43,363 bases of DNA. Source: Frankia torreyi (GTDB taxonomy: Bacteria; Actinomycetota; Actinomycetes; Frankiales; Frankiaceae). A program made the translations under genes and the position numbers. Below, piece by piece: positions 1 to 43,363 of the stretch. The stretch covers positions 1-43,363 of the forward strand of contig NZ_JYFN01000036.1 of assembly GCF_000948395.1 (NCBI RefSeq). Direction: 5' to 3'. Position 1 is the first letter of the stretch, and every line of letters begins with the position of its first letter. The notes below the pieces were generated by a model. The model had not been told where the DNA came from and searched no databases. It saw only the letters and a list, made by a program, of their open reading frames with translations.

Positions 1-1
1 C

Positions 2-1006
<1,005 letters not shown>

Positions 1007-1026
1007 ACGCCCTTCCCCTGACGAAA

Positions 1027-1093
1027 CGCGCGGCCGGCCACCCCGCCGCGGGTGAACCGGCCACGCGCGGGTATTCCCCGGCGCGCGCCGGGG
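1027..1093. terminator. Inverted repeats between gmd and the flippase gene
   Basis: Two GC-rich structures fill the 121-base gap. An imperfect stem pairs 1027-1037 with 1057-1069 (GGCCGG core plus a CGCG extension across a bulge). A perfect 18-base palindrome, CCCCGGCGCGCGCCGGGG, lies at 1076-1093. There is no T tract, which is common for actinobacterial terminators. The palindrome ends 34 bases before the flippase ATG, so it could instead be an operator or a 5'-UTR hairpin. Confidence 0.4.
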
Positions 1094-1127
1094 AGGACGC
1101 CTGCGTGTGTCGTCGGGGAGGACGCTG

Positions 1128-2837
1128 ATGAACCGCAACGCCGTCCCGCCGGGGGACCTCTCGCCCACCGTCCGGCGCGCGGCGGCGCACCGGACGAGAT
1201 CCGGTCCGACCGCCCCGGATCCCGCCTCGACCGGCCCGATGGTGGTACGGCCGGAGATGAACCGCCCGCCGACCACCGGGCCGCTCCCCCGCGGCTCCGG
1301 GTCCGCCACCATCAACTCGAGCACCACCGGACCCACCGCGGTGAGCCCGCTGTCGACGGGCCCGCTGTCGACGGGCCCGCTGGCCCCGGGGGCGATGGTG
1401 GCCGGACCGGTTCCCGCCGGCGCCGGGCCGGCGGAGCGGGCCGTCCCCGCCGAGGCCGGGGACGGCTGGACGCTGCGCAAGCGGCTACGGCAGACCCGCG
1501 GCACTCGGCTGCGCGGTGCGCTGCGCGGCGCCGTCCCCCTGGCCCTCGCCGGCCTGCTTGCCAACGCCGCGAACATGGGCGTCACCCTGATCATCGCCCG
1601 GGCGATGAGCACCAGGTCCTACGGCGCGGTGGCCCAGCTCATCGCGATCTTCTTCGTCGTGTCGATGCCGGGCAGCGCGCTGCTCGTCGGGGTGGTCCGG
1701 CGGGTCACCACCTGGCAGCACAGCGGCCGGCTGCACCTCATGGCCGCCTGGGTGAACCGGGTCCGCCGGGTGGGCGTCGCGACCGTGCTCGTGGTCGCGG
1801 TGCTCGCGATCATCGGGCGGGGATACGTGGCGCGCGAGCTGTCGCTGCCCGGCCCCGGCGGCGTCGCCGAGATCATCACGGCGGGGGCCGCGTGGTGCCT
1901 GCTGTGCGTCGACCGGGGGTTGCTCCAGTGCGCCCGCCAGTACCCGGCGCTGGCCACGAACCTGCTCGTCGACGCCGTGGTGAAGACCGTGTTCACGATC
2001 GGCCTGGTGCTCGTCGGCCTCGACGAGTCCGGCGCGGCGATCGGCGTCCTGCTCGGTGTGCTCGCGGCCCTCGCCCACGTGCGGTGGACTCTGTACCGCA
2101 GCCCGGAAACGATGGGCCGCAGCCCGGAAACGATGGGCCGCAGCCTGGAGGCGCCGGGCCGCGACCGGGCCGCCCCGCCGCCCGGGCAGCCGCCCCCCGC
2201 GGCACCCACCTTGACGCCCACCCAGGCGCCGACCCGGCTGGCGGTGGAGGTCGGCGCCGCGTTGGTCGCGCTCGCGCTGCTCGGGCTGCTGCAGAACGTC
2301 GACGTGCTGCTGCAGGGCCGGCTCGCCCCGGACCGCTCGGGCTCCTACGCGGCCGTCTCCGTCGCCAGCAAGGTGATCGTGCTGGCTGCGGTGGTGCTGG
2401 CCGGGTTCCTGCTCCCGGAGGCGGCGGACCGCCGGCATCTCGGGCAGCACGCTCTGCATCAACTCGGTGCGACGATCGCGATACTCCTCGTACCGGCGAT
2501 GGGGTTGCTCTTCGCCGCTCTCATCGCACCGGAGAAACTGCTTTCCCTGGCCTTCGGCCCCCGTTTCACCGACGCCTCCGGCGCGCTCCTTCCCCTGGCC
2601 GCAGCGATGACCTGTCTCGGAGCTACCGTGCTGTTCACCCATTACCTGCTCGCTCTCGGAGAGCGAGGCGTCCTGCTGGCCCTGGGCCTCGCCGCCGCGG
2701 CGACCATCCCCCTGCTGGTGTGGGCGGATGGTTCGCCGACGGCGACCGCTCGGGCCGATCTCGCCTGCCAGGCCGCGTTGGCCGTCGTCACCGGCCTGTC
2801 GGTGCTCGCCGCGGCCCGCCGGACGGCTCGGGCATGA
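1128..2837 (+). CDS. Wzx-like polysaccharide flippase (MOP superfamily)
   Basis: Predicted multi-pass membrane protein of 569 residues, resembling oligosaccharide flippases that move lipid-linked sugar units across the membrane. I chose ATG 1128 because GGGGAGGA at 1115-1122 lies five bases upstream; the GTG at 1107 has no such site. The first ~110 residues are a Pro/Thr/Gly-rich cytoplasmic region with a duplicated STGPL motif. Hydrophobic helices follow, interrupted by a Pro-rich loop around residues 325-375 that holds a 21-base tandem duplication (RSPETMG twice, about 2098-2139). Its stop overlaps the next start as ATGA, so it is translationally coupled to the glycosyltransferase. Family assignment rests on topology and context; no catalytic motif exists to confirm it. 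Confidence 0.75.
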   Translation: MNRNAVPPGDLSPTVRRAAAHRTRSGPTAPDPASTGPMVVRPEMNRPPTTGPLPRGSGSATINSSTTGPTAVSPLSTGPLSTGPLAPGAMVAGPVPAGAGPAERAVPAEAGDGWTLRKRLRQTRGTRLRGALRGAVPLALAGLLANAANMGVTLIIARAMSTRSYGAVAQLIAIFFVVSMPGSALLVGVVRRVTTWQHSGRLHLMAAWVNRVRRVGVATVLVVAVLAIIGRGYVARELSLPGPGGVAEIITAGAAWCLLCVDRGLLQCARQYPALATNLLVDAVVKTVFTIGLVLVGLDESGAAIGVLLGVLAALAHVRWTLYRSPETMGRSPETMGRSLEAPGRDRAAPPPGQPPPAAPTLTPTQAPTRLAVEVGAALVALALLGLLQNVDVLLQGRLAPDRSGSYAAVSVASKVIVLAAVVLAGFLLPEAADRRHLGQHALHQLGATIAILLVPAMGLLFAALIAPEKLLSLAFGPRFTDASGALLPLAAAMTCLGATVLFTHYLLALGERGVLLALGLAAAATIPLLVWADGSPTATARADLACQAALAVVTGLSVLAAARRTARA

Positions 2838-4192
2838 CCGCGCCGAGCAACGGCCGCAGCCCCGGTCCCGGTCCCGGCGCGACGATCCCGCCGACCCCGA
2901 AGGGTCTGATCCTGCCCCAGGTCGGCGCCGGCGCCGCGGTGCCGCCGGGAATCCTGGCCCCGCAGCTCGGTGCGCCGGGCATCGAGGACGTCCCCCGGCG
3001 CCCCTCGCTCGCCGAGCTCGTCGAGACCTCCGGGCTGCGCCGCGTGCACGTGCTCGCCTGGCGCGACCTCGACGACCCCGAGTCCGGCGGCTCGGAGCTG
3101 CACGCCGACAAGGTCGCCGAGCGCTGGGCGCAGGCGGGCATCGACGTGAGCCTGCGCACCGCGTTCGCCCCCGGCCATCCCGAGTCGGTCCGCCGCCACG
3201 GTTACTCGGTGGTGCGTAAGGCGGGGCGCTACTCGGTCTTCCCGCGCACCGCCCTGTCCGGCGCGCTGGGCCGCACCGGTCCGTGGGACGGCCTGGTGGA
3301 GATCTGGAACGGCATGCCGTTCTTCTCCCCCGTCTGGGCCCGCTGCCCGCGGGTGGTGTTCCTGCACCATGTGCACGCCGAGATGTGGCGGATGGTGCTC
3401 TCCCCGAAGCTGGCGAAGGTCGGCGAGACGGTGGAGTTCAAGGTCGCCCCGCCGCTGTACCGGCGCACGCGGATCCTGACGCTGTCCCAGTCGTCCCGAC
3501 ACGAGATCATCGAGCTGCTCGGCCTGCCACCGCGCAACATCTCGGTCGTGCCGCCGGGGATCGACCCGGCGTTCACCCCCGCCGGCGAGCGGTCCCCGCA
3601 TCCTCTCGTCCTCGCCGTCGGCCGGCTGGTGCCGGTCAAGCGCTTCGACATCCTCATCGACGGCCTGCTGCGGGCGCACGACGAGCACCCGACGATGGAG
3701 GCGGTGATCGTCGGCGACGGCTACGAGCGGCCGGAGCTGGAGAAGAAGATCCGGGCCGCCGGGGCGGGCGCGTGGCTGCGCCTCGTCGGGCGCGTCGACG
3801 ACGACGAGCTGCTCTCGCTCTACCGGCGCGCCTGGGTGCTCACCTCGGCGTCCGCCCGGGAGGGCTGGGGAATGACGATCACGGAGGCGGCGGCGTGCGG
3901 CACGCCGTCGGTGGCCACCCGCATCGCCGGGCACACCGACGCGGTCGTCGACGGTGAGACCGGCGTGTTGGTGGAGGACCCGACCGATCTGGGCAAGACA
4001 CTGGCCGGCGTGCTCTCCGACGACGACCTGCGAGCCCGGCTGTCCGCCGGTGCCCTCGCCCACGCCGCGACGTTCACCTGGGCGGAGACGGCCCGCGCCA
4101 CGTTCGCCGCGCTCGTGCGGGAGGCGGCCCGCCAGCGCGGGTCCGCCTCCCCCGCGGCCCGCGCCGCGGACGTGATCGGCCAGCGCCGGTGA
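2834..4192 (+). CDS. GT4-family glycosyltransferase (GT-B fold)
   Basis: Retaining glycosyltransferase of 452 residues that probably adds a sugar from a nucleotide donor to a lipid-linked or surface glycan in the cytoplasm. After a Pro/Gly-rich N-terminal ~50 residues come the acceptor-side Rossmann domain (DDPESGGSELHADKVAERWA, a glycine-rich acceptor loop) and the donor-side domain beginning at LVLAVGRLVPVKRFD. The GT4 EX7E signature is present as E343 and E351 in SAREGWGMTITEA. The ATG at 2834 overlaps the flippase stop (ATGA). A gap of 25 bases precedes the arabinofuranosyltransferase-like gene, so all three are probably one transcript. The donor and acceptor sugars cannot be read from sequence. 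Confidence 0.88.
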   Translation: MTAPSNGRSPGPGPGATIPPTPKGLILPQVGAGAAVPPGILAPQLGAPGIEDVPRRPSLAELVETSGLRRVHVLAWRDLDDPESGGSELHADKVAERWAQAGIDVSLRTAFAPGHPESVRRHGYSVVRKAGRYSVFPRTALSGALGRTGPWDGLVEIWNGMPFFSPVWARCPRVVFLHHVHAEMWRMVLSPKLAKVGETVEFKVAPPLYRRTRILTLSQSSRHEIIELLGLPPRNISVVPPGIDPAFTPAGERSPHPLVLAVGRLVPVKRFDILIDGLLRAHDEHPTMEAVIVGDGYERPELEKKIRAAGAGAWLRLVGRVDDDELLSLYRRAWVLTSASAREGWGMTITEAAACGTPSVATRIAGHTDAVVDGETGVLVEDPTDLGKTLAGVLSDDDLRARLSAGALAHAATFTWAETARATFAALVREAARQRGSASPAARAADVIGQRR

Positions 4193-4217
4193 CCCTGGCG
4201 ACCACCCCGGTGATCCG

Positions 4218-7200
4218 GTGACCCTGACCACGTCACCGTCCGGTGCCGACGGGGGTCGCCCGCCGGCGCCGGACGGCGCCGCCCAGGCCCCGTCCCCGCG
4301 CGCCGCGGACCCGGCGACCCCGGCCGGGCGACGCCCGGACCCGCGGACCGGCGGCCGGCCGGACCCGGCTGGTCGGGCCGGTGCGGCGGTGTCACGGGGC
4401 CGCCGGCTGCTGCCGACCTGGCCCACGCTGGTGCTGGCCGCCGTGGCCTACCTGCCGCTGCTGGCCACCGCGCCCGGCAAGATCGGCGCGGACACGAAGG
4501 CGTACCTCTACCTCGATCCGGGCCGGATGCTGCGCCGGGCGGTCTCCATGTGGGACCCCGCGATCGGCATGGGCACCGTCACCCACCAGAACATCGGCTA
4601 TCTGTACCCGCAGGGGCTGTTCTACTGGCTGCTGGACATCGCGGGCCTGCCCGACTGGGTGGCGCAGCGGCTGTGGACCGGCTCGATCCTGTTCGGCGCG
4701 GGCGCCGGTGTGCTGTTCCTGCTGCGCTCGTTCCGCTGGCCGGACCGGTTCGCGTTCGTGGCCGCCGCCGGCTACATGCTCTCGCCCTACATCCTGGAGT
4801 ACGAGGCGCGGATCTCGGCGATCCTGCTGCCCTACGCCGGGCTGGGCTGGCTGATCGGCATCACCGTGCGTGGCCTGCGGGAGGCCGAGCCGGGGCGCGC
4901 CGGCTGGCGCCCCGCGGGCTGGCGCTTCCCCGCCGCGTTCGCCCTGGTCGTCACCACGATCGGCAGCATCAACGCCTCCAGCCTCATCTTCATCCTGTTC
5001 GCGCCGCTGCTGTGGGTGCCGTTCGCCGTGTGGGGCACCCGGGAGGTCCGCCTCGGCGCCGCCGCGGGCATGTGCACCCGGGCCGTGCTGGCCGTCCTCG
5101 TCACCTCGGCGTGGTGGATCGCCGGGCTGTACACGCAGGCCGGCTACGGGCTGAACGTGCTCGCCTTCACCGAGACGATCGAGACGGTCGCCAGCAGCTC
5201 GCAGGCGTCCGAGGTGCTGCGAGGCCTGGGCAACTGGTTCTTCTACGGCCAGGACGCGCTCGGCCCCTGGATCGGGCCGGCGACCCACTACACGCACGAC
5301 CTGTGGCTGATCGTCGTCAGCTTCGCGCTGCCGATCCTCGCGCTCGCGGCGGCCTCGGCGATCCGCTGGGGGCACCGCGGCTACTTCGTCGCGCTCATCC
5401 TGCTGGGCACCACGATCGCCGTCGGCGTCTACCCCTACGACGACCCCTCCCCCTGGGGTCGGCTGTTCAAGGACTTCGCGGAGGGGTCGACGGCCGGGCT
5501 CGCGCTGCGCTCGCTGCCGCGCGCGGTCCCGATGGTCGCCCTCGGCCTGTCGGTGCTGCTCGCGGGCGGCCTGGCCGCCCTGGAGGAGCGGTACGCGCTG
5601 CGCGCGGCGGCCGGGTCCGGCCCGGGCGGCGGCGGGCGTCGCGCGGGCTCCGTCGGCGGCGGCGGTGCCGCGCGAGGCTGGCGGCCTGGGGTTCCCCAGC
5701 TCGCGATGGGACTGGTGCTGGTACTCATCGCCGCGAACATGTCGCCGCTGTTCCGCGGCGAGTTCGTCGAGCCCCTGCTGAAGCGTCCCGAGCAGGTCCC
5801 CGCCTACGAGACGCAGGTCGCCAAGGCGCTCGACGCCGGCGACGACGGCTCTCGGGTGCTGGAGCTGCCTGGCGCCGACTTCTCGCACTACCGCTGGGGC
5901 AGCACCCTCGACCCGGTCACCGAGGGGCTGATGGACCGGCCGCTGGTCCTGCGCGAGCTGATCCCGTACGGCGAGGCCGGCACCGTCGACCTGGTCCGCT
6001 CGCTGGACCGGCGGATGCAGGAGGGCGTGCTGGAGACGTCCGCCGTGCCGGACCTGGCCCGGCTGATGGGCGTCGGCGACGTGATGCTGCGCAGCAACCT
6101 CGCCTACGAGCGTTACCGCACCCCGCGGCCCCGCTCGACGTGGGACCTGTTCACCTCCACCCGGCCGGCCGGCCTCGGCGCGCCGCAGACCTACGGACCG
6201 CCGGTGGCCGAGGATCCGGGGATCCCCTTCACCGACGAGATCACGCTCGGCACGAAGACCTCGGTGCCCGATCCCCCGGCGCTGGCCGTCTTCCCCGTGT
6301 CGAACACCCAGCCGATCGTGCGCACCGCCACCACCGCCCGGCCGTTGCTGGTCAGCGGCAACGGGGAGGCGCTGGTCGACGCGGCCGCCTCCGGGCTGCT
6401 CGCCGAGCCCGTCGCGTCCGGGCGGGCGATCCTCTACGCCCCCGAGCTGGCCAGCAAGCCGGGCGAGCTCGCCCAGGCCCTCGACGACGGCGCCGACCTG
6501 CTCGTCAGCGACACCAACCGGCTGCGGGCCGAGCGCTGGACGGGGGTCCGGGAGAACTTCGGCTACGTCGAGCAGCCCGGCGTCGCCCCCCTGGTGAAGG
6601 ACCCGAACGACAACCGGTTGCCGCTGTTCGGTGACGAGACGACCGCCAACGAGACGACGGCGGCCCTGCACGCCCCCGGCACTCCGGCGAAGATCGCCGC
6701 GGTGACGGCGTCGGCCTACGGCAACTCCTTCGCCTACGGCCCCTGGGACCGGCCGGTGCGCGGCATCGACGGCGACATCAACACCGCCTGGCGGGTCGGC
6801 GCCTTCACCGACCCGACCGGTGAGGCGTGGCAGACGACGCTGGCCGCGCCGACCACGACCGACCACGTCCGGCTCACCCAGCCGCTGTCCGGGCCCCGCA
6901 ACCGGTACATCACCCGGGCGACGCTGACGTTCGACGGCGGCTCCCCCGTCACCGTCGACCTCACCCCGTCGTCGCGCACCCAGGTCGGCCAGGTCGTCAG
7001 CTTCCCGACCCGCACGTTCCGCACGCTGCACATCCGGGTCGACGCGACGAACTACGGCCGCCAGCGCACCTACGACAACGTCTCCGCCGTCGGCTTCGCC
7101 GAGGTCGAGATCCCCGGCGCGGACGGTAAGGCGCTGACCGCCGACGAGGTGCTGCGGATGCCGAGCGACAGCCTCGACGCCGCCGGCGCCTCCTCCCTCG

Positions 7201-9068
7201 GCCACCGCCTGGCCCTGCAGATGTCGCGGGACCGGGCCAACCCGGCCGAGCCGTTCAAGCAGGACACCGAGGAGATCATCAGCCGGTCGTTCGCGCTGCC
7301 GACGGCGCGGACGTTCGCGCTGACCGGCACGGCGCGAATCTCCGCGTACGCCGCCGACGACCACATCGACCGCCTGCTCGGGCGGCCGTCGAACCTGCCG
7401 GTCGTGTCCTCGTCCGGCCGCCTGCCCGGTTCGCTCGCGGCCCGGTCGTCGAGCGCCTTCGACGGCGACGTCACCACCGCGTGGAGCCCCGGCATCGGCG
7501 ACCCCGAGGGCGGCTGGCTCCAGGTCGCCTCGCCGGCCCCGATCACCACCTCCTCGGTGACGATGTCCATCGTCGCCGACGGCCGGCACTCGGTGCCGAC
7601 CCGGATCGGGCTGGTGGTCGACGGCCGGGTCGTCGGCTCGGTGCCGGTGCCACCGGTCACCGACACCGCCCAGCGTGGTGGTACCCGCCAGGTGACCCTG
7701 ACCTTCCCGGCCGTCACCGGCAGCACCTGGCGGTTCGTCGTCGACGACGTGCGGACGGTCAAGAGCATCGACCCGATCAGCCGGTCGCCGTTGTCGATGC
7801 CGGTGGGCATCGCCGAGATCGGGCTGCCGGGCCTGGCCAGCGGAGTCACCGAGGCCCCGGGCGCGGGCCAGAGCACCACCGCCACCCAGAGCGCGGGGGC
7901 CGCCTCGGCCCTGCTCCCGGCGCAGCTCCCGGGGACCTGCCGGGACGACCTGCTGAGCATCGACGGCCACCCGGTCGGCGTGCGTATCGACGGATCCACC
8001 TCCGACGCGGTGAACCGCCTCGGCCTGCGGGTGTCCACCTGCGGCGGAGCGCTCACCCTCGGCCCCGGCGAGCATGTGATCAAGACCGGGGACGGCGCCG
8101 AGCTGGGCGTGGACATCGACCGCCTCCTGCTCGCCTCGGACGCCGGCGGCGGCCCCTGGCTGGGCGCCGGCGACGCCGGCACACCCGCCACCGGCACACC
8201 CGCCACCGGCGCGGCGACGCCGACCGGCACCCCTACCGCCAGGACGGCCGGCGCGGCCGGGTTGTCGCCGCGGATCATCGTCCAGTCCTCGGACGCGACG
8301 TCGTTCACCGCGCAGGTCACGGGAGCCCAGCCGGGGACGCCCTTCTGGCTGGTGCTCGGCGAGAGCCTGTCGCGGGGGTGGAAGGCGACGGTGAACGGCG
8401 CCGACGCGGGCCAGCCGCGGCTGGTCGACGGCTACGCCAACGGCTGGCGGATCAACCCGACGGCCGCGGCGTTCACCGTGACCCTGACCTGGGCGCCGCA
8501 GCAGATCGTCCGCTACTCGCTGGTGCTGTCCGCGGTGACGGTCGTGTTCTTCCTGGCCCTGCTGCTGTTCACCACCCGCCGCGCACGCCGGCGGGCGGCG
8601 GGTGCGGTCGAGCCGGGACCGGACCTGCCGACGGTCGACCCCTGGTCGATCCGTCCGGTACGGATCGACTGGCGGACGGCGGCATACGCCGCGGTGGGGG
8701 CCGGGCTGCTCGCCACGGTCCTCGTCTCGGTGGCCGCCGGGATCGTCGTCGCCCTCGCCACCGTGATCGCGCTGCTCGCCCCGCGGGGCAGGTGGTTGAC
8801 CCGGGTCGGCCCCGCGGTCTGCCTGGCGGTCAGTGCCCTGTACGTGCTGGAGGTGCAGGCCCGCCATTCGCTGCCGACGAACGGTGACTGGGTGGAGGCG
8901 TTCGGACGGGTCGCGACGATTTCGTGGCTCACGGTGCTGCTGCTGGCCACGGATCAGCTCGTCGCGGTGCTCCAGGGCGGTCGACGGGCCGCGTCCGGGC
9001 TGCCTGGGCCGTCCGGGCGGCCCCTCGCCGGGCCGAGCGGGACGGAGCCGGCCGCGGACAGCCACTGA
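4218..9068 (+). CDS. AftD-like alpha-(1->3)-arabinofuranosyltransferase (DUF3367)
   Basis: Very large membrane GT-C glycosyltransferase of 1616 residues, related to mycobacterial AftD, which branches arabinan of arabinogalactan and lipoarabinomannan using decaprenyl-phospho-arabinose. The N-terminal half is multi-pass. A conserved first extracytoplasmic loop (GADTKAYLYLDPGRMLRRA, about residues 92-110) carries acidic residues of the kind used by GT-C enzymes. Two discoidin (F5/8 type C-like) carbohydrate-binding regions follow at about 830-960 and 1058-1200. Hydrophobic helices return after about 1430. The start is uncertain: GTG 4218 lacks a clear ribosome site and the first 60 residues are low-complexity Pro/Ala. 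Gly-rich (about 465-490) and Thr/Ala/Pro-rich repeats interrupt the chain. If the host has no arabinan wall, the true substrate may differ. Confidence 0.85.
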   Translation: MTLTTSPSGADGGRPPAPDGAAQAPSPRAADPATPAGRRPDPRTGGRPDPAGRAGAAVSRGRRLLPTWPTLVLAAVAYLPLLATAPGKIGADTKAYLYLDPGRMLRRAVSMWDPAIGMGTVTHQNIGYLYPQGLFYWLLDIAGLPDWVAQRLWTGSILFGAGAGVLFLLRSFRWPDRFAFVAAAGYMLSPYILEYEARISAILLPYAGLGWLIGITVRGLREAEPGRAGWRPAGWRFPAAFALVVTTIGSINASSLIFILFAPLLWVPFAVWGTREVRLGAAAGMCTRAVLAVLVTSAWWIAGLYTQAGYGLNVLAFTETIETVASSSQASEVLRGLGNWFFYGQDALGPWIGPATHYTHDLWLIVVSFALPILALAAASAIRWGHRGYFVALILLGTTIAVGVYPYDDPSPWGRLFKDFAEGSTAGLALRSLPRAVPMVALGLSVLLAGGLAALEERYALRAAAGSGPGGGGRRAGSVGGGGAARGWRPGVPQLAMGLVLVLIAANMSPLFRGEFVEPLLKRPEQVPAYETQVAKALDAGDDGSRVLELPGADFSHYRWGSTLDPVTEGLMDRPLVLRELIPYGEAGTVDLVRSLDRRMQEGVLETSAVPDLARLMGVGDVMLRSNLAYERYRTPRPRSTWDLFTSTRPAGLGAPQTYGPPVAEDPGIPFTDEITLGTKTSVPDPPALAVFPVSNTQPIVRTATTARPLLVSGNGEALVDAAASGLLAEPVASGRAILYAPELASKPGELAQALDDGADLLVSDTNRLRAERWTGVRENFGYVEQPGVAPLVKDPNDNRLPLFGDETTANETTAALHAPGTPAKIAAVTASAYGNSFAYGPWDRPVRGIDGDINTAWRVGAFTDPTGEAWQTTLAAPTTTDHVRLTQPLSGPRNRYITRATLTFDGGSPVTVDLTPSSRTQVGQVVSFPTRTFRTLHIRVDATNYGRQRTYDNVSAVGFAEVEIPGADGKALTADEVLRMPSDSLDAAGASSLGHRLALQMSRDRANPAEPFKQDTEEIISRSFALPTARTFALTGTARISAYAADDHIDRLLGRPSNLPVVSSSGRLPGSLAARSSSAFDGDVTTAWSPGIGDPEGGWLQVASPAPITTSSVTMSIVADGRHSVPTRIGLVVDGRVVGSVPVPPVTDTAQRGGTRQVTLTFPAVTGSTWRFVVDDVRTVKSIDPISRSPLSMPVGIAEIGLPGLASGVTEAPGAGQSTTATQSAGAASALLPAQLPGTCRDDLLSIDGHPVGVRIDGSTSDAVNRLGLRVSTCGGALTLGPGEHVIKTGDGAELGVDIDRLLLASDAGGGPWLGAGDAGTPATGTPATGAATPTGTPTARTAGAAGLSPRIIVQSSDATSFTAQVTGAQPGTPFWLVLGESLSRGWKATVNGADAGQPRLVDGYANGWRINPTAAAFTVTLTWAPQQIVRYSLVLSAVTVVFFLALLLFTTRRARRRAAGAVEPGPDLPTVDPWSIRPVRIDWRTAAYAAVGAGLLATVLVSVAAGIVVALATVIALLAPRGRWLTRVGPAVCLAVSALYVLEVQARHSLPTNGDWVEAFGRVATISWLTVLLLATDQLVAVLQGGRRAASGLPGPSGRPLAGPSGTEPAADSH

Positions 9069-9121
9069 GACGGTTGACGACGGCACGTCCCGACATGGTG
9101 GTCCCGCCACCTGTCGTCGCG

Positions 9122-9168
9122 GTGCTCCTGCAACAGTGTTGCAGGAGCACATTGGGCATGGTTATGGT
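9122..9168 (+). promoter_or_regulatory. 29-base palindromic operator candidate with promoter for the NiCoT gene
   Basis: A perfect inverted repeat has 14-base arms around one central G at 9136: GTGCTCCTGCAACA at 9122-9135 and its exact reverse complement at 9137-9150. The core TGCAACA-G-TGTTGCA has 7-1-7 geometry, typical of Fur-family (Fur/Zur/Nur) operators. The right arm contains TTGCAG (9139-9144), a usable -35, with TTATGG/TATGGT 17-18 bases further on as a weak -10. A bound repressor would cover the -35. There is no T tract, so I prefer operator to terminator. Confidence 0.6.
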
Positions 9169-9234
9169 CATGCCTGCCCGGCCGGCAGGGGACACCACCC
9201 GCGACCGGTGACGGGGCGCCACGAGGGAGATGCC

Positions 9235-10380
9235 ATGACCACGCCCGTCGCCACCGGACCAGGACGGAACCTGCGGGCGCGGGTGAGCGGCGCGCTCGAC
9301 CGACGGGAGTGGACGACCCTCGGCGCCATGGCCGCCGTCATCGTCGGCCTGCATGTGGTCGGCTGGCTCCTGCTGACCGCGGTCATCGCGCCGCACCACT
9401 ACCGGTTCGGCGCCGACGGCCAGGTGTTCGGCGTCGGCCTCGGGGTCACCGCCTACACCCTCGGCCTTCGGCACGCGTTCGACGCCGACCACATCGCCGC
9501 GATCGACAACACCACCCGCAAGCTCATGACGGACGGCCGGCGGCCGCTGTCCGTCGGGTTCTTCTTCTCCCTCGGCCACTCGACGATCGTGTTCGCGCTG
9601 GCCGTCCTGTTCGGCGTCGGGGTGCGCTCGCTGGCCGGCCAGGTCTCCGACGACGGGTCGACCCTGCACGACGTCACCGGCTGGATAGGCACCACCGTCT
9701 CCGGCGGATTCCTCTACCTCATCGCCGGCATCAACCTCGCCGTGCTCGTCGGCATCGTGGCGGTGTTCCGCGACATGCGCCGCGGCCTCGTGGACGAGGC
9801 GGCGCTGGAGGAGCGGCTGAACTCCCGCGGTTTCGCGAACCGCCTCCTCGGCCGCGTCACGCGAGCGATCACCCGGCCGTGGCAGATGTATCCGCTCGGG
9901 CTGCTGTTCGGTCTGGGTTTCGACACCGCGACAGAGGTCGCGCTGCTGTTCCTCGCCGCGGGTGCCGCCGGCAGTGGGCTGCCCTGGTACGCCATCCTCG
10001 TGCTGCCGGTCCTCTTCGCCGCCGGCATGAGCCTGCTGGACACGATCGACGGGTCGTTCATGAACTTCGCCTACGGCTGGGCTTTTTCCAAGCCGGTCCG
10101 CAAGGCGTACTACAACATCACCATCACGGGTCTGTCGGTCGCGGTCGCCTTCCTCATCGGCACCGTCGAACTGCTCGGCATCCTCGCCGAGAAGGCGCAC
10201 CTGTCGGGTGGTTTCTGGGACTGGGTCTCGGGACTCGACCTGAACGTCGTCGGCTATTTCATCGTCGGCCTGTTCGTCGTCACCTGGGCGGTGAGCCTGC
10301 TGGTGTGGAAGGTCGGCCGCATCGAGGAGCGGTGGGCGGCGGCGGGACCCGAGCGCGGCCAGCCCGAGCCGACGGCCTGA
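9235..10380 (+). CDS. NiCoT-family nickel/cobalt permease (HoxN/NixA type)
   Basis: High-affinity Ni2+/Co2+ uptake permease of the inner membrane, 381 residues. The NiCoT signature RHAFDADHIAAIDN (about 79-92) is intact. The other family motifs are also visible: LGHSTIVF, GLGFDTATE and GMSLLDTIDG. About eight hydrophobic segments surround them. I chose ATG 9235 because GAGGGAG at 9223-9229 sits five bases upstream; the open frame extends further back without support. Imported nickel could serve urease, Ni-superoxide dismutase or [NiFe] hydrogenase, and cobalt could serve cobalamin; none of those genes is in the window. The palindrome at 9122-9150 makes metal-dependent repression likely. Metal specificity cannot be decided from sequence alone. 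Confidence 0.95.
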   Translation: MTTPVATGPGRNLRARVSGALDRREWTTLGAMAAVIVGLHVVGWLLLTAVIAPHHYRFGADGQVFGVGLGVTAYTLGLRHAFDADHIAAIDNTTRKLMTDGRRPLSVGFFFSLGHSTIVFALAVLFGVGVRSLAGQVSDDGSTLHDVTGWIGTTVSGGFLYLIAGINLAVLVGIVAVFRDMRRGLVDEAALEERLNSRGFANRLLGRVTRAITRPWQMYPLGLLFGLGFDTATEVALLFLAAGAAGSGLPWYAILVLPVLFAAGMSLLDTIDGSFMNFAYGWAFSKPVRKAYYNITITGLSVAVAFLIGTVELLGILAEKAHLSGGFWDWVSGLDLNVVGYFIVGLFVVTWAVSLLVWKVGRIEERWAAAGPERGQPEPTA

Positions 10381-10403
10381 GCGGGTCACCGCGGCGAACC
10401 CGC
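10381..10403 (+). terminator. Short hairpin after the NiCoT gene
   Basis: GCGGGT (10381-10386) pairs with ACCCGC (10398-10403) directly after the stop codon, with an 11-base loop and no T run. It is a weak terminator candidate. The rest of the gap to 10640 shows only an AT-richer promoter-like stretch (10541-10580) and no gene. Confidence 0.3.
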
Positions 10404-10640
10404 CCAGGCCGGCCCCGATCCCACATACACACGGTTACCAGCGTGTCCCGCCTGCACGGGTGAGGCCGCCCGTTCGAACATCTTTTGTGGGGAAATCGCG
10501 GACCCGCTCGACACGCGGAGCCCAGCCGCATCGACACGGAGAGTAATTACGATCTTACTTGCTGCCTAGTATCCCCCTGCTAGCGACTGGCCAGGACCGA
10601 CACTCGTCGATTCCGAGGACCGATTGCATCAGGCGGGGGA

Positions 10641-12200
10641 ATGACTCGAACAGAGCAGGCAAGGCCGCCCATGGGACGCCACCGGCGGGAAACCCGGACA
10701 TCGGGTCCGAGCAGGGCCCCGGCGACAGAGACAACGGCAAGAGAATTTCGGAGGACTCGTCGGCGAGGAATCCGTCGATGGCTTCTTCTCGCCGTTCTCT
10801 GCATCGCCCCGATCTTTCTTCTGGGAGGACGCATAAGCCCGGCGCTCGCGGTCTTCGAGCAGACGGGGTCCATTGAGGACGACAGCCGTCAGATCAACTA
10901 CGTGAACGTATGGACCACCTGCGGCGGATGCGCGCCGCCCACGGACAACAGCAGCTACCGCTACTCGGTCGCCGCGGGAGCGACGGTCGGGATCCGGTTC
11001 ACCGGCGCCCAGATCGACATCTACGGCATCCGGTCGCCGCAGGGCGGGATCATCACGGTGAGCATCGACGGGCAGGCGCCTCACACCGTCAACACCTTCG
11101 CTCCGCTGCCCACCAGGGCACTGTTCTACCGCTCGTCGGTACTCAGCGACGGGCCGCACACCGCCTTCGTCGTCAACCTCGGCCGATCCGCGGGCGGATC
11201 GACGGGCACCTGGGTCGGTTTCGACAAGGCTGATACGTTCCGCGAGGTCACTCCGCCGACCACGCCGCCGACCACGCCGCCGACGGAGCCGAACCGCTCC
11301 GGACTGCCGTGGCTGTCGGGCGTCAACGGGGATCCGATCATGGTGCCGGCCGATGTCGACGGTTTCTGCGCCAACCGGGGCAGCCCCTGCGACCTCTCCC
11401 ACGTCTTCGTGAGCCGCAACAGCTGGCAGAACATGGTCGCCCCGTCCTGGGCGGAACAGAACTTCACCGGTTGGCCGGGCCGACTGGTCCTCTCCGTGCC
11501 GCCGTTCCCGGAGAACATCGGGGCCTCCCTGGAGACGTGCGCGACGGGGGCGTACGACACCTACTGGCGGCAGTTCGGCAACACCCTGAACTCGACCGGC
11601 CGGCAGAACTCCATCATCCGGATCGCCTGGGAGGGCAACGGCGACTGGTACCAGTGGTCCGGGCAGAATCCGACCGCGTACGTCAACTGCTGGCGTAAGG
11701 TCGCCGACGCCATCCGGTCGACGGCGAATCCTGATCCGCTGCTCGACTGGTCCATCAACGCCCACTACTCCCAGAACCCGCCGAGCCACAACCCGCTGGA
11801 CCTCTACCCGGGTGACCAGTGGGTCGATGTGATCGGCATCGATGCCTACGACCACTACCCGCCGTCGCGCACGCTCGCGGAGTTCACCAAGCAGGCGAAC
11901 GAGACCGGCGGCATCACCTGGCTGTACAACTTCGCCCGCCAGCACGGGAAGCTCTTCGGTGTCGGGGAATGGGGCGTGGTGAGCGGTCGCGACGACGACG
12001 GCGCCGGCGACAACCCGAACTACATCCAGTTCATGTGGGACTGGCTGCGGGAACGGGCCGGCAAGGGGCTGTACTACGAGAACTACTTCAACACCTGCGA
12101 GCCCCCCAACGTCGGCTCGAACCTCTATCGCCCGTTGGACACCGAGCACTGCCTGTTCCAGAACAACCAGTCCGCGGCCCGCTACAGGGACCTGTGGTAA
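10641..12200 (+). CDS. Secreted GH26-like glycoside hydrolase with N-terminal accessory domain
   Basis: Exported glycosidase of 519 residues, probably a mannanase-type clan GH-A enzyme acting outside the cell. An Arg-rich n-region and hydrophobic core (47-66) end at ALA70, a plausible signal peptidase site. Residues 71-200 form a beta-rich, carbohydrate-binding-like domain. A TPPTTPP linker (204-216) leads to a GH26-like barrel. Candidate catalytic glutamates are E331 in RIAWEGNGDWY (acid/base) and E443 in FGVGEWG (nucleophile). The family's usual His before the acid/base Glu is Trp here. The start may be ATG 10641 or ATG 10671; the first has its purine run too close. It lies beside the polysaccharide cluster and ends at a strong terminator, so trimming of the cell's own glycan is possible (inference). 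Confidence 0.78.
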   Translation: MTRTEQARPPMGRHRRETRTSGPSRAPATETTAREFRRTRRRGIRRWLLLAVLCIAPIFLLGGRISPALAVFEQTGSIEDDSRQINYVNVWTTCGGCAPPTDNSSYRYSVAAGATVGIRFTGAQIDIYGIRSPQGGIITVSIDGQAPHTVNTFAPLPTRALFYRSSVLSDGPHTAFVVNLGRSAGGSTGTWVGFDKADTFREVTPPTTPPTTPPTEPNRSGLPWLSGVNGDPIMVPADVDGFCANRGSPCDLSHVFVSRNSWQNMVAPSWAEQNFTGWPGRLVLSVPPFPENIGASLETCATGAYDTYWRQFGNTLNSTGRQNSIIRIAWEGNGDWYQWSGQNPTAYVNCWRKVADAIRSTANPDPLLDWSINAHYSQNPPSHNPLDLYPGDQWVDVIGIDAYDHYPPSRTLAEFTKQANETGGITWLYNFARQHGKLFGVGEWGVVSGRDDDGAGDNPNYIQFMWDWLRERAGKGLYYENYFNTCEPPNVGSNLYRPLDTEHCLFQNNQSAARYRDLW

Positions 12201-12290
12201 CGCGTGCGGCTGCCCGGGCCGTCCCGTCGCCCCCCGGCGACGGTCCCTCTGGTGACGGTCGCTGACGACGACTGGGTGCCGGAACCGGGG

Positions 12291-12321
12291 CGGGGCGGCG
12301 GGATTCCCGCCCGCCGCCCCG
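12291..12321. terminator. Bidirectional terminator between convergent genes
   Basis: A perfect 12-bp stem, CGGGGCGGCGGG (12291-12302) with CCCGCCGCCCCG (12310-12321), has a 7-base loop. It lies between the plus-strand GH26-like gene and the minus-strand DUF3037 gene, so it can serve both. Confidence 0.75.
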
Positions 12322-12443
12322 CCCTTCCTCGTGGCCGAGCTCGTGTTCCTTGCCCTTCCACAGCCCTTCGCGTCCGATTTGCCCTCGCGGAAGGGCCCGT
12401 GAAGTGCGGCGCGGTTCCCGGTGGCGTGGGTGGCCGCGCCGGG

Positions 12444-12887
12444 TCAGGGAGTCGCGGGATCGGGGTCGGGATCGAGGTCGAGGTCGAGCGAGGGGACCGG
12501 GGGTCCCGGCGGGTCGACCAACAGGGCGACGAGGCGATCCAGCTCGGCCGCCGGGTCGCCGGTCAGGCCGGTGTGGACGGGCGAGGTCTGCACGACGGTG
12601 CTGCGCGGCGCGGTCAGCCAGCGGAACCGCTCTCCGGCGGTGAGCCGCCCGGCCGGCCCCGCCTGCTCGCCGCCGCAGCAGACGGCGCGAAACGCCGCGA
12701 GATGGGCGACGACGACGGCCGGGTCGAGGTAGGGATCGAGGACGCCCAGGCGCCCCTCGTCGAGCCGGCAGCGCAGGTCCAGGTAGCGGGAGCGCTGGCA
12801 GTACAGCATCACGCCGACGTTGACGAACTCGCCCCGTTCCACTCGCGGGACGATCCGGATCATCGCGTACTCGAACAGCTCACGCAT
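12444..12887 (-). CDS. DUF3037 family protein
   Basis: Small protein of 147 residues, function unknown. The N-terminus MRELFEYAMIRIVPRVERGE followed by FVNVGVMLYC is the typical DUF3037 opening. The C-terminus is an Asp/Pro/Leu repeat tail. I chose ATG 12887 because GGAG lies just upstream and the family begins here; the frame's earlier ATG at 12986 is inside the neighbour. The start overlaps the HipA-like stop by eight bases (ATGCGTGA), so translation of the two is coupled. DUF3037 genes commonly sit next to HipA-like kinases (known context), and a joint role is likely. Its biochemical activity is not established. Confidence 0.85.
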   Translation of the reverse strand: MRELFEYAMIRIVPRVERGEFVNVGVMLYCQRSRYLDLRCRLDEGRLGVLDPYLDPAVVVAHLAAFRAVCCGGEQAGPAGRLTAGERFRWLTAPRSTVVQTSPVHTGLTGDPAAELDRLVALLVDPPGPPVPSLDLDLDPDPDPATP

Positions 12888-13812
12888 CGCGGTTCTCCAC
12901 GGCCGCCGCCCCGCCGGTCCGCAGCCAGTCCCCCGCGCGCAGCCAGTCCGGCCGGCCCGCCTTGGCCGAGTCGGCCGGGCTGGCACCGCGCCGGCGGCTC
13001 GCGAGCGCGGCGGCCGCCACCCGGGCGCCCGGCGCCATCTCGGCGGCCGGATGCGCCTGCGCGAGCGCCGCGGTGACCGCGTCCCGCGTGGGCGCCCGGG
13101 CCGCGACCCGCGCCAGCAGCCAGTGGACGTAGTCGGCGCGCGGGACGTCCAGCCAGGCGTCGGGCACGCGGGCGAGAACCGCGGTCAGCAGCTCCGCGTC
13201 GATCCGCGGGGCCAGTGCGGTGTCGGCGGCGGCGAACGTCGTGGGTTGCGCGGCCACGACCGGCAGGAGCACATGGTCGGCGATGCCGGGCAGGACCCGG
13301 CCGACCGCCGCGGCCGCGCTCGCCCAGTCGTGGTGGGGGTACAGGGCGGCGCCGTGGTCGATCAACCACAGCCGACCGCCCCAGACCAGCAGGTTCGGGT
13401 TGCGCCAGGATCTGTCGACGTTGAGCGTCAGGGCGTCGAGCCAGAGCACCCGGGCGGCGATCTCGGGCGTGACGTCGAAGGCCAGTGGATCGTAGGTGAT
13501 GGACCCGGGCAGGTAGTCCATGCCGAGGTTGAGCCCGGCACTGGCCCGCAGCAGATCCTGGACCTCCTGGTCCGGCTCGGTGCGGCCGAGCTCGGGGTCG
13601 ACGTCGATTCCGACGAGCTCGGGCACCGCGAGCCCGAGCTCGCGGGCGAGCTCGCCGACGATCACCTCGGCGACCAGCGCCTTCGGCCCCTGCCCGGCGC
13701 CACTGAACTTGACGACCCAGGTGCCGAGATCGTCGCCCTCCATCAGGCCGGGCAGGCTCCCGCCCTCCCGCAGCGGCGTCGCATACCGCACCGCCGTGAC
13801 GTGTCGCAACAT
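12880..13812 (-). CDS. HipA-like kinase family protein
   Basis: Protein-kinase-like protein of 310 residues, related to the C-terminal kinase region of HipA. Visible kinase features are WVVKF (K35, candidate ATP-binding lysine), the catalytic-loop-like NVDRSWRNPN (N131, D133, R134, N138) and LIDHG (D152) at the place of the metal-binding DFG. It lacks the HipA N-terminal subdomain and there is no HipB antitoxin next to it, so it should not be called a HipAB toxin. It overlaps the DUF3037 gene by eight bases and follows the cyclase-like gene by 96 bases on the same strand. The substrate is unknown. Confidence 0.83.
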   Translation of the reverse strand: MLRHVTAVRYATPLREGGSLPGLMEGDDLGTWVVKFSGAGQGPKALVAEVIVGELARELGLAVPELVGIDVDPELGRTEPDQEVQDLLRASAGLNLGMDYLPGSITYDPLAFDVTPEIAARVLWLDALTLNVDRSWRNPNLLVWGGRLWLIDHGAALYPHHDWASAAAAVGRVLPGIADHVLLPVVAAQPTTFAAADTALAPRIDAELLTAVLARVPDAWLDVPRADYVHWLLARVAARAPTRDAVTAALAQAHPAAEMAPGARVAAAALASRRRGASPADSAKAGRPDWLRAGDWLRTGGAAAVENRDA

Positions 13813-13908
13813 CCCGCCAGTCTGCCCGAGCCGTCACTGCCCCGAGCCAACACTGCCCTGGGCCGCCCGCCTGGCTGGCGGCAGCGGGGTCGGCGGCGGG
13901 CAGCGGGG

Positions 13909-14646
13909 TCAGCGGACGTGGACCGGCCAGGAGCCGGCCGGCGTCGAGACGATGGCGAACAGTGGGGATCTCGCCGCCCGCCGGGCGGGTTCCGGGCGCC
14001 GGTCGGCTGCCGCGTCCCGGGTGGCTGCCGCAGCGGCGAGCCGGGCCGTCGCCCTGGTGAGGCCGGGCATGAGCAACCAGGCGTCGACGCCGGGCCCCGA
14101 CTCCAGCTCCACCTGCTCCGGACGGAAGTCCCGGCCGCGTAACCCCGGATAGTCGTGCTCGACCACATCGTCAAAGAGCTCGCCGGACACCGCCAGGGCG
14201 AGATCGACACTGGGATGGCGCCGCAGCTCGGCTCGTAAGGCGGCACAGTCGCGCAGCGCGGCGACCTTCACCACCGCCCGCCCGGAAAAGCCCGATTCGT
14301 CAAGGAAGGTGATTCCCTGGTGCAGCGCCACCCGCAGGCGAACCCGTTCCGTCCGCGGCACGCCGTCGTTCAGCCGGGCGATGGCGGAACGCAATGTGTC
14401 GACGAATGCTGCGACGAACCGCCCCTCGTCGATTCCGGGCGGCAGGAAGGCGATTTCCCCGCCGCCCACGGCGGGCGGGTTCCAGTGCGCCCGGTCCAGA
14501 GCGGCGACGCGACCGAGTTCCTCGATGACGGCGCCGAGATCCCGCCGCCATCGCGGCGGCCGCAGCACGCCGGGTATCTCGCCGGCGTCCCCGTCGATCT
14601 CCATCGCGATGCACAACCGCCGGATACCCGGTGGCCTTTCACTCAC
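13909..14646 (-). CDS. Degenerate class III nucleotidyl-cyclase-like protein
   Basis: Protein of 245 residues resembling a family common in actinobacteria with a class III cyclase fold. I read the cyclase strand-turn (residues 13-20, AMEIDGD where the family has VDVEGF), the hairpin GGGEIAFLPPG (61-71, where cyclases have GDG), and the RLRVALHQG strand (103-111). Both metal-binding aspartates look changed (E16; Gly at 62-63), so it is probably a sensor or regulator rather than an active cyclase. GTG 14646 has GGAGG six bases upstream. It lies 71 bases downstream of a Crp/Fnr gene on the same strand. The C-terminus after about 205 is Ala/Arg-rich. The family match is by motif reading; a structure prediction would decide. 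Confidence 0.65.
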   Translation of the reverse strand: MSERPPGIRRLCIAMEIDGDAGEIPGVLRPPRWRRDLGAVIEELGRVAALDRAHWNPPAVGGGEIAFLPPGIDEGRFVAAFVDTLRSAIARLNDGVPRTERVRLRVALHQGITFLDESGFSGRAVVKVAALRDCAALRAELRRHPSVDLALAVSGELFDDVVEHDYPGLRGRDFRPEQVELESGPGVDAWLLMPGLTRATARLAAAAATRDAAADRRPEPARRAARSPLFAIVSTPAGSWPVHVR

Positions 14647-14717
14647 GCTGAACCTCCACGGGTCGGAGCCGGGGGAGTTTCAGTGTCACCAGGAACGAGG
14701 ACGGCCGCCCCGTATTC

Positions 14718-15452
14718 TCACGGGTTTGCGGCGAGCCGCAGCGCGTCGAGATCCTGGATCACCACGGCCCGGTAGCCGGTGGCGAGGACGCCTCGCTGGC
14801 GCAGGTCCCGGAGCACCTTGTGGACCGTCGGCTCAGCGGCACCCACGAGGGCGGCGAGCTCCGGCTGGGTGAGCGAGACCCCGACGGAACGGCGCCCATC
14901 CGGCGACGAGCCGCCGTAGGCCCGCTCCAGCTCCAGGATCACCCGCGCCACCCGCACCGCGACCGAGCAGCCGCCGAACTCGACCCGCCGCCGGGTTGCC
15001 GAGCGCAGTTTCGCCGCGATCGTGCTGCTCAGTACCTGGTGCACGTCGGGCTGGCGGCGCAGGAACGCGACGAAGGCGTCCGCCCGAACGACCTTCGCCA
15101 GCACGGCGCCGGCCGCGGTCACAGTCGCGACCCGCGGTTCGGAATCGAGCCCGGCGAGCTCACCGACGAGGTCACCCCCGTGCCGGATCGCGAGCAGGGC
15201 GAACCCGCCGTTCTCGGTGGCGGCGGTGACCTTCACCCAGCCGTTGAGCAGCAGAACGACGAAGTTCGTGCGGTCGCCCTCGTGCATGACGACCTCTTCG
15301 CTCGCGTATTCACGATACGAACCGAGCCGCAGAATCTCCGCGCGACTTTCCGCCGCCATCCGACCGAGGACGCTTGCCGCCGGCCATTCCATCCGGCGCG
15401 GCCGCGGATCCCGGTCGGACCCGCCTCCCGTCGGTTCAGGCTCCTGCCACAC
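14718..15452 (-). CDS. Crp/Fnr family transcriptional regulator
   Basis: DNA-binding regulator of about 244 residues. An N-terminal cyclic-nucleotide-binding-like beta barrel includes EEVVMHEGDRTNFVVLLLNG and a GDLVGELAGLD phosphate-cassette-like stretch. A C-terminal winged helix-turn-helix contains SLTQPELAALVGAAEPTVHK. The cassette lacks the standard arginine-serine pair of E. coli Crp (it reads GELAGLDSEPRVATV), so the ligand is uncertain. I chose GTG 15452 because GAGGGGG lies four bases upstream; an earlier start at 15509 is possible. It is the first gene of a minus-strand run that continues with the cyclase-like protein, the HipA-like kinase and the DUF3037 protein. The 214 bases between it and the pirin stop hold no gene and probably its promoter. 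Confidence 0.9.
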   Translation of the reverse strand: MWQEPEPTGGGSDRDPRPRRMEWPAASVLGRMAAESRAEILRLGSYREYASEEVVMHEGDRTNFVVLLLNGWVKVTAATENGGFALLAIRHGGDLVGELAGLDSEPRVATVTAAGAVLAKVVRADAFVAFLRRQPDVHQVLSSTIAAKLRSATRRRVEFGGCSVAVRVARVILELERAYGGSSPDGRRSVGVSLTQPELAALVGAAEPTVHKVLRDLRQRGVLATGYRAVVIQDLDALRLAANP

Positions 15453-15723
15453 GACGCCCCCTCGCCCATGCCAGCACGGCCGGTCAGCGACGGCACGGAC
15501 CCCACGCACACCGCGTATGCGCGCGCACCGCCGGCATCACGCCCCGGCGACCGTTCGCGGGAGAGTCGTCACCGGACCCCCGGTCCCGTCATCCGGATGC
15601 TGATCCAGCATACCGAGACAATTATCCGAACGAGCCATTCCGGGAACGCAAGGGTGCAGATCGTCCGAATTGCGCAAATACGGTCCGGGCAGGATCACGC
15701 CACCGGCCGGACCGCGAGCGATC

Positions 15724-16692
15724 TCAGCCGCGGTGCGGCATGAGCGCGCCGGCCGGGATGACGCCGAGCTTGCCGGCCTGGAAGTCCTCGACGGCCTGGA
15801 TCAGTTCCGCCCGGGTGTTCATGACGAACGGCCCGTACGCCTCGACGTGCTCGCGAATCGGACGCCCGCCCAGGAGCAGGACCTCCAGTGCCGGCGTCGT
15901 CGCGTCCTGCCGGGCGTCGGCCGCCACCGTCACCAGATCCCCGGCACCGAGGACGGCGAGCTGCCCGGCCTCGATCGGCCGACCAGCCGGGCCGACCGTG
16001 CCGCGGCCGCCGAGGACGTAGGCGAGCGCGTTGAACTCCGGGTTCCAGGGGACATGCACCCGCGCCCCGGGGCTCACCGTCGCATGGACGACGGAGATCG
16101 GCGTGTGCGTCGAGCCCGGACCCCGGTGCTCGCCCACCGCGCCCGCGATGACGCGCAGCAGCGCGCCGCCGTCCGGCGAGGCGACCAGTTCTACCTGCCC
16201 GGCCTCGAGGTTCTGGTAGCGCGGCGGGGTGAACTTGTCCCGGGCCGGCAGGTTCACCCAGAGCTGGATGCCGTGGAACAGGCCCCCGCGCACGACCAGT
16301 TCCTCCGGCGGGGTCTCGATGTGCAGGATGCCTGCGCCGGCGGTCATCCACTGCGTCGCGCCGTCCGTGATGAGCCCGCCGCCGCCGTGGGAGTCCTGGT
16401 GCTGGAAGGTGCCGTCGATCATGTAGGTGACGGTCTCGAAGCCGCGGTGCGGGTGCCACGGGGTGCCCTTGGGCTCGCCGGGGCCGTAGTCGACCGCGCC
16501 CATCTCGTCCATGTGGATGAACGGGTCAAGGTCGGTGAGCCGGACGCCCGCGAAGGCGCGACGGACCGGGAACCCCTCGCCCTCGAAGCCGCTGGGCGCG
16601 GTCGTGATCGTGCGCACCGGGCGGTCGACGGCACCGAGCGCGGGCTCGGCCAGCCGGGGCAGCCGGACGGTGTCGGCGGTGACGGCGGGCAT
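15724..16692 (-). CDS. Pirin family protein
   Basis: Cupin-fold protein of 322 residues; bacterial pirins include quercetin 2,3-dioxygenases and metabolic or redox regulators. The metal site is visible in WHPHRGFETVTYMIDG (two His) and AGILHIETPPEE (His and Glu, where most pirins have HSE). The C-terminal pirin domain begins around HTPISVVHATVSPGARV. I chose ATG 16692 because AGGAGG lies five bases upstream; the longer frame to 16776 runs across the promoter. It is divergent from lon with a 226-base shared intergenic region. A 16-base near-palindrome at 16763-16778 is a likely repressor site. Confidence 0.92.
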   Translation of the reverse strand: MPAVTADTVRLPRLAEPALGAVDRPVRTITTAPSGFEGEGFPVRRAFAGVRLTDLDPFIHMDEMGAVDYGPGEPKGTPWHPHRGFETVTYMIDGTFQHQDSHGGGGLITDGATQWMTAGAGILHIETPPEELVVRGGLFHGIQLWVNLPARDKFTPPRYQNLEAGQVELVASPDGGALLRVIAGAVGEHRGPGSTHTPISVVHATVSPGARVHVPWNPEFNALAYVLGGRGTVGPAGRPIEAGQLAVLGAGDLVTVAADARQDATTPALEVLLLGGRPIREHVEAYGPFVMNTRAELIQAVEDFQAGKLGVIPAGALMPHRG

Positions 16693-16762
16693 GTCGTCCT
16701 CCTGGCTGTGCTTGCGGCCGCCGGCGGGCCGGCCCGAGCGGGCCCGTCCCGGCGTCCTAGAC

Positions 16763-16778
16763 AGTTGTATATGCAACT
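16763..16778 (-). promoter_or_regulatory. MarR-type operator candidate upstream of pirin
   Basis: AGTTGTATATGCAACT is an imperfect 16-base palindrome with AGTTG/CAACT half-sites and an AT centre, the usual form of MarR-family operators. It stands out as one of the few AT-rich spots between two divergent genes and lies 71 bases before the pirin ATG. No MarR gene is in the window, so the cognate regulator is unknown. Confidence 0.5.
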
Positions 16779-16861
16779 ACCTGGCCGACACAACCACACC
16801 CCCGCCGCAATCCTTCCCGCCACGGATGTTCGCTCTGGGCGAGCAACCTCGGGAACAACGG

Positions 16862-16895
16862 TAGGCTAATGGGACTTCAGTCCAGGTGACTCAAC
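16862..16895 (+). promoter_or_regulatory. HAIR-like HspR operator before lon
   Basis: CTTCAGT (16875-16881), a 7-base spacer, and ACTCAAC (16889-16895) match the actinobacterial HAIR consensus CTTGAGT-N7-ACTCAAG at 12 of 14 positions with exact spacing. It starts just after a -10-like TAGGCT (16862-16867) and ends 23 bases before the lon ATG. A bound HspR would block transcription start. HspR control of lon is known in Streptomyces. Confidence 0.65.
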
Positions 16896-16918
16896 TTCCT
16901 CACGTGAGGGTGGACCAC

Positions 16919-19528
<2,610 letters not shown>

Positions 19529-19551
19529 TCACGCTCCTGCGCTCTCCCGCG

Positions 19552-19583
19552 GTCCGGTCGGTGTCCCCGAACACCGGCCGGAC
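19552..19583 (+). terminator. Terminator of lon
   Basis: GTCCGGTCGGTGT (19552-19564) pairs with ACACCGGCCGGAC (19571-19583) around a CCCCGA loop. That is 13 pairs with one G-U, starting 24 bases after the lon stop, with no T tract. Between it and 20018 (435 bases) I see no credible gene; the stretch holds only the tandem repeat at 19908. Confidence 0.75.
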
Positions 19584-19907
19584 GGCGGGCGGCCGCCGTG
19601 AGCTGGGCGGATCGCACAGGCGAGACCGGCATGGCCGGACAAGACCGCATACGGCTTGCAAGCGACACGCCGTGGGCGAGGTAAACACCATGTGACGCCG
19701 GGCGCGCAGGACCCCGAACACGGCTACGGTCGGGGCGTGGATAGTGGCCGCTGTCTTCGGCAGGAGCGCATCGCACAGCAGCGCATCCTGGGGCTCAGTC
19801 GACAAGGGGTACGCCAACGACCGCGCGACAACCGCGGCCCGGCCCGCCCGCCAAGCAGGCCACCCGGCCGCCGGCGGCGCACCCGCTGACCGCGCCCGCC
19901 CCCGCCC

Positions 19908-19945
19908 GTCCGAGACGAGGGCGCCGGTCCGAGACGAGGGCGCCG
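19908..19945. repeat. 19-base tandem duplication
   Basis: GTCCGAGACGAGGGCGCCG occurs twice head to tail (19908-19926 and 19927-19945) in the non-coding region upstream of the small membrane-anchored protein. No function is evident; it looks like a replication-slippage duplication. Confidence 0.85.
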
Positions 19946-20018
19946 GTCAGCACCGCGAACCGGCCCATTAGAGTGACCGGATCCCCCATGGGCGGCGTGG
20001 CGGAGGGACCCGGACGAC

Positions 20019-20486
20019 GTGGACGCCCTCAGACGAGGCTGGATCGGCTTGGCGCTGTTCTTCGCGGCGCTGATACTCATGCCGATCCTGGTCTTCGGGT
20101 ACGACAAGAACCAGCCACCGCGGCACTCGGCGGTCGCCGTCACCGCCACCGATCGTCTCGTCACCGTGGCCCCCTCGCAGCCGGCGACCACGCCGCTCGC
20201 CTTCGCCGGCATCCGCCCGGGTGAGCGGATCTTCGGCTTCCGGGCCATCCGGGTGGTGTCGACCCGTTACAGCGGCCCGCTGGAATTCGTGCTCAACGGG
20301 CCCATCGCCCCGTTCCGGCTGGATCTGAGCCAGCCGCCCTACATTTTCAACCCCCACGTCGGGGGCTGGAAGACCACCGAGGTACCGGACGGGGAGTACA
20401 CCCTGACCGCCATCCCGACCCAGGTGGCCAACGATCACATCTCCATAACGTTTACCGTGGGTAACGGGACGGGTGCGACCGGCTGA
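20019..20486 (+). CDS. Membrane-anchored hypothetical protein
   Basis: Protein of 155 residues that I do not recognise. One hydrophobic N-terminal helix (about 8-27) follows a positively charged MDALRRG, so the rest should lie outside the membrane. The exterior part is beta-rich, ending in [20 protein letters not shown] and a Gly/Thr tail, which suggests a small beta-sandwich. The GTG start at 20019 has GGAGGG about 11 bases upstream, rather far. It lies just upstream of the oligoribonuclease gene on the same strand with an 85-base gap; the two may be co-transcribed but no functional link is visible. Confidence 0.68.
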
Positions 20487-20571
20487 CATCCGCCGCCGTT
20501 CGCCCGACCACACCGTCCGCCTCCCGGGGGTGCGCGTGACGTTGCGAGCCGCAGACCCTAGTGTCAACGGG

Positions 20572-21282
20572 ATGGATCGACTGGTGTGGATCGACTGCGA
20601 GATGACGGGCCTGGATGCCGCGTCGGATCTGCTGCTGGAAGTGGCCTGCCTGGTTACGGACAGTGAGCTAAACATCCTCGACGAGGGCATCGACCTGGTC
20701 ATCTCGGCGCCGGACGAGGCGCTCGAGGCGATGGTGCCCGTCGTGCGCGAGATGCACCAGAGCTCCGGCCTGACCGCCGCCGTCCGCGCCTCCACGCTGA
20801 CCCTGGCGGACGCGCAGGCGCAGGTCCTCGACTACGTCCGCGCCCGCGTGCCGGAGGTACGCAAGGCGCCGCTGTGCGGCAACTCGATCGCCACCGACCG
20901 CACCTTCCTCGCCCGCCACATGCCGTCGCTGGACGCCCACCTCCACTACCGCATGATCGACGTCTCGTCGATCAAGGAACTGGCTCGGCGTTGGTACGTG
21001 CGGACGTACTACGCGGCGCCCGTCAAGCGGGGCGGCCACCGGGCGCTGGCCGACATCCAGGAGAGCATCGAGGAGCTGCGCTACTACCGGCAGGCGCTGT
21101 TCGTGCCGCCGCCCGGCCCCGGCACCGAGCAGGCACGGACGATCGCGGCCGAGGTCCGCGCCCAGACCGACGCCATCCTCGCCGCGCTCCCCGCCGGCAC
21201 CCTCGCCCCGACGTCGCCGCCCGGCGGCGCCACGGTGGAGAACACCCCGTCGACCGCCCCGGACCGCGCGAACGCAACGTGA
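20572..21282 (+). CDS. orn: Oligoribonuclease
   Basis: 3'-to-5' exoribonuclease of the DEDDh family that finishes RNA decay by degrading di- and short oligonucleotides, including pGpG from cyclic-di-GMP. All catalytic residues are visible: D8 and E10 in [10 protein letters not shown], the Asp in [11 protein letters not shown], and the His/Asp pair in [23 protein letters not shown] 20572 gives the family N-terminus; the upstream open frame is not conserved in character. At 236 residues it exceeds the usual ~180-200 because of a Pro/Ala/Thr-rich C-terminal tail. A tRNA-His gene follows 158 bases downstream, an arrangement seen in other actinobacteria. Confidence 0.96.
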
Positions 21283-21440
21283 TGTCCACGTCACCGGCGA
21301 TCCCCCTGCCCACGAGGCGACCTCGACCGGTACGATGGCTTCGCTCGGTGAGACGCCCAGGCGGCACACTCGGGATCCGTACCGGCAAGGGATTGCCGGC
21401 GCGCCCCGATCGGTCGCGCCAGGCGTAGTCATTGATCATG

Positions 21441-21516
21441 GTGGGTGTAGCTCAGCTGGTAGAGCACCGGGTTGTGGTCCCGGTGGTCGCGGGTTCAAGT
21501 CCCGTCACCCACCCCA
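21441..21516 (+). tRNA. tRNA-His (GTG anticodon)
   Basis: A full cloverleaf is readable. The acceptor GTGGGTG pairs with CACCCAC (21506-21512). The D-arm is GCTCAGCTGGTAGAGC. The anticodon stem CCGGG/CCCGG carries loop TTGTGGT (anticodon GTG), and the T-arm is GCGGG-TTCAAGT-CCCGT. C73 at 21513 faces G-1 at 21440, the tRNA-His identity pair. CCA is encoded (21514-21516). A terminator hairpin follows eight bases later. Confidence 0.97.
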
Positions 21517-21523
21517 GGTCAGA

Positions 21524-21557
21524 GCACATGTTGATCTTTTTTCGGATCGACATGTGC
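21524..21557. terminator. Terminator between tRNA-His and the convergent response regulator
   Basis: GCACATGTTGATC (21524-21536) pairs with GATCGACATGTGC (21545-21557), 13 pairs with one G-U, around a loop of TTTTTTCG. It follows the tRNA by seven bases and lies 19 bases from the stop of the minus-strand response regulator, so it can serve both. Confidence 0.8.
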
Positions 21558-21576
21558 CGCTCCCGGGGCCGGGCGG

Positions 21577-22296
21577 TCACTCGATGTCGAACAGGCCCTG
21601 GCGCACCGCGTACATGACGGCCTCCATCCGCGAGTGCAGCTGAAGCTTGTCCAGGATGTTGCGCACGTGGTTCTTGACCGTGTTCTCGCTGATGAACAGC
21701 TTGCGGGCGATCTCCCGGTTCGCGCGGCCCTCCGCGACGAGCTTGAGCACCTCGAGTTCGCGGGCGGTCAGGTGCGGGGCGTTCACGCGGGGACGGTCCT
21801 CGGTGCCGCGGGCCATCGTGGCGAACTCGACCATCAGCTTCGACGCCATCGACGGGCTGATCAGGCTCTGCCCGTTGTGCACGGCGCGAACGGCGTCGGC
21901 CACCTCGTGCGGCGGGATCGACTTGAGCAGGTACCCGACGGCACCCGCCTTGATCGCCTCGAACAGATCGGACTCCTCGTCCGACACGGTGAGCATCACG
22001 ATCCGGGTGCGTGGCACCGCCCGCTTGATCGCCCCGGCCGCGGCGATCCCGTCCCGGCCGGGCATGCGGACGTCCATGAGCACGATGTCCGGCGACGTGC
22101 CGGAGGCCAGGGTCAGCGCCTCCAGTCCGTCGCCGGCGCGGCCGACGACGCTGATGTCCTCCTCGATCTCCAGGACCGTCTGCAGGCCCTGCAGAAAAAG
22201 CTCATGATCGTCTACAACGAGGACCCGGATCGGTGCGGAGCCCTCGACGGAGTCGGCTTCAGCGGCCGACGGCGGCATGACACTGGCCGTCATCAC
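21577..22296 (-). CDS. NarL/FixJ-family response regulator (LuxR-type HTH)
   Basis: Two-component response regulator of 239 residues. The receiver domain (about 22-140) has the acidic pair DD (29-30), phospho-acceptor D75 in IVLMDVRMPG, the conserved Thr in MLTVSDE and Lys in YLLKS. The LuxR-type HTH (about 172-235) contains LTARELEVLKLVAEGRAN and ENTVKNHVRNILDKL. The start is uncertain among closely spaced ATG codons at 22296, 22293 and 22278. No sensor kinase is adjacent, so it is an orphan in this window. Its promoter should lie in the 459-base interval up to the aldehyde dehydrogenase ATG, where I see no gene. Confidence 0.95.
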   Translation of the reverse strand: MMTASVMPPSAAEADSVEGSAPIRVLVVDDHELFLQGLQTVLEIEEDISVVGRAGDGLEALTLASGTSPDIVLMDVRMPGRDGIAAAGAIKRAVPRTRIVMLTVSDEESDLFEAIKAGAVGYLLKSIPPHEVADAVRAVHNGQSLISPSMASKLMVEFATMARGTEDRPRVNAPHLTARELEVLKLVAEGRANREIARKLFISENTVKNHVRNILDKLQLHSRMEAVMYAVRQGLFDIE

Positions 22297-22639
22297 ACAT
22301 CCGGGAATCAGGATCGAATCGTCCGGGCGACGACGCGGACGCGAACGAAAGATGGTTCGGACACCCTTCCACTCTACGTGATGAAGTACACACCAGAGGT
22401 CGTGACAGCGCCCGAGTGACGCCCGCGTCTCCCCCCATTAACGCATCCGACATGCCGGAAATAGTACGCGGTGGACGGTCTCCGCCCACCCGGATCGCCG
22501 GCTTCGGCACCGGAACGGCAGCGGTTTCGGCCGGTCAGGGGGTTGGCGCCCGACCCGGCGCCACTGCCGGACACGGGCCCAGGTCGCGCCAAATCGGACG
22601 ATCCGCGTCCGGTCGCCTAATGAGTGCTTGTCTCGTCAA

Positions 22640-22745
22640 TTGACCGTCCGTCAATCGGTCGGCCCCGATATCTGTGGTCGATCGAATTATCGGATGTGCG
22701 ATATATGGCACTCGACTGGTGGCGCATCTGGCCGTTGACCGTCAA
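22640..22745 (+). promoter_or_regulatory. Paired TTGAC/GTCAA inverted repeats around a candidate promoter
   Basis: TTGACCGTCCGTCAA at 22640-22654 and TTGACCGTCAA at 22735-22745 are both palindromes with identical TTGAC/GTCAA half-sites. They flank an unusually AT-rich stretch (22668-22710, including GATATAT at 22700-22706), a likely -10 region for the aldehyde dehydrogenase gene. A TetR-type dimer binding both sites is plausible. No regulator gene is adjacent. Confidence 0.42.
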
Positions 22746-22755
22746 TCTCATGTGT

Positions 22756-24327
22756 ATGGCCGCGACCACCAGCACTCCCCAGCCGCGACTCCACATCAAG
22801 CCGGGCACGACCTGGTCCGACGCGTTCGCCCGATGCCACGAGCTCGCCCCGGAGGCGTTCGACGCCGACCGCCTGCGCAACCTGTGGGGCGGCGAGTGGC
22901 GCCGCACCGGCGATCCCCTGCACAGCCACTCCCCCGTCGACGGCTCGCCGATCGCCGGGCCGCCCATGCTGGGCCAGGACGAGGCGCAGGAGGCGATCAG
23001 GGCCGCCCTCGACGACCACAAGGAGTGGCGCGACGTGGCGCTGGCCGAGCGCAAGGCCCGCGTGCGCGCCGCGGTCGACGCGATGGACGCCCACCGCGAG
23101 CTGCTCGCGCTGCTGCTCGTCTGGGAGATCGGCAAGCCCTGGCGCCTCGCCCTCACCGACGTCGACCGCGCCCTCGACGGCGTCCGCTGGTACCTCGACG
23201 AGATCGACGGCATGATCGCCGGCCGCAGCCCGCTGCCGGGCCCGGTCAGCAACATCGCGAGCTGGAACTACCCGATGAGCGTGCTCATGCACGCCATGCT
23301 GGTCCAGATGCTCGCCGGCAACGGCACGATCGCGAAGACCCCCACCGACGGCGGGGCCGCCTGCCTGACGCTGGCCAGCGCCCTGGCCCGCCGGGAGGGC
23401 CTGCCGGTCTCGCTGGTCTCGGGATCGGGTTCGCGGCTGTCCTCGGCGCTGGTGCGTGCCCCGGAGATCGGCTGCCTGGCGTTCGTCGGCGGCCGCTCCG
23501 CCGGCGGGCAGGTCGCCGCCGCCCTCGTCGACACCGGAAAGCGCCACTTCCTCGAGCAGGAGGGCCTCAACGCCTGGGGCATCTGGGACTTCTCCCAGTG
23601 GGACACCCTCGCCGCCCACCTGCGCAAGGGCTTCGAGTACGGCAAGCAGCGCTGCACCGCCTACCCGCGCTACGTCGTCCAGCGCCAGTTGTTCGACCGC
23701 TTCCTCGCGATGTACCTGCCGGTGGTCTCGGGGGTCCGGTTCGGCCATCCGCTGGCCGTCGCCGACGACGCCGACCCGCTGCCCGAGCTGGACTACGGTC
23801 CGGTCATCACCGCCGACAAGGCCACGGAACTCGCCGCGAAGATCGACGAGGCGATCACGAAAGGCGGCGTGCCGCTCTACCGCGGCGACATCGCCGACGG
23901 CCGGTTCATCCCCGGGCAGGACACCTCCGCCTACGTCCCGCCGGTGGCGATCCTGCACCCGCCCGCCTCCAGCGCGCTGCGCCACGCCGAGCCGTTCGGG
24001 CCGGTCGACACGATCGTCGTCGTCGACTCCGAGGCCGAGCTGCTGGCGGCCATGAACGCCTCCAACGGCGCGCTGGTCGCCTCCCTGGCCTGCGACGACG
24101 AGTCCTACGCCCGCCGGCTCGCCGGGGAGCTGCAGGCGTTCAAGGTCGGCGTCAACAAGCCGCGTTCGCGCGGCGACCGCGACGAGCCGTTCGGCGGGCG
24201 CGGCGCGTCCTGGAAGGGCGCATTCGTCGGCGGCGCCCACCTCGCCCGGGCCGTCACCGTCGGACCCGACCCCGACGAGCGCCTCGTCGGCAACTTCCCC
24301 AGCTACTCCCTCTACCCCGAGGTCTGA
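22756..24327 (+). CDS. Aldehyde dehydrogenase family protein
   Basis: NAD(P)+-dependent aldehyde dehydrogenase of 523 residues, oxidising an aldehyde to a carboxylate. Features seen: the cofactor-binding ASWNYPM (near 169), the general-base Glu in FLEQEG (E267), nucleophile Cys in GKQRCTAYPR (C300), and the C-terminal EPFGP motif. The sequence around the Glu and Cys is divergent from mainstream ALDHs (usually ELGGK and GQxC), so the substrate cannot be assigned. ATG 22756 or ATG 22750 is the start; neither has a good ribosome site. The Trp-rich upstream open frame to 22624 looks like promoter DNA. Two matching inverted repeats lie upstream. Confidence 0.88.
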   Translation: MAATTSTPQPRLHIKPGTTWSDAFARCHELAPEAFDADRLRNLWGGEWRRTGDPLHSHSPVDGSPIAGPPMLGQDEAQEAIRAALDDHKEWRDVALAERKARVRAAVDAMDAHRELLALLLVWEIGKPWRLALTDVDRALDGVRWYLDEIDGMIAGRSPLPGPVSNIASWNYPMSVLMHAMLVQMLAGNGTIAKTPTDGGAACLTLASALARREGLPVSLVSGSGSRLSSALVRAPEIGCLAFVGGRSAGGQVAAALVDTGKRHFLEQEGLNAWGIWDFSQWDTLAAHLRKGFEYGKQRCTAYPRYVVQRQLFDRFLAMYLPVVSGVRFGHPLAVADDADPLPELDYGPVITADKATELAAKIDEAITKGGVPLYRGDIADGRFIPGQDTSAYVPPVAILHPPASSALRHAEPFGPVDTIVVVDSEAELLAAMNASNGALVASLACDDESYARRLAGELQAFKVGVNKPRSRGDRDEPFGGRGASWKGAFVGGAHLARAVTVGPDPDERLVGNFPSYSLYPEV

Positions 24328-24402
24328 GGGGCAGCGTCGAAGCGGCCCCCTGGGGCGGACGGTCCTCCGCACGAGTCTCGGTGTCCTACGCTGCACCCTG
24401 TG

Positions 24403-24483
24403 ATGAGCTTTACCGGGCAGGGATTCCTCGCCGTCCGGTCCGCCCGAGGGCGGGCCACGGTGCGAGCGGTGGCGGCGCCGTGA
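24403..24483 (+). CDS. Possible 26-residue leader peptide
   Basis: ATG 24403 opens a 26-codon frame (MSFTGQGFLAVRSARGRATV and six more residues) whose TGA overlaps the next gene's GTG as GTGA. A -10-like TACGCT lies about ten bases before the ATG, so the message could be leaderless. The next gene lacks a ribosome site of its own, so it may depend on translation of this frame. It is short and arginine-rich, with no known match; it may be chance. Confidence 0.35.
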   Translation: MSFTGQGFLAVRSARGRATVRAVAAP

Positions 24484-25286
24484 CGGCCTCGACCACCGCC
24501 GCGCGGACCGAGCGGTTCCGCGGGCTGCACCACCCCGGGGCGCCGCTGATCATGCCGAATGCCTGGGACGCGGGGACGGCGCGGGTGCTCGCCGCGGTCG
24601 GCTGCCTGGCGGTGGGGACGACGAGCAGCGGGTTCGCCGGCACGCTCGGCCGGCCCGACCGGTCGGTGACCCGCGACGAGGCGCTCGGGCACGCCGCCGC
24701 GCTCGCGGCCGCCGTGGAGGTGCCGGTCTCCGCCGATCTGGAGAACGGCTACGGCGCCGAGCCGGCCGACGTCGCGGCGACGGTGCGGGCGGCGGTGGAC
24801 GCGGGGCTCGCCGGATGCTCGATCGAGGACTTCACCGGCGACCCGCAGGGCTCGATCCACGAGGTTGGTCTGGCCACCGAGCGGATCGCCGCCGCGGTCG
24901 AGGCGGCGGCCGGGCGGCTCGTGCTCACCGCCCGCGCCGAGAACCATCTGCACGGCCGGGACGACCTCGCCGACACGATCGACCGGTTGCAGCGCTACCA
25001 GCAGGCCGGCGCGGACGTCCTCTACGCCCCGGGGCTGCGTCGCGCGGCGGACATCCGCAGCCTGCTGGCGGAGCTGGACCGGCCGGTCAACGTCCTGCTG
25101 ATGCCGGGCGGGCCGGGCGTGGCGGAGCTCGCCGAGCTCGGCGCCGCGCGGATCTCGACCGGTGGCGCGCTCGCCTTCGCCGCGTTGGGCGCGCTCGGCC
25201 GGTCGGTCCGTGAGCTGCTCGACGGGGCGGCCCCGTCGTTCTGGCCGGACGCCGGGGCGGGACGCGAGCTCGTCCGCGCCTGGTAG
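24480..25286 (+). CDS. Isocitrate lyase/PEP mutase superfamily protein
   Basis: Alpha/beta-barrel enzyme of 268 residues in the isocitrate lyase/PEP mutase superfamily, which make or break C-C or P-C bonds next to carboxylates. Visible family elements are LIMPNAWDAGTARVL, the substrate-binding GTTSSGFAG, the Mg-binding SADLENGYG, and GCSIEDF. The KKCGH catalytic Cys motif of isocitrate lyase is absent, so it is more likely a PEP-mutase-like, carboxyPEP mutase-like or oxaloacetate hydrolase-like enzyme. GTG 24480 is supported by the GTGA overlap with a 26-codon frame. It converges on the polysaccharide deacetylase gene with only 21 bases between stops. Confidence 0.88.
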   Translation: MTASTTAARTERFRGLHHPGAPLIMPNAWDAGTARVLAAVGCLAVGTTSSGFAGTLGRPDRSVTRDEALGHAAALAAAVEVPVSADLENGYGAEPADVAATVRAAVDAGLAGCSIEDFTGDPQGSIHEVGLATERIAAAVEAAAGRLVLTARAENHLHGRDDLADTIDRLQRYQQAGADVLYAPGLRRAADIRSLLAELDRPVNVLLMPGGPGVAELAELGAARISTGGALAFAALGALGRSVRELLDGAAPSFWPDAGAGRELVRAW

Positions 25287-25307
25287 AGGCTGGTCAGCGA
25301 AGGCCGG

Positions 25308-26069
25308 TCAGCGGCCCCGCAGGCCGTGCTCGGCGAGGGGGCCGAGGCGCAGGCCGGCGTCCTCGCACCGGGCGGCGATCTCCGGCAGGGCGCCGAGCGC
25401 GCTGCGCCAGGCACCGGGCGCCGACGTGCAGTCGCAGTCGTGCAGCAGCACGGTGGCCCCGCCGCGCAGGTCGGGCGCGAGGGTGTCCAGGACGCTGCGC
25501 GGGGTCGCCTGCGCCGTCCAGTCCCGACCCCACGCCGACCACAGCACCGGCGTCAGTTCCAGGTCGCGGGCGGCGACGAGCAGTCCGGCGGAGAGGATGC
25601 CGTGCGGCGGCCGGACGAAGCGCGGGGTGCGCCCGGTGACCTCGGCGACCAGGTCGCGGGTGCGCACGAGCTGGTCACGGGTCGACCGCGGGCCGCGCAG
25701 CAGCATCGGGCGGTGGTCCCAGCCGTGCACGGCGAGCTCGTGACCGGCGGCGACCATCTCCCGGGCCAGACTCGGCGAGCGCTCCAGCAGGCTGCCGAGG
25801 ACGAAGAACGTCGAGCGGACGTCGAGTTCGGCGAGCACGTCGAGGAACTGCGGGGTCGAGGCGGGGTCGGGCCCGTCGTCGAAGGTGAGCGCGACGTGGT
25901 CGTCGGCGCCGACCCCGGCGAGCGTCGGGGTGACCCGCAGCCGCAGTCGGCGCAGGGTCGCCAGCGAGGGCAGGCCGTAGGTGAGGCCCGCCGTGGCACT
26001 CAGCGCCACCGCCGTGCGGGCGGCGCGGCGTCCCACGATGGACCCGCGCGTCGTGACGGACCGCGTCAT
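25308..26069 (-). CDS. Polysaccharide deacetylase (CE4, NodB-like)
   Basis: Metal-dependent deacetylase of about 253 residues acting on N- or O-acetylated glycans, probably cell-wall or exported polysaccharide. CE4 motifs are in order: TFDDGPD (motif 1, catalytic and metal Asp), HGWDHRPM (motif 2, H-x3-H metal ligands HG..H), RPPHG (motif 3), and WSAWGRDW and LLHDCD toward the C-terminus. An Arg/Ala-rich N-terminus with a weakly hydrophobic stretch (about 15-32) may be a signal or anchor. ATG 26069 has a GGCAGAG nine bases upstream; GTG 26087 is an alternative. It is divergent from the TerD-HNH gene across a 177-base region. Confidence 0.9.
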   Translation of the reverse strand: MTRSVTTRGSIVGRRAARTAVALSATAGLTYGLPSLATLRRLRLRVTPTLAGVGADDHVALTFDDGPDPASTPQFLDVLAELDVRSTFFVLGSLLERSPSLAREMVAAGHELAVHGWDHRPMLLRGPRSTRDQLVRTRDLVAEVTGRTPRFVRPPHGILSAGLLVAARDLELTPVLWSAWGRDWTAQATPRSVLDTLAPDLRGGATVLLHDCDCTSAPGAWRSALGALPEIAARCEDAGLRLGPLAEHGLRGR

Positions 26070-26246
26070 GACGCCAAACTCTGCCACACGTGCCGCCGCG
26101 CCCCCAGCGCGCCCCGGCCGGCGGCCCGATATGTCAGGACCGACCGCCGTGCGGGCCGATCGGCATACATTCCTTCCACGCAGACGTGTCGACGGCCACC
26201 CGCCGGTGGCGGGCGGTCGTCGCCGCCCCGACCCGCGAAAGGCCCC

Positions 26247-28142
26247 ATGACCCTGGCCCCGACCCTGCAGAAGGGCGCCAACGCACCCGTTCCCGCCGGG
26301 GTGCTACGCGTCGCGGTCGGCTGGGCGCCGGGCCGGGTGGTGGACGTCTGCGCCGTCCTCGTCACCGAGCGGGAGCGGGTTCGCTCCGACGCCGACTTCG
26401 TGTTCTTCAACGCGCCGAGTCACCCCTCGGGCGCGGTCACCCTGACGGCCGCGGGCCCCGGGACGGCCGGCCTGGTGGTGACGCTGCCCCGGGTGGAGCC
26501 GGCGGTGAGCCGGATCGTGATCGCCGGATCCCTCGACTCGGGGACCTTCGCCGACCTCGCCGACCTCGCCGTCGAGCTGACCGACCGAGCGGGCCGGCCG
26601 GTGGCCCGGTTCGTCGCGGAACCCGACGGGCCGGTCACCGCGCTGGTATTCGGGGAGCTCTACCGCCGGGCGGGTGGCTGGCGGTTCCGCGCCGTCGCCC
26701 AGGGCTGGGACAGCGGCCTCGCCGGCCTGGCCCGCGGCTTCGGCATCAACGTCCGCGCCGACATCCCCACCGACGACCCCGACGGCGACGCCCCGACCAG
26801 CACTCACCCGACCAGCGCCCACCCGACCAGCGCCGACGTCACCAGCAGCGGTCCGGCCAGTGACGATGCGGCCGGTCACGAGCCGACCGGTCACGAGCCG
26901 ACCGGTGTGGAGCCCACCCGGGTGCTGCCCGAGGTCGACGCGGATACCCGCTCAGCCAGCGAGGCCGGGGTCGGCGCCGAGGACGCTGTCACTGCCGGGG
27001 AGGAACGCGAGGCCCGCACCGACGAAGAGGCCGCGGCGCAGGCCGAGGTGCCGCGAAGCCGCTCGCCGCGTCCGGCGCGGCGGATCCGGGCGGACTGGTA
27101 TCCCGATCCGGTGCGCCCGGACCACATGCGCTGGTGGGACGGGGACCGCTGGCAGGGTCCGCCCACGCCGATCCTCACGGAGTCGGACACGAGCTGCGGA
27201 CGGTGCGGCGCCCGCAAGCGGTGGCGGCTGCTCGGCGGCCCGCCGGCCTGCGAGGAGTGTGCGCAGGCGATCCGGGCGTACCTGTGGGACTGGCGGGCCC
27301 GCGTGGTGTCGTCGCTGACGCGGGACGACCCGACCGGCGCCGACCTCGAACCGCTGTGGGCCGACCTGCGCTACCAGCGAATTCCGGAGTCGGCGGGCTG
27401 GGAGATCGTCCAGGCGGTCGGGCAGGCACACCTGGAACGGCTGACGGCGTTCGCGTTCACCGACGGGGTGATCGAGCCGGACGAGGTCGACCGCATCGAG
27501 GCGGCCGCCACGCGCCTGCACCTGGCCGGCCCAGAGCTCGACGCCCTGCGCCAACGCCTCGCCCGAGGCCTGGAGCTGACCCGGATCGGCGCCGGCGAGC
27601 TGCCCCGGCTGCCCGCGGGTTCCCTGCACCTCGACCTCGACGAGATCGTGCACCTCGACGCGCCGGCCACCCTGGTCCAGCAGGCCGCGGCCGGCCCCCG
27701 CCACGCCCCGGGTCGGCTGCTCGCCACCAACCGCAAGCTGCGCTTCCTCGGTGAGACCGGGCGGGGCGCCGAACTCGGCCTGTCGAAGATCGTCGAGGTG
27801 GAGGCGCGGGGCGGGTGCGTCGACATCGCCGCTACCACCACCCGTGGCTCGGGCAGCTACCTCGTGGACGACCCGCAGTACGTCGCCGCGGTGCTGGCCG
27901 GGATCCTGCGGGTCGCCCGACGGCAGGTCATCGCGCCGGGCAGCCGGGCGAGCCGGGCGATCCCGCAGGCGGTGAAGGCGGAGGTGTGGCGGCGCGACGG
28001 CGGGGTGTGCGTCGAGTGCGGGGGCGGCGAACACCTGGAGTTCGACCACGTGATCCCGTTCAGCCGCGGCGGCGCGTCCAGCGTCAACAACCTGCAGCTG
28101 CTGTGTCGGCGGTGTAACCGTTCCAAGGGCGCGCGGATCTGA
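26247..28142 (+). CDS. TerD-DUF2510-TerB-like-HNH multidomain protein
   Basis: A 631-residue fusion. Residues 1-170 are a TerD domain (calcium-binding tellurium-resistance family), opening LQKGANAPVPAG. A Thr/Pro/Glu-rich linker with PTSAHPTS and GHEPT repeats follows (180-280). DUF2510 is at 282-303 (DWYPDP...WWDGDRWQ). A four-Cys zinc ribbon uses C317, C320, C335 and C338. A helical TerB-like segment spans about 390-445 (FAFTDGVIEPDEVDRIE) and a PH-like segment about 485-557. An HNH nuclease ends the protein (578-628: C588, C591, D600, H601, N614, C620, C623, N624). ATG 26247 has GAAAGG just upstream. Ter proteins with nucleases have been proposed to be stress or conflict systems that process DNA. 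All nuclease residues look intact. Confidence 0.85.
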   Translation: MTLAPTLQKGANAPVPAGVLRVAVGWAPGRVVDVCAVLVTERERVRSDADFVFFNAPSHPSGAVTLTAAGPGTAGLVVTLPRVEPAVSRIVIAGSLDSGTFADLADLAVELTDRAGRPVARFVAEPDGPVTALVFGELYRRAGGWRFRAVAQGWDSGLAGLARGFGINVRADIPTDDPDGDAPTSTHPTSAHPTSADVTSSGPASDDAAGHEPTGHEPTGVEPTRVLPEVDADTRSASEAGVGAEDAVTAGEEREARTDEEAAAQAEVPRSRSPRPARRIRADWYPDPVRPDHMRWWDGDRWQGPPTPILTESDTSCGRCGARKRWRLLGGPPACEECAQAIRAYLWDWRARVVSSLTRDDPTGADLEPLWADLRYQRIPESAGWEIVQAVGQAHLERLTAFAFTDGVIEPDEVDRIEAAATRLHLAGPELDALRQRLARGLELTRIGAGELPRLPAGSLHLDLDEIVHLDAPATLVQQAAAGPRHAPGRLLATNRKLRFLGETGRGAELGLSKIVEVEARGGCVDIAATTTRGSGSYLVDDPQYVAAVLAGILRVARRQVIAPGSRASRAIPQAVKAEVWRRDGGVCVECGGGEHLEFDHVIPFSRGGASSVNNLQLLCRRCNRSKGARI

Positions 28143-28251
28143 CGGCGGACGGCGGCGAGCAGGACGCGGCGGACGGCCGCACCCAGCTGACGGCTGACGA
28201 GGAATCGGGCGACTCGCCGGGAATGGCGGTTGCATCCCGAGGGAAGGTTCG

Positions 28252-30114
28252 GTGAACGGATCCATGGCACAGGCGGGAGATGCGTCCACGGTGGGGGCGA
28301 ACGACGTGGTGACGAACGACGTGGTGACGAGCGACGCGGTGGCGAGCGACGTGACAGCGGAAAGTGATGGGAGGGCCACGGCACCGGGCGTGTTACCGGT
28401 TTCGGCTGCCCCGCCGGCGCCGCGGACCCTGCCGTCGCAGCCGACGCCGGCTGCCCCGCCGGCCCCCGAGCCGGACGGTGGGACGGCCGCCGTCGGGTCG
28501 GACGGCACGGCGGTGCTCGCCGTCTGGTTCCTGACCACCGAGGAGCGCGGGAATCCGAGCACCGACCTCGACCGGCGCCATCCCGACGGCCGGCCGTGGA
28601 CCACCGGCAACCTCGTCGTGCCGCTCGTGCACGGCCGGGACTACTTCACCCGCCTGCTGGAGACCGTCGAGGGACTCGGCGACGGCGACCTGCTGCTGTT
28701 CACCGACTGGCGCGGGGACCTCGACCAGCGCCTGGACGGCGCCGGCTCCGAGGTCGGCGAGGTGCTGGGCCGGGCGGCCCGGCGCGGGGTGGCGGTCCGC
28801 GGCCTGATGTGGCGGTCCCACCTGGAGCTGCTGTCGTTCAGCTCGAAACCGAACCGGCTGCTCGCTGAGCAGCTCACCAGCTCCGGGGCTCGGGTCGTGC
28901 TGGATCAGCGGGTGCGCCGCGGCGGCTCCCACCACCAGAAGCTGGTCGTCGCGCGTCCCGCCGGCGATCCGGCGGCCGGTGTGGCCTTCGCCGGCGGGAT
29001 CGACCTGTGCTACAACCGGCGCGACGACGCGGCCCACGCGGGCGACCCGCAGAGCCAGCCGATGGCCGCCCCGTACGGCGACGCCCCGCCCTGGCACGAC
29101 ATCCAGGTGGAGGTGCGCGGCCCGGCCGTCGGCGATCTGGAGCACACCTTCCGCGAGCGGTGGGACGACCCGTCGAGCCTGGACAACCCGAACCCGCTGC
29201 GGCGGCTGTTCTACCGGATCCGCCCGGTGGCGACCCGGACCGACGAGCTGCCGCCCCAGCAGCCCGATCCGCCGGCGGCCGGCCCGCACAACGTCCAGAT
29301 CCTGCGGACCTACCCCCGCAAGCTGCGCCCGGCGTACCCGTTCGCCCGCGCGGGCGAACGCTCGATCGCCCGCGCCTACCAGAAGGTGCTCCGCCGCGCC
29401 CGCCGGCTGATCTACCTGGAGGACCAGTACATGTGGTCCGCCGAGGTCGCCCGGCTGTTCGCCGACGCGCTGCGCCGCTCCCCGGAGCTTCATCTGATCA
29501 TCGTGGTGCCGCGTCATCCCACCCAGGGCGGGCGGTTCTCGCTGCCACCGAACCTGGTCGGCCGGGAGCAGGCGCTGGAGCTGTGCCGGGCGGCGGGCGG
29601 CGACCGGGTCGGGGTGTACGACGTCGAGAACCACGCCGGCACCCCCGTGTACGTGCATGCCAAGGCGGTGACGGTCGACGACGTGTGGGCCTCGGTGGGG
29701 TCGGACAACCTCAACCGCCGGTCGTGGACGCACGACAGCGAGCTGGCCGTCGCGACGATCGATGACACGCTGGACCCGCGCGAGCCGCGCGACCCGGCCG
29801 GTCTGGGCGACGGCGCCCGGGTGTTCGCCCGGGACCTGCGGCTGCGGCTGTGGCGCGAGCACCTCGACTGGGCGGGCCCGGACGACGAGCTGCTCGACCC
29901 GGAGACCGGCTTCGCGGCGTTCCGTGCCCGCGCCGAGGACCTGGCCGCCTGGCATGCCGGCGGGCGGGTCGGGGATCGGCCGCCGGGGCGGGTCCGTCCG
30001 CACCGCCCGGCCCGGCTGAGCCGGTTGCGCCGGGCCTGGTCAGCTCCGCTCTACCACTCGATCTACGACCCCGACGGCCGGCCGCACCGGTTGCGCGCCG
30101 CAGGCGAGTGGTGA
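28252..30114 (+). CDS. Phospholipase D-like phosphodiesterase
   Basis: PLD-superfamily protein of 620 residues, likely cleaving or transferring phosphatidyl groups. The two HKD half-sites are H228-Q-K230 (SHHQKLVV) followed by AGGIDLCYN, and H469-A-K471 (VHAKAVTVDDVWASVGSDNLN). The first site has a long insertion before its Asp region. GTG 28252 has GAGGGAAGG four bases upstream. The first ~90 residues are low-complexity with VVTNDVV-type repeats and a Pro/Ala run, without an obvious signal peptide, so a cytoplasmic or peripheral location is likely. It follows the TerD-HNH gene by 109 bases on the same strand, but nothing proves a joint function. Confidence 0.92.
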   Translation: MNGSMAQAGDASTVGANDVVTNDVVTSDAVASDVTAESDGRATAPGVLPVSAAPPAPRTLPSQPTPAAPPAPEPDGGTAAVGSDGTAVLAVWFLTTEERGNPSTDLDRRHPDGRPWTTGNLVVPLVHGRDYFTRLLETVEGLGDGDLLLFTDWRGDLDQRLDGAGSEVGEVLGRAARRGVAVRGLMWRSHLELLSFSSKPNRLLAEQLTSSGARVVLDQRVRRGGSHHQKLVVARPAGDPAAGVAFAGGIDLCYNRRDDAAHAGDPQSQPMAAPYGDAPPWHDIQVEVRGPAVGDLEHTFRERWDDPSSLDNPNPLRRLFYRIRPVATRTDELPPQQPDPPAAGPHNVQILRTYPRKLRPAYPFARAGERSIARAYQKVLRRARRLIYLEDQYMWSAEVARLFADALRRSPELHLIIVVPRHPTQGGRFSLPPNLVGREQALELCRAAGGDRVGVYDVENHAGTPVYVHAKAVTVDDVWASVGSDNLNRRSWTHDSELAVATIDDTLDPREPRDPAGLGDGARVFARDLRLRLWREHLDWAGPDDELLDPETGFAAFRARAEDLAAWHAGGRVGDRPPGRVRPHRPARLSRLRRAWSAPLYHSIYDPDGRPHRLRAAGEW

Positions 30115-30314
30115 CGGCCACCGGCGCCTCCCGGGGCCCGACCGCAGCCCACGCCACCCACGTGCCACCCAGAGCACACCCAACGGGTCGGTAGATGTGC
30201 GGGTAGCACCTCGACCGCACCGACCGGTAGGCACCATGGAGGGATGCCGGTCGATGCCCGCCCGGCATGGGTTGTGCGCCTGCCGCCCGGGGCTGGTTGG
30301 CATCGGGGCGGACG

Positions 30315-30374
30315 GACGTCGGGCCGGCGGGCGTCGGGCGGGCGGGCGTCGGGCGGGCGAGCGTCGGGCGGGCG
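30315..30374. repeat. Four tandem 15-base repeats
   Basis: Four head-to-tail copies of a 15-base unit (consensus GGCGTCGGGCGGGCG) lie at 30315-30329, 30330-30344, 30345-30359 and 30360-30374, with 1-3 differences between copies. They occupy most of the 311-base gap between the PLD gene and the SGNH gene, about 50 bases before the latter's ribosome site. No gene is seen here. The repeats read open in several frames only because of composition. Confidence 0.85.
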
Positions 30375-30425
30375 AGCGATGCCGGGAGAGCGCCGCGGGT
30401 GGGGCGCGTCGAGGAAGGGCGCAGC

Positions 30426-31244
30426 GTGCGGATCGGACGGCTGGGCCCGATCGGCTGGTTGTTCGTGGTCGCGGTCGTGCTCGTGACGGGAGCGGTGGCC
30501 GTCAACCGCACCTCGCACGACCACCCGCGGGTGGCGATGTGGGGCGACTCGTTGGCCTGGGAGGCGGGTGCGTCGTTCAGCCGGACGGTGCGCGCCGACG
30601 GTCACAGCCAGGTCCTGGTGCGCACCTGGGGTGGCACCGCCGCCTGCGACTGGCTGACCGACATCCACGACCAGGCCCGACGCTGGCGGCCGACCGTGGC
30701 CGCGCTGGCCTTCTCCGGTAACCAGGGCACGGCGTGCATGCAGGGACGTGACCTGGTGACCGCCTACCGGGAGGACGTCACCCGGGCGGTCGAGCTGCTG
30801 ACCGGCCGGGGCGCCGAGGTCGTCCTCGTCGACGCCCCGCCCCGGCGCGACCAGCCGGTCGACGCCGCCGGGCTCACCCCGCTGGACCGGGTGTGGCGGC
30901 AGATCGCCGCGACCCACCAGCACACCCGCGTCGCCCCCGCCGGCCGGGCGATCACCGCCGGCGGACGCTTCACCACGACGCTGCCGTGCATCGCCGGGGA
31001 GACCTGCGGCCCCGGCGGGATGGTCACGGTACGCAGCCCGGACGGCACCCACTTCTGCCCGTTGGTCCAGCCGCCGATGACCGCCTGCCCGGTGCCCTCC
31101 CCCGGCGCGGTCCGCTACGGCACCGCGATCGCCCGTGCGACCCTCGACCGGCCCGCCGGCACCGGTGGCAGCGGCAGCAGCGGCACCGGCGACGACGAGC
31201 AGCGGGTGGCCGGCGCGCCAGGCGGGCACCCATCGCGGTCCTAG
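30426..31244 (+). CDS. Membrane-anchored SGNH/GDSL hydrolase-like protein
   Basis: Protein of 272 residues with one N-terminal membrane helix (about 8-26, IGWLFVVAVVLVTGAVAV) and an exterior SGNH-hydrolase domain. Block I is AMWGDSLAW (nucleophile Ser), a block III-like FSGNQGT carries the Asn, and block V is DGTHFCP (Asp-x2-His). This is the catalytic set for esterases and O-acyl transferases or hydrolases acting on glycans. Four Cys in the C-terminal half may form disulfides. GTG 30426 has GAGGAAGG seven bases upstream; longer frames run through the 15-base repeats and are rejected. The tail is Gly/Ser-rich. A likely role is removing or moving acyl groups on a surface polymer (inference). 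Confidence 0.82.
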   Translation: MRIGRLGPIGWLFVVAVVLVTGAVAVNRTSHDHPRVAMWGDSLAWEAGASFSRTVRADGHSQVLVRTWGGTAACDWLTDIHDQARRWRPTVAALAFSGNQGTACMQGRDLVTAYREDVTRAVELLTGRGAEVVLVDAPPRRDQPVDAAGLTPLDRVWRQIAATHQHTRVAPAGRAITAGGRFTTTLPCIAGETCGPGGMVTVRSPDGTHFCPLVQPPMTACPVPSPGAVRYGTAIARATLDRPAGTGGSGSSGTGDDEQRVAGAPGGHPSRS

Positions 31245-31291
31245 CCGGTCCGTCAGCCACGCCGGTCCGTCAGCCACGCCGGTCCGTCAGC
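31244..31291. repeat. 17-base tandem repeat after the SGNH gene
   Basis: GCCGGTCCGTCAGCCAC occurs at 31244-31260 and 31261-31277, with a partial third copy to 31291. It begins at the last base of the SGNH stop codon. The following stretch to 31639 is AT-richer than its surroundings (31370-31560) and shows no gene that I can support. Confidence 0.85.
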
Positions 31292-31639
31292 GGCCGCTGG
31301 CCAGCGCCCCCGCGCGGGCACGGAATCGACCAGGTCAGGACGCCTCACCGAGCGATTCCCACCCGCCTCGTGATGCCGAGTAGTCAAATGTCGACTCTGA
31401 CCGGCAACCCCATGACTCCAGCCACTACCGCCTGTCCCCAGCAGGATTCCCGGCCAGATTGCGGCCAGATCGTGCCGAGGCTTCGGTACGGTTTTTCGGC
31501 CAGAAACCGGCATTACACCTCGGCACGATTCCGTGCACAACTCATTACAGAAAGATACGAAGGGCGTGGCGGCCGGTAGGGGCGCAGAACCGCAAGGCGA
31601 TCCCTGCCAGCCAACCCCCTTGGCCGCTGACCGCTGACG

Positions 31640-31697
31640 GCTCAGGGCGTCCAGCAGCTCAGGGCGTCCAGCAGCTCAGGGCATCCAGCGGCTCAGG
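31640..31697. repeat. 17-base tandem repeat after the 105-residue gene
   Basis: GCTCAGGGCGTCCAGCA recurs at 31640-31656 and 31657-31673, then with two changes at 31674-31690, and partly to about 31697. It sits directly at and beyond the stop of the minus-strand 105-residue gene, in the position of a transcript end. Confidence 0.85.
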
Positions 31698-32010
31698 CGA
31701 CCCGGCGGCCGGTCGTGGCCATCCGCCGCCCGGTCACCGAGCGTCGGTGCACGCCCAGGTCGTCGCGCCACGACAGGTAGGTGCGGTCGGACATGCCGAT
31801 GACGGACAGCCTGTCGGCCAGGTCGGCGGCGAGCGCCTCGACCTCCTGCGGGTGGTAGACCCGCACGGCGAGACCATGCTGGTCGACGGAGGTGATCCCC
31901 GCCCGGTCCCCCAGGCTGGCGTCGAGCTGATCGGCGAGCTCGTCCGGGCCCGCGATCCCGCGGGGCAGCTCCGGCCATGCGACGTCAACGACCAGACCGT
32001 ACGTGGTCAT
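31693..32010 (-). CDS. Hypothetical protein
   Basis: Small soluble protein of 105 residues that I do not recognise. ATG 32010 has GGAGGAGGGG four bases upstream, a strong ribosome site, so it is probably a real gene. The sequence is mixed alpha/beta (TTYGLVVDVAWPELPRGIAG, then VEALAADLADRLSVIGMSD) and ends in an Arg-rich tail. It lies 115 bases downstream of the ABC exporter on the same strand and could be in its transcript. A short CCCC/GGGG stem at 32106-32120 lies between them. Confidence 0.65.
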   Translation of the reverse strand: MTTYGLVVDVAWPELPRGIAGPDELADQLDASLGDRAGITSVDQHGLAVRVYHPQEVEALAADLADRLSVIGMSDRTYLSWRDDLGVHRRSVTGRRMATTGRRVA

Positions 32011-32125
32011 GAGTCCCCTCCTCCGATGGACGTCGCCGTCCCGGCCGCATCGGCGGGACCGGCAGGGTAACCGGCGGACATTCGTCCATCCCTGCAGAGA
32101 ACATCCCCACCGGCGGGGGATCGAA

Positions 32126-35100
32126 TCATGACATTACGGAATGGTCCGCCATTCCGGACTCCGTCGGCGCCTCGCCGATCTGGCGGCCAGCCCCCGACGG
32201 CCCGGCGTCGGGCGGTGCGGCGTCGGCGGTGAAGGCCGCCCACAGGCGGGCGTAGGGGCCGCCGGCGTGGAGGAGCTCGGCGTGCGTCCCCTGCTCGGCG
32301 ACGCGGCCGTCGGCCATCACCACCACCCGGTCGGCGCGGGCGGCGGTGGTGAGCCGGTGGGCGATGACGATCGTGGTCCGCCGGGTGGTGACCGCCTCGG
32401 CGGCGGCGGTGACCGCCGCCTCGGTGGCGAGGTCCAGGGCGGCGGTCGCCTCGTCGAACAGCAGGATGTCGGGGTCGGCGAGCTCGGCGCGGGCGAGCGC
32501 CAGGAGCTGGCGCTGCCCGGCGGACAGTCCACGCCCCCGCTCGCCGACGGGATGGTCGTAGCCGTCGGGCAGGGTGTCGATGAAAGTGTCGGCGCCGACC
32601 GCGCGGGCCGCGGCCCGCACCTCGTCGTCGGCGGCGTCGGGCCGGGCGTAGGCGATGGCGTCGCGGATCGTGCCGGAGAACACGAACGGCTCCTGCGGGA
32701 CGACACCGAGCCGGCGGCGGTAGGCCGACAGGTCGAACTCACGCAGGTCGACGCCGTCGATCCGGATCGCCCCGCCGGTGACGTCGTAGTACCGGGCGAT
32801 GAGCTTGACCACGGTGGACTTGCCCGCGCCCGTCTCACCGACGAACGCGACGGTCTCGCCGGGGGCGATGCGCAGGCTCACCCCGTCGACGGCGTTCCCC
32901 GCCGGGCGCTGCGTGCCGGCCGCACCGGCCGCACCCGCCGCGCCACCAGCGCCCCCGGTGCCCGCCGCGCCACCGGCGATGGTGTAGGCGAAGTGGACGT
33001 CGTCCAGCACCACCTCGCCGGACAGGCGGCCGACCGGGCGGGGGTGCTCGGCCGGCGGCGTCGACGTCGGGGTGCGCAGCAGGTCGGACAGCCGGCGCAG
33101 GCCGACCATCGCCTGCTGGTAGCCGTCGAACACCTGGGAAAGCTGCTGCACCGGTGAGAAGAACAGGTTGACGTACAGCAGAAAGGCGAGCAACGCACCC
33201 GCCGAAAGCGATCCGTGCACGGCGAGATGCGCGCCGATGCCCAGCACGAGGGCGCCCGCGATCCGGGAGAGGAACTCCACGAAGGGGAAGTACAGGGCGA
33301 TCATCCGTTGTGCCCGCATCCGCGAACGTCGGTAGGAGTCGGCGAGCCCGCGGAACCGCTCCTGGTTGACCCGCTCCCGTCCGAACGCCTGCGCGACGCG
33401 CAGCCCCGTCAGGTTCTCCTGCAGGGAGGCGTTGACGGCGCTGACCCGCTCCCGGGACTCGGTGTAGGCGGCCGACGAGCGGCGCCGGAACACCACCGTC
33501 ACCGCGATCAGCACCGGCAGCACGGCGATGACCACGAGGGCGAGCTGGGCGTCGAGCAGCAGCAGCGCGATCAGCACGCCGAAGAAGGACAGCAGGCTGA
33601 CGATCGCGGTGACCAGGCCGGTCTGCAGGAACGTCGACAGGGCGTCGACGTCGGTCGTCATCCGGGTCATGATCCGCCCGGCCAGTTCGCGCTCGTAGTA
33701 GTCGAGCCCGAGTCGCTGCAACTGCGCGAACGTCTTGACCCGCAGCACGTAGAGCAGCCGCTCGCCCATTCGGCCGGTGACCCGGGTCTGCCAGATCTGG
33801 ACGAGCCAGTCGGCGAGGGTGACGGCGAGCGCGACGCCCGCGGTGGCGAACAGAACACCGCGCGCCTGCGCGCTCACGCCCGCGTCGACCGCGTGGCGCA
33901 CCAGCGCCGGCACGGTGAGGCCGGCGACGGCGTCGAGGGCGACCAGCAGCAGCCCCACCACGAGCGGGACGCGCACCCAGGACAGCAGCCGGCGCAGCGT
34001 GAAGTCCGGGTCGGGCGCCGCGGCGGCGGCCTGGTCGACCCGCGGGTCGTCGCGGGCCGGCGGCAGGGCGTCGACCCTGGCGAGCAGCTCCGGCGTCGCC
34101 GGCACGTCCCCGAACGCCCCGCCCCCGCTGAGCACCCGTCCCGATCGTCCCCCGCCGAACCCGCGTCCCCCCGGAACGGAGCCGAACCCACGCCCCGACG
34201 GCGCCGCCCCGAAGCCCGAGCCCGACGGCGCCGCGCCGAACGCCCGGCCGGACGGCGGCCTGCCGGTGTCTTCCGTCACCACCAAGCCGGGCGGCTGGAC
34301 GAGCTGCTCTTCCTGGTCTTCCTCGGCGTCCTCGGCGAGGGTGTCGCCGGGGCCGGCGAGCAGGCGGCGGAACAGCGGGCTGCGGGCGGCCAGCTCGTCC
34401 TCGGTGCCGACGTCGACGATCCGGCCGGCGTCGAGTACCGCGATCCGGTCGGCGAGGTGCAGGGTGGAGCGGCGATGCGCGATGAGCAGGGTGGTCCGTC
34501 CGCGCATGACCTCGCGCAGCGTGGCGTGGATCGCGGCCTCGATGCGGGCGTCGATCGCGGAGGTGGCGTCGTCGAGCAGCAGCACCCGCGGGTCGGACAG
34601 CAGGGCGCGGGCGAGCGCGACCCGCTGGCGCTGCCCGCCGGAGAGGGTCAGGCCCTGCTCGCCGACGACGGTGTCGTAGCCGTTCGGCAGGTCGCGGATG
34701 AAGCCGTCGGCCTGCGCCGCCTGCGCCGCGGCGACGATCTGGTCGTCGGTGGCGTCCGGCCGGCCGTAGGAGATGTTCGACCGAACCGTGTCGGAGAACA
34801 GGAAGCTGTCCTCGAACACCACCCCGATCTGGGCGCGCAGCGAGGCCAGCGTCAGCGTGCGGACGTCGTGGCCGTCGAGGCGGACCGTGCCGGCCTGCGG
34901 GTCGTAGAAGCGGGGCAGGAGCTGGGAGATCGTCGACTTGCCGGAGCCGGAGGTGCCGACGAGGGCCACCGTCTCGCCCGGGGAGATGCGCAGGCTGATG
35001 TCGCGCAGCACCGGCCGCGACGGCTGGTAGCCGAAGGTCACCCCGTCCAGCTCGATCAGCCCGCGGGCGGTGTCGAGGACGGTGGCGTCCGGCGCGTCGG

Positions 35101-36433
35101 TGATCGCCGGGTGGGAGTCGATGATCTCGAAGATGCGCACCGTGCTGGCCTTGGCCTGCTGGCCGACGGTGAGCAGGCCGGCCAGCGTGCGGGTCGGGCC
35201 GATGAGTGCCCCGAGGTAGGTGCTGAAGGCGAGGAAGGTACCGAGGGTGATCCGGTCGGTCAGCGCCAGCCAGCCGCCGAGCGCCAGCACGGCGACCTGC
35301 CCGAGCGCGGGCACGGCCTGCATCGCCGCACCGAACCGGCTGGTGATCCTCACGGCCCGCATCCGCAGCGCGAACAGCGTCCGGGCATGCCCGGCGAGCC
35401 GGTCGAGCTCCCGGTCCTCCTGCCCGAAGCCCTTCACCACCCGGACGCCCGCGACCGCCTCCTCGACGGCCCCCGCGACCTCGCCGGCCTGCTGCTGGGC
35501 CGCCCAGGTGGCGGGGAAGACGGTCCTGCGCGCCCGGAAGCCGAGCAGGAACAGCGCCGGCCCCATGGCGAGGGCGATGAGGGTCAGCAGCGGCGACAGC
35601 CACGCCATCGCGACCAGGGAGGCGACGAACAGCACCAGGTTGCCGGCGACCATCGGCAGGTACGACAGCAGTCCCTGGATGGCGCCGACGTCCGAGATCG
35701 CCCGGCTGACCACCTGACCGGTCTGGACCTGGTCCTGCCGGGCCCCGTCGAGCCGCTCGATGGTGCTGAAAACCTCGTCACGCAGATCGTACTGGACGTC
35801 GAGCGACAGCCGGCCGCCCACGTACCGCCGCACGAACGCGGTGGCGAAAATGGCCACACCGGCGGCGAGCAGGACGACCAGGTACGGCGTCAGCGAGTGC
35901 CGGTGGGTGACGACGACGTTGTCGATGACCTGCCGCTCGACCAGCGGGACGGCGGCGGTGACGAGCGTGCCGAGCAGCGCCGCGCCGAACGCGAGGATGA
36001 CGTTGCGGCGGTAGACCATGACCTGCCGCCCGAGCCGCCGCAGCCAGCGATCCGGCTGGTCACGCTGCGGTGCGTCCGCTCGGGCCGGCCTCTCGCCCGC
36101 CGCCGGGCCACGGCTCGTCGCCGTGCTGTCTCTCACCGCAGGGCTCTCGCTCGCCGGCGCGATCTCGCTCGCCGCCGGGGTCTCGGCTGTCGGCGGCGGG
36201 TCCGTCGTTGCGGCGGGGCGGCGGCCCTGGTGCGGAAGCTCCGATCCGCCCGGTTGAGGCGGATCGGCAGCGGGATGCGCGGAGCGAGACGGCCCACCGG
36301 CGAGGCGAGGCGTCTCGGCTGAGGATGGTTCGGGGCTCGCGGTGGACCTCCAGGTCAGCAGGTTCCGACGGATCCGGCCGTGCGCGGGCGGGGCGCGGGC
36401 GCCAGCATCGGACGCGCGGGCCGCGGGCGGCAC
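32126..36433 (-). CDS. Fused ABC exporter (two TMD-NBD half-transporters in one chain)
   Basis: A 1435-residue type IV ABC exporter with order TMD1-NBD1-linker-TMD2-NBD2. NBD1 has Walker A GTSGSGKST (near 496), signature LSGGQ and Walker B VLLLDDATSAID (near 621). NBD2 has GETGAGKST (near 1200), signature LSAGQ and ILLFDEATAALD (near 1328). NBD1's catalytic Glu is Asp and NBD2's signature is altered. The site made by NBD1 Walker motifs and NBD2 signature is therefore degenerate, while the other is canonical, as in heterodimeric exporters. The 730-830 linker is Gly/Ser/Arg-rich (repeats such as GFGAAPSGRGFG). The first ~130 residues are low-complexity and the GTG 36433 start has no ribosome site, so a start nearer residue 100-140 is possible. 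The substrate is unknown. Confidence 0.9.
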   Translation of the reverse strand: MPPAARASDAGARAPPAHGRIRRNLLTWRSTASPEPSSAETPRLAGGPSRSAHPAADPPQPGGSELPHQGRRPAATTDPPPTAETPAASEIAPASESPAVRDSTATSRGPAAGERPARADAPQRDQPDRWLRRLGRQVMVYRRNVILAFGAALLGTLVTAAVPLVERQVIDNVVVTHRHSLTPYLVVLLAAGVAIFATAFVRRYVGGRLSLDVQYDLRDEVFSTIERLDGARQDQVQTGQVVSRAISDVGAIQGLLSYLPMVAGNLVLFVASLVAMAWLSPLLTLIALAMGPALFLLGFRARRTVFPATWAAQQQAGEVAGAVEEAVAGVRVVKGFGQEDRELDRLAGHARTLFALRMRAVRITSRFGAAMQAVPALGQVAVLALGGWLALTDRITLGTFLAFSTYLGALIGPTRTLAGLLTVGQQAKASTVRIFEIIDSHPAITDAPDATVLDTARGLIELDGVTFGYQPSRPVLRDISLRISPGETVALVGTSGSGKSTISQLLPRFYDPQAGTVRLDGHDVRTLTLASLRAQIGVVFEDSFLFSDTVRSNISYGRPDATDDQIVAAAQAAQADGFIRDLPNGYDTVVGEQGLTLSGGQRQRVALARALLSDPRVLLLDDATSAIDARIEAAIHATLREVMRGRTTLLIAHRRSTLHLADRIAVLDAGRIVDVGTEDELAARSPLFRRLLAGPGDTLAEDAEEDQEEQLVQPPGLVVTEDTGRPPSGRAFGAAPSGSGFGAAPSGRGFGSVPGGRGFGGGRSGRVLSGGGAFGDVPATPELLARVDALPPARDDPRVDQAAAAAPDPDFTLRRLLSWVRVPLVVGLLLVALDAVAGLTVPALVRHAVDAGVSAQARGVLFATAGVALAVTLADWLVQIWQTRVTGRMGERLLYVLRVKTFAQLQRLGLDYYERELAGRIMTRMTTDVDALSTFLQTGLVTAIVSLLSFFGVLIALLLLDAQLALVVIAVLPVLIAVTVVFRRRSSAAYTESRERVSAVNASLQENLTGLRVAQAFGRERVNQERFRGLADSYRRSRMRAQRMIALYFPFVEFLSRIAGALVLGIGAHLAVHGSLSAGALLAFLLYVNLFFSPVQQLSQVFDGYQQAMVGLRRLSDLLRTPTSTPPAEHPRPVGRLSGEVVLDDVHFAYTIAGGAAGTGGAGGAAGAAGAAGTQRPAGNAVDGVSLRIAPGETVAFVGETGAGKSTVVKLIARYYDVTGGAIRIDGVDLREFDLSAYRRRLGVVPQEPFVFSGTIRDAIAYARPDAADDEVRAAARAVGADTFIDTLPDGYDHPVGERGRGLSAGQRQLLALARAELADPDILLFDEATAALDLATEAAVTAAAEAVTTRRTTIVIAHRLTTAARADRVVVMADGRVAEQGTHAELLHAGGPYARLWAAFTADAAPPDAGPSGAGRQIGEAPTESGMADHSVMS

Positions 36434-36694
36434 GGGGACGCCACGGAACGCATCGACGTCAACCTCCAGCCCTGCCCGACCGTACGCCGCACGGCACCCG
36501 GTCGCGGTCAGCTATGTCTATCAGCGAAACATCCCTGGAACCCGGTTGATGCCCGGACCGCTCCGGGCCCGGACCACACCCTGCCCCGGATCCGCCCGTC
36601 CACCCCGCCCCCACCGGGGCCGTCGCCGCCCTCCGCCCGAGCGCCTCGGCCCGCAGGTCCGACCCCCCCCCGACCACACCCCCGCGACGCCTGG

Positions 36695-36700
36695 TAGAGT
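36695..36700 (+). promoter_or_regulatory. -10 element of the tRNA-Lys promoter (candidate)
   Basis: TAGAGT lies 44 bases before the tRNA-Lys gene in a C-rich stretch. The -35 is unclear (GACCAC around 36672). The rest of 36434-36743, between the ABC exporter start and this tRNA, shows no gene. Confidence 0.35.
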
Positions 36701-36743
36701 TCTCCATGTCGACGCGGCAACCGCAGGGGAACGCGAAGGCAAC

Positions 36744-36816
36744 GCGCCGTTAGCTCAATTGGCAGAGCAGCGGACTCTTAATCCGCGGGTTCGGGGTTCA
36801 AGTCCCTGACGGCGCA
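36744..36816 (+). tRNA. tRNA-Lys (CTT anticodon); AICE attachment site
   Basis: Cloverleaf: acceptor GCGCCGT (36744-36750) with ACGGCGC (36809-36815), discriminator A at 36816, anticodon stem GCGGA/TCCGC with loop CTCTTAA (anticodon CTT), and a T-arm with GGTTCAAGT. CCA is not encoded. An integrase gene begins at its 3' side, 168 bases away and pointing toward it. The 3' half of the gene is therefore the likely integration core (attL). Confidence 0.96.
36774..36816. mobile_element. Probable attL core of the AICE in the 3' half of tRNA-Lys
   Basis: Tyrosine integrases of AICEs usually recombine within the anticodon-to-3'-end part of a tRNA gene, and the element restores that part. The integrase is adjacent and Pra, TraB, RepSA and Xis genes follow, so this segment is the expected core. 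The matching attR lies beyond the window, so the exact borders are not proven. Confidence 0.55.
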
Positions 36817-36984
36817 CCCGCTCCCACCAGGTCATATGACTTTCGGTGATGTATTTAGAGTGATCTCTGTACCCAAGTTTGTACCCTAGCTCTTCGCGCC
36901 TCGGTGACAGAGACGGCAGACGCCCCGGGCCGCTGCGCGAGGTACACAGCCATCCGGGGCGCCCCTGGCTCCTTGGGTGCAGCG

Positions 36985-38211
36985 TCAGCCCGCCAGTTCC
37001 TCGCCGTCGTCCTCGTCGGGTTCGTCGTCGTCGCTGTGCGTCGGCTCGCCGAAGATCCGGTCAAGTCGGTCGACCGCGTCGCGCTGCGTCTCGGGCATCA
37101 CGTGGGTGTACGTGTTCATGGTGAGCTGGATCGTGGAGTGCCCGAGCAGCTCCATCACCGTCCGGGCCGGCACCCCCTCGGCGAAGAGCATCGACGCGAA
37201 CGCATGGCGAAGGTCATGCAGCCGAAGCCACGGCAGATCGGCCTGACGGCGCAGGACCTCGAACCGCCGGTTGACGTTGCGCGGCTCCAGGGGCGTGCCG
37301 ACCGACGAGGTGAACACCAGGCCGGTTTCCGTCCACGCGTCGCCGAGCCCCGTCCGTTCCGCGGTCTGCGTGGCGCGGTGTCGCCGCAGGATCGTCACCA
37401 GCCGGGGCGGGATCGGCAGCTTCCGGTGTGAACGGTCCGTCTTCGCCGGGACGAACCGCAACGAGCCGTCCACCCGTTGCAGCGTCTGCCGGACCTGGAG
37501 CGTGGCGCCGCCCAGGTCCACGTCCGTCCAGCGAAGGCCGAGAATTTCACCGCGCCGGAGCCCGAGCATCAGACCGCAGGCGAAGACCGCTTCGAGCCGT
37601 TCACCGCGGAGGACCTCGACGAGCCGGCGTGCCTCTTCCGGCCGCAGCGCGCGCACCTCACGATGGGGCACGGGGGGCGCCTTGACCGCCTTCGCCACGT
37701 TGCGCGCGACCAGGTCGAGCCGTTCGGCTTCCGCCAGGGAGTTGCGGATCAGGCTGTGCACGTGCCGGACACTTCCCGCGGACAGGCCGGCCTTCCTCGC
37801 CGTGCTGACGAGCCGCCGCACGTCCAGCGGCGTGAGCTTGTCGAGCTGGACACGACCGATCACCGGAATGATGTGCGTGTTGATCAGCCAGCGGTAGGCG
37901 CGGAGCGTCGAGGCCCGCGTTCCGTCCCCTTCCTTGATTTCCAGCCACTCCCCCAGCCAGACCGCCGTCGTCCGGCGCTCGGCGGTGACGTTGACGCCGA
38001 GTTCCGCCGCGCGCTTGACCTTGTCGAGCTTCTGCCGGCATTCCTTCTCGGTCTTGGCGTAGACCGTCTTCCGGACGCGTTTACCGCCCTCCCAGCCGAG
38101 ATCCAGGCGACCGACCCACATGCCATCGCTGGACCGCTGAAACAAGGCGCCCTCGCCCTGCGAGCGTCGCCGCTTCTGCCGGTCGTCTCCACCGGCGGAC
38201 CGCGCGGCCAT
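36985..38211 (-). CDS. int: Tyrosine recombinase, AICE integrase
   Basis: Site-specific tyrosine recombinase of 408 residues that integrates and excises the element at tRNA-Lys. It has an N-terminal arm-binding region, a SAM-like core-binding domain (about 80-170), and a catalytic domain with R219 in GLRRGE, H332-x-x-R335 in LHDLRHAF, H358 in LLGHST, and nucleophile Y368 in MNTYTHV. The C-terminus is a run of Asp/Glu. I chose ATG 38211 because it overlaps the stop of the upstream 69-residue gene as TGATG, giving translational coupling; an open frame to 38295 lies inside that gene. Its orientation toward the tRNA is the standard AICE arrangement. Confidence 0.95.
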   Translation of the reverse strand: MAARSAGGDDRQKRRRSQGEGALFQRSSDGMWVGRLDLGWEGGKRVRKTVYAKTEKECRQKLDKVKRAAELGVNVTAERRTTAVWLGEWLEIKEGDGTRASTLRAYRWLINTHIIPVIGRVQLDKLTPLDVRRLVSTARKAGLSAGSVRHVHSLIRNSLAEAERLDLVARNVAKAVKAPPVPHREVRALRPEEARRLVEVLRGERLEAVFACGLMLGLRRGEILGLRWTDVDLGGATLQVRQTLQRVDGSLRFVPAKTDRSHRKLPIPPRLVTILRRHRATQTAERTGLGDAWTETGLVFTSSVGTPLEPRNVNRRFEVLRRQADLPWLRLHDLRHAFASMLFAEGVPARTVMELLGHSTIQLTMNTYTHVMPETQRDAVDRLDRIFGEPTHSDDDEPDEDDGEELAG

Positions 38212-38420
38212 CAGGCCACGTCCAGCGGGTTGCCGCCCGGCCATTCGACCGCGTCGCACCAAGGGCAGCCGTAGGAGCTGTCTTCCATGTCGCACGCGAA
38301 CTTGGTCTCTCCGTCGGCCTGTGGGTAGGTGCGTCCCTGGCCGCGGGCGGCCCGGTCGAGGTGGTCGGTCAGCGCCTGAACGAGAGCAATTCTGGGCGCC
38401 GCCGGGGGGTGGGTGGGCAT
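38211..38420 (-). CDS. Small Cys-containing AICE protein
   Basis: Protein of 69 residues, no family recognised. The C-terminal half has FACDMEDSSYGCPWCDAVEW, with a C-x2-C pair plus an earlier Cys that may bind a metal. The N-terminus is an Ala/Leu-rich helix (IALVQALTDHLDRAARGQG). ATG 38420 has AAGGAG 11 bases upstream; longer frames run into a structured non-coding stretch. Its stop overlaps the integrase start by one base (TGATG), so the two are made together. It could be a recombination or copy-control accessory factor (inference from position only). Confidence 0.7.
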   Translation of the reverse strand: MPTHPPAAPRIALVQALTDHLDRAARGQGRTYPQADGETKFACDMEDSSYGCPWCDAVEWPGGNPLDVA

Positions 38421-38504
38421 GGTGAGCACAGCTCCTTGCCGGAAGAAGAACGGGAACAGGTGCGCGGGCCGCGGGTGGGATTGCCCGGTGCCGGTGGGGT
38501 TCCG

Positions 38505-38635
38505 GTTCTCTGGCGCAGGAATGGTCTGCCGGGGCGCCGGCCGCATCCAGGGCGCTGCGCGTCGCTGCGCGATCGGCCTGCGGCCGACCCTGGACCCGTC
38601 CGACACCCCGACAGCTTCAGGCGCCACCAGAGAAC
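38505..38635. other. Structured intergenic segment in the AICE
   Basis: The 246-base gap between two AICE genes holds nested inverted repeats: GTTCTCTGG (38505-38513) with CCAGAGAAC (38627-38635); inside it CCAGGG (38547-38552) with CCCTGG (38588-38593); and inside that CGGCC/GGCCG (38574-38586). Such a cruciform-like stack could be integrase arm sites, a replication or transfer site, or an RNA structure. No gene is supported here. Confidence 0.45.
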
Positions 38636-38666
38636 GGAAGAAAAATGGGTGGGGCGACAGGTCCCG

Positions 38667-38966
38667 CTACGGGCGGGTGACGCTTGCCGCCGCCGGACCC
38701 GCCGTGGGGCTCCCGCCGGTCGGGGTGGTTGCCGGACGTTCGGGGACCGGTCGGAAGATCAGGGTGGCGTCGACGTCGCCGTAGTGTTCGGTGAAGAAGG
38801 CGTCCGGCGGCAGGGTGGCGAGCAGGGCGACCAGGTCGCCGATGTCCGCGCCGGGGCGAATGGTCAGTTCGTGGTCGCCGTTGTGGTCGACCCGGGCGAG
38901 GAGCATCGGGTGGTCGTCGCCGGGGGTGCGCCATGCGCCGTGCGCGTCGGACGAGAAGATGGGCAC
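38667..38966 (-). CDS. Hypothetical AICE protein
   Basis: Protein of 99 residues, acidic in the middle (ARVDHNGDHELTIRPGADIG) with a Pro/Thr/Ala tail. No family recognised. GTG 38966 has AAGGAG eight bases upstream, so the gene is probably real. It lies between the excisionase and integrase genes in the order typical of AICE cargo or accessory genes. A 145-base gap with a strong hairpin separates it from the excisionase gene. Confidence 0.62.
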   Translation of the reverse strand: MPIFSSDAHGAWRTPGDDHPMLLARVDHNGDHELTIRPGADIGDLVALLATLPPDAFFTEHYGDVDATLIFRPVPERPATTPTGGSPTAGPAAASVTRP

Positions 38967-39004
38967 AGGTCTCTCTCCTTGTTAAGGCCAAGGGGTGGGG
39001 CTCA

Positions 39005-39045
39005 GGTCCCGGTCGGGTGTTCCAGCACCCGCCGGGACCGTCTTT
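39005..39045 (+). terminator. Plus-strand terminator-like hairpin inside the AICE operon
   Basis: GGTCCCGG (39005-39012) plus CGGGTG (39014-39019) pair with CACCCG (39026-39031) plus CCGGGACC (39032-39039). This makes 14 pairs with one bulged T and a TTCCAG loop. On the plus strand it is followed by GTCTTTT (39040-39046), so it reads as an intrinsic terminator for plus-strand transcription, although all AICE genes here are on the minus strand. Confidence 0.6.
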
Positions 39046-39111
39046 TGGTTTGCCGAGAAGTCGCGCTCGCCCCTGGTGGTCCGCGGGCCGGGGCGTAGGG
39101 GCGTTTGCCGG

Positions 39112-39297
39112 TCATGCGGCGTGTCCCTCGCCGCGCAGCCGGGCGACGAAGGTGACCAGCGCGGCCGAGGGGATGCGCCGCGACCGGCCGATGCGCACGG
39201 ATTCGATGTCGCCGGAGTTCATGAGTTCGTAGATGGTGCTGCGGCTGACGCCGAGGAGTTCCGCGGCCTCGGTAGGAGTGAGCAGGAGCTTGGTCAC
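39112..39297 (-). CDS. xis: Excisionase (MerR-like helix-turn-helix)
   Basis: DNA-binding protein of 61 residues that directs the integrase toward excision. It is a single winged-helix domain of the HTH_17/excisionase type: LLTPTEAAELLGVSRSTIYE, followed by SGDIESVRIGRSRRIPSAAL. GTG 39297 has GGAGAGG four bases upstream. It follows the RepSA-type gene by 33 bases on the same strand, as in pSAM2-like AICEs, where rep, xis and int are expressed together under the Pra activator. Confidence 0.92.
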   Translation of the reverse strand: MTKLLLTPTEAAELLGVSRSTIYELMNSGDIESVRIGRSRRIPSAALVTFVARLRGEGHAA

Positions 39298-39330
39298 GGG
39301 TCCTCTCCGTGGATGTCCAGGGGGTGGGGT

Positions 39331-41034
39331 TCAGGCGGCATCGGGCAGCGGTGGGCCGGTTGCCGGAAGCAGGCCCCCGCCGGCCGCAGCACGAGCGGCG
39401 TCGAGTTGGGCCCGCCAGGCGTGGCGTTGCGCGACGGCGTGCAACAGGAGGTGTTCGCGGCGGGGTGCGGCAGGGTCGCCGGGGCGCAGGAGCTGCCAGG
39501 CGGTGCGATTCGCGGCAGGGTCGCCGGCCGGTCCGTCGCCGGTGTGGCCGAAGGCTTCGAGTTGCTGGCGGATGAACGCGACCCGGTCGTGCCGGTGGTC
39601 GGTAAGGGTTTTGCCGGACCAGCGCCGCGAGACCAGGACGCGCCGGCCGCCGAAGCCGAGGGTTTCCCGCCGGTGGACCTTGCCCTTGCACCGTCCCGGG
39701 ACGAGACCGGGTCGGGCGTTGCGGGGTTGGATGCCGTAGCGCAGCCAGTTCGCGCAGGTCGGGGAGCAGGGTTCGTGGCGCAGGGCGTCGGCGAGCCGGT
39801 CGACGTGGCGTCGTTGCGGGTCGCTGGCGATGTCGTGGCAGGCGTCGAGGCTTTTGGTCAGGTACTTGGTCAGGTAGCCGATCATCCGGCCGGTGGTGGC
39901 CGTGTTCGCGGTCACCCCGTCGGCGCGGAGTTGGGGGCCGAAGCGGACGACGTGGGCGGGTTCGTCGTCCTCGCCGATGCCGTCGAGTGCGTCATCCCAG
40001 GACAGCAGCGGCGCCCCGGTGTCGGGGTCGACGTAGCCGCCGGCGGTGTCGTCCCAGGCGGGTAGCCGGTGGTCGTCGTAGACCGGCCGGTCGGTCGACG
40101 GCCACCAGACCTGGTGATAGGTCGCCGCTGCCACCAGGCGCAGCATCGCCCGGGGCACGGTGCCGCGGATCGCCGCGTGCAGATGCGGCGCAAGGCGCTT
40201 CTGTGGTTCAAGGGCGGCGAAGTACTGGACATCCCAGCCGACCGCGCGGCGCAGGTTCTGCCAGAACCGATCGATCAGCTTCGGGAAGTGGATCGCGTCC
40301 CGCGCCGCCCGCCGGTAGTCGTACGACGCCGGGTCGACCGGGGTTCCGTCCTTGTGCACGTGGCCGTAGCTGTCGCAGGTCAGGGTGAGGAACATCGACG
40401 GCCGCCACACCGTCCCGTCCGCCGCCTCGAAGGTCTGCCCGACGGTGCGCCGGTCGACGGGGAGCCGGGGCAGGTCGGGGGCATCCTGACGCCTCTTCGT
40501 CGAGCGGACACGGCGCGGCCGGTCCCGGTTGTCCGGGGCAGCCTTGCCACGCACACCGAGCGCGGCCAGTTCGTCGTCGACCTGGCCGATCAGCTCGTCG
40601 ATCTCCCCAGCCTGCTCGGTGTCGCCGGCCGCCAGGACGTCGGCGCGGGCCGCTTCGAGGTCCGCGCGCAGGGTCGCCAGGGCTTTGGCGTCGCCGGTCG
40701 GCGGGTCGGGGTCGGGGACCGGTTCGTCGTCGAGGTGCCAGCCGGTCTTGCACTGCGCCATCCGCAGCCGACGCGCTTTCTCCGCACACGGAGGACATTT
40801 CGATGCCAACGTGGCGCCGCAGGGGACAGGGATGATCTGTGTTTCGCCGGTGTCCAGGTTGGTGCGGCGCATCGGCATCGGCCGGATACACACCCCGTTT
40901 TCCACCGCGACGGCTTCGACGACGTGGCGGGCCAGCGGCATCCGCATGCGGGCGGCCCGGGAACCCGGACGCTCACCGCCCCCAGGGGAAGGGACGGGAG
41001 CGGCCGGGTCAGGTCCGAGGGATAGCGCGGTCAC
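39331..41034 (-). CDS. repSA: Rolling-circle replication initiator, RepSA family
   Basis: HUH-type Rep protein of 567 residues that nicks the element's double-strand origin to start rolling-circle replication. A Cys cluster near the N-terminus (C72, C80, C83, C95) suggests a zinc-binding fold. Motif 1 is MFLTLTCDSYG (about 214-224), the HUH motif 2 is PHLHAAI (H284, H286), and motif 3 candidate tyrosines are Y387 and Y391 in YLTKYLTK. GTG 41034 overlaps the TraB stop as GTGA. In pSAM2 the double-strand origin lies inside the rep gene, so an origin within this reading frame is possible, but I cannot locate it by eye. Confidence 0.93.
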   Translation of the reverse strand: MTALSLGPDPAAPVPSPGGGERPGSRAARMRMPLARHVVEAVAVENGVCIRPMPMRRTNLDTGETQIIPVPCGATLASKCPPCAEKARRLRMAQCKTGWHLDDEPVPDPDPPTGDAKALATLRADLEAARADVLAAGDTEQAGEIDELIGQVDDELAALGVRGKAAPDNRDRPRRVRSTKRRQDAPDLPRLPVDRRTVGQTFEAADGTVWRPSMFLTLTCDSYGHVHKDGTPVDPASYDYRRAARDAIHFPKLIDRFWQNLRRAVGWDVQYFAALEPQKRLAPHLHAAIRGTVPRAMLRLVAAATYHQVWWPSTDRPVYDDHRLPAWDDTAGGYVDPDTGAPLLSWDDALDGIGEDDEPAHVVRFGPQLRADGVTANTATTGRMIGYLTKYLTKSLDACHDIASDPQRRHVDRLADALRHEPCSPTCANWLRYGIQPRNARPGLVPGRCKGKVHRRETLGFGGRRVLVSRRWSGKTLTDHRHDRVAFIRQQLEAFGHTGDGPAGDPAANRTAWQLLRPGDPAAPRREHLLLHAVAQRHAWRAQLDAARAAAGGGLLPATGPPLPDAA

Positions 41035-42611
41035 GCGGCATCGTCGAGCCGGTCGAGGGGATCGGGGGCATCGTCGGGGTCGTGGCCGCTGAAGGCGTCG
41101 AGATCAGGCACCCAGCCGCCGGCCGCCGCCGGTCGGTAAGTGTGCACGGTGCGGGTGATCTCGTCGTCGTCGATGAGCGCGGCCCGGACCCGGATGGGGT
41201 CGGGGTTGCCGTCGTGCAGGACGTAGCCGACCCCGGGCAGGGACAGCGGGATCTCCTCGGCGCGGGCGCCCCGGTCCCGGGCACCAGAACCAAGGACGAG
41301 GTCGGCCTGGTCGGGTTCGGTCATCCGCAGCGCCACCCGCACCGGGAACAGATCCCGGAACGGCAGCACCTCCTTACGCGGGTCCTGCACCGCGGCCAGG
41401 ACCACCACCCCGGGCGCCCGGCCCTGCGACAGCAGCAGCGGCAACGCCGCCCCGATCCGCTTCTTCAGCTCCCGGTCGGTCACGTACGCGGTCAGCGAGG
41501 CGATCTCGTCGACCACCAGAACGATCAGCGGCTCTGTGGTCGTCGGAGTGTGTAGCCGGGTCACACCGGACAGCCGGGCGGTCCGGTCCTGCATCACGGT
41601 CACGGCGTCGTCGAGGAGAGCGGCGATGGTGTCCGTGGTGGTGGCAAACCGGGTGAACATCGCCCGGCCGAAGGCCAGTTCCATCCCGCCCTTCGGGTCG
41701 CACACCCACAGCTCCACCAGCCCCGCCCGTACCGCCGGGCCGAGGCCCCGCAACGCCGACCACAGCACCGAGCCCTTACCCGCGCCGGTGGCACCGGCGA
41801 CGAGGACATGCGTCCCACGCACGGGCAGCGTCCAGGGCGATCCGTCCTCGCAGCGGCCCACGGGAATGGCGGACAGTCCGGCGACGAGCCGGGCGTAAGC
41901 GGCGTGGACGGGTCCGCGGTCCGGGTCGACGCCGGCCGCGTCAGGGTCGGCATCGCCCGGACCGCTGCTCATCCCGTCGAGCCGGGCCGGGGTGACAGGA
42001 CGGGCGAGGGTGTCACGGTGGTGGAAGTGCAGCCGGACGAAGCGGAATGTCTCGGCCTGCACCTGGCAGCGCCGGGCCCGGAAGATGTGCCGCAGCGCCT
42101 CGCCCTGCTCCGCCCACTGCTCGGGGGTCTGACCGGGCAGCAGTTCCACCCGCAGCACGTCCACAGCCCGAGTGGAACGGATCGTGCGGATACGCGGGAA
42201 GTACTCGTCGAAGGTCACCTGATCGGCGTTCGAGGTCGGCATGCGGATGGCAAGGTCGGTGTGGACCATCGCCGCTCGCCAGCGCCACCGGTAGACGAAC
42301 GCCAGCCGCGTCCGGCCCCACAGCCAGCGGCCCAGCCAGGAGCACGACCGCGGGTGCAGCCGCGCCCAAACCAGCACCACCACGACCAGCCCGCCGGCCA
42401 GCGCGGCGAGACCGAGCAGTCCGAACCGGTGGACGAACAGCAGCAGCCCGACCACGACCGTGACCGCGACCCGGTGCCGGAAGCACCAGCGGACCGCCAG
42501 CCACAGGCCCTTGCCCGCGACGGCCAGCAGCAGCATCCACAACGGCACCCGCACCTTGTCCGCACGGGTCGGAATGCGCGGCGCCGGCCGGTCACCCCTG
42601 ATTCTGGACAT
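41031..42611 (-). CDS. FtsK/SpoIIIE-type DNA translocase (TraB/TraSA transfer protein)
   Basis: Conjugative transfer ATPase of about 526 residues that pumps double-stranded DNA between hyphae. Two or three membrane helices (about 25-85) anchor it. The motor has Walker A GATGAGKGSV (near 272) and Walker B LIVLVVDEIASL (near 365). A short C-terminal region would carry the DNA-recognition part; it is not a full FtsK gamma domain by eye. ATG 42611 has AGGTGG eight bases upstream; GTG 42623 is an alternative. It is upstream of and overlapping the RepSA-type gene. Known TraB proteins act alone, without a type IV secretion system. Confidence 0.93.
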   Translation of the reverse strand: MSRIRGDRPAPRIPTRADKVRVPLWMLLLAVAGKGLWLAVRWCFRHRVAVTVVVGLLLFVHRFGLLGLAALAGGLVVVVLVWARLHPRSCSWLGRWLWGRTRLAFVYRWRWRAAMVHTDLAIRMPTSNADQVTFDEYFPRIRTIRSTRAVDVLRVELLPGQTPEQWAEQGEALRHIFRARRCQVQAETFRFVRLHFHHRDTLARPVTPARLDGMSSGPGDADPDAAGVDPDRGPVHAAYARLVAGLSAIPVGRCEDGSPWTLPVRGTHVLVAGATGAGKGSVLWSALRGLGPAVRAGLVELWVCDPKGGMELAFGRAMFTRFATTTDTIAALLDDAVTVMQDRTARLSGVTRLHTPTTTEPLIVLVVDEIASLTAYVTDRELKKRIGAALPLLLSQGRAPGVVVLAAVQDPRKEVLPFRDLFPVRVALRMTEPDQADLVLGSGARDRGARAEEIPLSLPGVGYVLHDGNPDPIRVRAALIDDDEITRTVHTYRPAAAGGWVPDLDAFSGHDPDDAPDPLDRLDDAA

Positions 42612-42739
42612 GACAAATACCACCTGATTTCGAGCGCACGAAACGACAGGAGAGAAGGGAAGGAAGCAAGGAAGCGCGGCAGGCGGGCCTGAATTATGGG
42701 AACCCTCTGGGCCGCCGGCCGGAAAAGAGAGTGGTAGTG

Positions 42740-43027
42740 CTATGCGGCGCGTTTCTCCGTCGCCGGGTCTGCTGATTCCTCCGCCTCGAACTGGCGGGTC
42801 TCGCAGGCGTTGAGGTAGTCGTTCACTCCGGCCAGCAGCGCATAAGCGAAGTTGATCTGATCGGTGTTCGGGGTGTCCTGCTTCGCCGAGACGACCAGCG
42901 ACATCCCAGCGGCATCGACGGCCAGGATCGGCCCGCGGTCCGGGTAGGTGTGGCAGGTCACCCGCCAGTCCCCGCCAACGGACAGGCCCACCGACAGGTA
43001 CGACGGCGTCCGCTCTCCGCCGCTCAT
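42740..43027 (-). CDS. Conserved AICE hypothetical protein
   Basis: Protein of 95 residues (MSGGERTPSYLSVGLSVGGD onwards), resembling small unknown proteins encoded next to Pra in streptomycete elements. It has DWRVTCHTYPDRGPILAVDA in the first half and a helical NFAYALLAGVNDYLNACETRQ in the second, ending in an acidic, Ala-rich tail. ATG 43027 overlaps the Pra-like stop (ATGA); the earlier frame start at 43132 is inside that gene. The 128-base gap to the TraB gene shows no other gene. Confidence 0.75.
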   Translation of the reverse strand: MSGGERTPSYLSVGLSVGGDWRVTCHTYPDRGPILAVDAAGMSLVVSAKQDTPNTDQINFAYALLAGVNDYLNACETRQFEAEESADPATEKRAA

Positions 43028-43363
43028 GCCGCGACCGCCGACGCGCGCCGGCCTGACTGGCCCACGGCCACCATCGCCGCCGCCCGAAACGCGAAACCCT
43101 GCCGCGGACGAGACCCGTTGGTGTCCACCCACGGCGTCACCGTCAAACCCTCGAACACCACCGGCCGAAACGGCGTCCCCGGCATCACCTCCGGCGGAAC
43201 CGGCTGCACCTCACCGGTGATCTTCACCTTCACCTCGGCCTGCCGGGCCGCCGGGTCCGCGTCCAACACCCGCACCACCCACACCCGCTCGCCGGTGTCC
43301 TTGTCCCGTGCCTGCACGTCCGGCAGGTTCGCCTTCACCTTGTCATAGTCGTTCGACGCCTCC
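43024..43363 (-). CDS. Pra-like replication/integration/excision activator (5' partial)
   Basis: C-terminal part (at least 112 residues) of a protein matching the actinomycete plasmid replication, integration and excision activator family (Pra of pSAM2). Tell-tale stretches are QARDKDTGERVWVVRVLDAD, KVKITGEVQPVPPE and GTPFRPVVFEGLTVTPWV. The frame stays open to the window edge (EASNDYDKVKANLPD before the internal GTG 43338), and family members start well before this point, so the start lies beyond the window. Pra turns on the rep-xis-int genes in pSAM2 (known), so it probably controls the operon seen here. Its TGA overlaps the next ATG. Confidence 0.85.
   Translation of the reverse strand, partial: EASNDYDKVKANLPDVQARDKDTGERVWVVRVLDADPAARQAEVKVKITGEVQPVPPEVMPGTPFRPVVFEGLTVTPWVDTNGSRPRQGFAFRAAAMVAVGQSGRRASAVAA

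Follow-up and report, generated by a model that had tools for sequence, protein, structure and literature searches.

A TerD–HNH nuclease fusion of Frankia torreyi and its relatives in a Deinococcus Ter operon and in prophage-like contigs

Domain layout of the Frankia protein

The stretch of Frankia torreyi DNA analysed here (43,363 nucleotides, hereafter the window) carries a coding sequence of 631 amino acids (P0001, 26247..28142), called from its translation and from full-length homologues, which combines TerD, DUF2510, zinc-ribbon-like (ZnR), TerB-like, PH-like and HNH nuclease parts; features are on the plus strand unless stated otherwise. Its ATG at 26247 follows a GAAAGG-type ribosome site, read by eye, and the homologues start at the same ATG and residues. 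Downstream lies a gene for a phospholipase D (PLD)-like protein (28252..30114; Pfam PLDc_2, 8.1e-10), a neighbour not shown to belong with P0001. The 7.6 Mb genome holds one full-length copy of this type and eight further TerD-type matches.

Residues 1–170 (26247..26756) make up the TerD domain, where PF02342 matches residues 6–165 at 7e-30 (104.3 bits against a cut-off of 25.3), and this part also matches PDB entries 3ibz and 2kxt. The Pfam match recurs in all 35 members of alignment A1, the set of relatives described below. Stand-alone TerD proteins bind Ca2+ through a GDNxTG-type loop, as known from the KP-TerD literature, and PF02342 does not require this loop. A motif count over the relatives, together with alignment to 2kxt and 3ibz, showed that the G[DN][DN]x[TS]G loop is present in 0/35 relatives and is also absent from two Deinococcus proteins (P0002 and P0003). 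Because of this absence, Ca2+ sensing by the fused TerD appears doubtful, judged from sequence, although D48, D50 and N55 are retained.

The TerD domain is followed by a disordered linker (residues 171–280, 26757..27086) rich in Pro, Ala, Asp, Glu and Thr, of which residues 172–269 are unstructured in the full model (pLDDT <50) and whose length ranges from 0 to 197 residues across relatives. DUF2510 (residues 284–307, 27096..27167) matches PF10708 at 8.5e-6, above the cut-off, and is seen in 35/35 A1 members at E<=0.5. Next comes a Cys4 zinc-ribbon-like motif formed by C317, C320, C335 and C338 (27189..27266), invariant in all 35 relatives; no Pfam zinc-ribbon model matches it in P0001.

In an AlphaFold model of residues 309–631 (mean pLDDT 83.8), a small Cys-rich segment comes first and is followed by a helical domain, then by a PH-like barrel and the HNH part. 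The helical domain (residues 343–450, 27273..27596) is TerB-like on the evidence of its modelled helices and of its relatives: the TerB model PF05099 finds no match in P0001, matches weakly in 4/35 A1 members (best 0.029), reaches 1.4e-4 in the D. radiodurans homologue P0002 (22.6 bits, below the 24.4-bit cut-off) and passes the cut-off in the prophage relative L225 (1.3e-8, 35.6 bits). A comparison with Frankiaceae TerB by hhalign is suggestive only (E 0.0017, prob 15.7), and P0001 bears a DG.I...E motif at 406–413 that resembles TerB. Residues 455–565 (27609..27941) have a PH-like fold in the predicted model, with a seven-strand barrel and a C-terminal helix; the barrel superposes on the Lam6 PH-like domain 5yqr with Z 13.0 and rmsd 2.0 over 95 residues (VIA-align), and many further PH folds rank close to 5yqr. 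Foldseek searches with the whole model gave poor superpositions, mainly on PH proteins, and a viral structure library returned chiefly partial PH or HNH matches.

The C-terminal HNH nuclease domain (residues 566–631, 27942..28139) matches PF01844 over residues 588–630 at 1.1e-12 (48.3 bits against a cut-off of 21.4), and the profile of A1 matches the McrA structure 6ghc through this domain at 1.3e-5. Its residue set of C588, C591, D600, H601, N615, C620, C623, N624 and K627 is invariant in 35/35 relatives, and the Cys4/His/Asn set is complete in P0001, so that the active site is apparently intact. PADLOC returned weak, HNH-only matches to type II/IV restriction models (best 1.4e-6), and P0001 had no full-length match there to a known anti-phage defence system. 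An IscB/Cas9-like guide nuclease was considered and rejected, since in NCBIfam only the HNH stretch of those models matches, far below the cut-offs.

A sequence-only reading of this DNA had already proposed the same parts on one chain. TerD, DUF2510 and HNH are borne out by Pfam, the PH-like part by the model and the zinc-ribbon-like part by its invariant cysteines, and the TerB-like part is suggested by way of relatives. The nuclease residues it listed also hold, in P0001 and in the 35 full-length relatives, apart from N614, a non-invariant neighbour of the actual asparagine N615. Domain matches and invariant catalytic residues thus agree with its placing of sensor and nuclease on a single chain. 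Its suggestion of a cell-surface effector fared worse: no part of P0001 resembles a transmembrane segment (19-residue Kyte-Doolittle means peak at 1.53), Pfam finds no domain of such a kind, and a cell-surface or secreted effector was therefore rejected.

Conservation and distribution of the family

Of the 37 distinct homologues of full length that we collected, 35, from Frankia, other Frankiaceae, Nocardia and Dactylosporangium, were aligned as A1. All 28 tabulated positions, which run from TerD to HNH and were picked from the list of invariant positions, are invariant in 35/35 relatives; they include C317, C320, C335, C338, D406, E413 and the HNH set. Values of dN/dS against seven other Frankia sequences, obtained by a counting method with a custom script, are 0–0.24 for HNH, 0.14–0.38 for DUF2510-ZnR-TerB-PH, 0.24–0.72 for TerD and 0.68–1.04 for the linker. 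From these values, the HNH is the most constrained part and is under purifying selection, and the linker evolves nearly neutrally.

The architecture of TerD, DUF2510, ZnR, TerB, PH and HNH was found in Frankia, Nocardia and Dactylosporangium, and a form without DUF2510 in Deinococcus. Distribution of the C-terminal core (residues 309–631) is patchy: it is present in 8/12 relatives of the same genus and in 9/22 genomes from other genera of Frankiaceae (one of them truncated), the other 13 being without it. At the level of the class, 25/393 sampled genomes match the core at 1e-12, comprising 20 with most of the core, one short TerD-less form (G333), one truncated copy (G017) and three with HNH only. 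A profile search of the phylum sample matched 43/396 genomes, three over the whole core and 40 at the HNH end only. Frankiaceae generally carry PRTase_2; G333 has no PRTase_2 match, and the nuclease is thus able to occur without the PRTase_2 module.

Two observations concern reduced forms of the gene. In G017, the TerD-HNH gene is cut to a remnant of the HNH end of ~100 aa (L160, 8092-8388), a decaying copy, and the intact gene of Frankia sp. AgB1.9 (L049, 8001-9665) has the same gene neighbourhood. Short forms of ~335-345 aa, with ZnR-TerB-PH-HNH and neither TerD nor DUF2510, occur in L219 (800-1837) and L136 (1495-2496), both in Mycobacterium-like sequence close to phage-type genes.

Genomic surroundings in actinobacteria, Deinococcus and prophages

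The PLD-like gene lies downstream of the homologue, on the same strand, in 7/7 close Frankia loci (the window and L038-L043), and the whole surrounding block is syntenic in these loci as well. None of the ten more distant Frankiaceae or divergent-copy loci (L049, L145-L150, L152, L153, L155; two of them almost flankless on one side) has the PLD gene, TerF or a pair of small membrane proteins seen in Nocardia; L151, where the gene caller missed the gene, was left unscored, and L160 is the truncated remnant. The sequence-only reading had pointed to this PLD-like neighbour, and the adjacency is real among close relatives; block synteny in the seven loci and absence from the ten others make it weak evidence for a functional pairing.

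No Ter gene adjoins P0001 in the window, and a Ter operon context is likewise absent from all ten other Frankiaceae loci. Elsewhere in the F. torreyi genome, another contig carries the PRTase_2 that belongs to the Ter biosynthetic module, two TerB genes occur at other sites, and the genome gave no match to the TerF vWA domain. Further along the window, an integrative element of pSAM2/AICE type occupies 36744-43362, read as far as the window end; it starts with tRNA-Lys (36744-36818) and encodes on the minus strand an integrase (36985-38211), a RepSA replication initiator (39331-40947) and an FtsK-like gene (41031-42554). A prophage origin of the window copy was considered and set aside, as no adjoining phage gene was recognised and the nearest integrative element found lies ~9 kb away.

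In Nocardia, TerF (TerD-vWA) is encoded within about 6.4 kb of the homologue in 17/22 loci (L044-L048, L050-L053, L055-L060, L062, L107, L114, L154, L156-L158, with fragment L054 excluded; L154 and L156-L158 were assigned to Nocardia by shared genus label and synteny), a neighbourhood that is partly plain synteny. A divergent pair of paralogous two-helix membrane proteins of ~90-97 aa is also found near the homologue in 19/22 of these loci. One example adjoins TerD-HNH and TerF in L047 (9752-10519), and one member of the pair has a weak match to TrbC/VirB2 pilin (0.0022). At L061, the locus from Dactylosporangium, none of these genes (PLD, TerF, small membrane pair) lies nearby.

Two full-length relatives, from D. 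radiodurans and D. radiophilus, emerged when 72,556 plasmid records were searched at the protein level. The D. radiodurans protein P0002 aligns with 98% of the C-terminal core of P0001 at 38% identity; its gene is on a 412 kb record near bphP, with no further annotated Ter gene within 12 kb, and we take it to be DRA0057 from that position rather than from a locus tag. On D. radiophilus pRadio2, TerD-HNH stands first in an operon, followed by TerD, TerF, TerD, TerD and DUF475, and the operon is divergent from genes for ATP-grasp, PRTase, HAD, AIM24, StiP and HpcH proteins; among the pRadio2 genes tested, Pfam identified ATPgrasp_Ter, PRTase_2/TRSP, vWA-TerF-like and DUF475/TerC. This single operon is the strongest direct tie of the family to the Ter system.

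Among viral sequences, an IMG/VR search matched 73 loci, eight of which (L218-L225) match well beyond the HNH part. The L221 protein has the layout TerD-(TerB-like)-PH-HNH, and its gene runs antisense to flanking tape-measure, major-head and other genes, as is typical of cargo genes. In L218, an integrase gene precedes the gene for the complete form, DUF2510 included. TerD is missing from the forms in L219 and L220, which have tail-like and recombinase genes in their vicinity; here the gene could lie at the contig's host edge. TerB-PH-HNH forms are encoded by L224 and L225, and L222 and L223 encode the same protein, in which Pfam shows HNH only. PDC-S48, a candidate defence family in PADLOC, matches the TerB region of L224 (3962-5311, 5.1e-10) and L225 (7359-8723, 3.9e-14) as well as the TerB-like region of L221, and does not match P0001. 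Searches of 50,697 phage records gave no full-length relative, only HNH- or TerD-sized matches, and when the Deinococcus protein served as query in a second scan of viral sequences, again no full-length relative appeared.

Proposed function and comparison with known systems

Relatives in a Deinococcus Ter operon, beside Nocardia Ter genes and in prophages make a signal-controlled DNA cutter probable. Our specific proposal, which we consider about evenly poised between right and wrong, is that P0001 is a cytosolic DNase gated by a Ter signal and directed against invading or damaged and stressed DNA; here we infer DNA as the substrate, Ter-signal gating and the invader as target. The Ter biosynthetic module would make a nucleoside-like alarm signal upon invading DNA or chemical or DNA stress, and the TerD and TerB domains might bind this signal, or else a metal or further Ter proteins. 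Positioning of P0001 on a partner, a membrane or nucleic acid could fall to the PH-like domain together with the zinc ribbon, and the long flexible linker would free the C-terminal HNH to nick or cut DNA.

In favour of this proposal are the domains, the invariant positions and the dN/dS values, the D. radiophilus operon and the Nocardia TerF genes, PRTase_2 and TerB in the F. torreyi genome itself, prophage-like carriage and the patchy distribution. Published work points the same way: in the model set out in PMC7824862, TerB and TerD may detect a signal of nucleoside type and the system acts against phages, and PMC8123226 links ter operons to phage inhibition. Against it, the Frankia copy lies outside a Ter operon in a genome without a TerF vWA match, and 13/22 Frankiaceae of other genera lack the core although PRTase_2 is general there. 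The TerD loop is absent, no phage record holds a full-length relative, PADLOC matches are confined to HNH, the G333 nuclease occurs without PRTase_2, and the Nocardia neighbourhood is partly synteny. The link to conflict proposed in the sequence-only reading holds up indirectly, through the homologue that heads a complete D. radiophilus Ter operon and through relatives in prophage-like contigs.

The radiation-resistant hosts D. radiodurans and D. radiophilus suggest another role, in which TerD and TerB sense oxidative or DNA-damage stress and the HNH trims damaged self DNA as a stress-induced repair or processing nuclease, possibly in DRA0057 too. Strong purifying selection on the HNH would fit, as would passages in PMC10614293 that list DRA0057 and cite a stress-response role for TerDEXZ; we nevertheless hold this to be possible but rather unlikely, as a core repair enzyme would hardly be so patchily distributed or be carried by prophages, no recurring repair gene was seen beside the homologues at the loci compared, and D. 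rubellus Ant6 is without the gene according to PMC10614293. Without any Ter signal, P0001 might instead be a stand-alone, McrA-like restriction enzyme dependent on modification or structure, with TerD, TerB and PH as fixed structural or DNA-reading parts. The HNH matches to 6ghc and to PADLOC type II/IV restriction models, along with the existence of TerD-less forms, speak for this; it is unlikely in our judgement, given that Pfam finds no known DNA-modification reader domain in P0001 and that the D. radiophilus copy has a Ter-operon context.

The viral loci raise a further reading, of a nuclease derived from phages or other elements, superinfection-exclusion cargo domesticated in actinobacteria and serving prophages rather than the cell. 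It could account for the L221 copy, which runs antisense to the tail tape-measure and other structural genes on either side, for L218 downstream of an integrase gene and for the phage family phrog_6050 spanning TerB-PH-HNH of L221, yet the chromosomal block around the window copy is syntenic over seven Frankia loci, with no recognised phage gene adjacent to that copy, and the D. radiophilus copy sits in a Ter operon, and we regard it as distinctly improbable.

Returning to a DNase gated by a Ter signal, the Ter system, which inhibits phages, occurs in many bacteria as well as on resistance plasmids. With both of its proposed sensor domains on a nuclease that heads a Ter operon, this system would have a direct, testable output, raising the question of whether a Ter signal switches on DNA cutting. 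More tentatively, as a possibility that we would not call probable, TerB-PH-HNH proteins, often with TerD, may be unrecognised single-protein anti-invader effectors, the nucleoside-like Ter product a second messenger that activates DNases, and Ter a CBASS-like immunity of chromosomes, Ter plasmids and prophages.

The basic fusion of TerD and nuclease is already known: DRA0057 was reported earlier as a fusion of an endonuclease with TerDEXZ/CABP (Makarova et al. 2001, cited by PMC10614293, which places it among unusual endonuclease fusions and describes D. rubellus Ant6 as lacking a DRA0057-type gene). The sequence-only view that DNA-processing partners of Ter proteins are usually separate genes overlooks this fusion. 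For the TerD-DUF2510-HNH form our search found no publication; Anantharaman et al. 2012, outside that search, may describe it. The TerD-HNH fusion itself is therefore not new, and the interest lies in the broader TerB-PH-HNH family, found in prophages as well as in Ter operons. DRA0057 of D. radiodurans joins TerD and HNH on one chain as P0001 does; unlike P0001, P0002 has no DUF2510 Pfam match and a short linker. With McrA-type (6ghc) and IscB/Cas9 HNH nucleases, P0001 has in common the CxxC...DH...N...CxxC(N/H) residues, but only this nuclease domain of ~60 residues, and no other part matched. The phage family phrog_6050, named just HNH endonuclease, matches P0001 in the HNH alone (3.7e-15) and covers the TerB-PH-HNH region of L221 (3.3e-50), the matched part being without TerD. 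Finally, the Ter system of TerB, TerD, TerF, TerC and ATP-grasp/PRTase/HAD proteins, as summarised in PMC7824862, shares TerD and TerB-like domains with P0001, which, unlike that system, adds a nuclease and at the window stands apart from any Ter gene.
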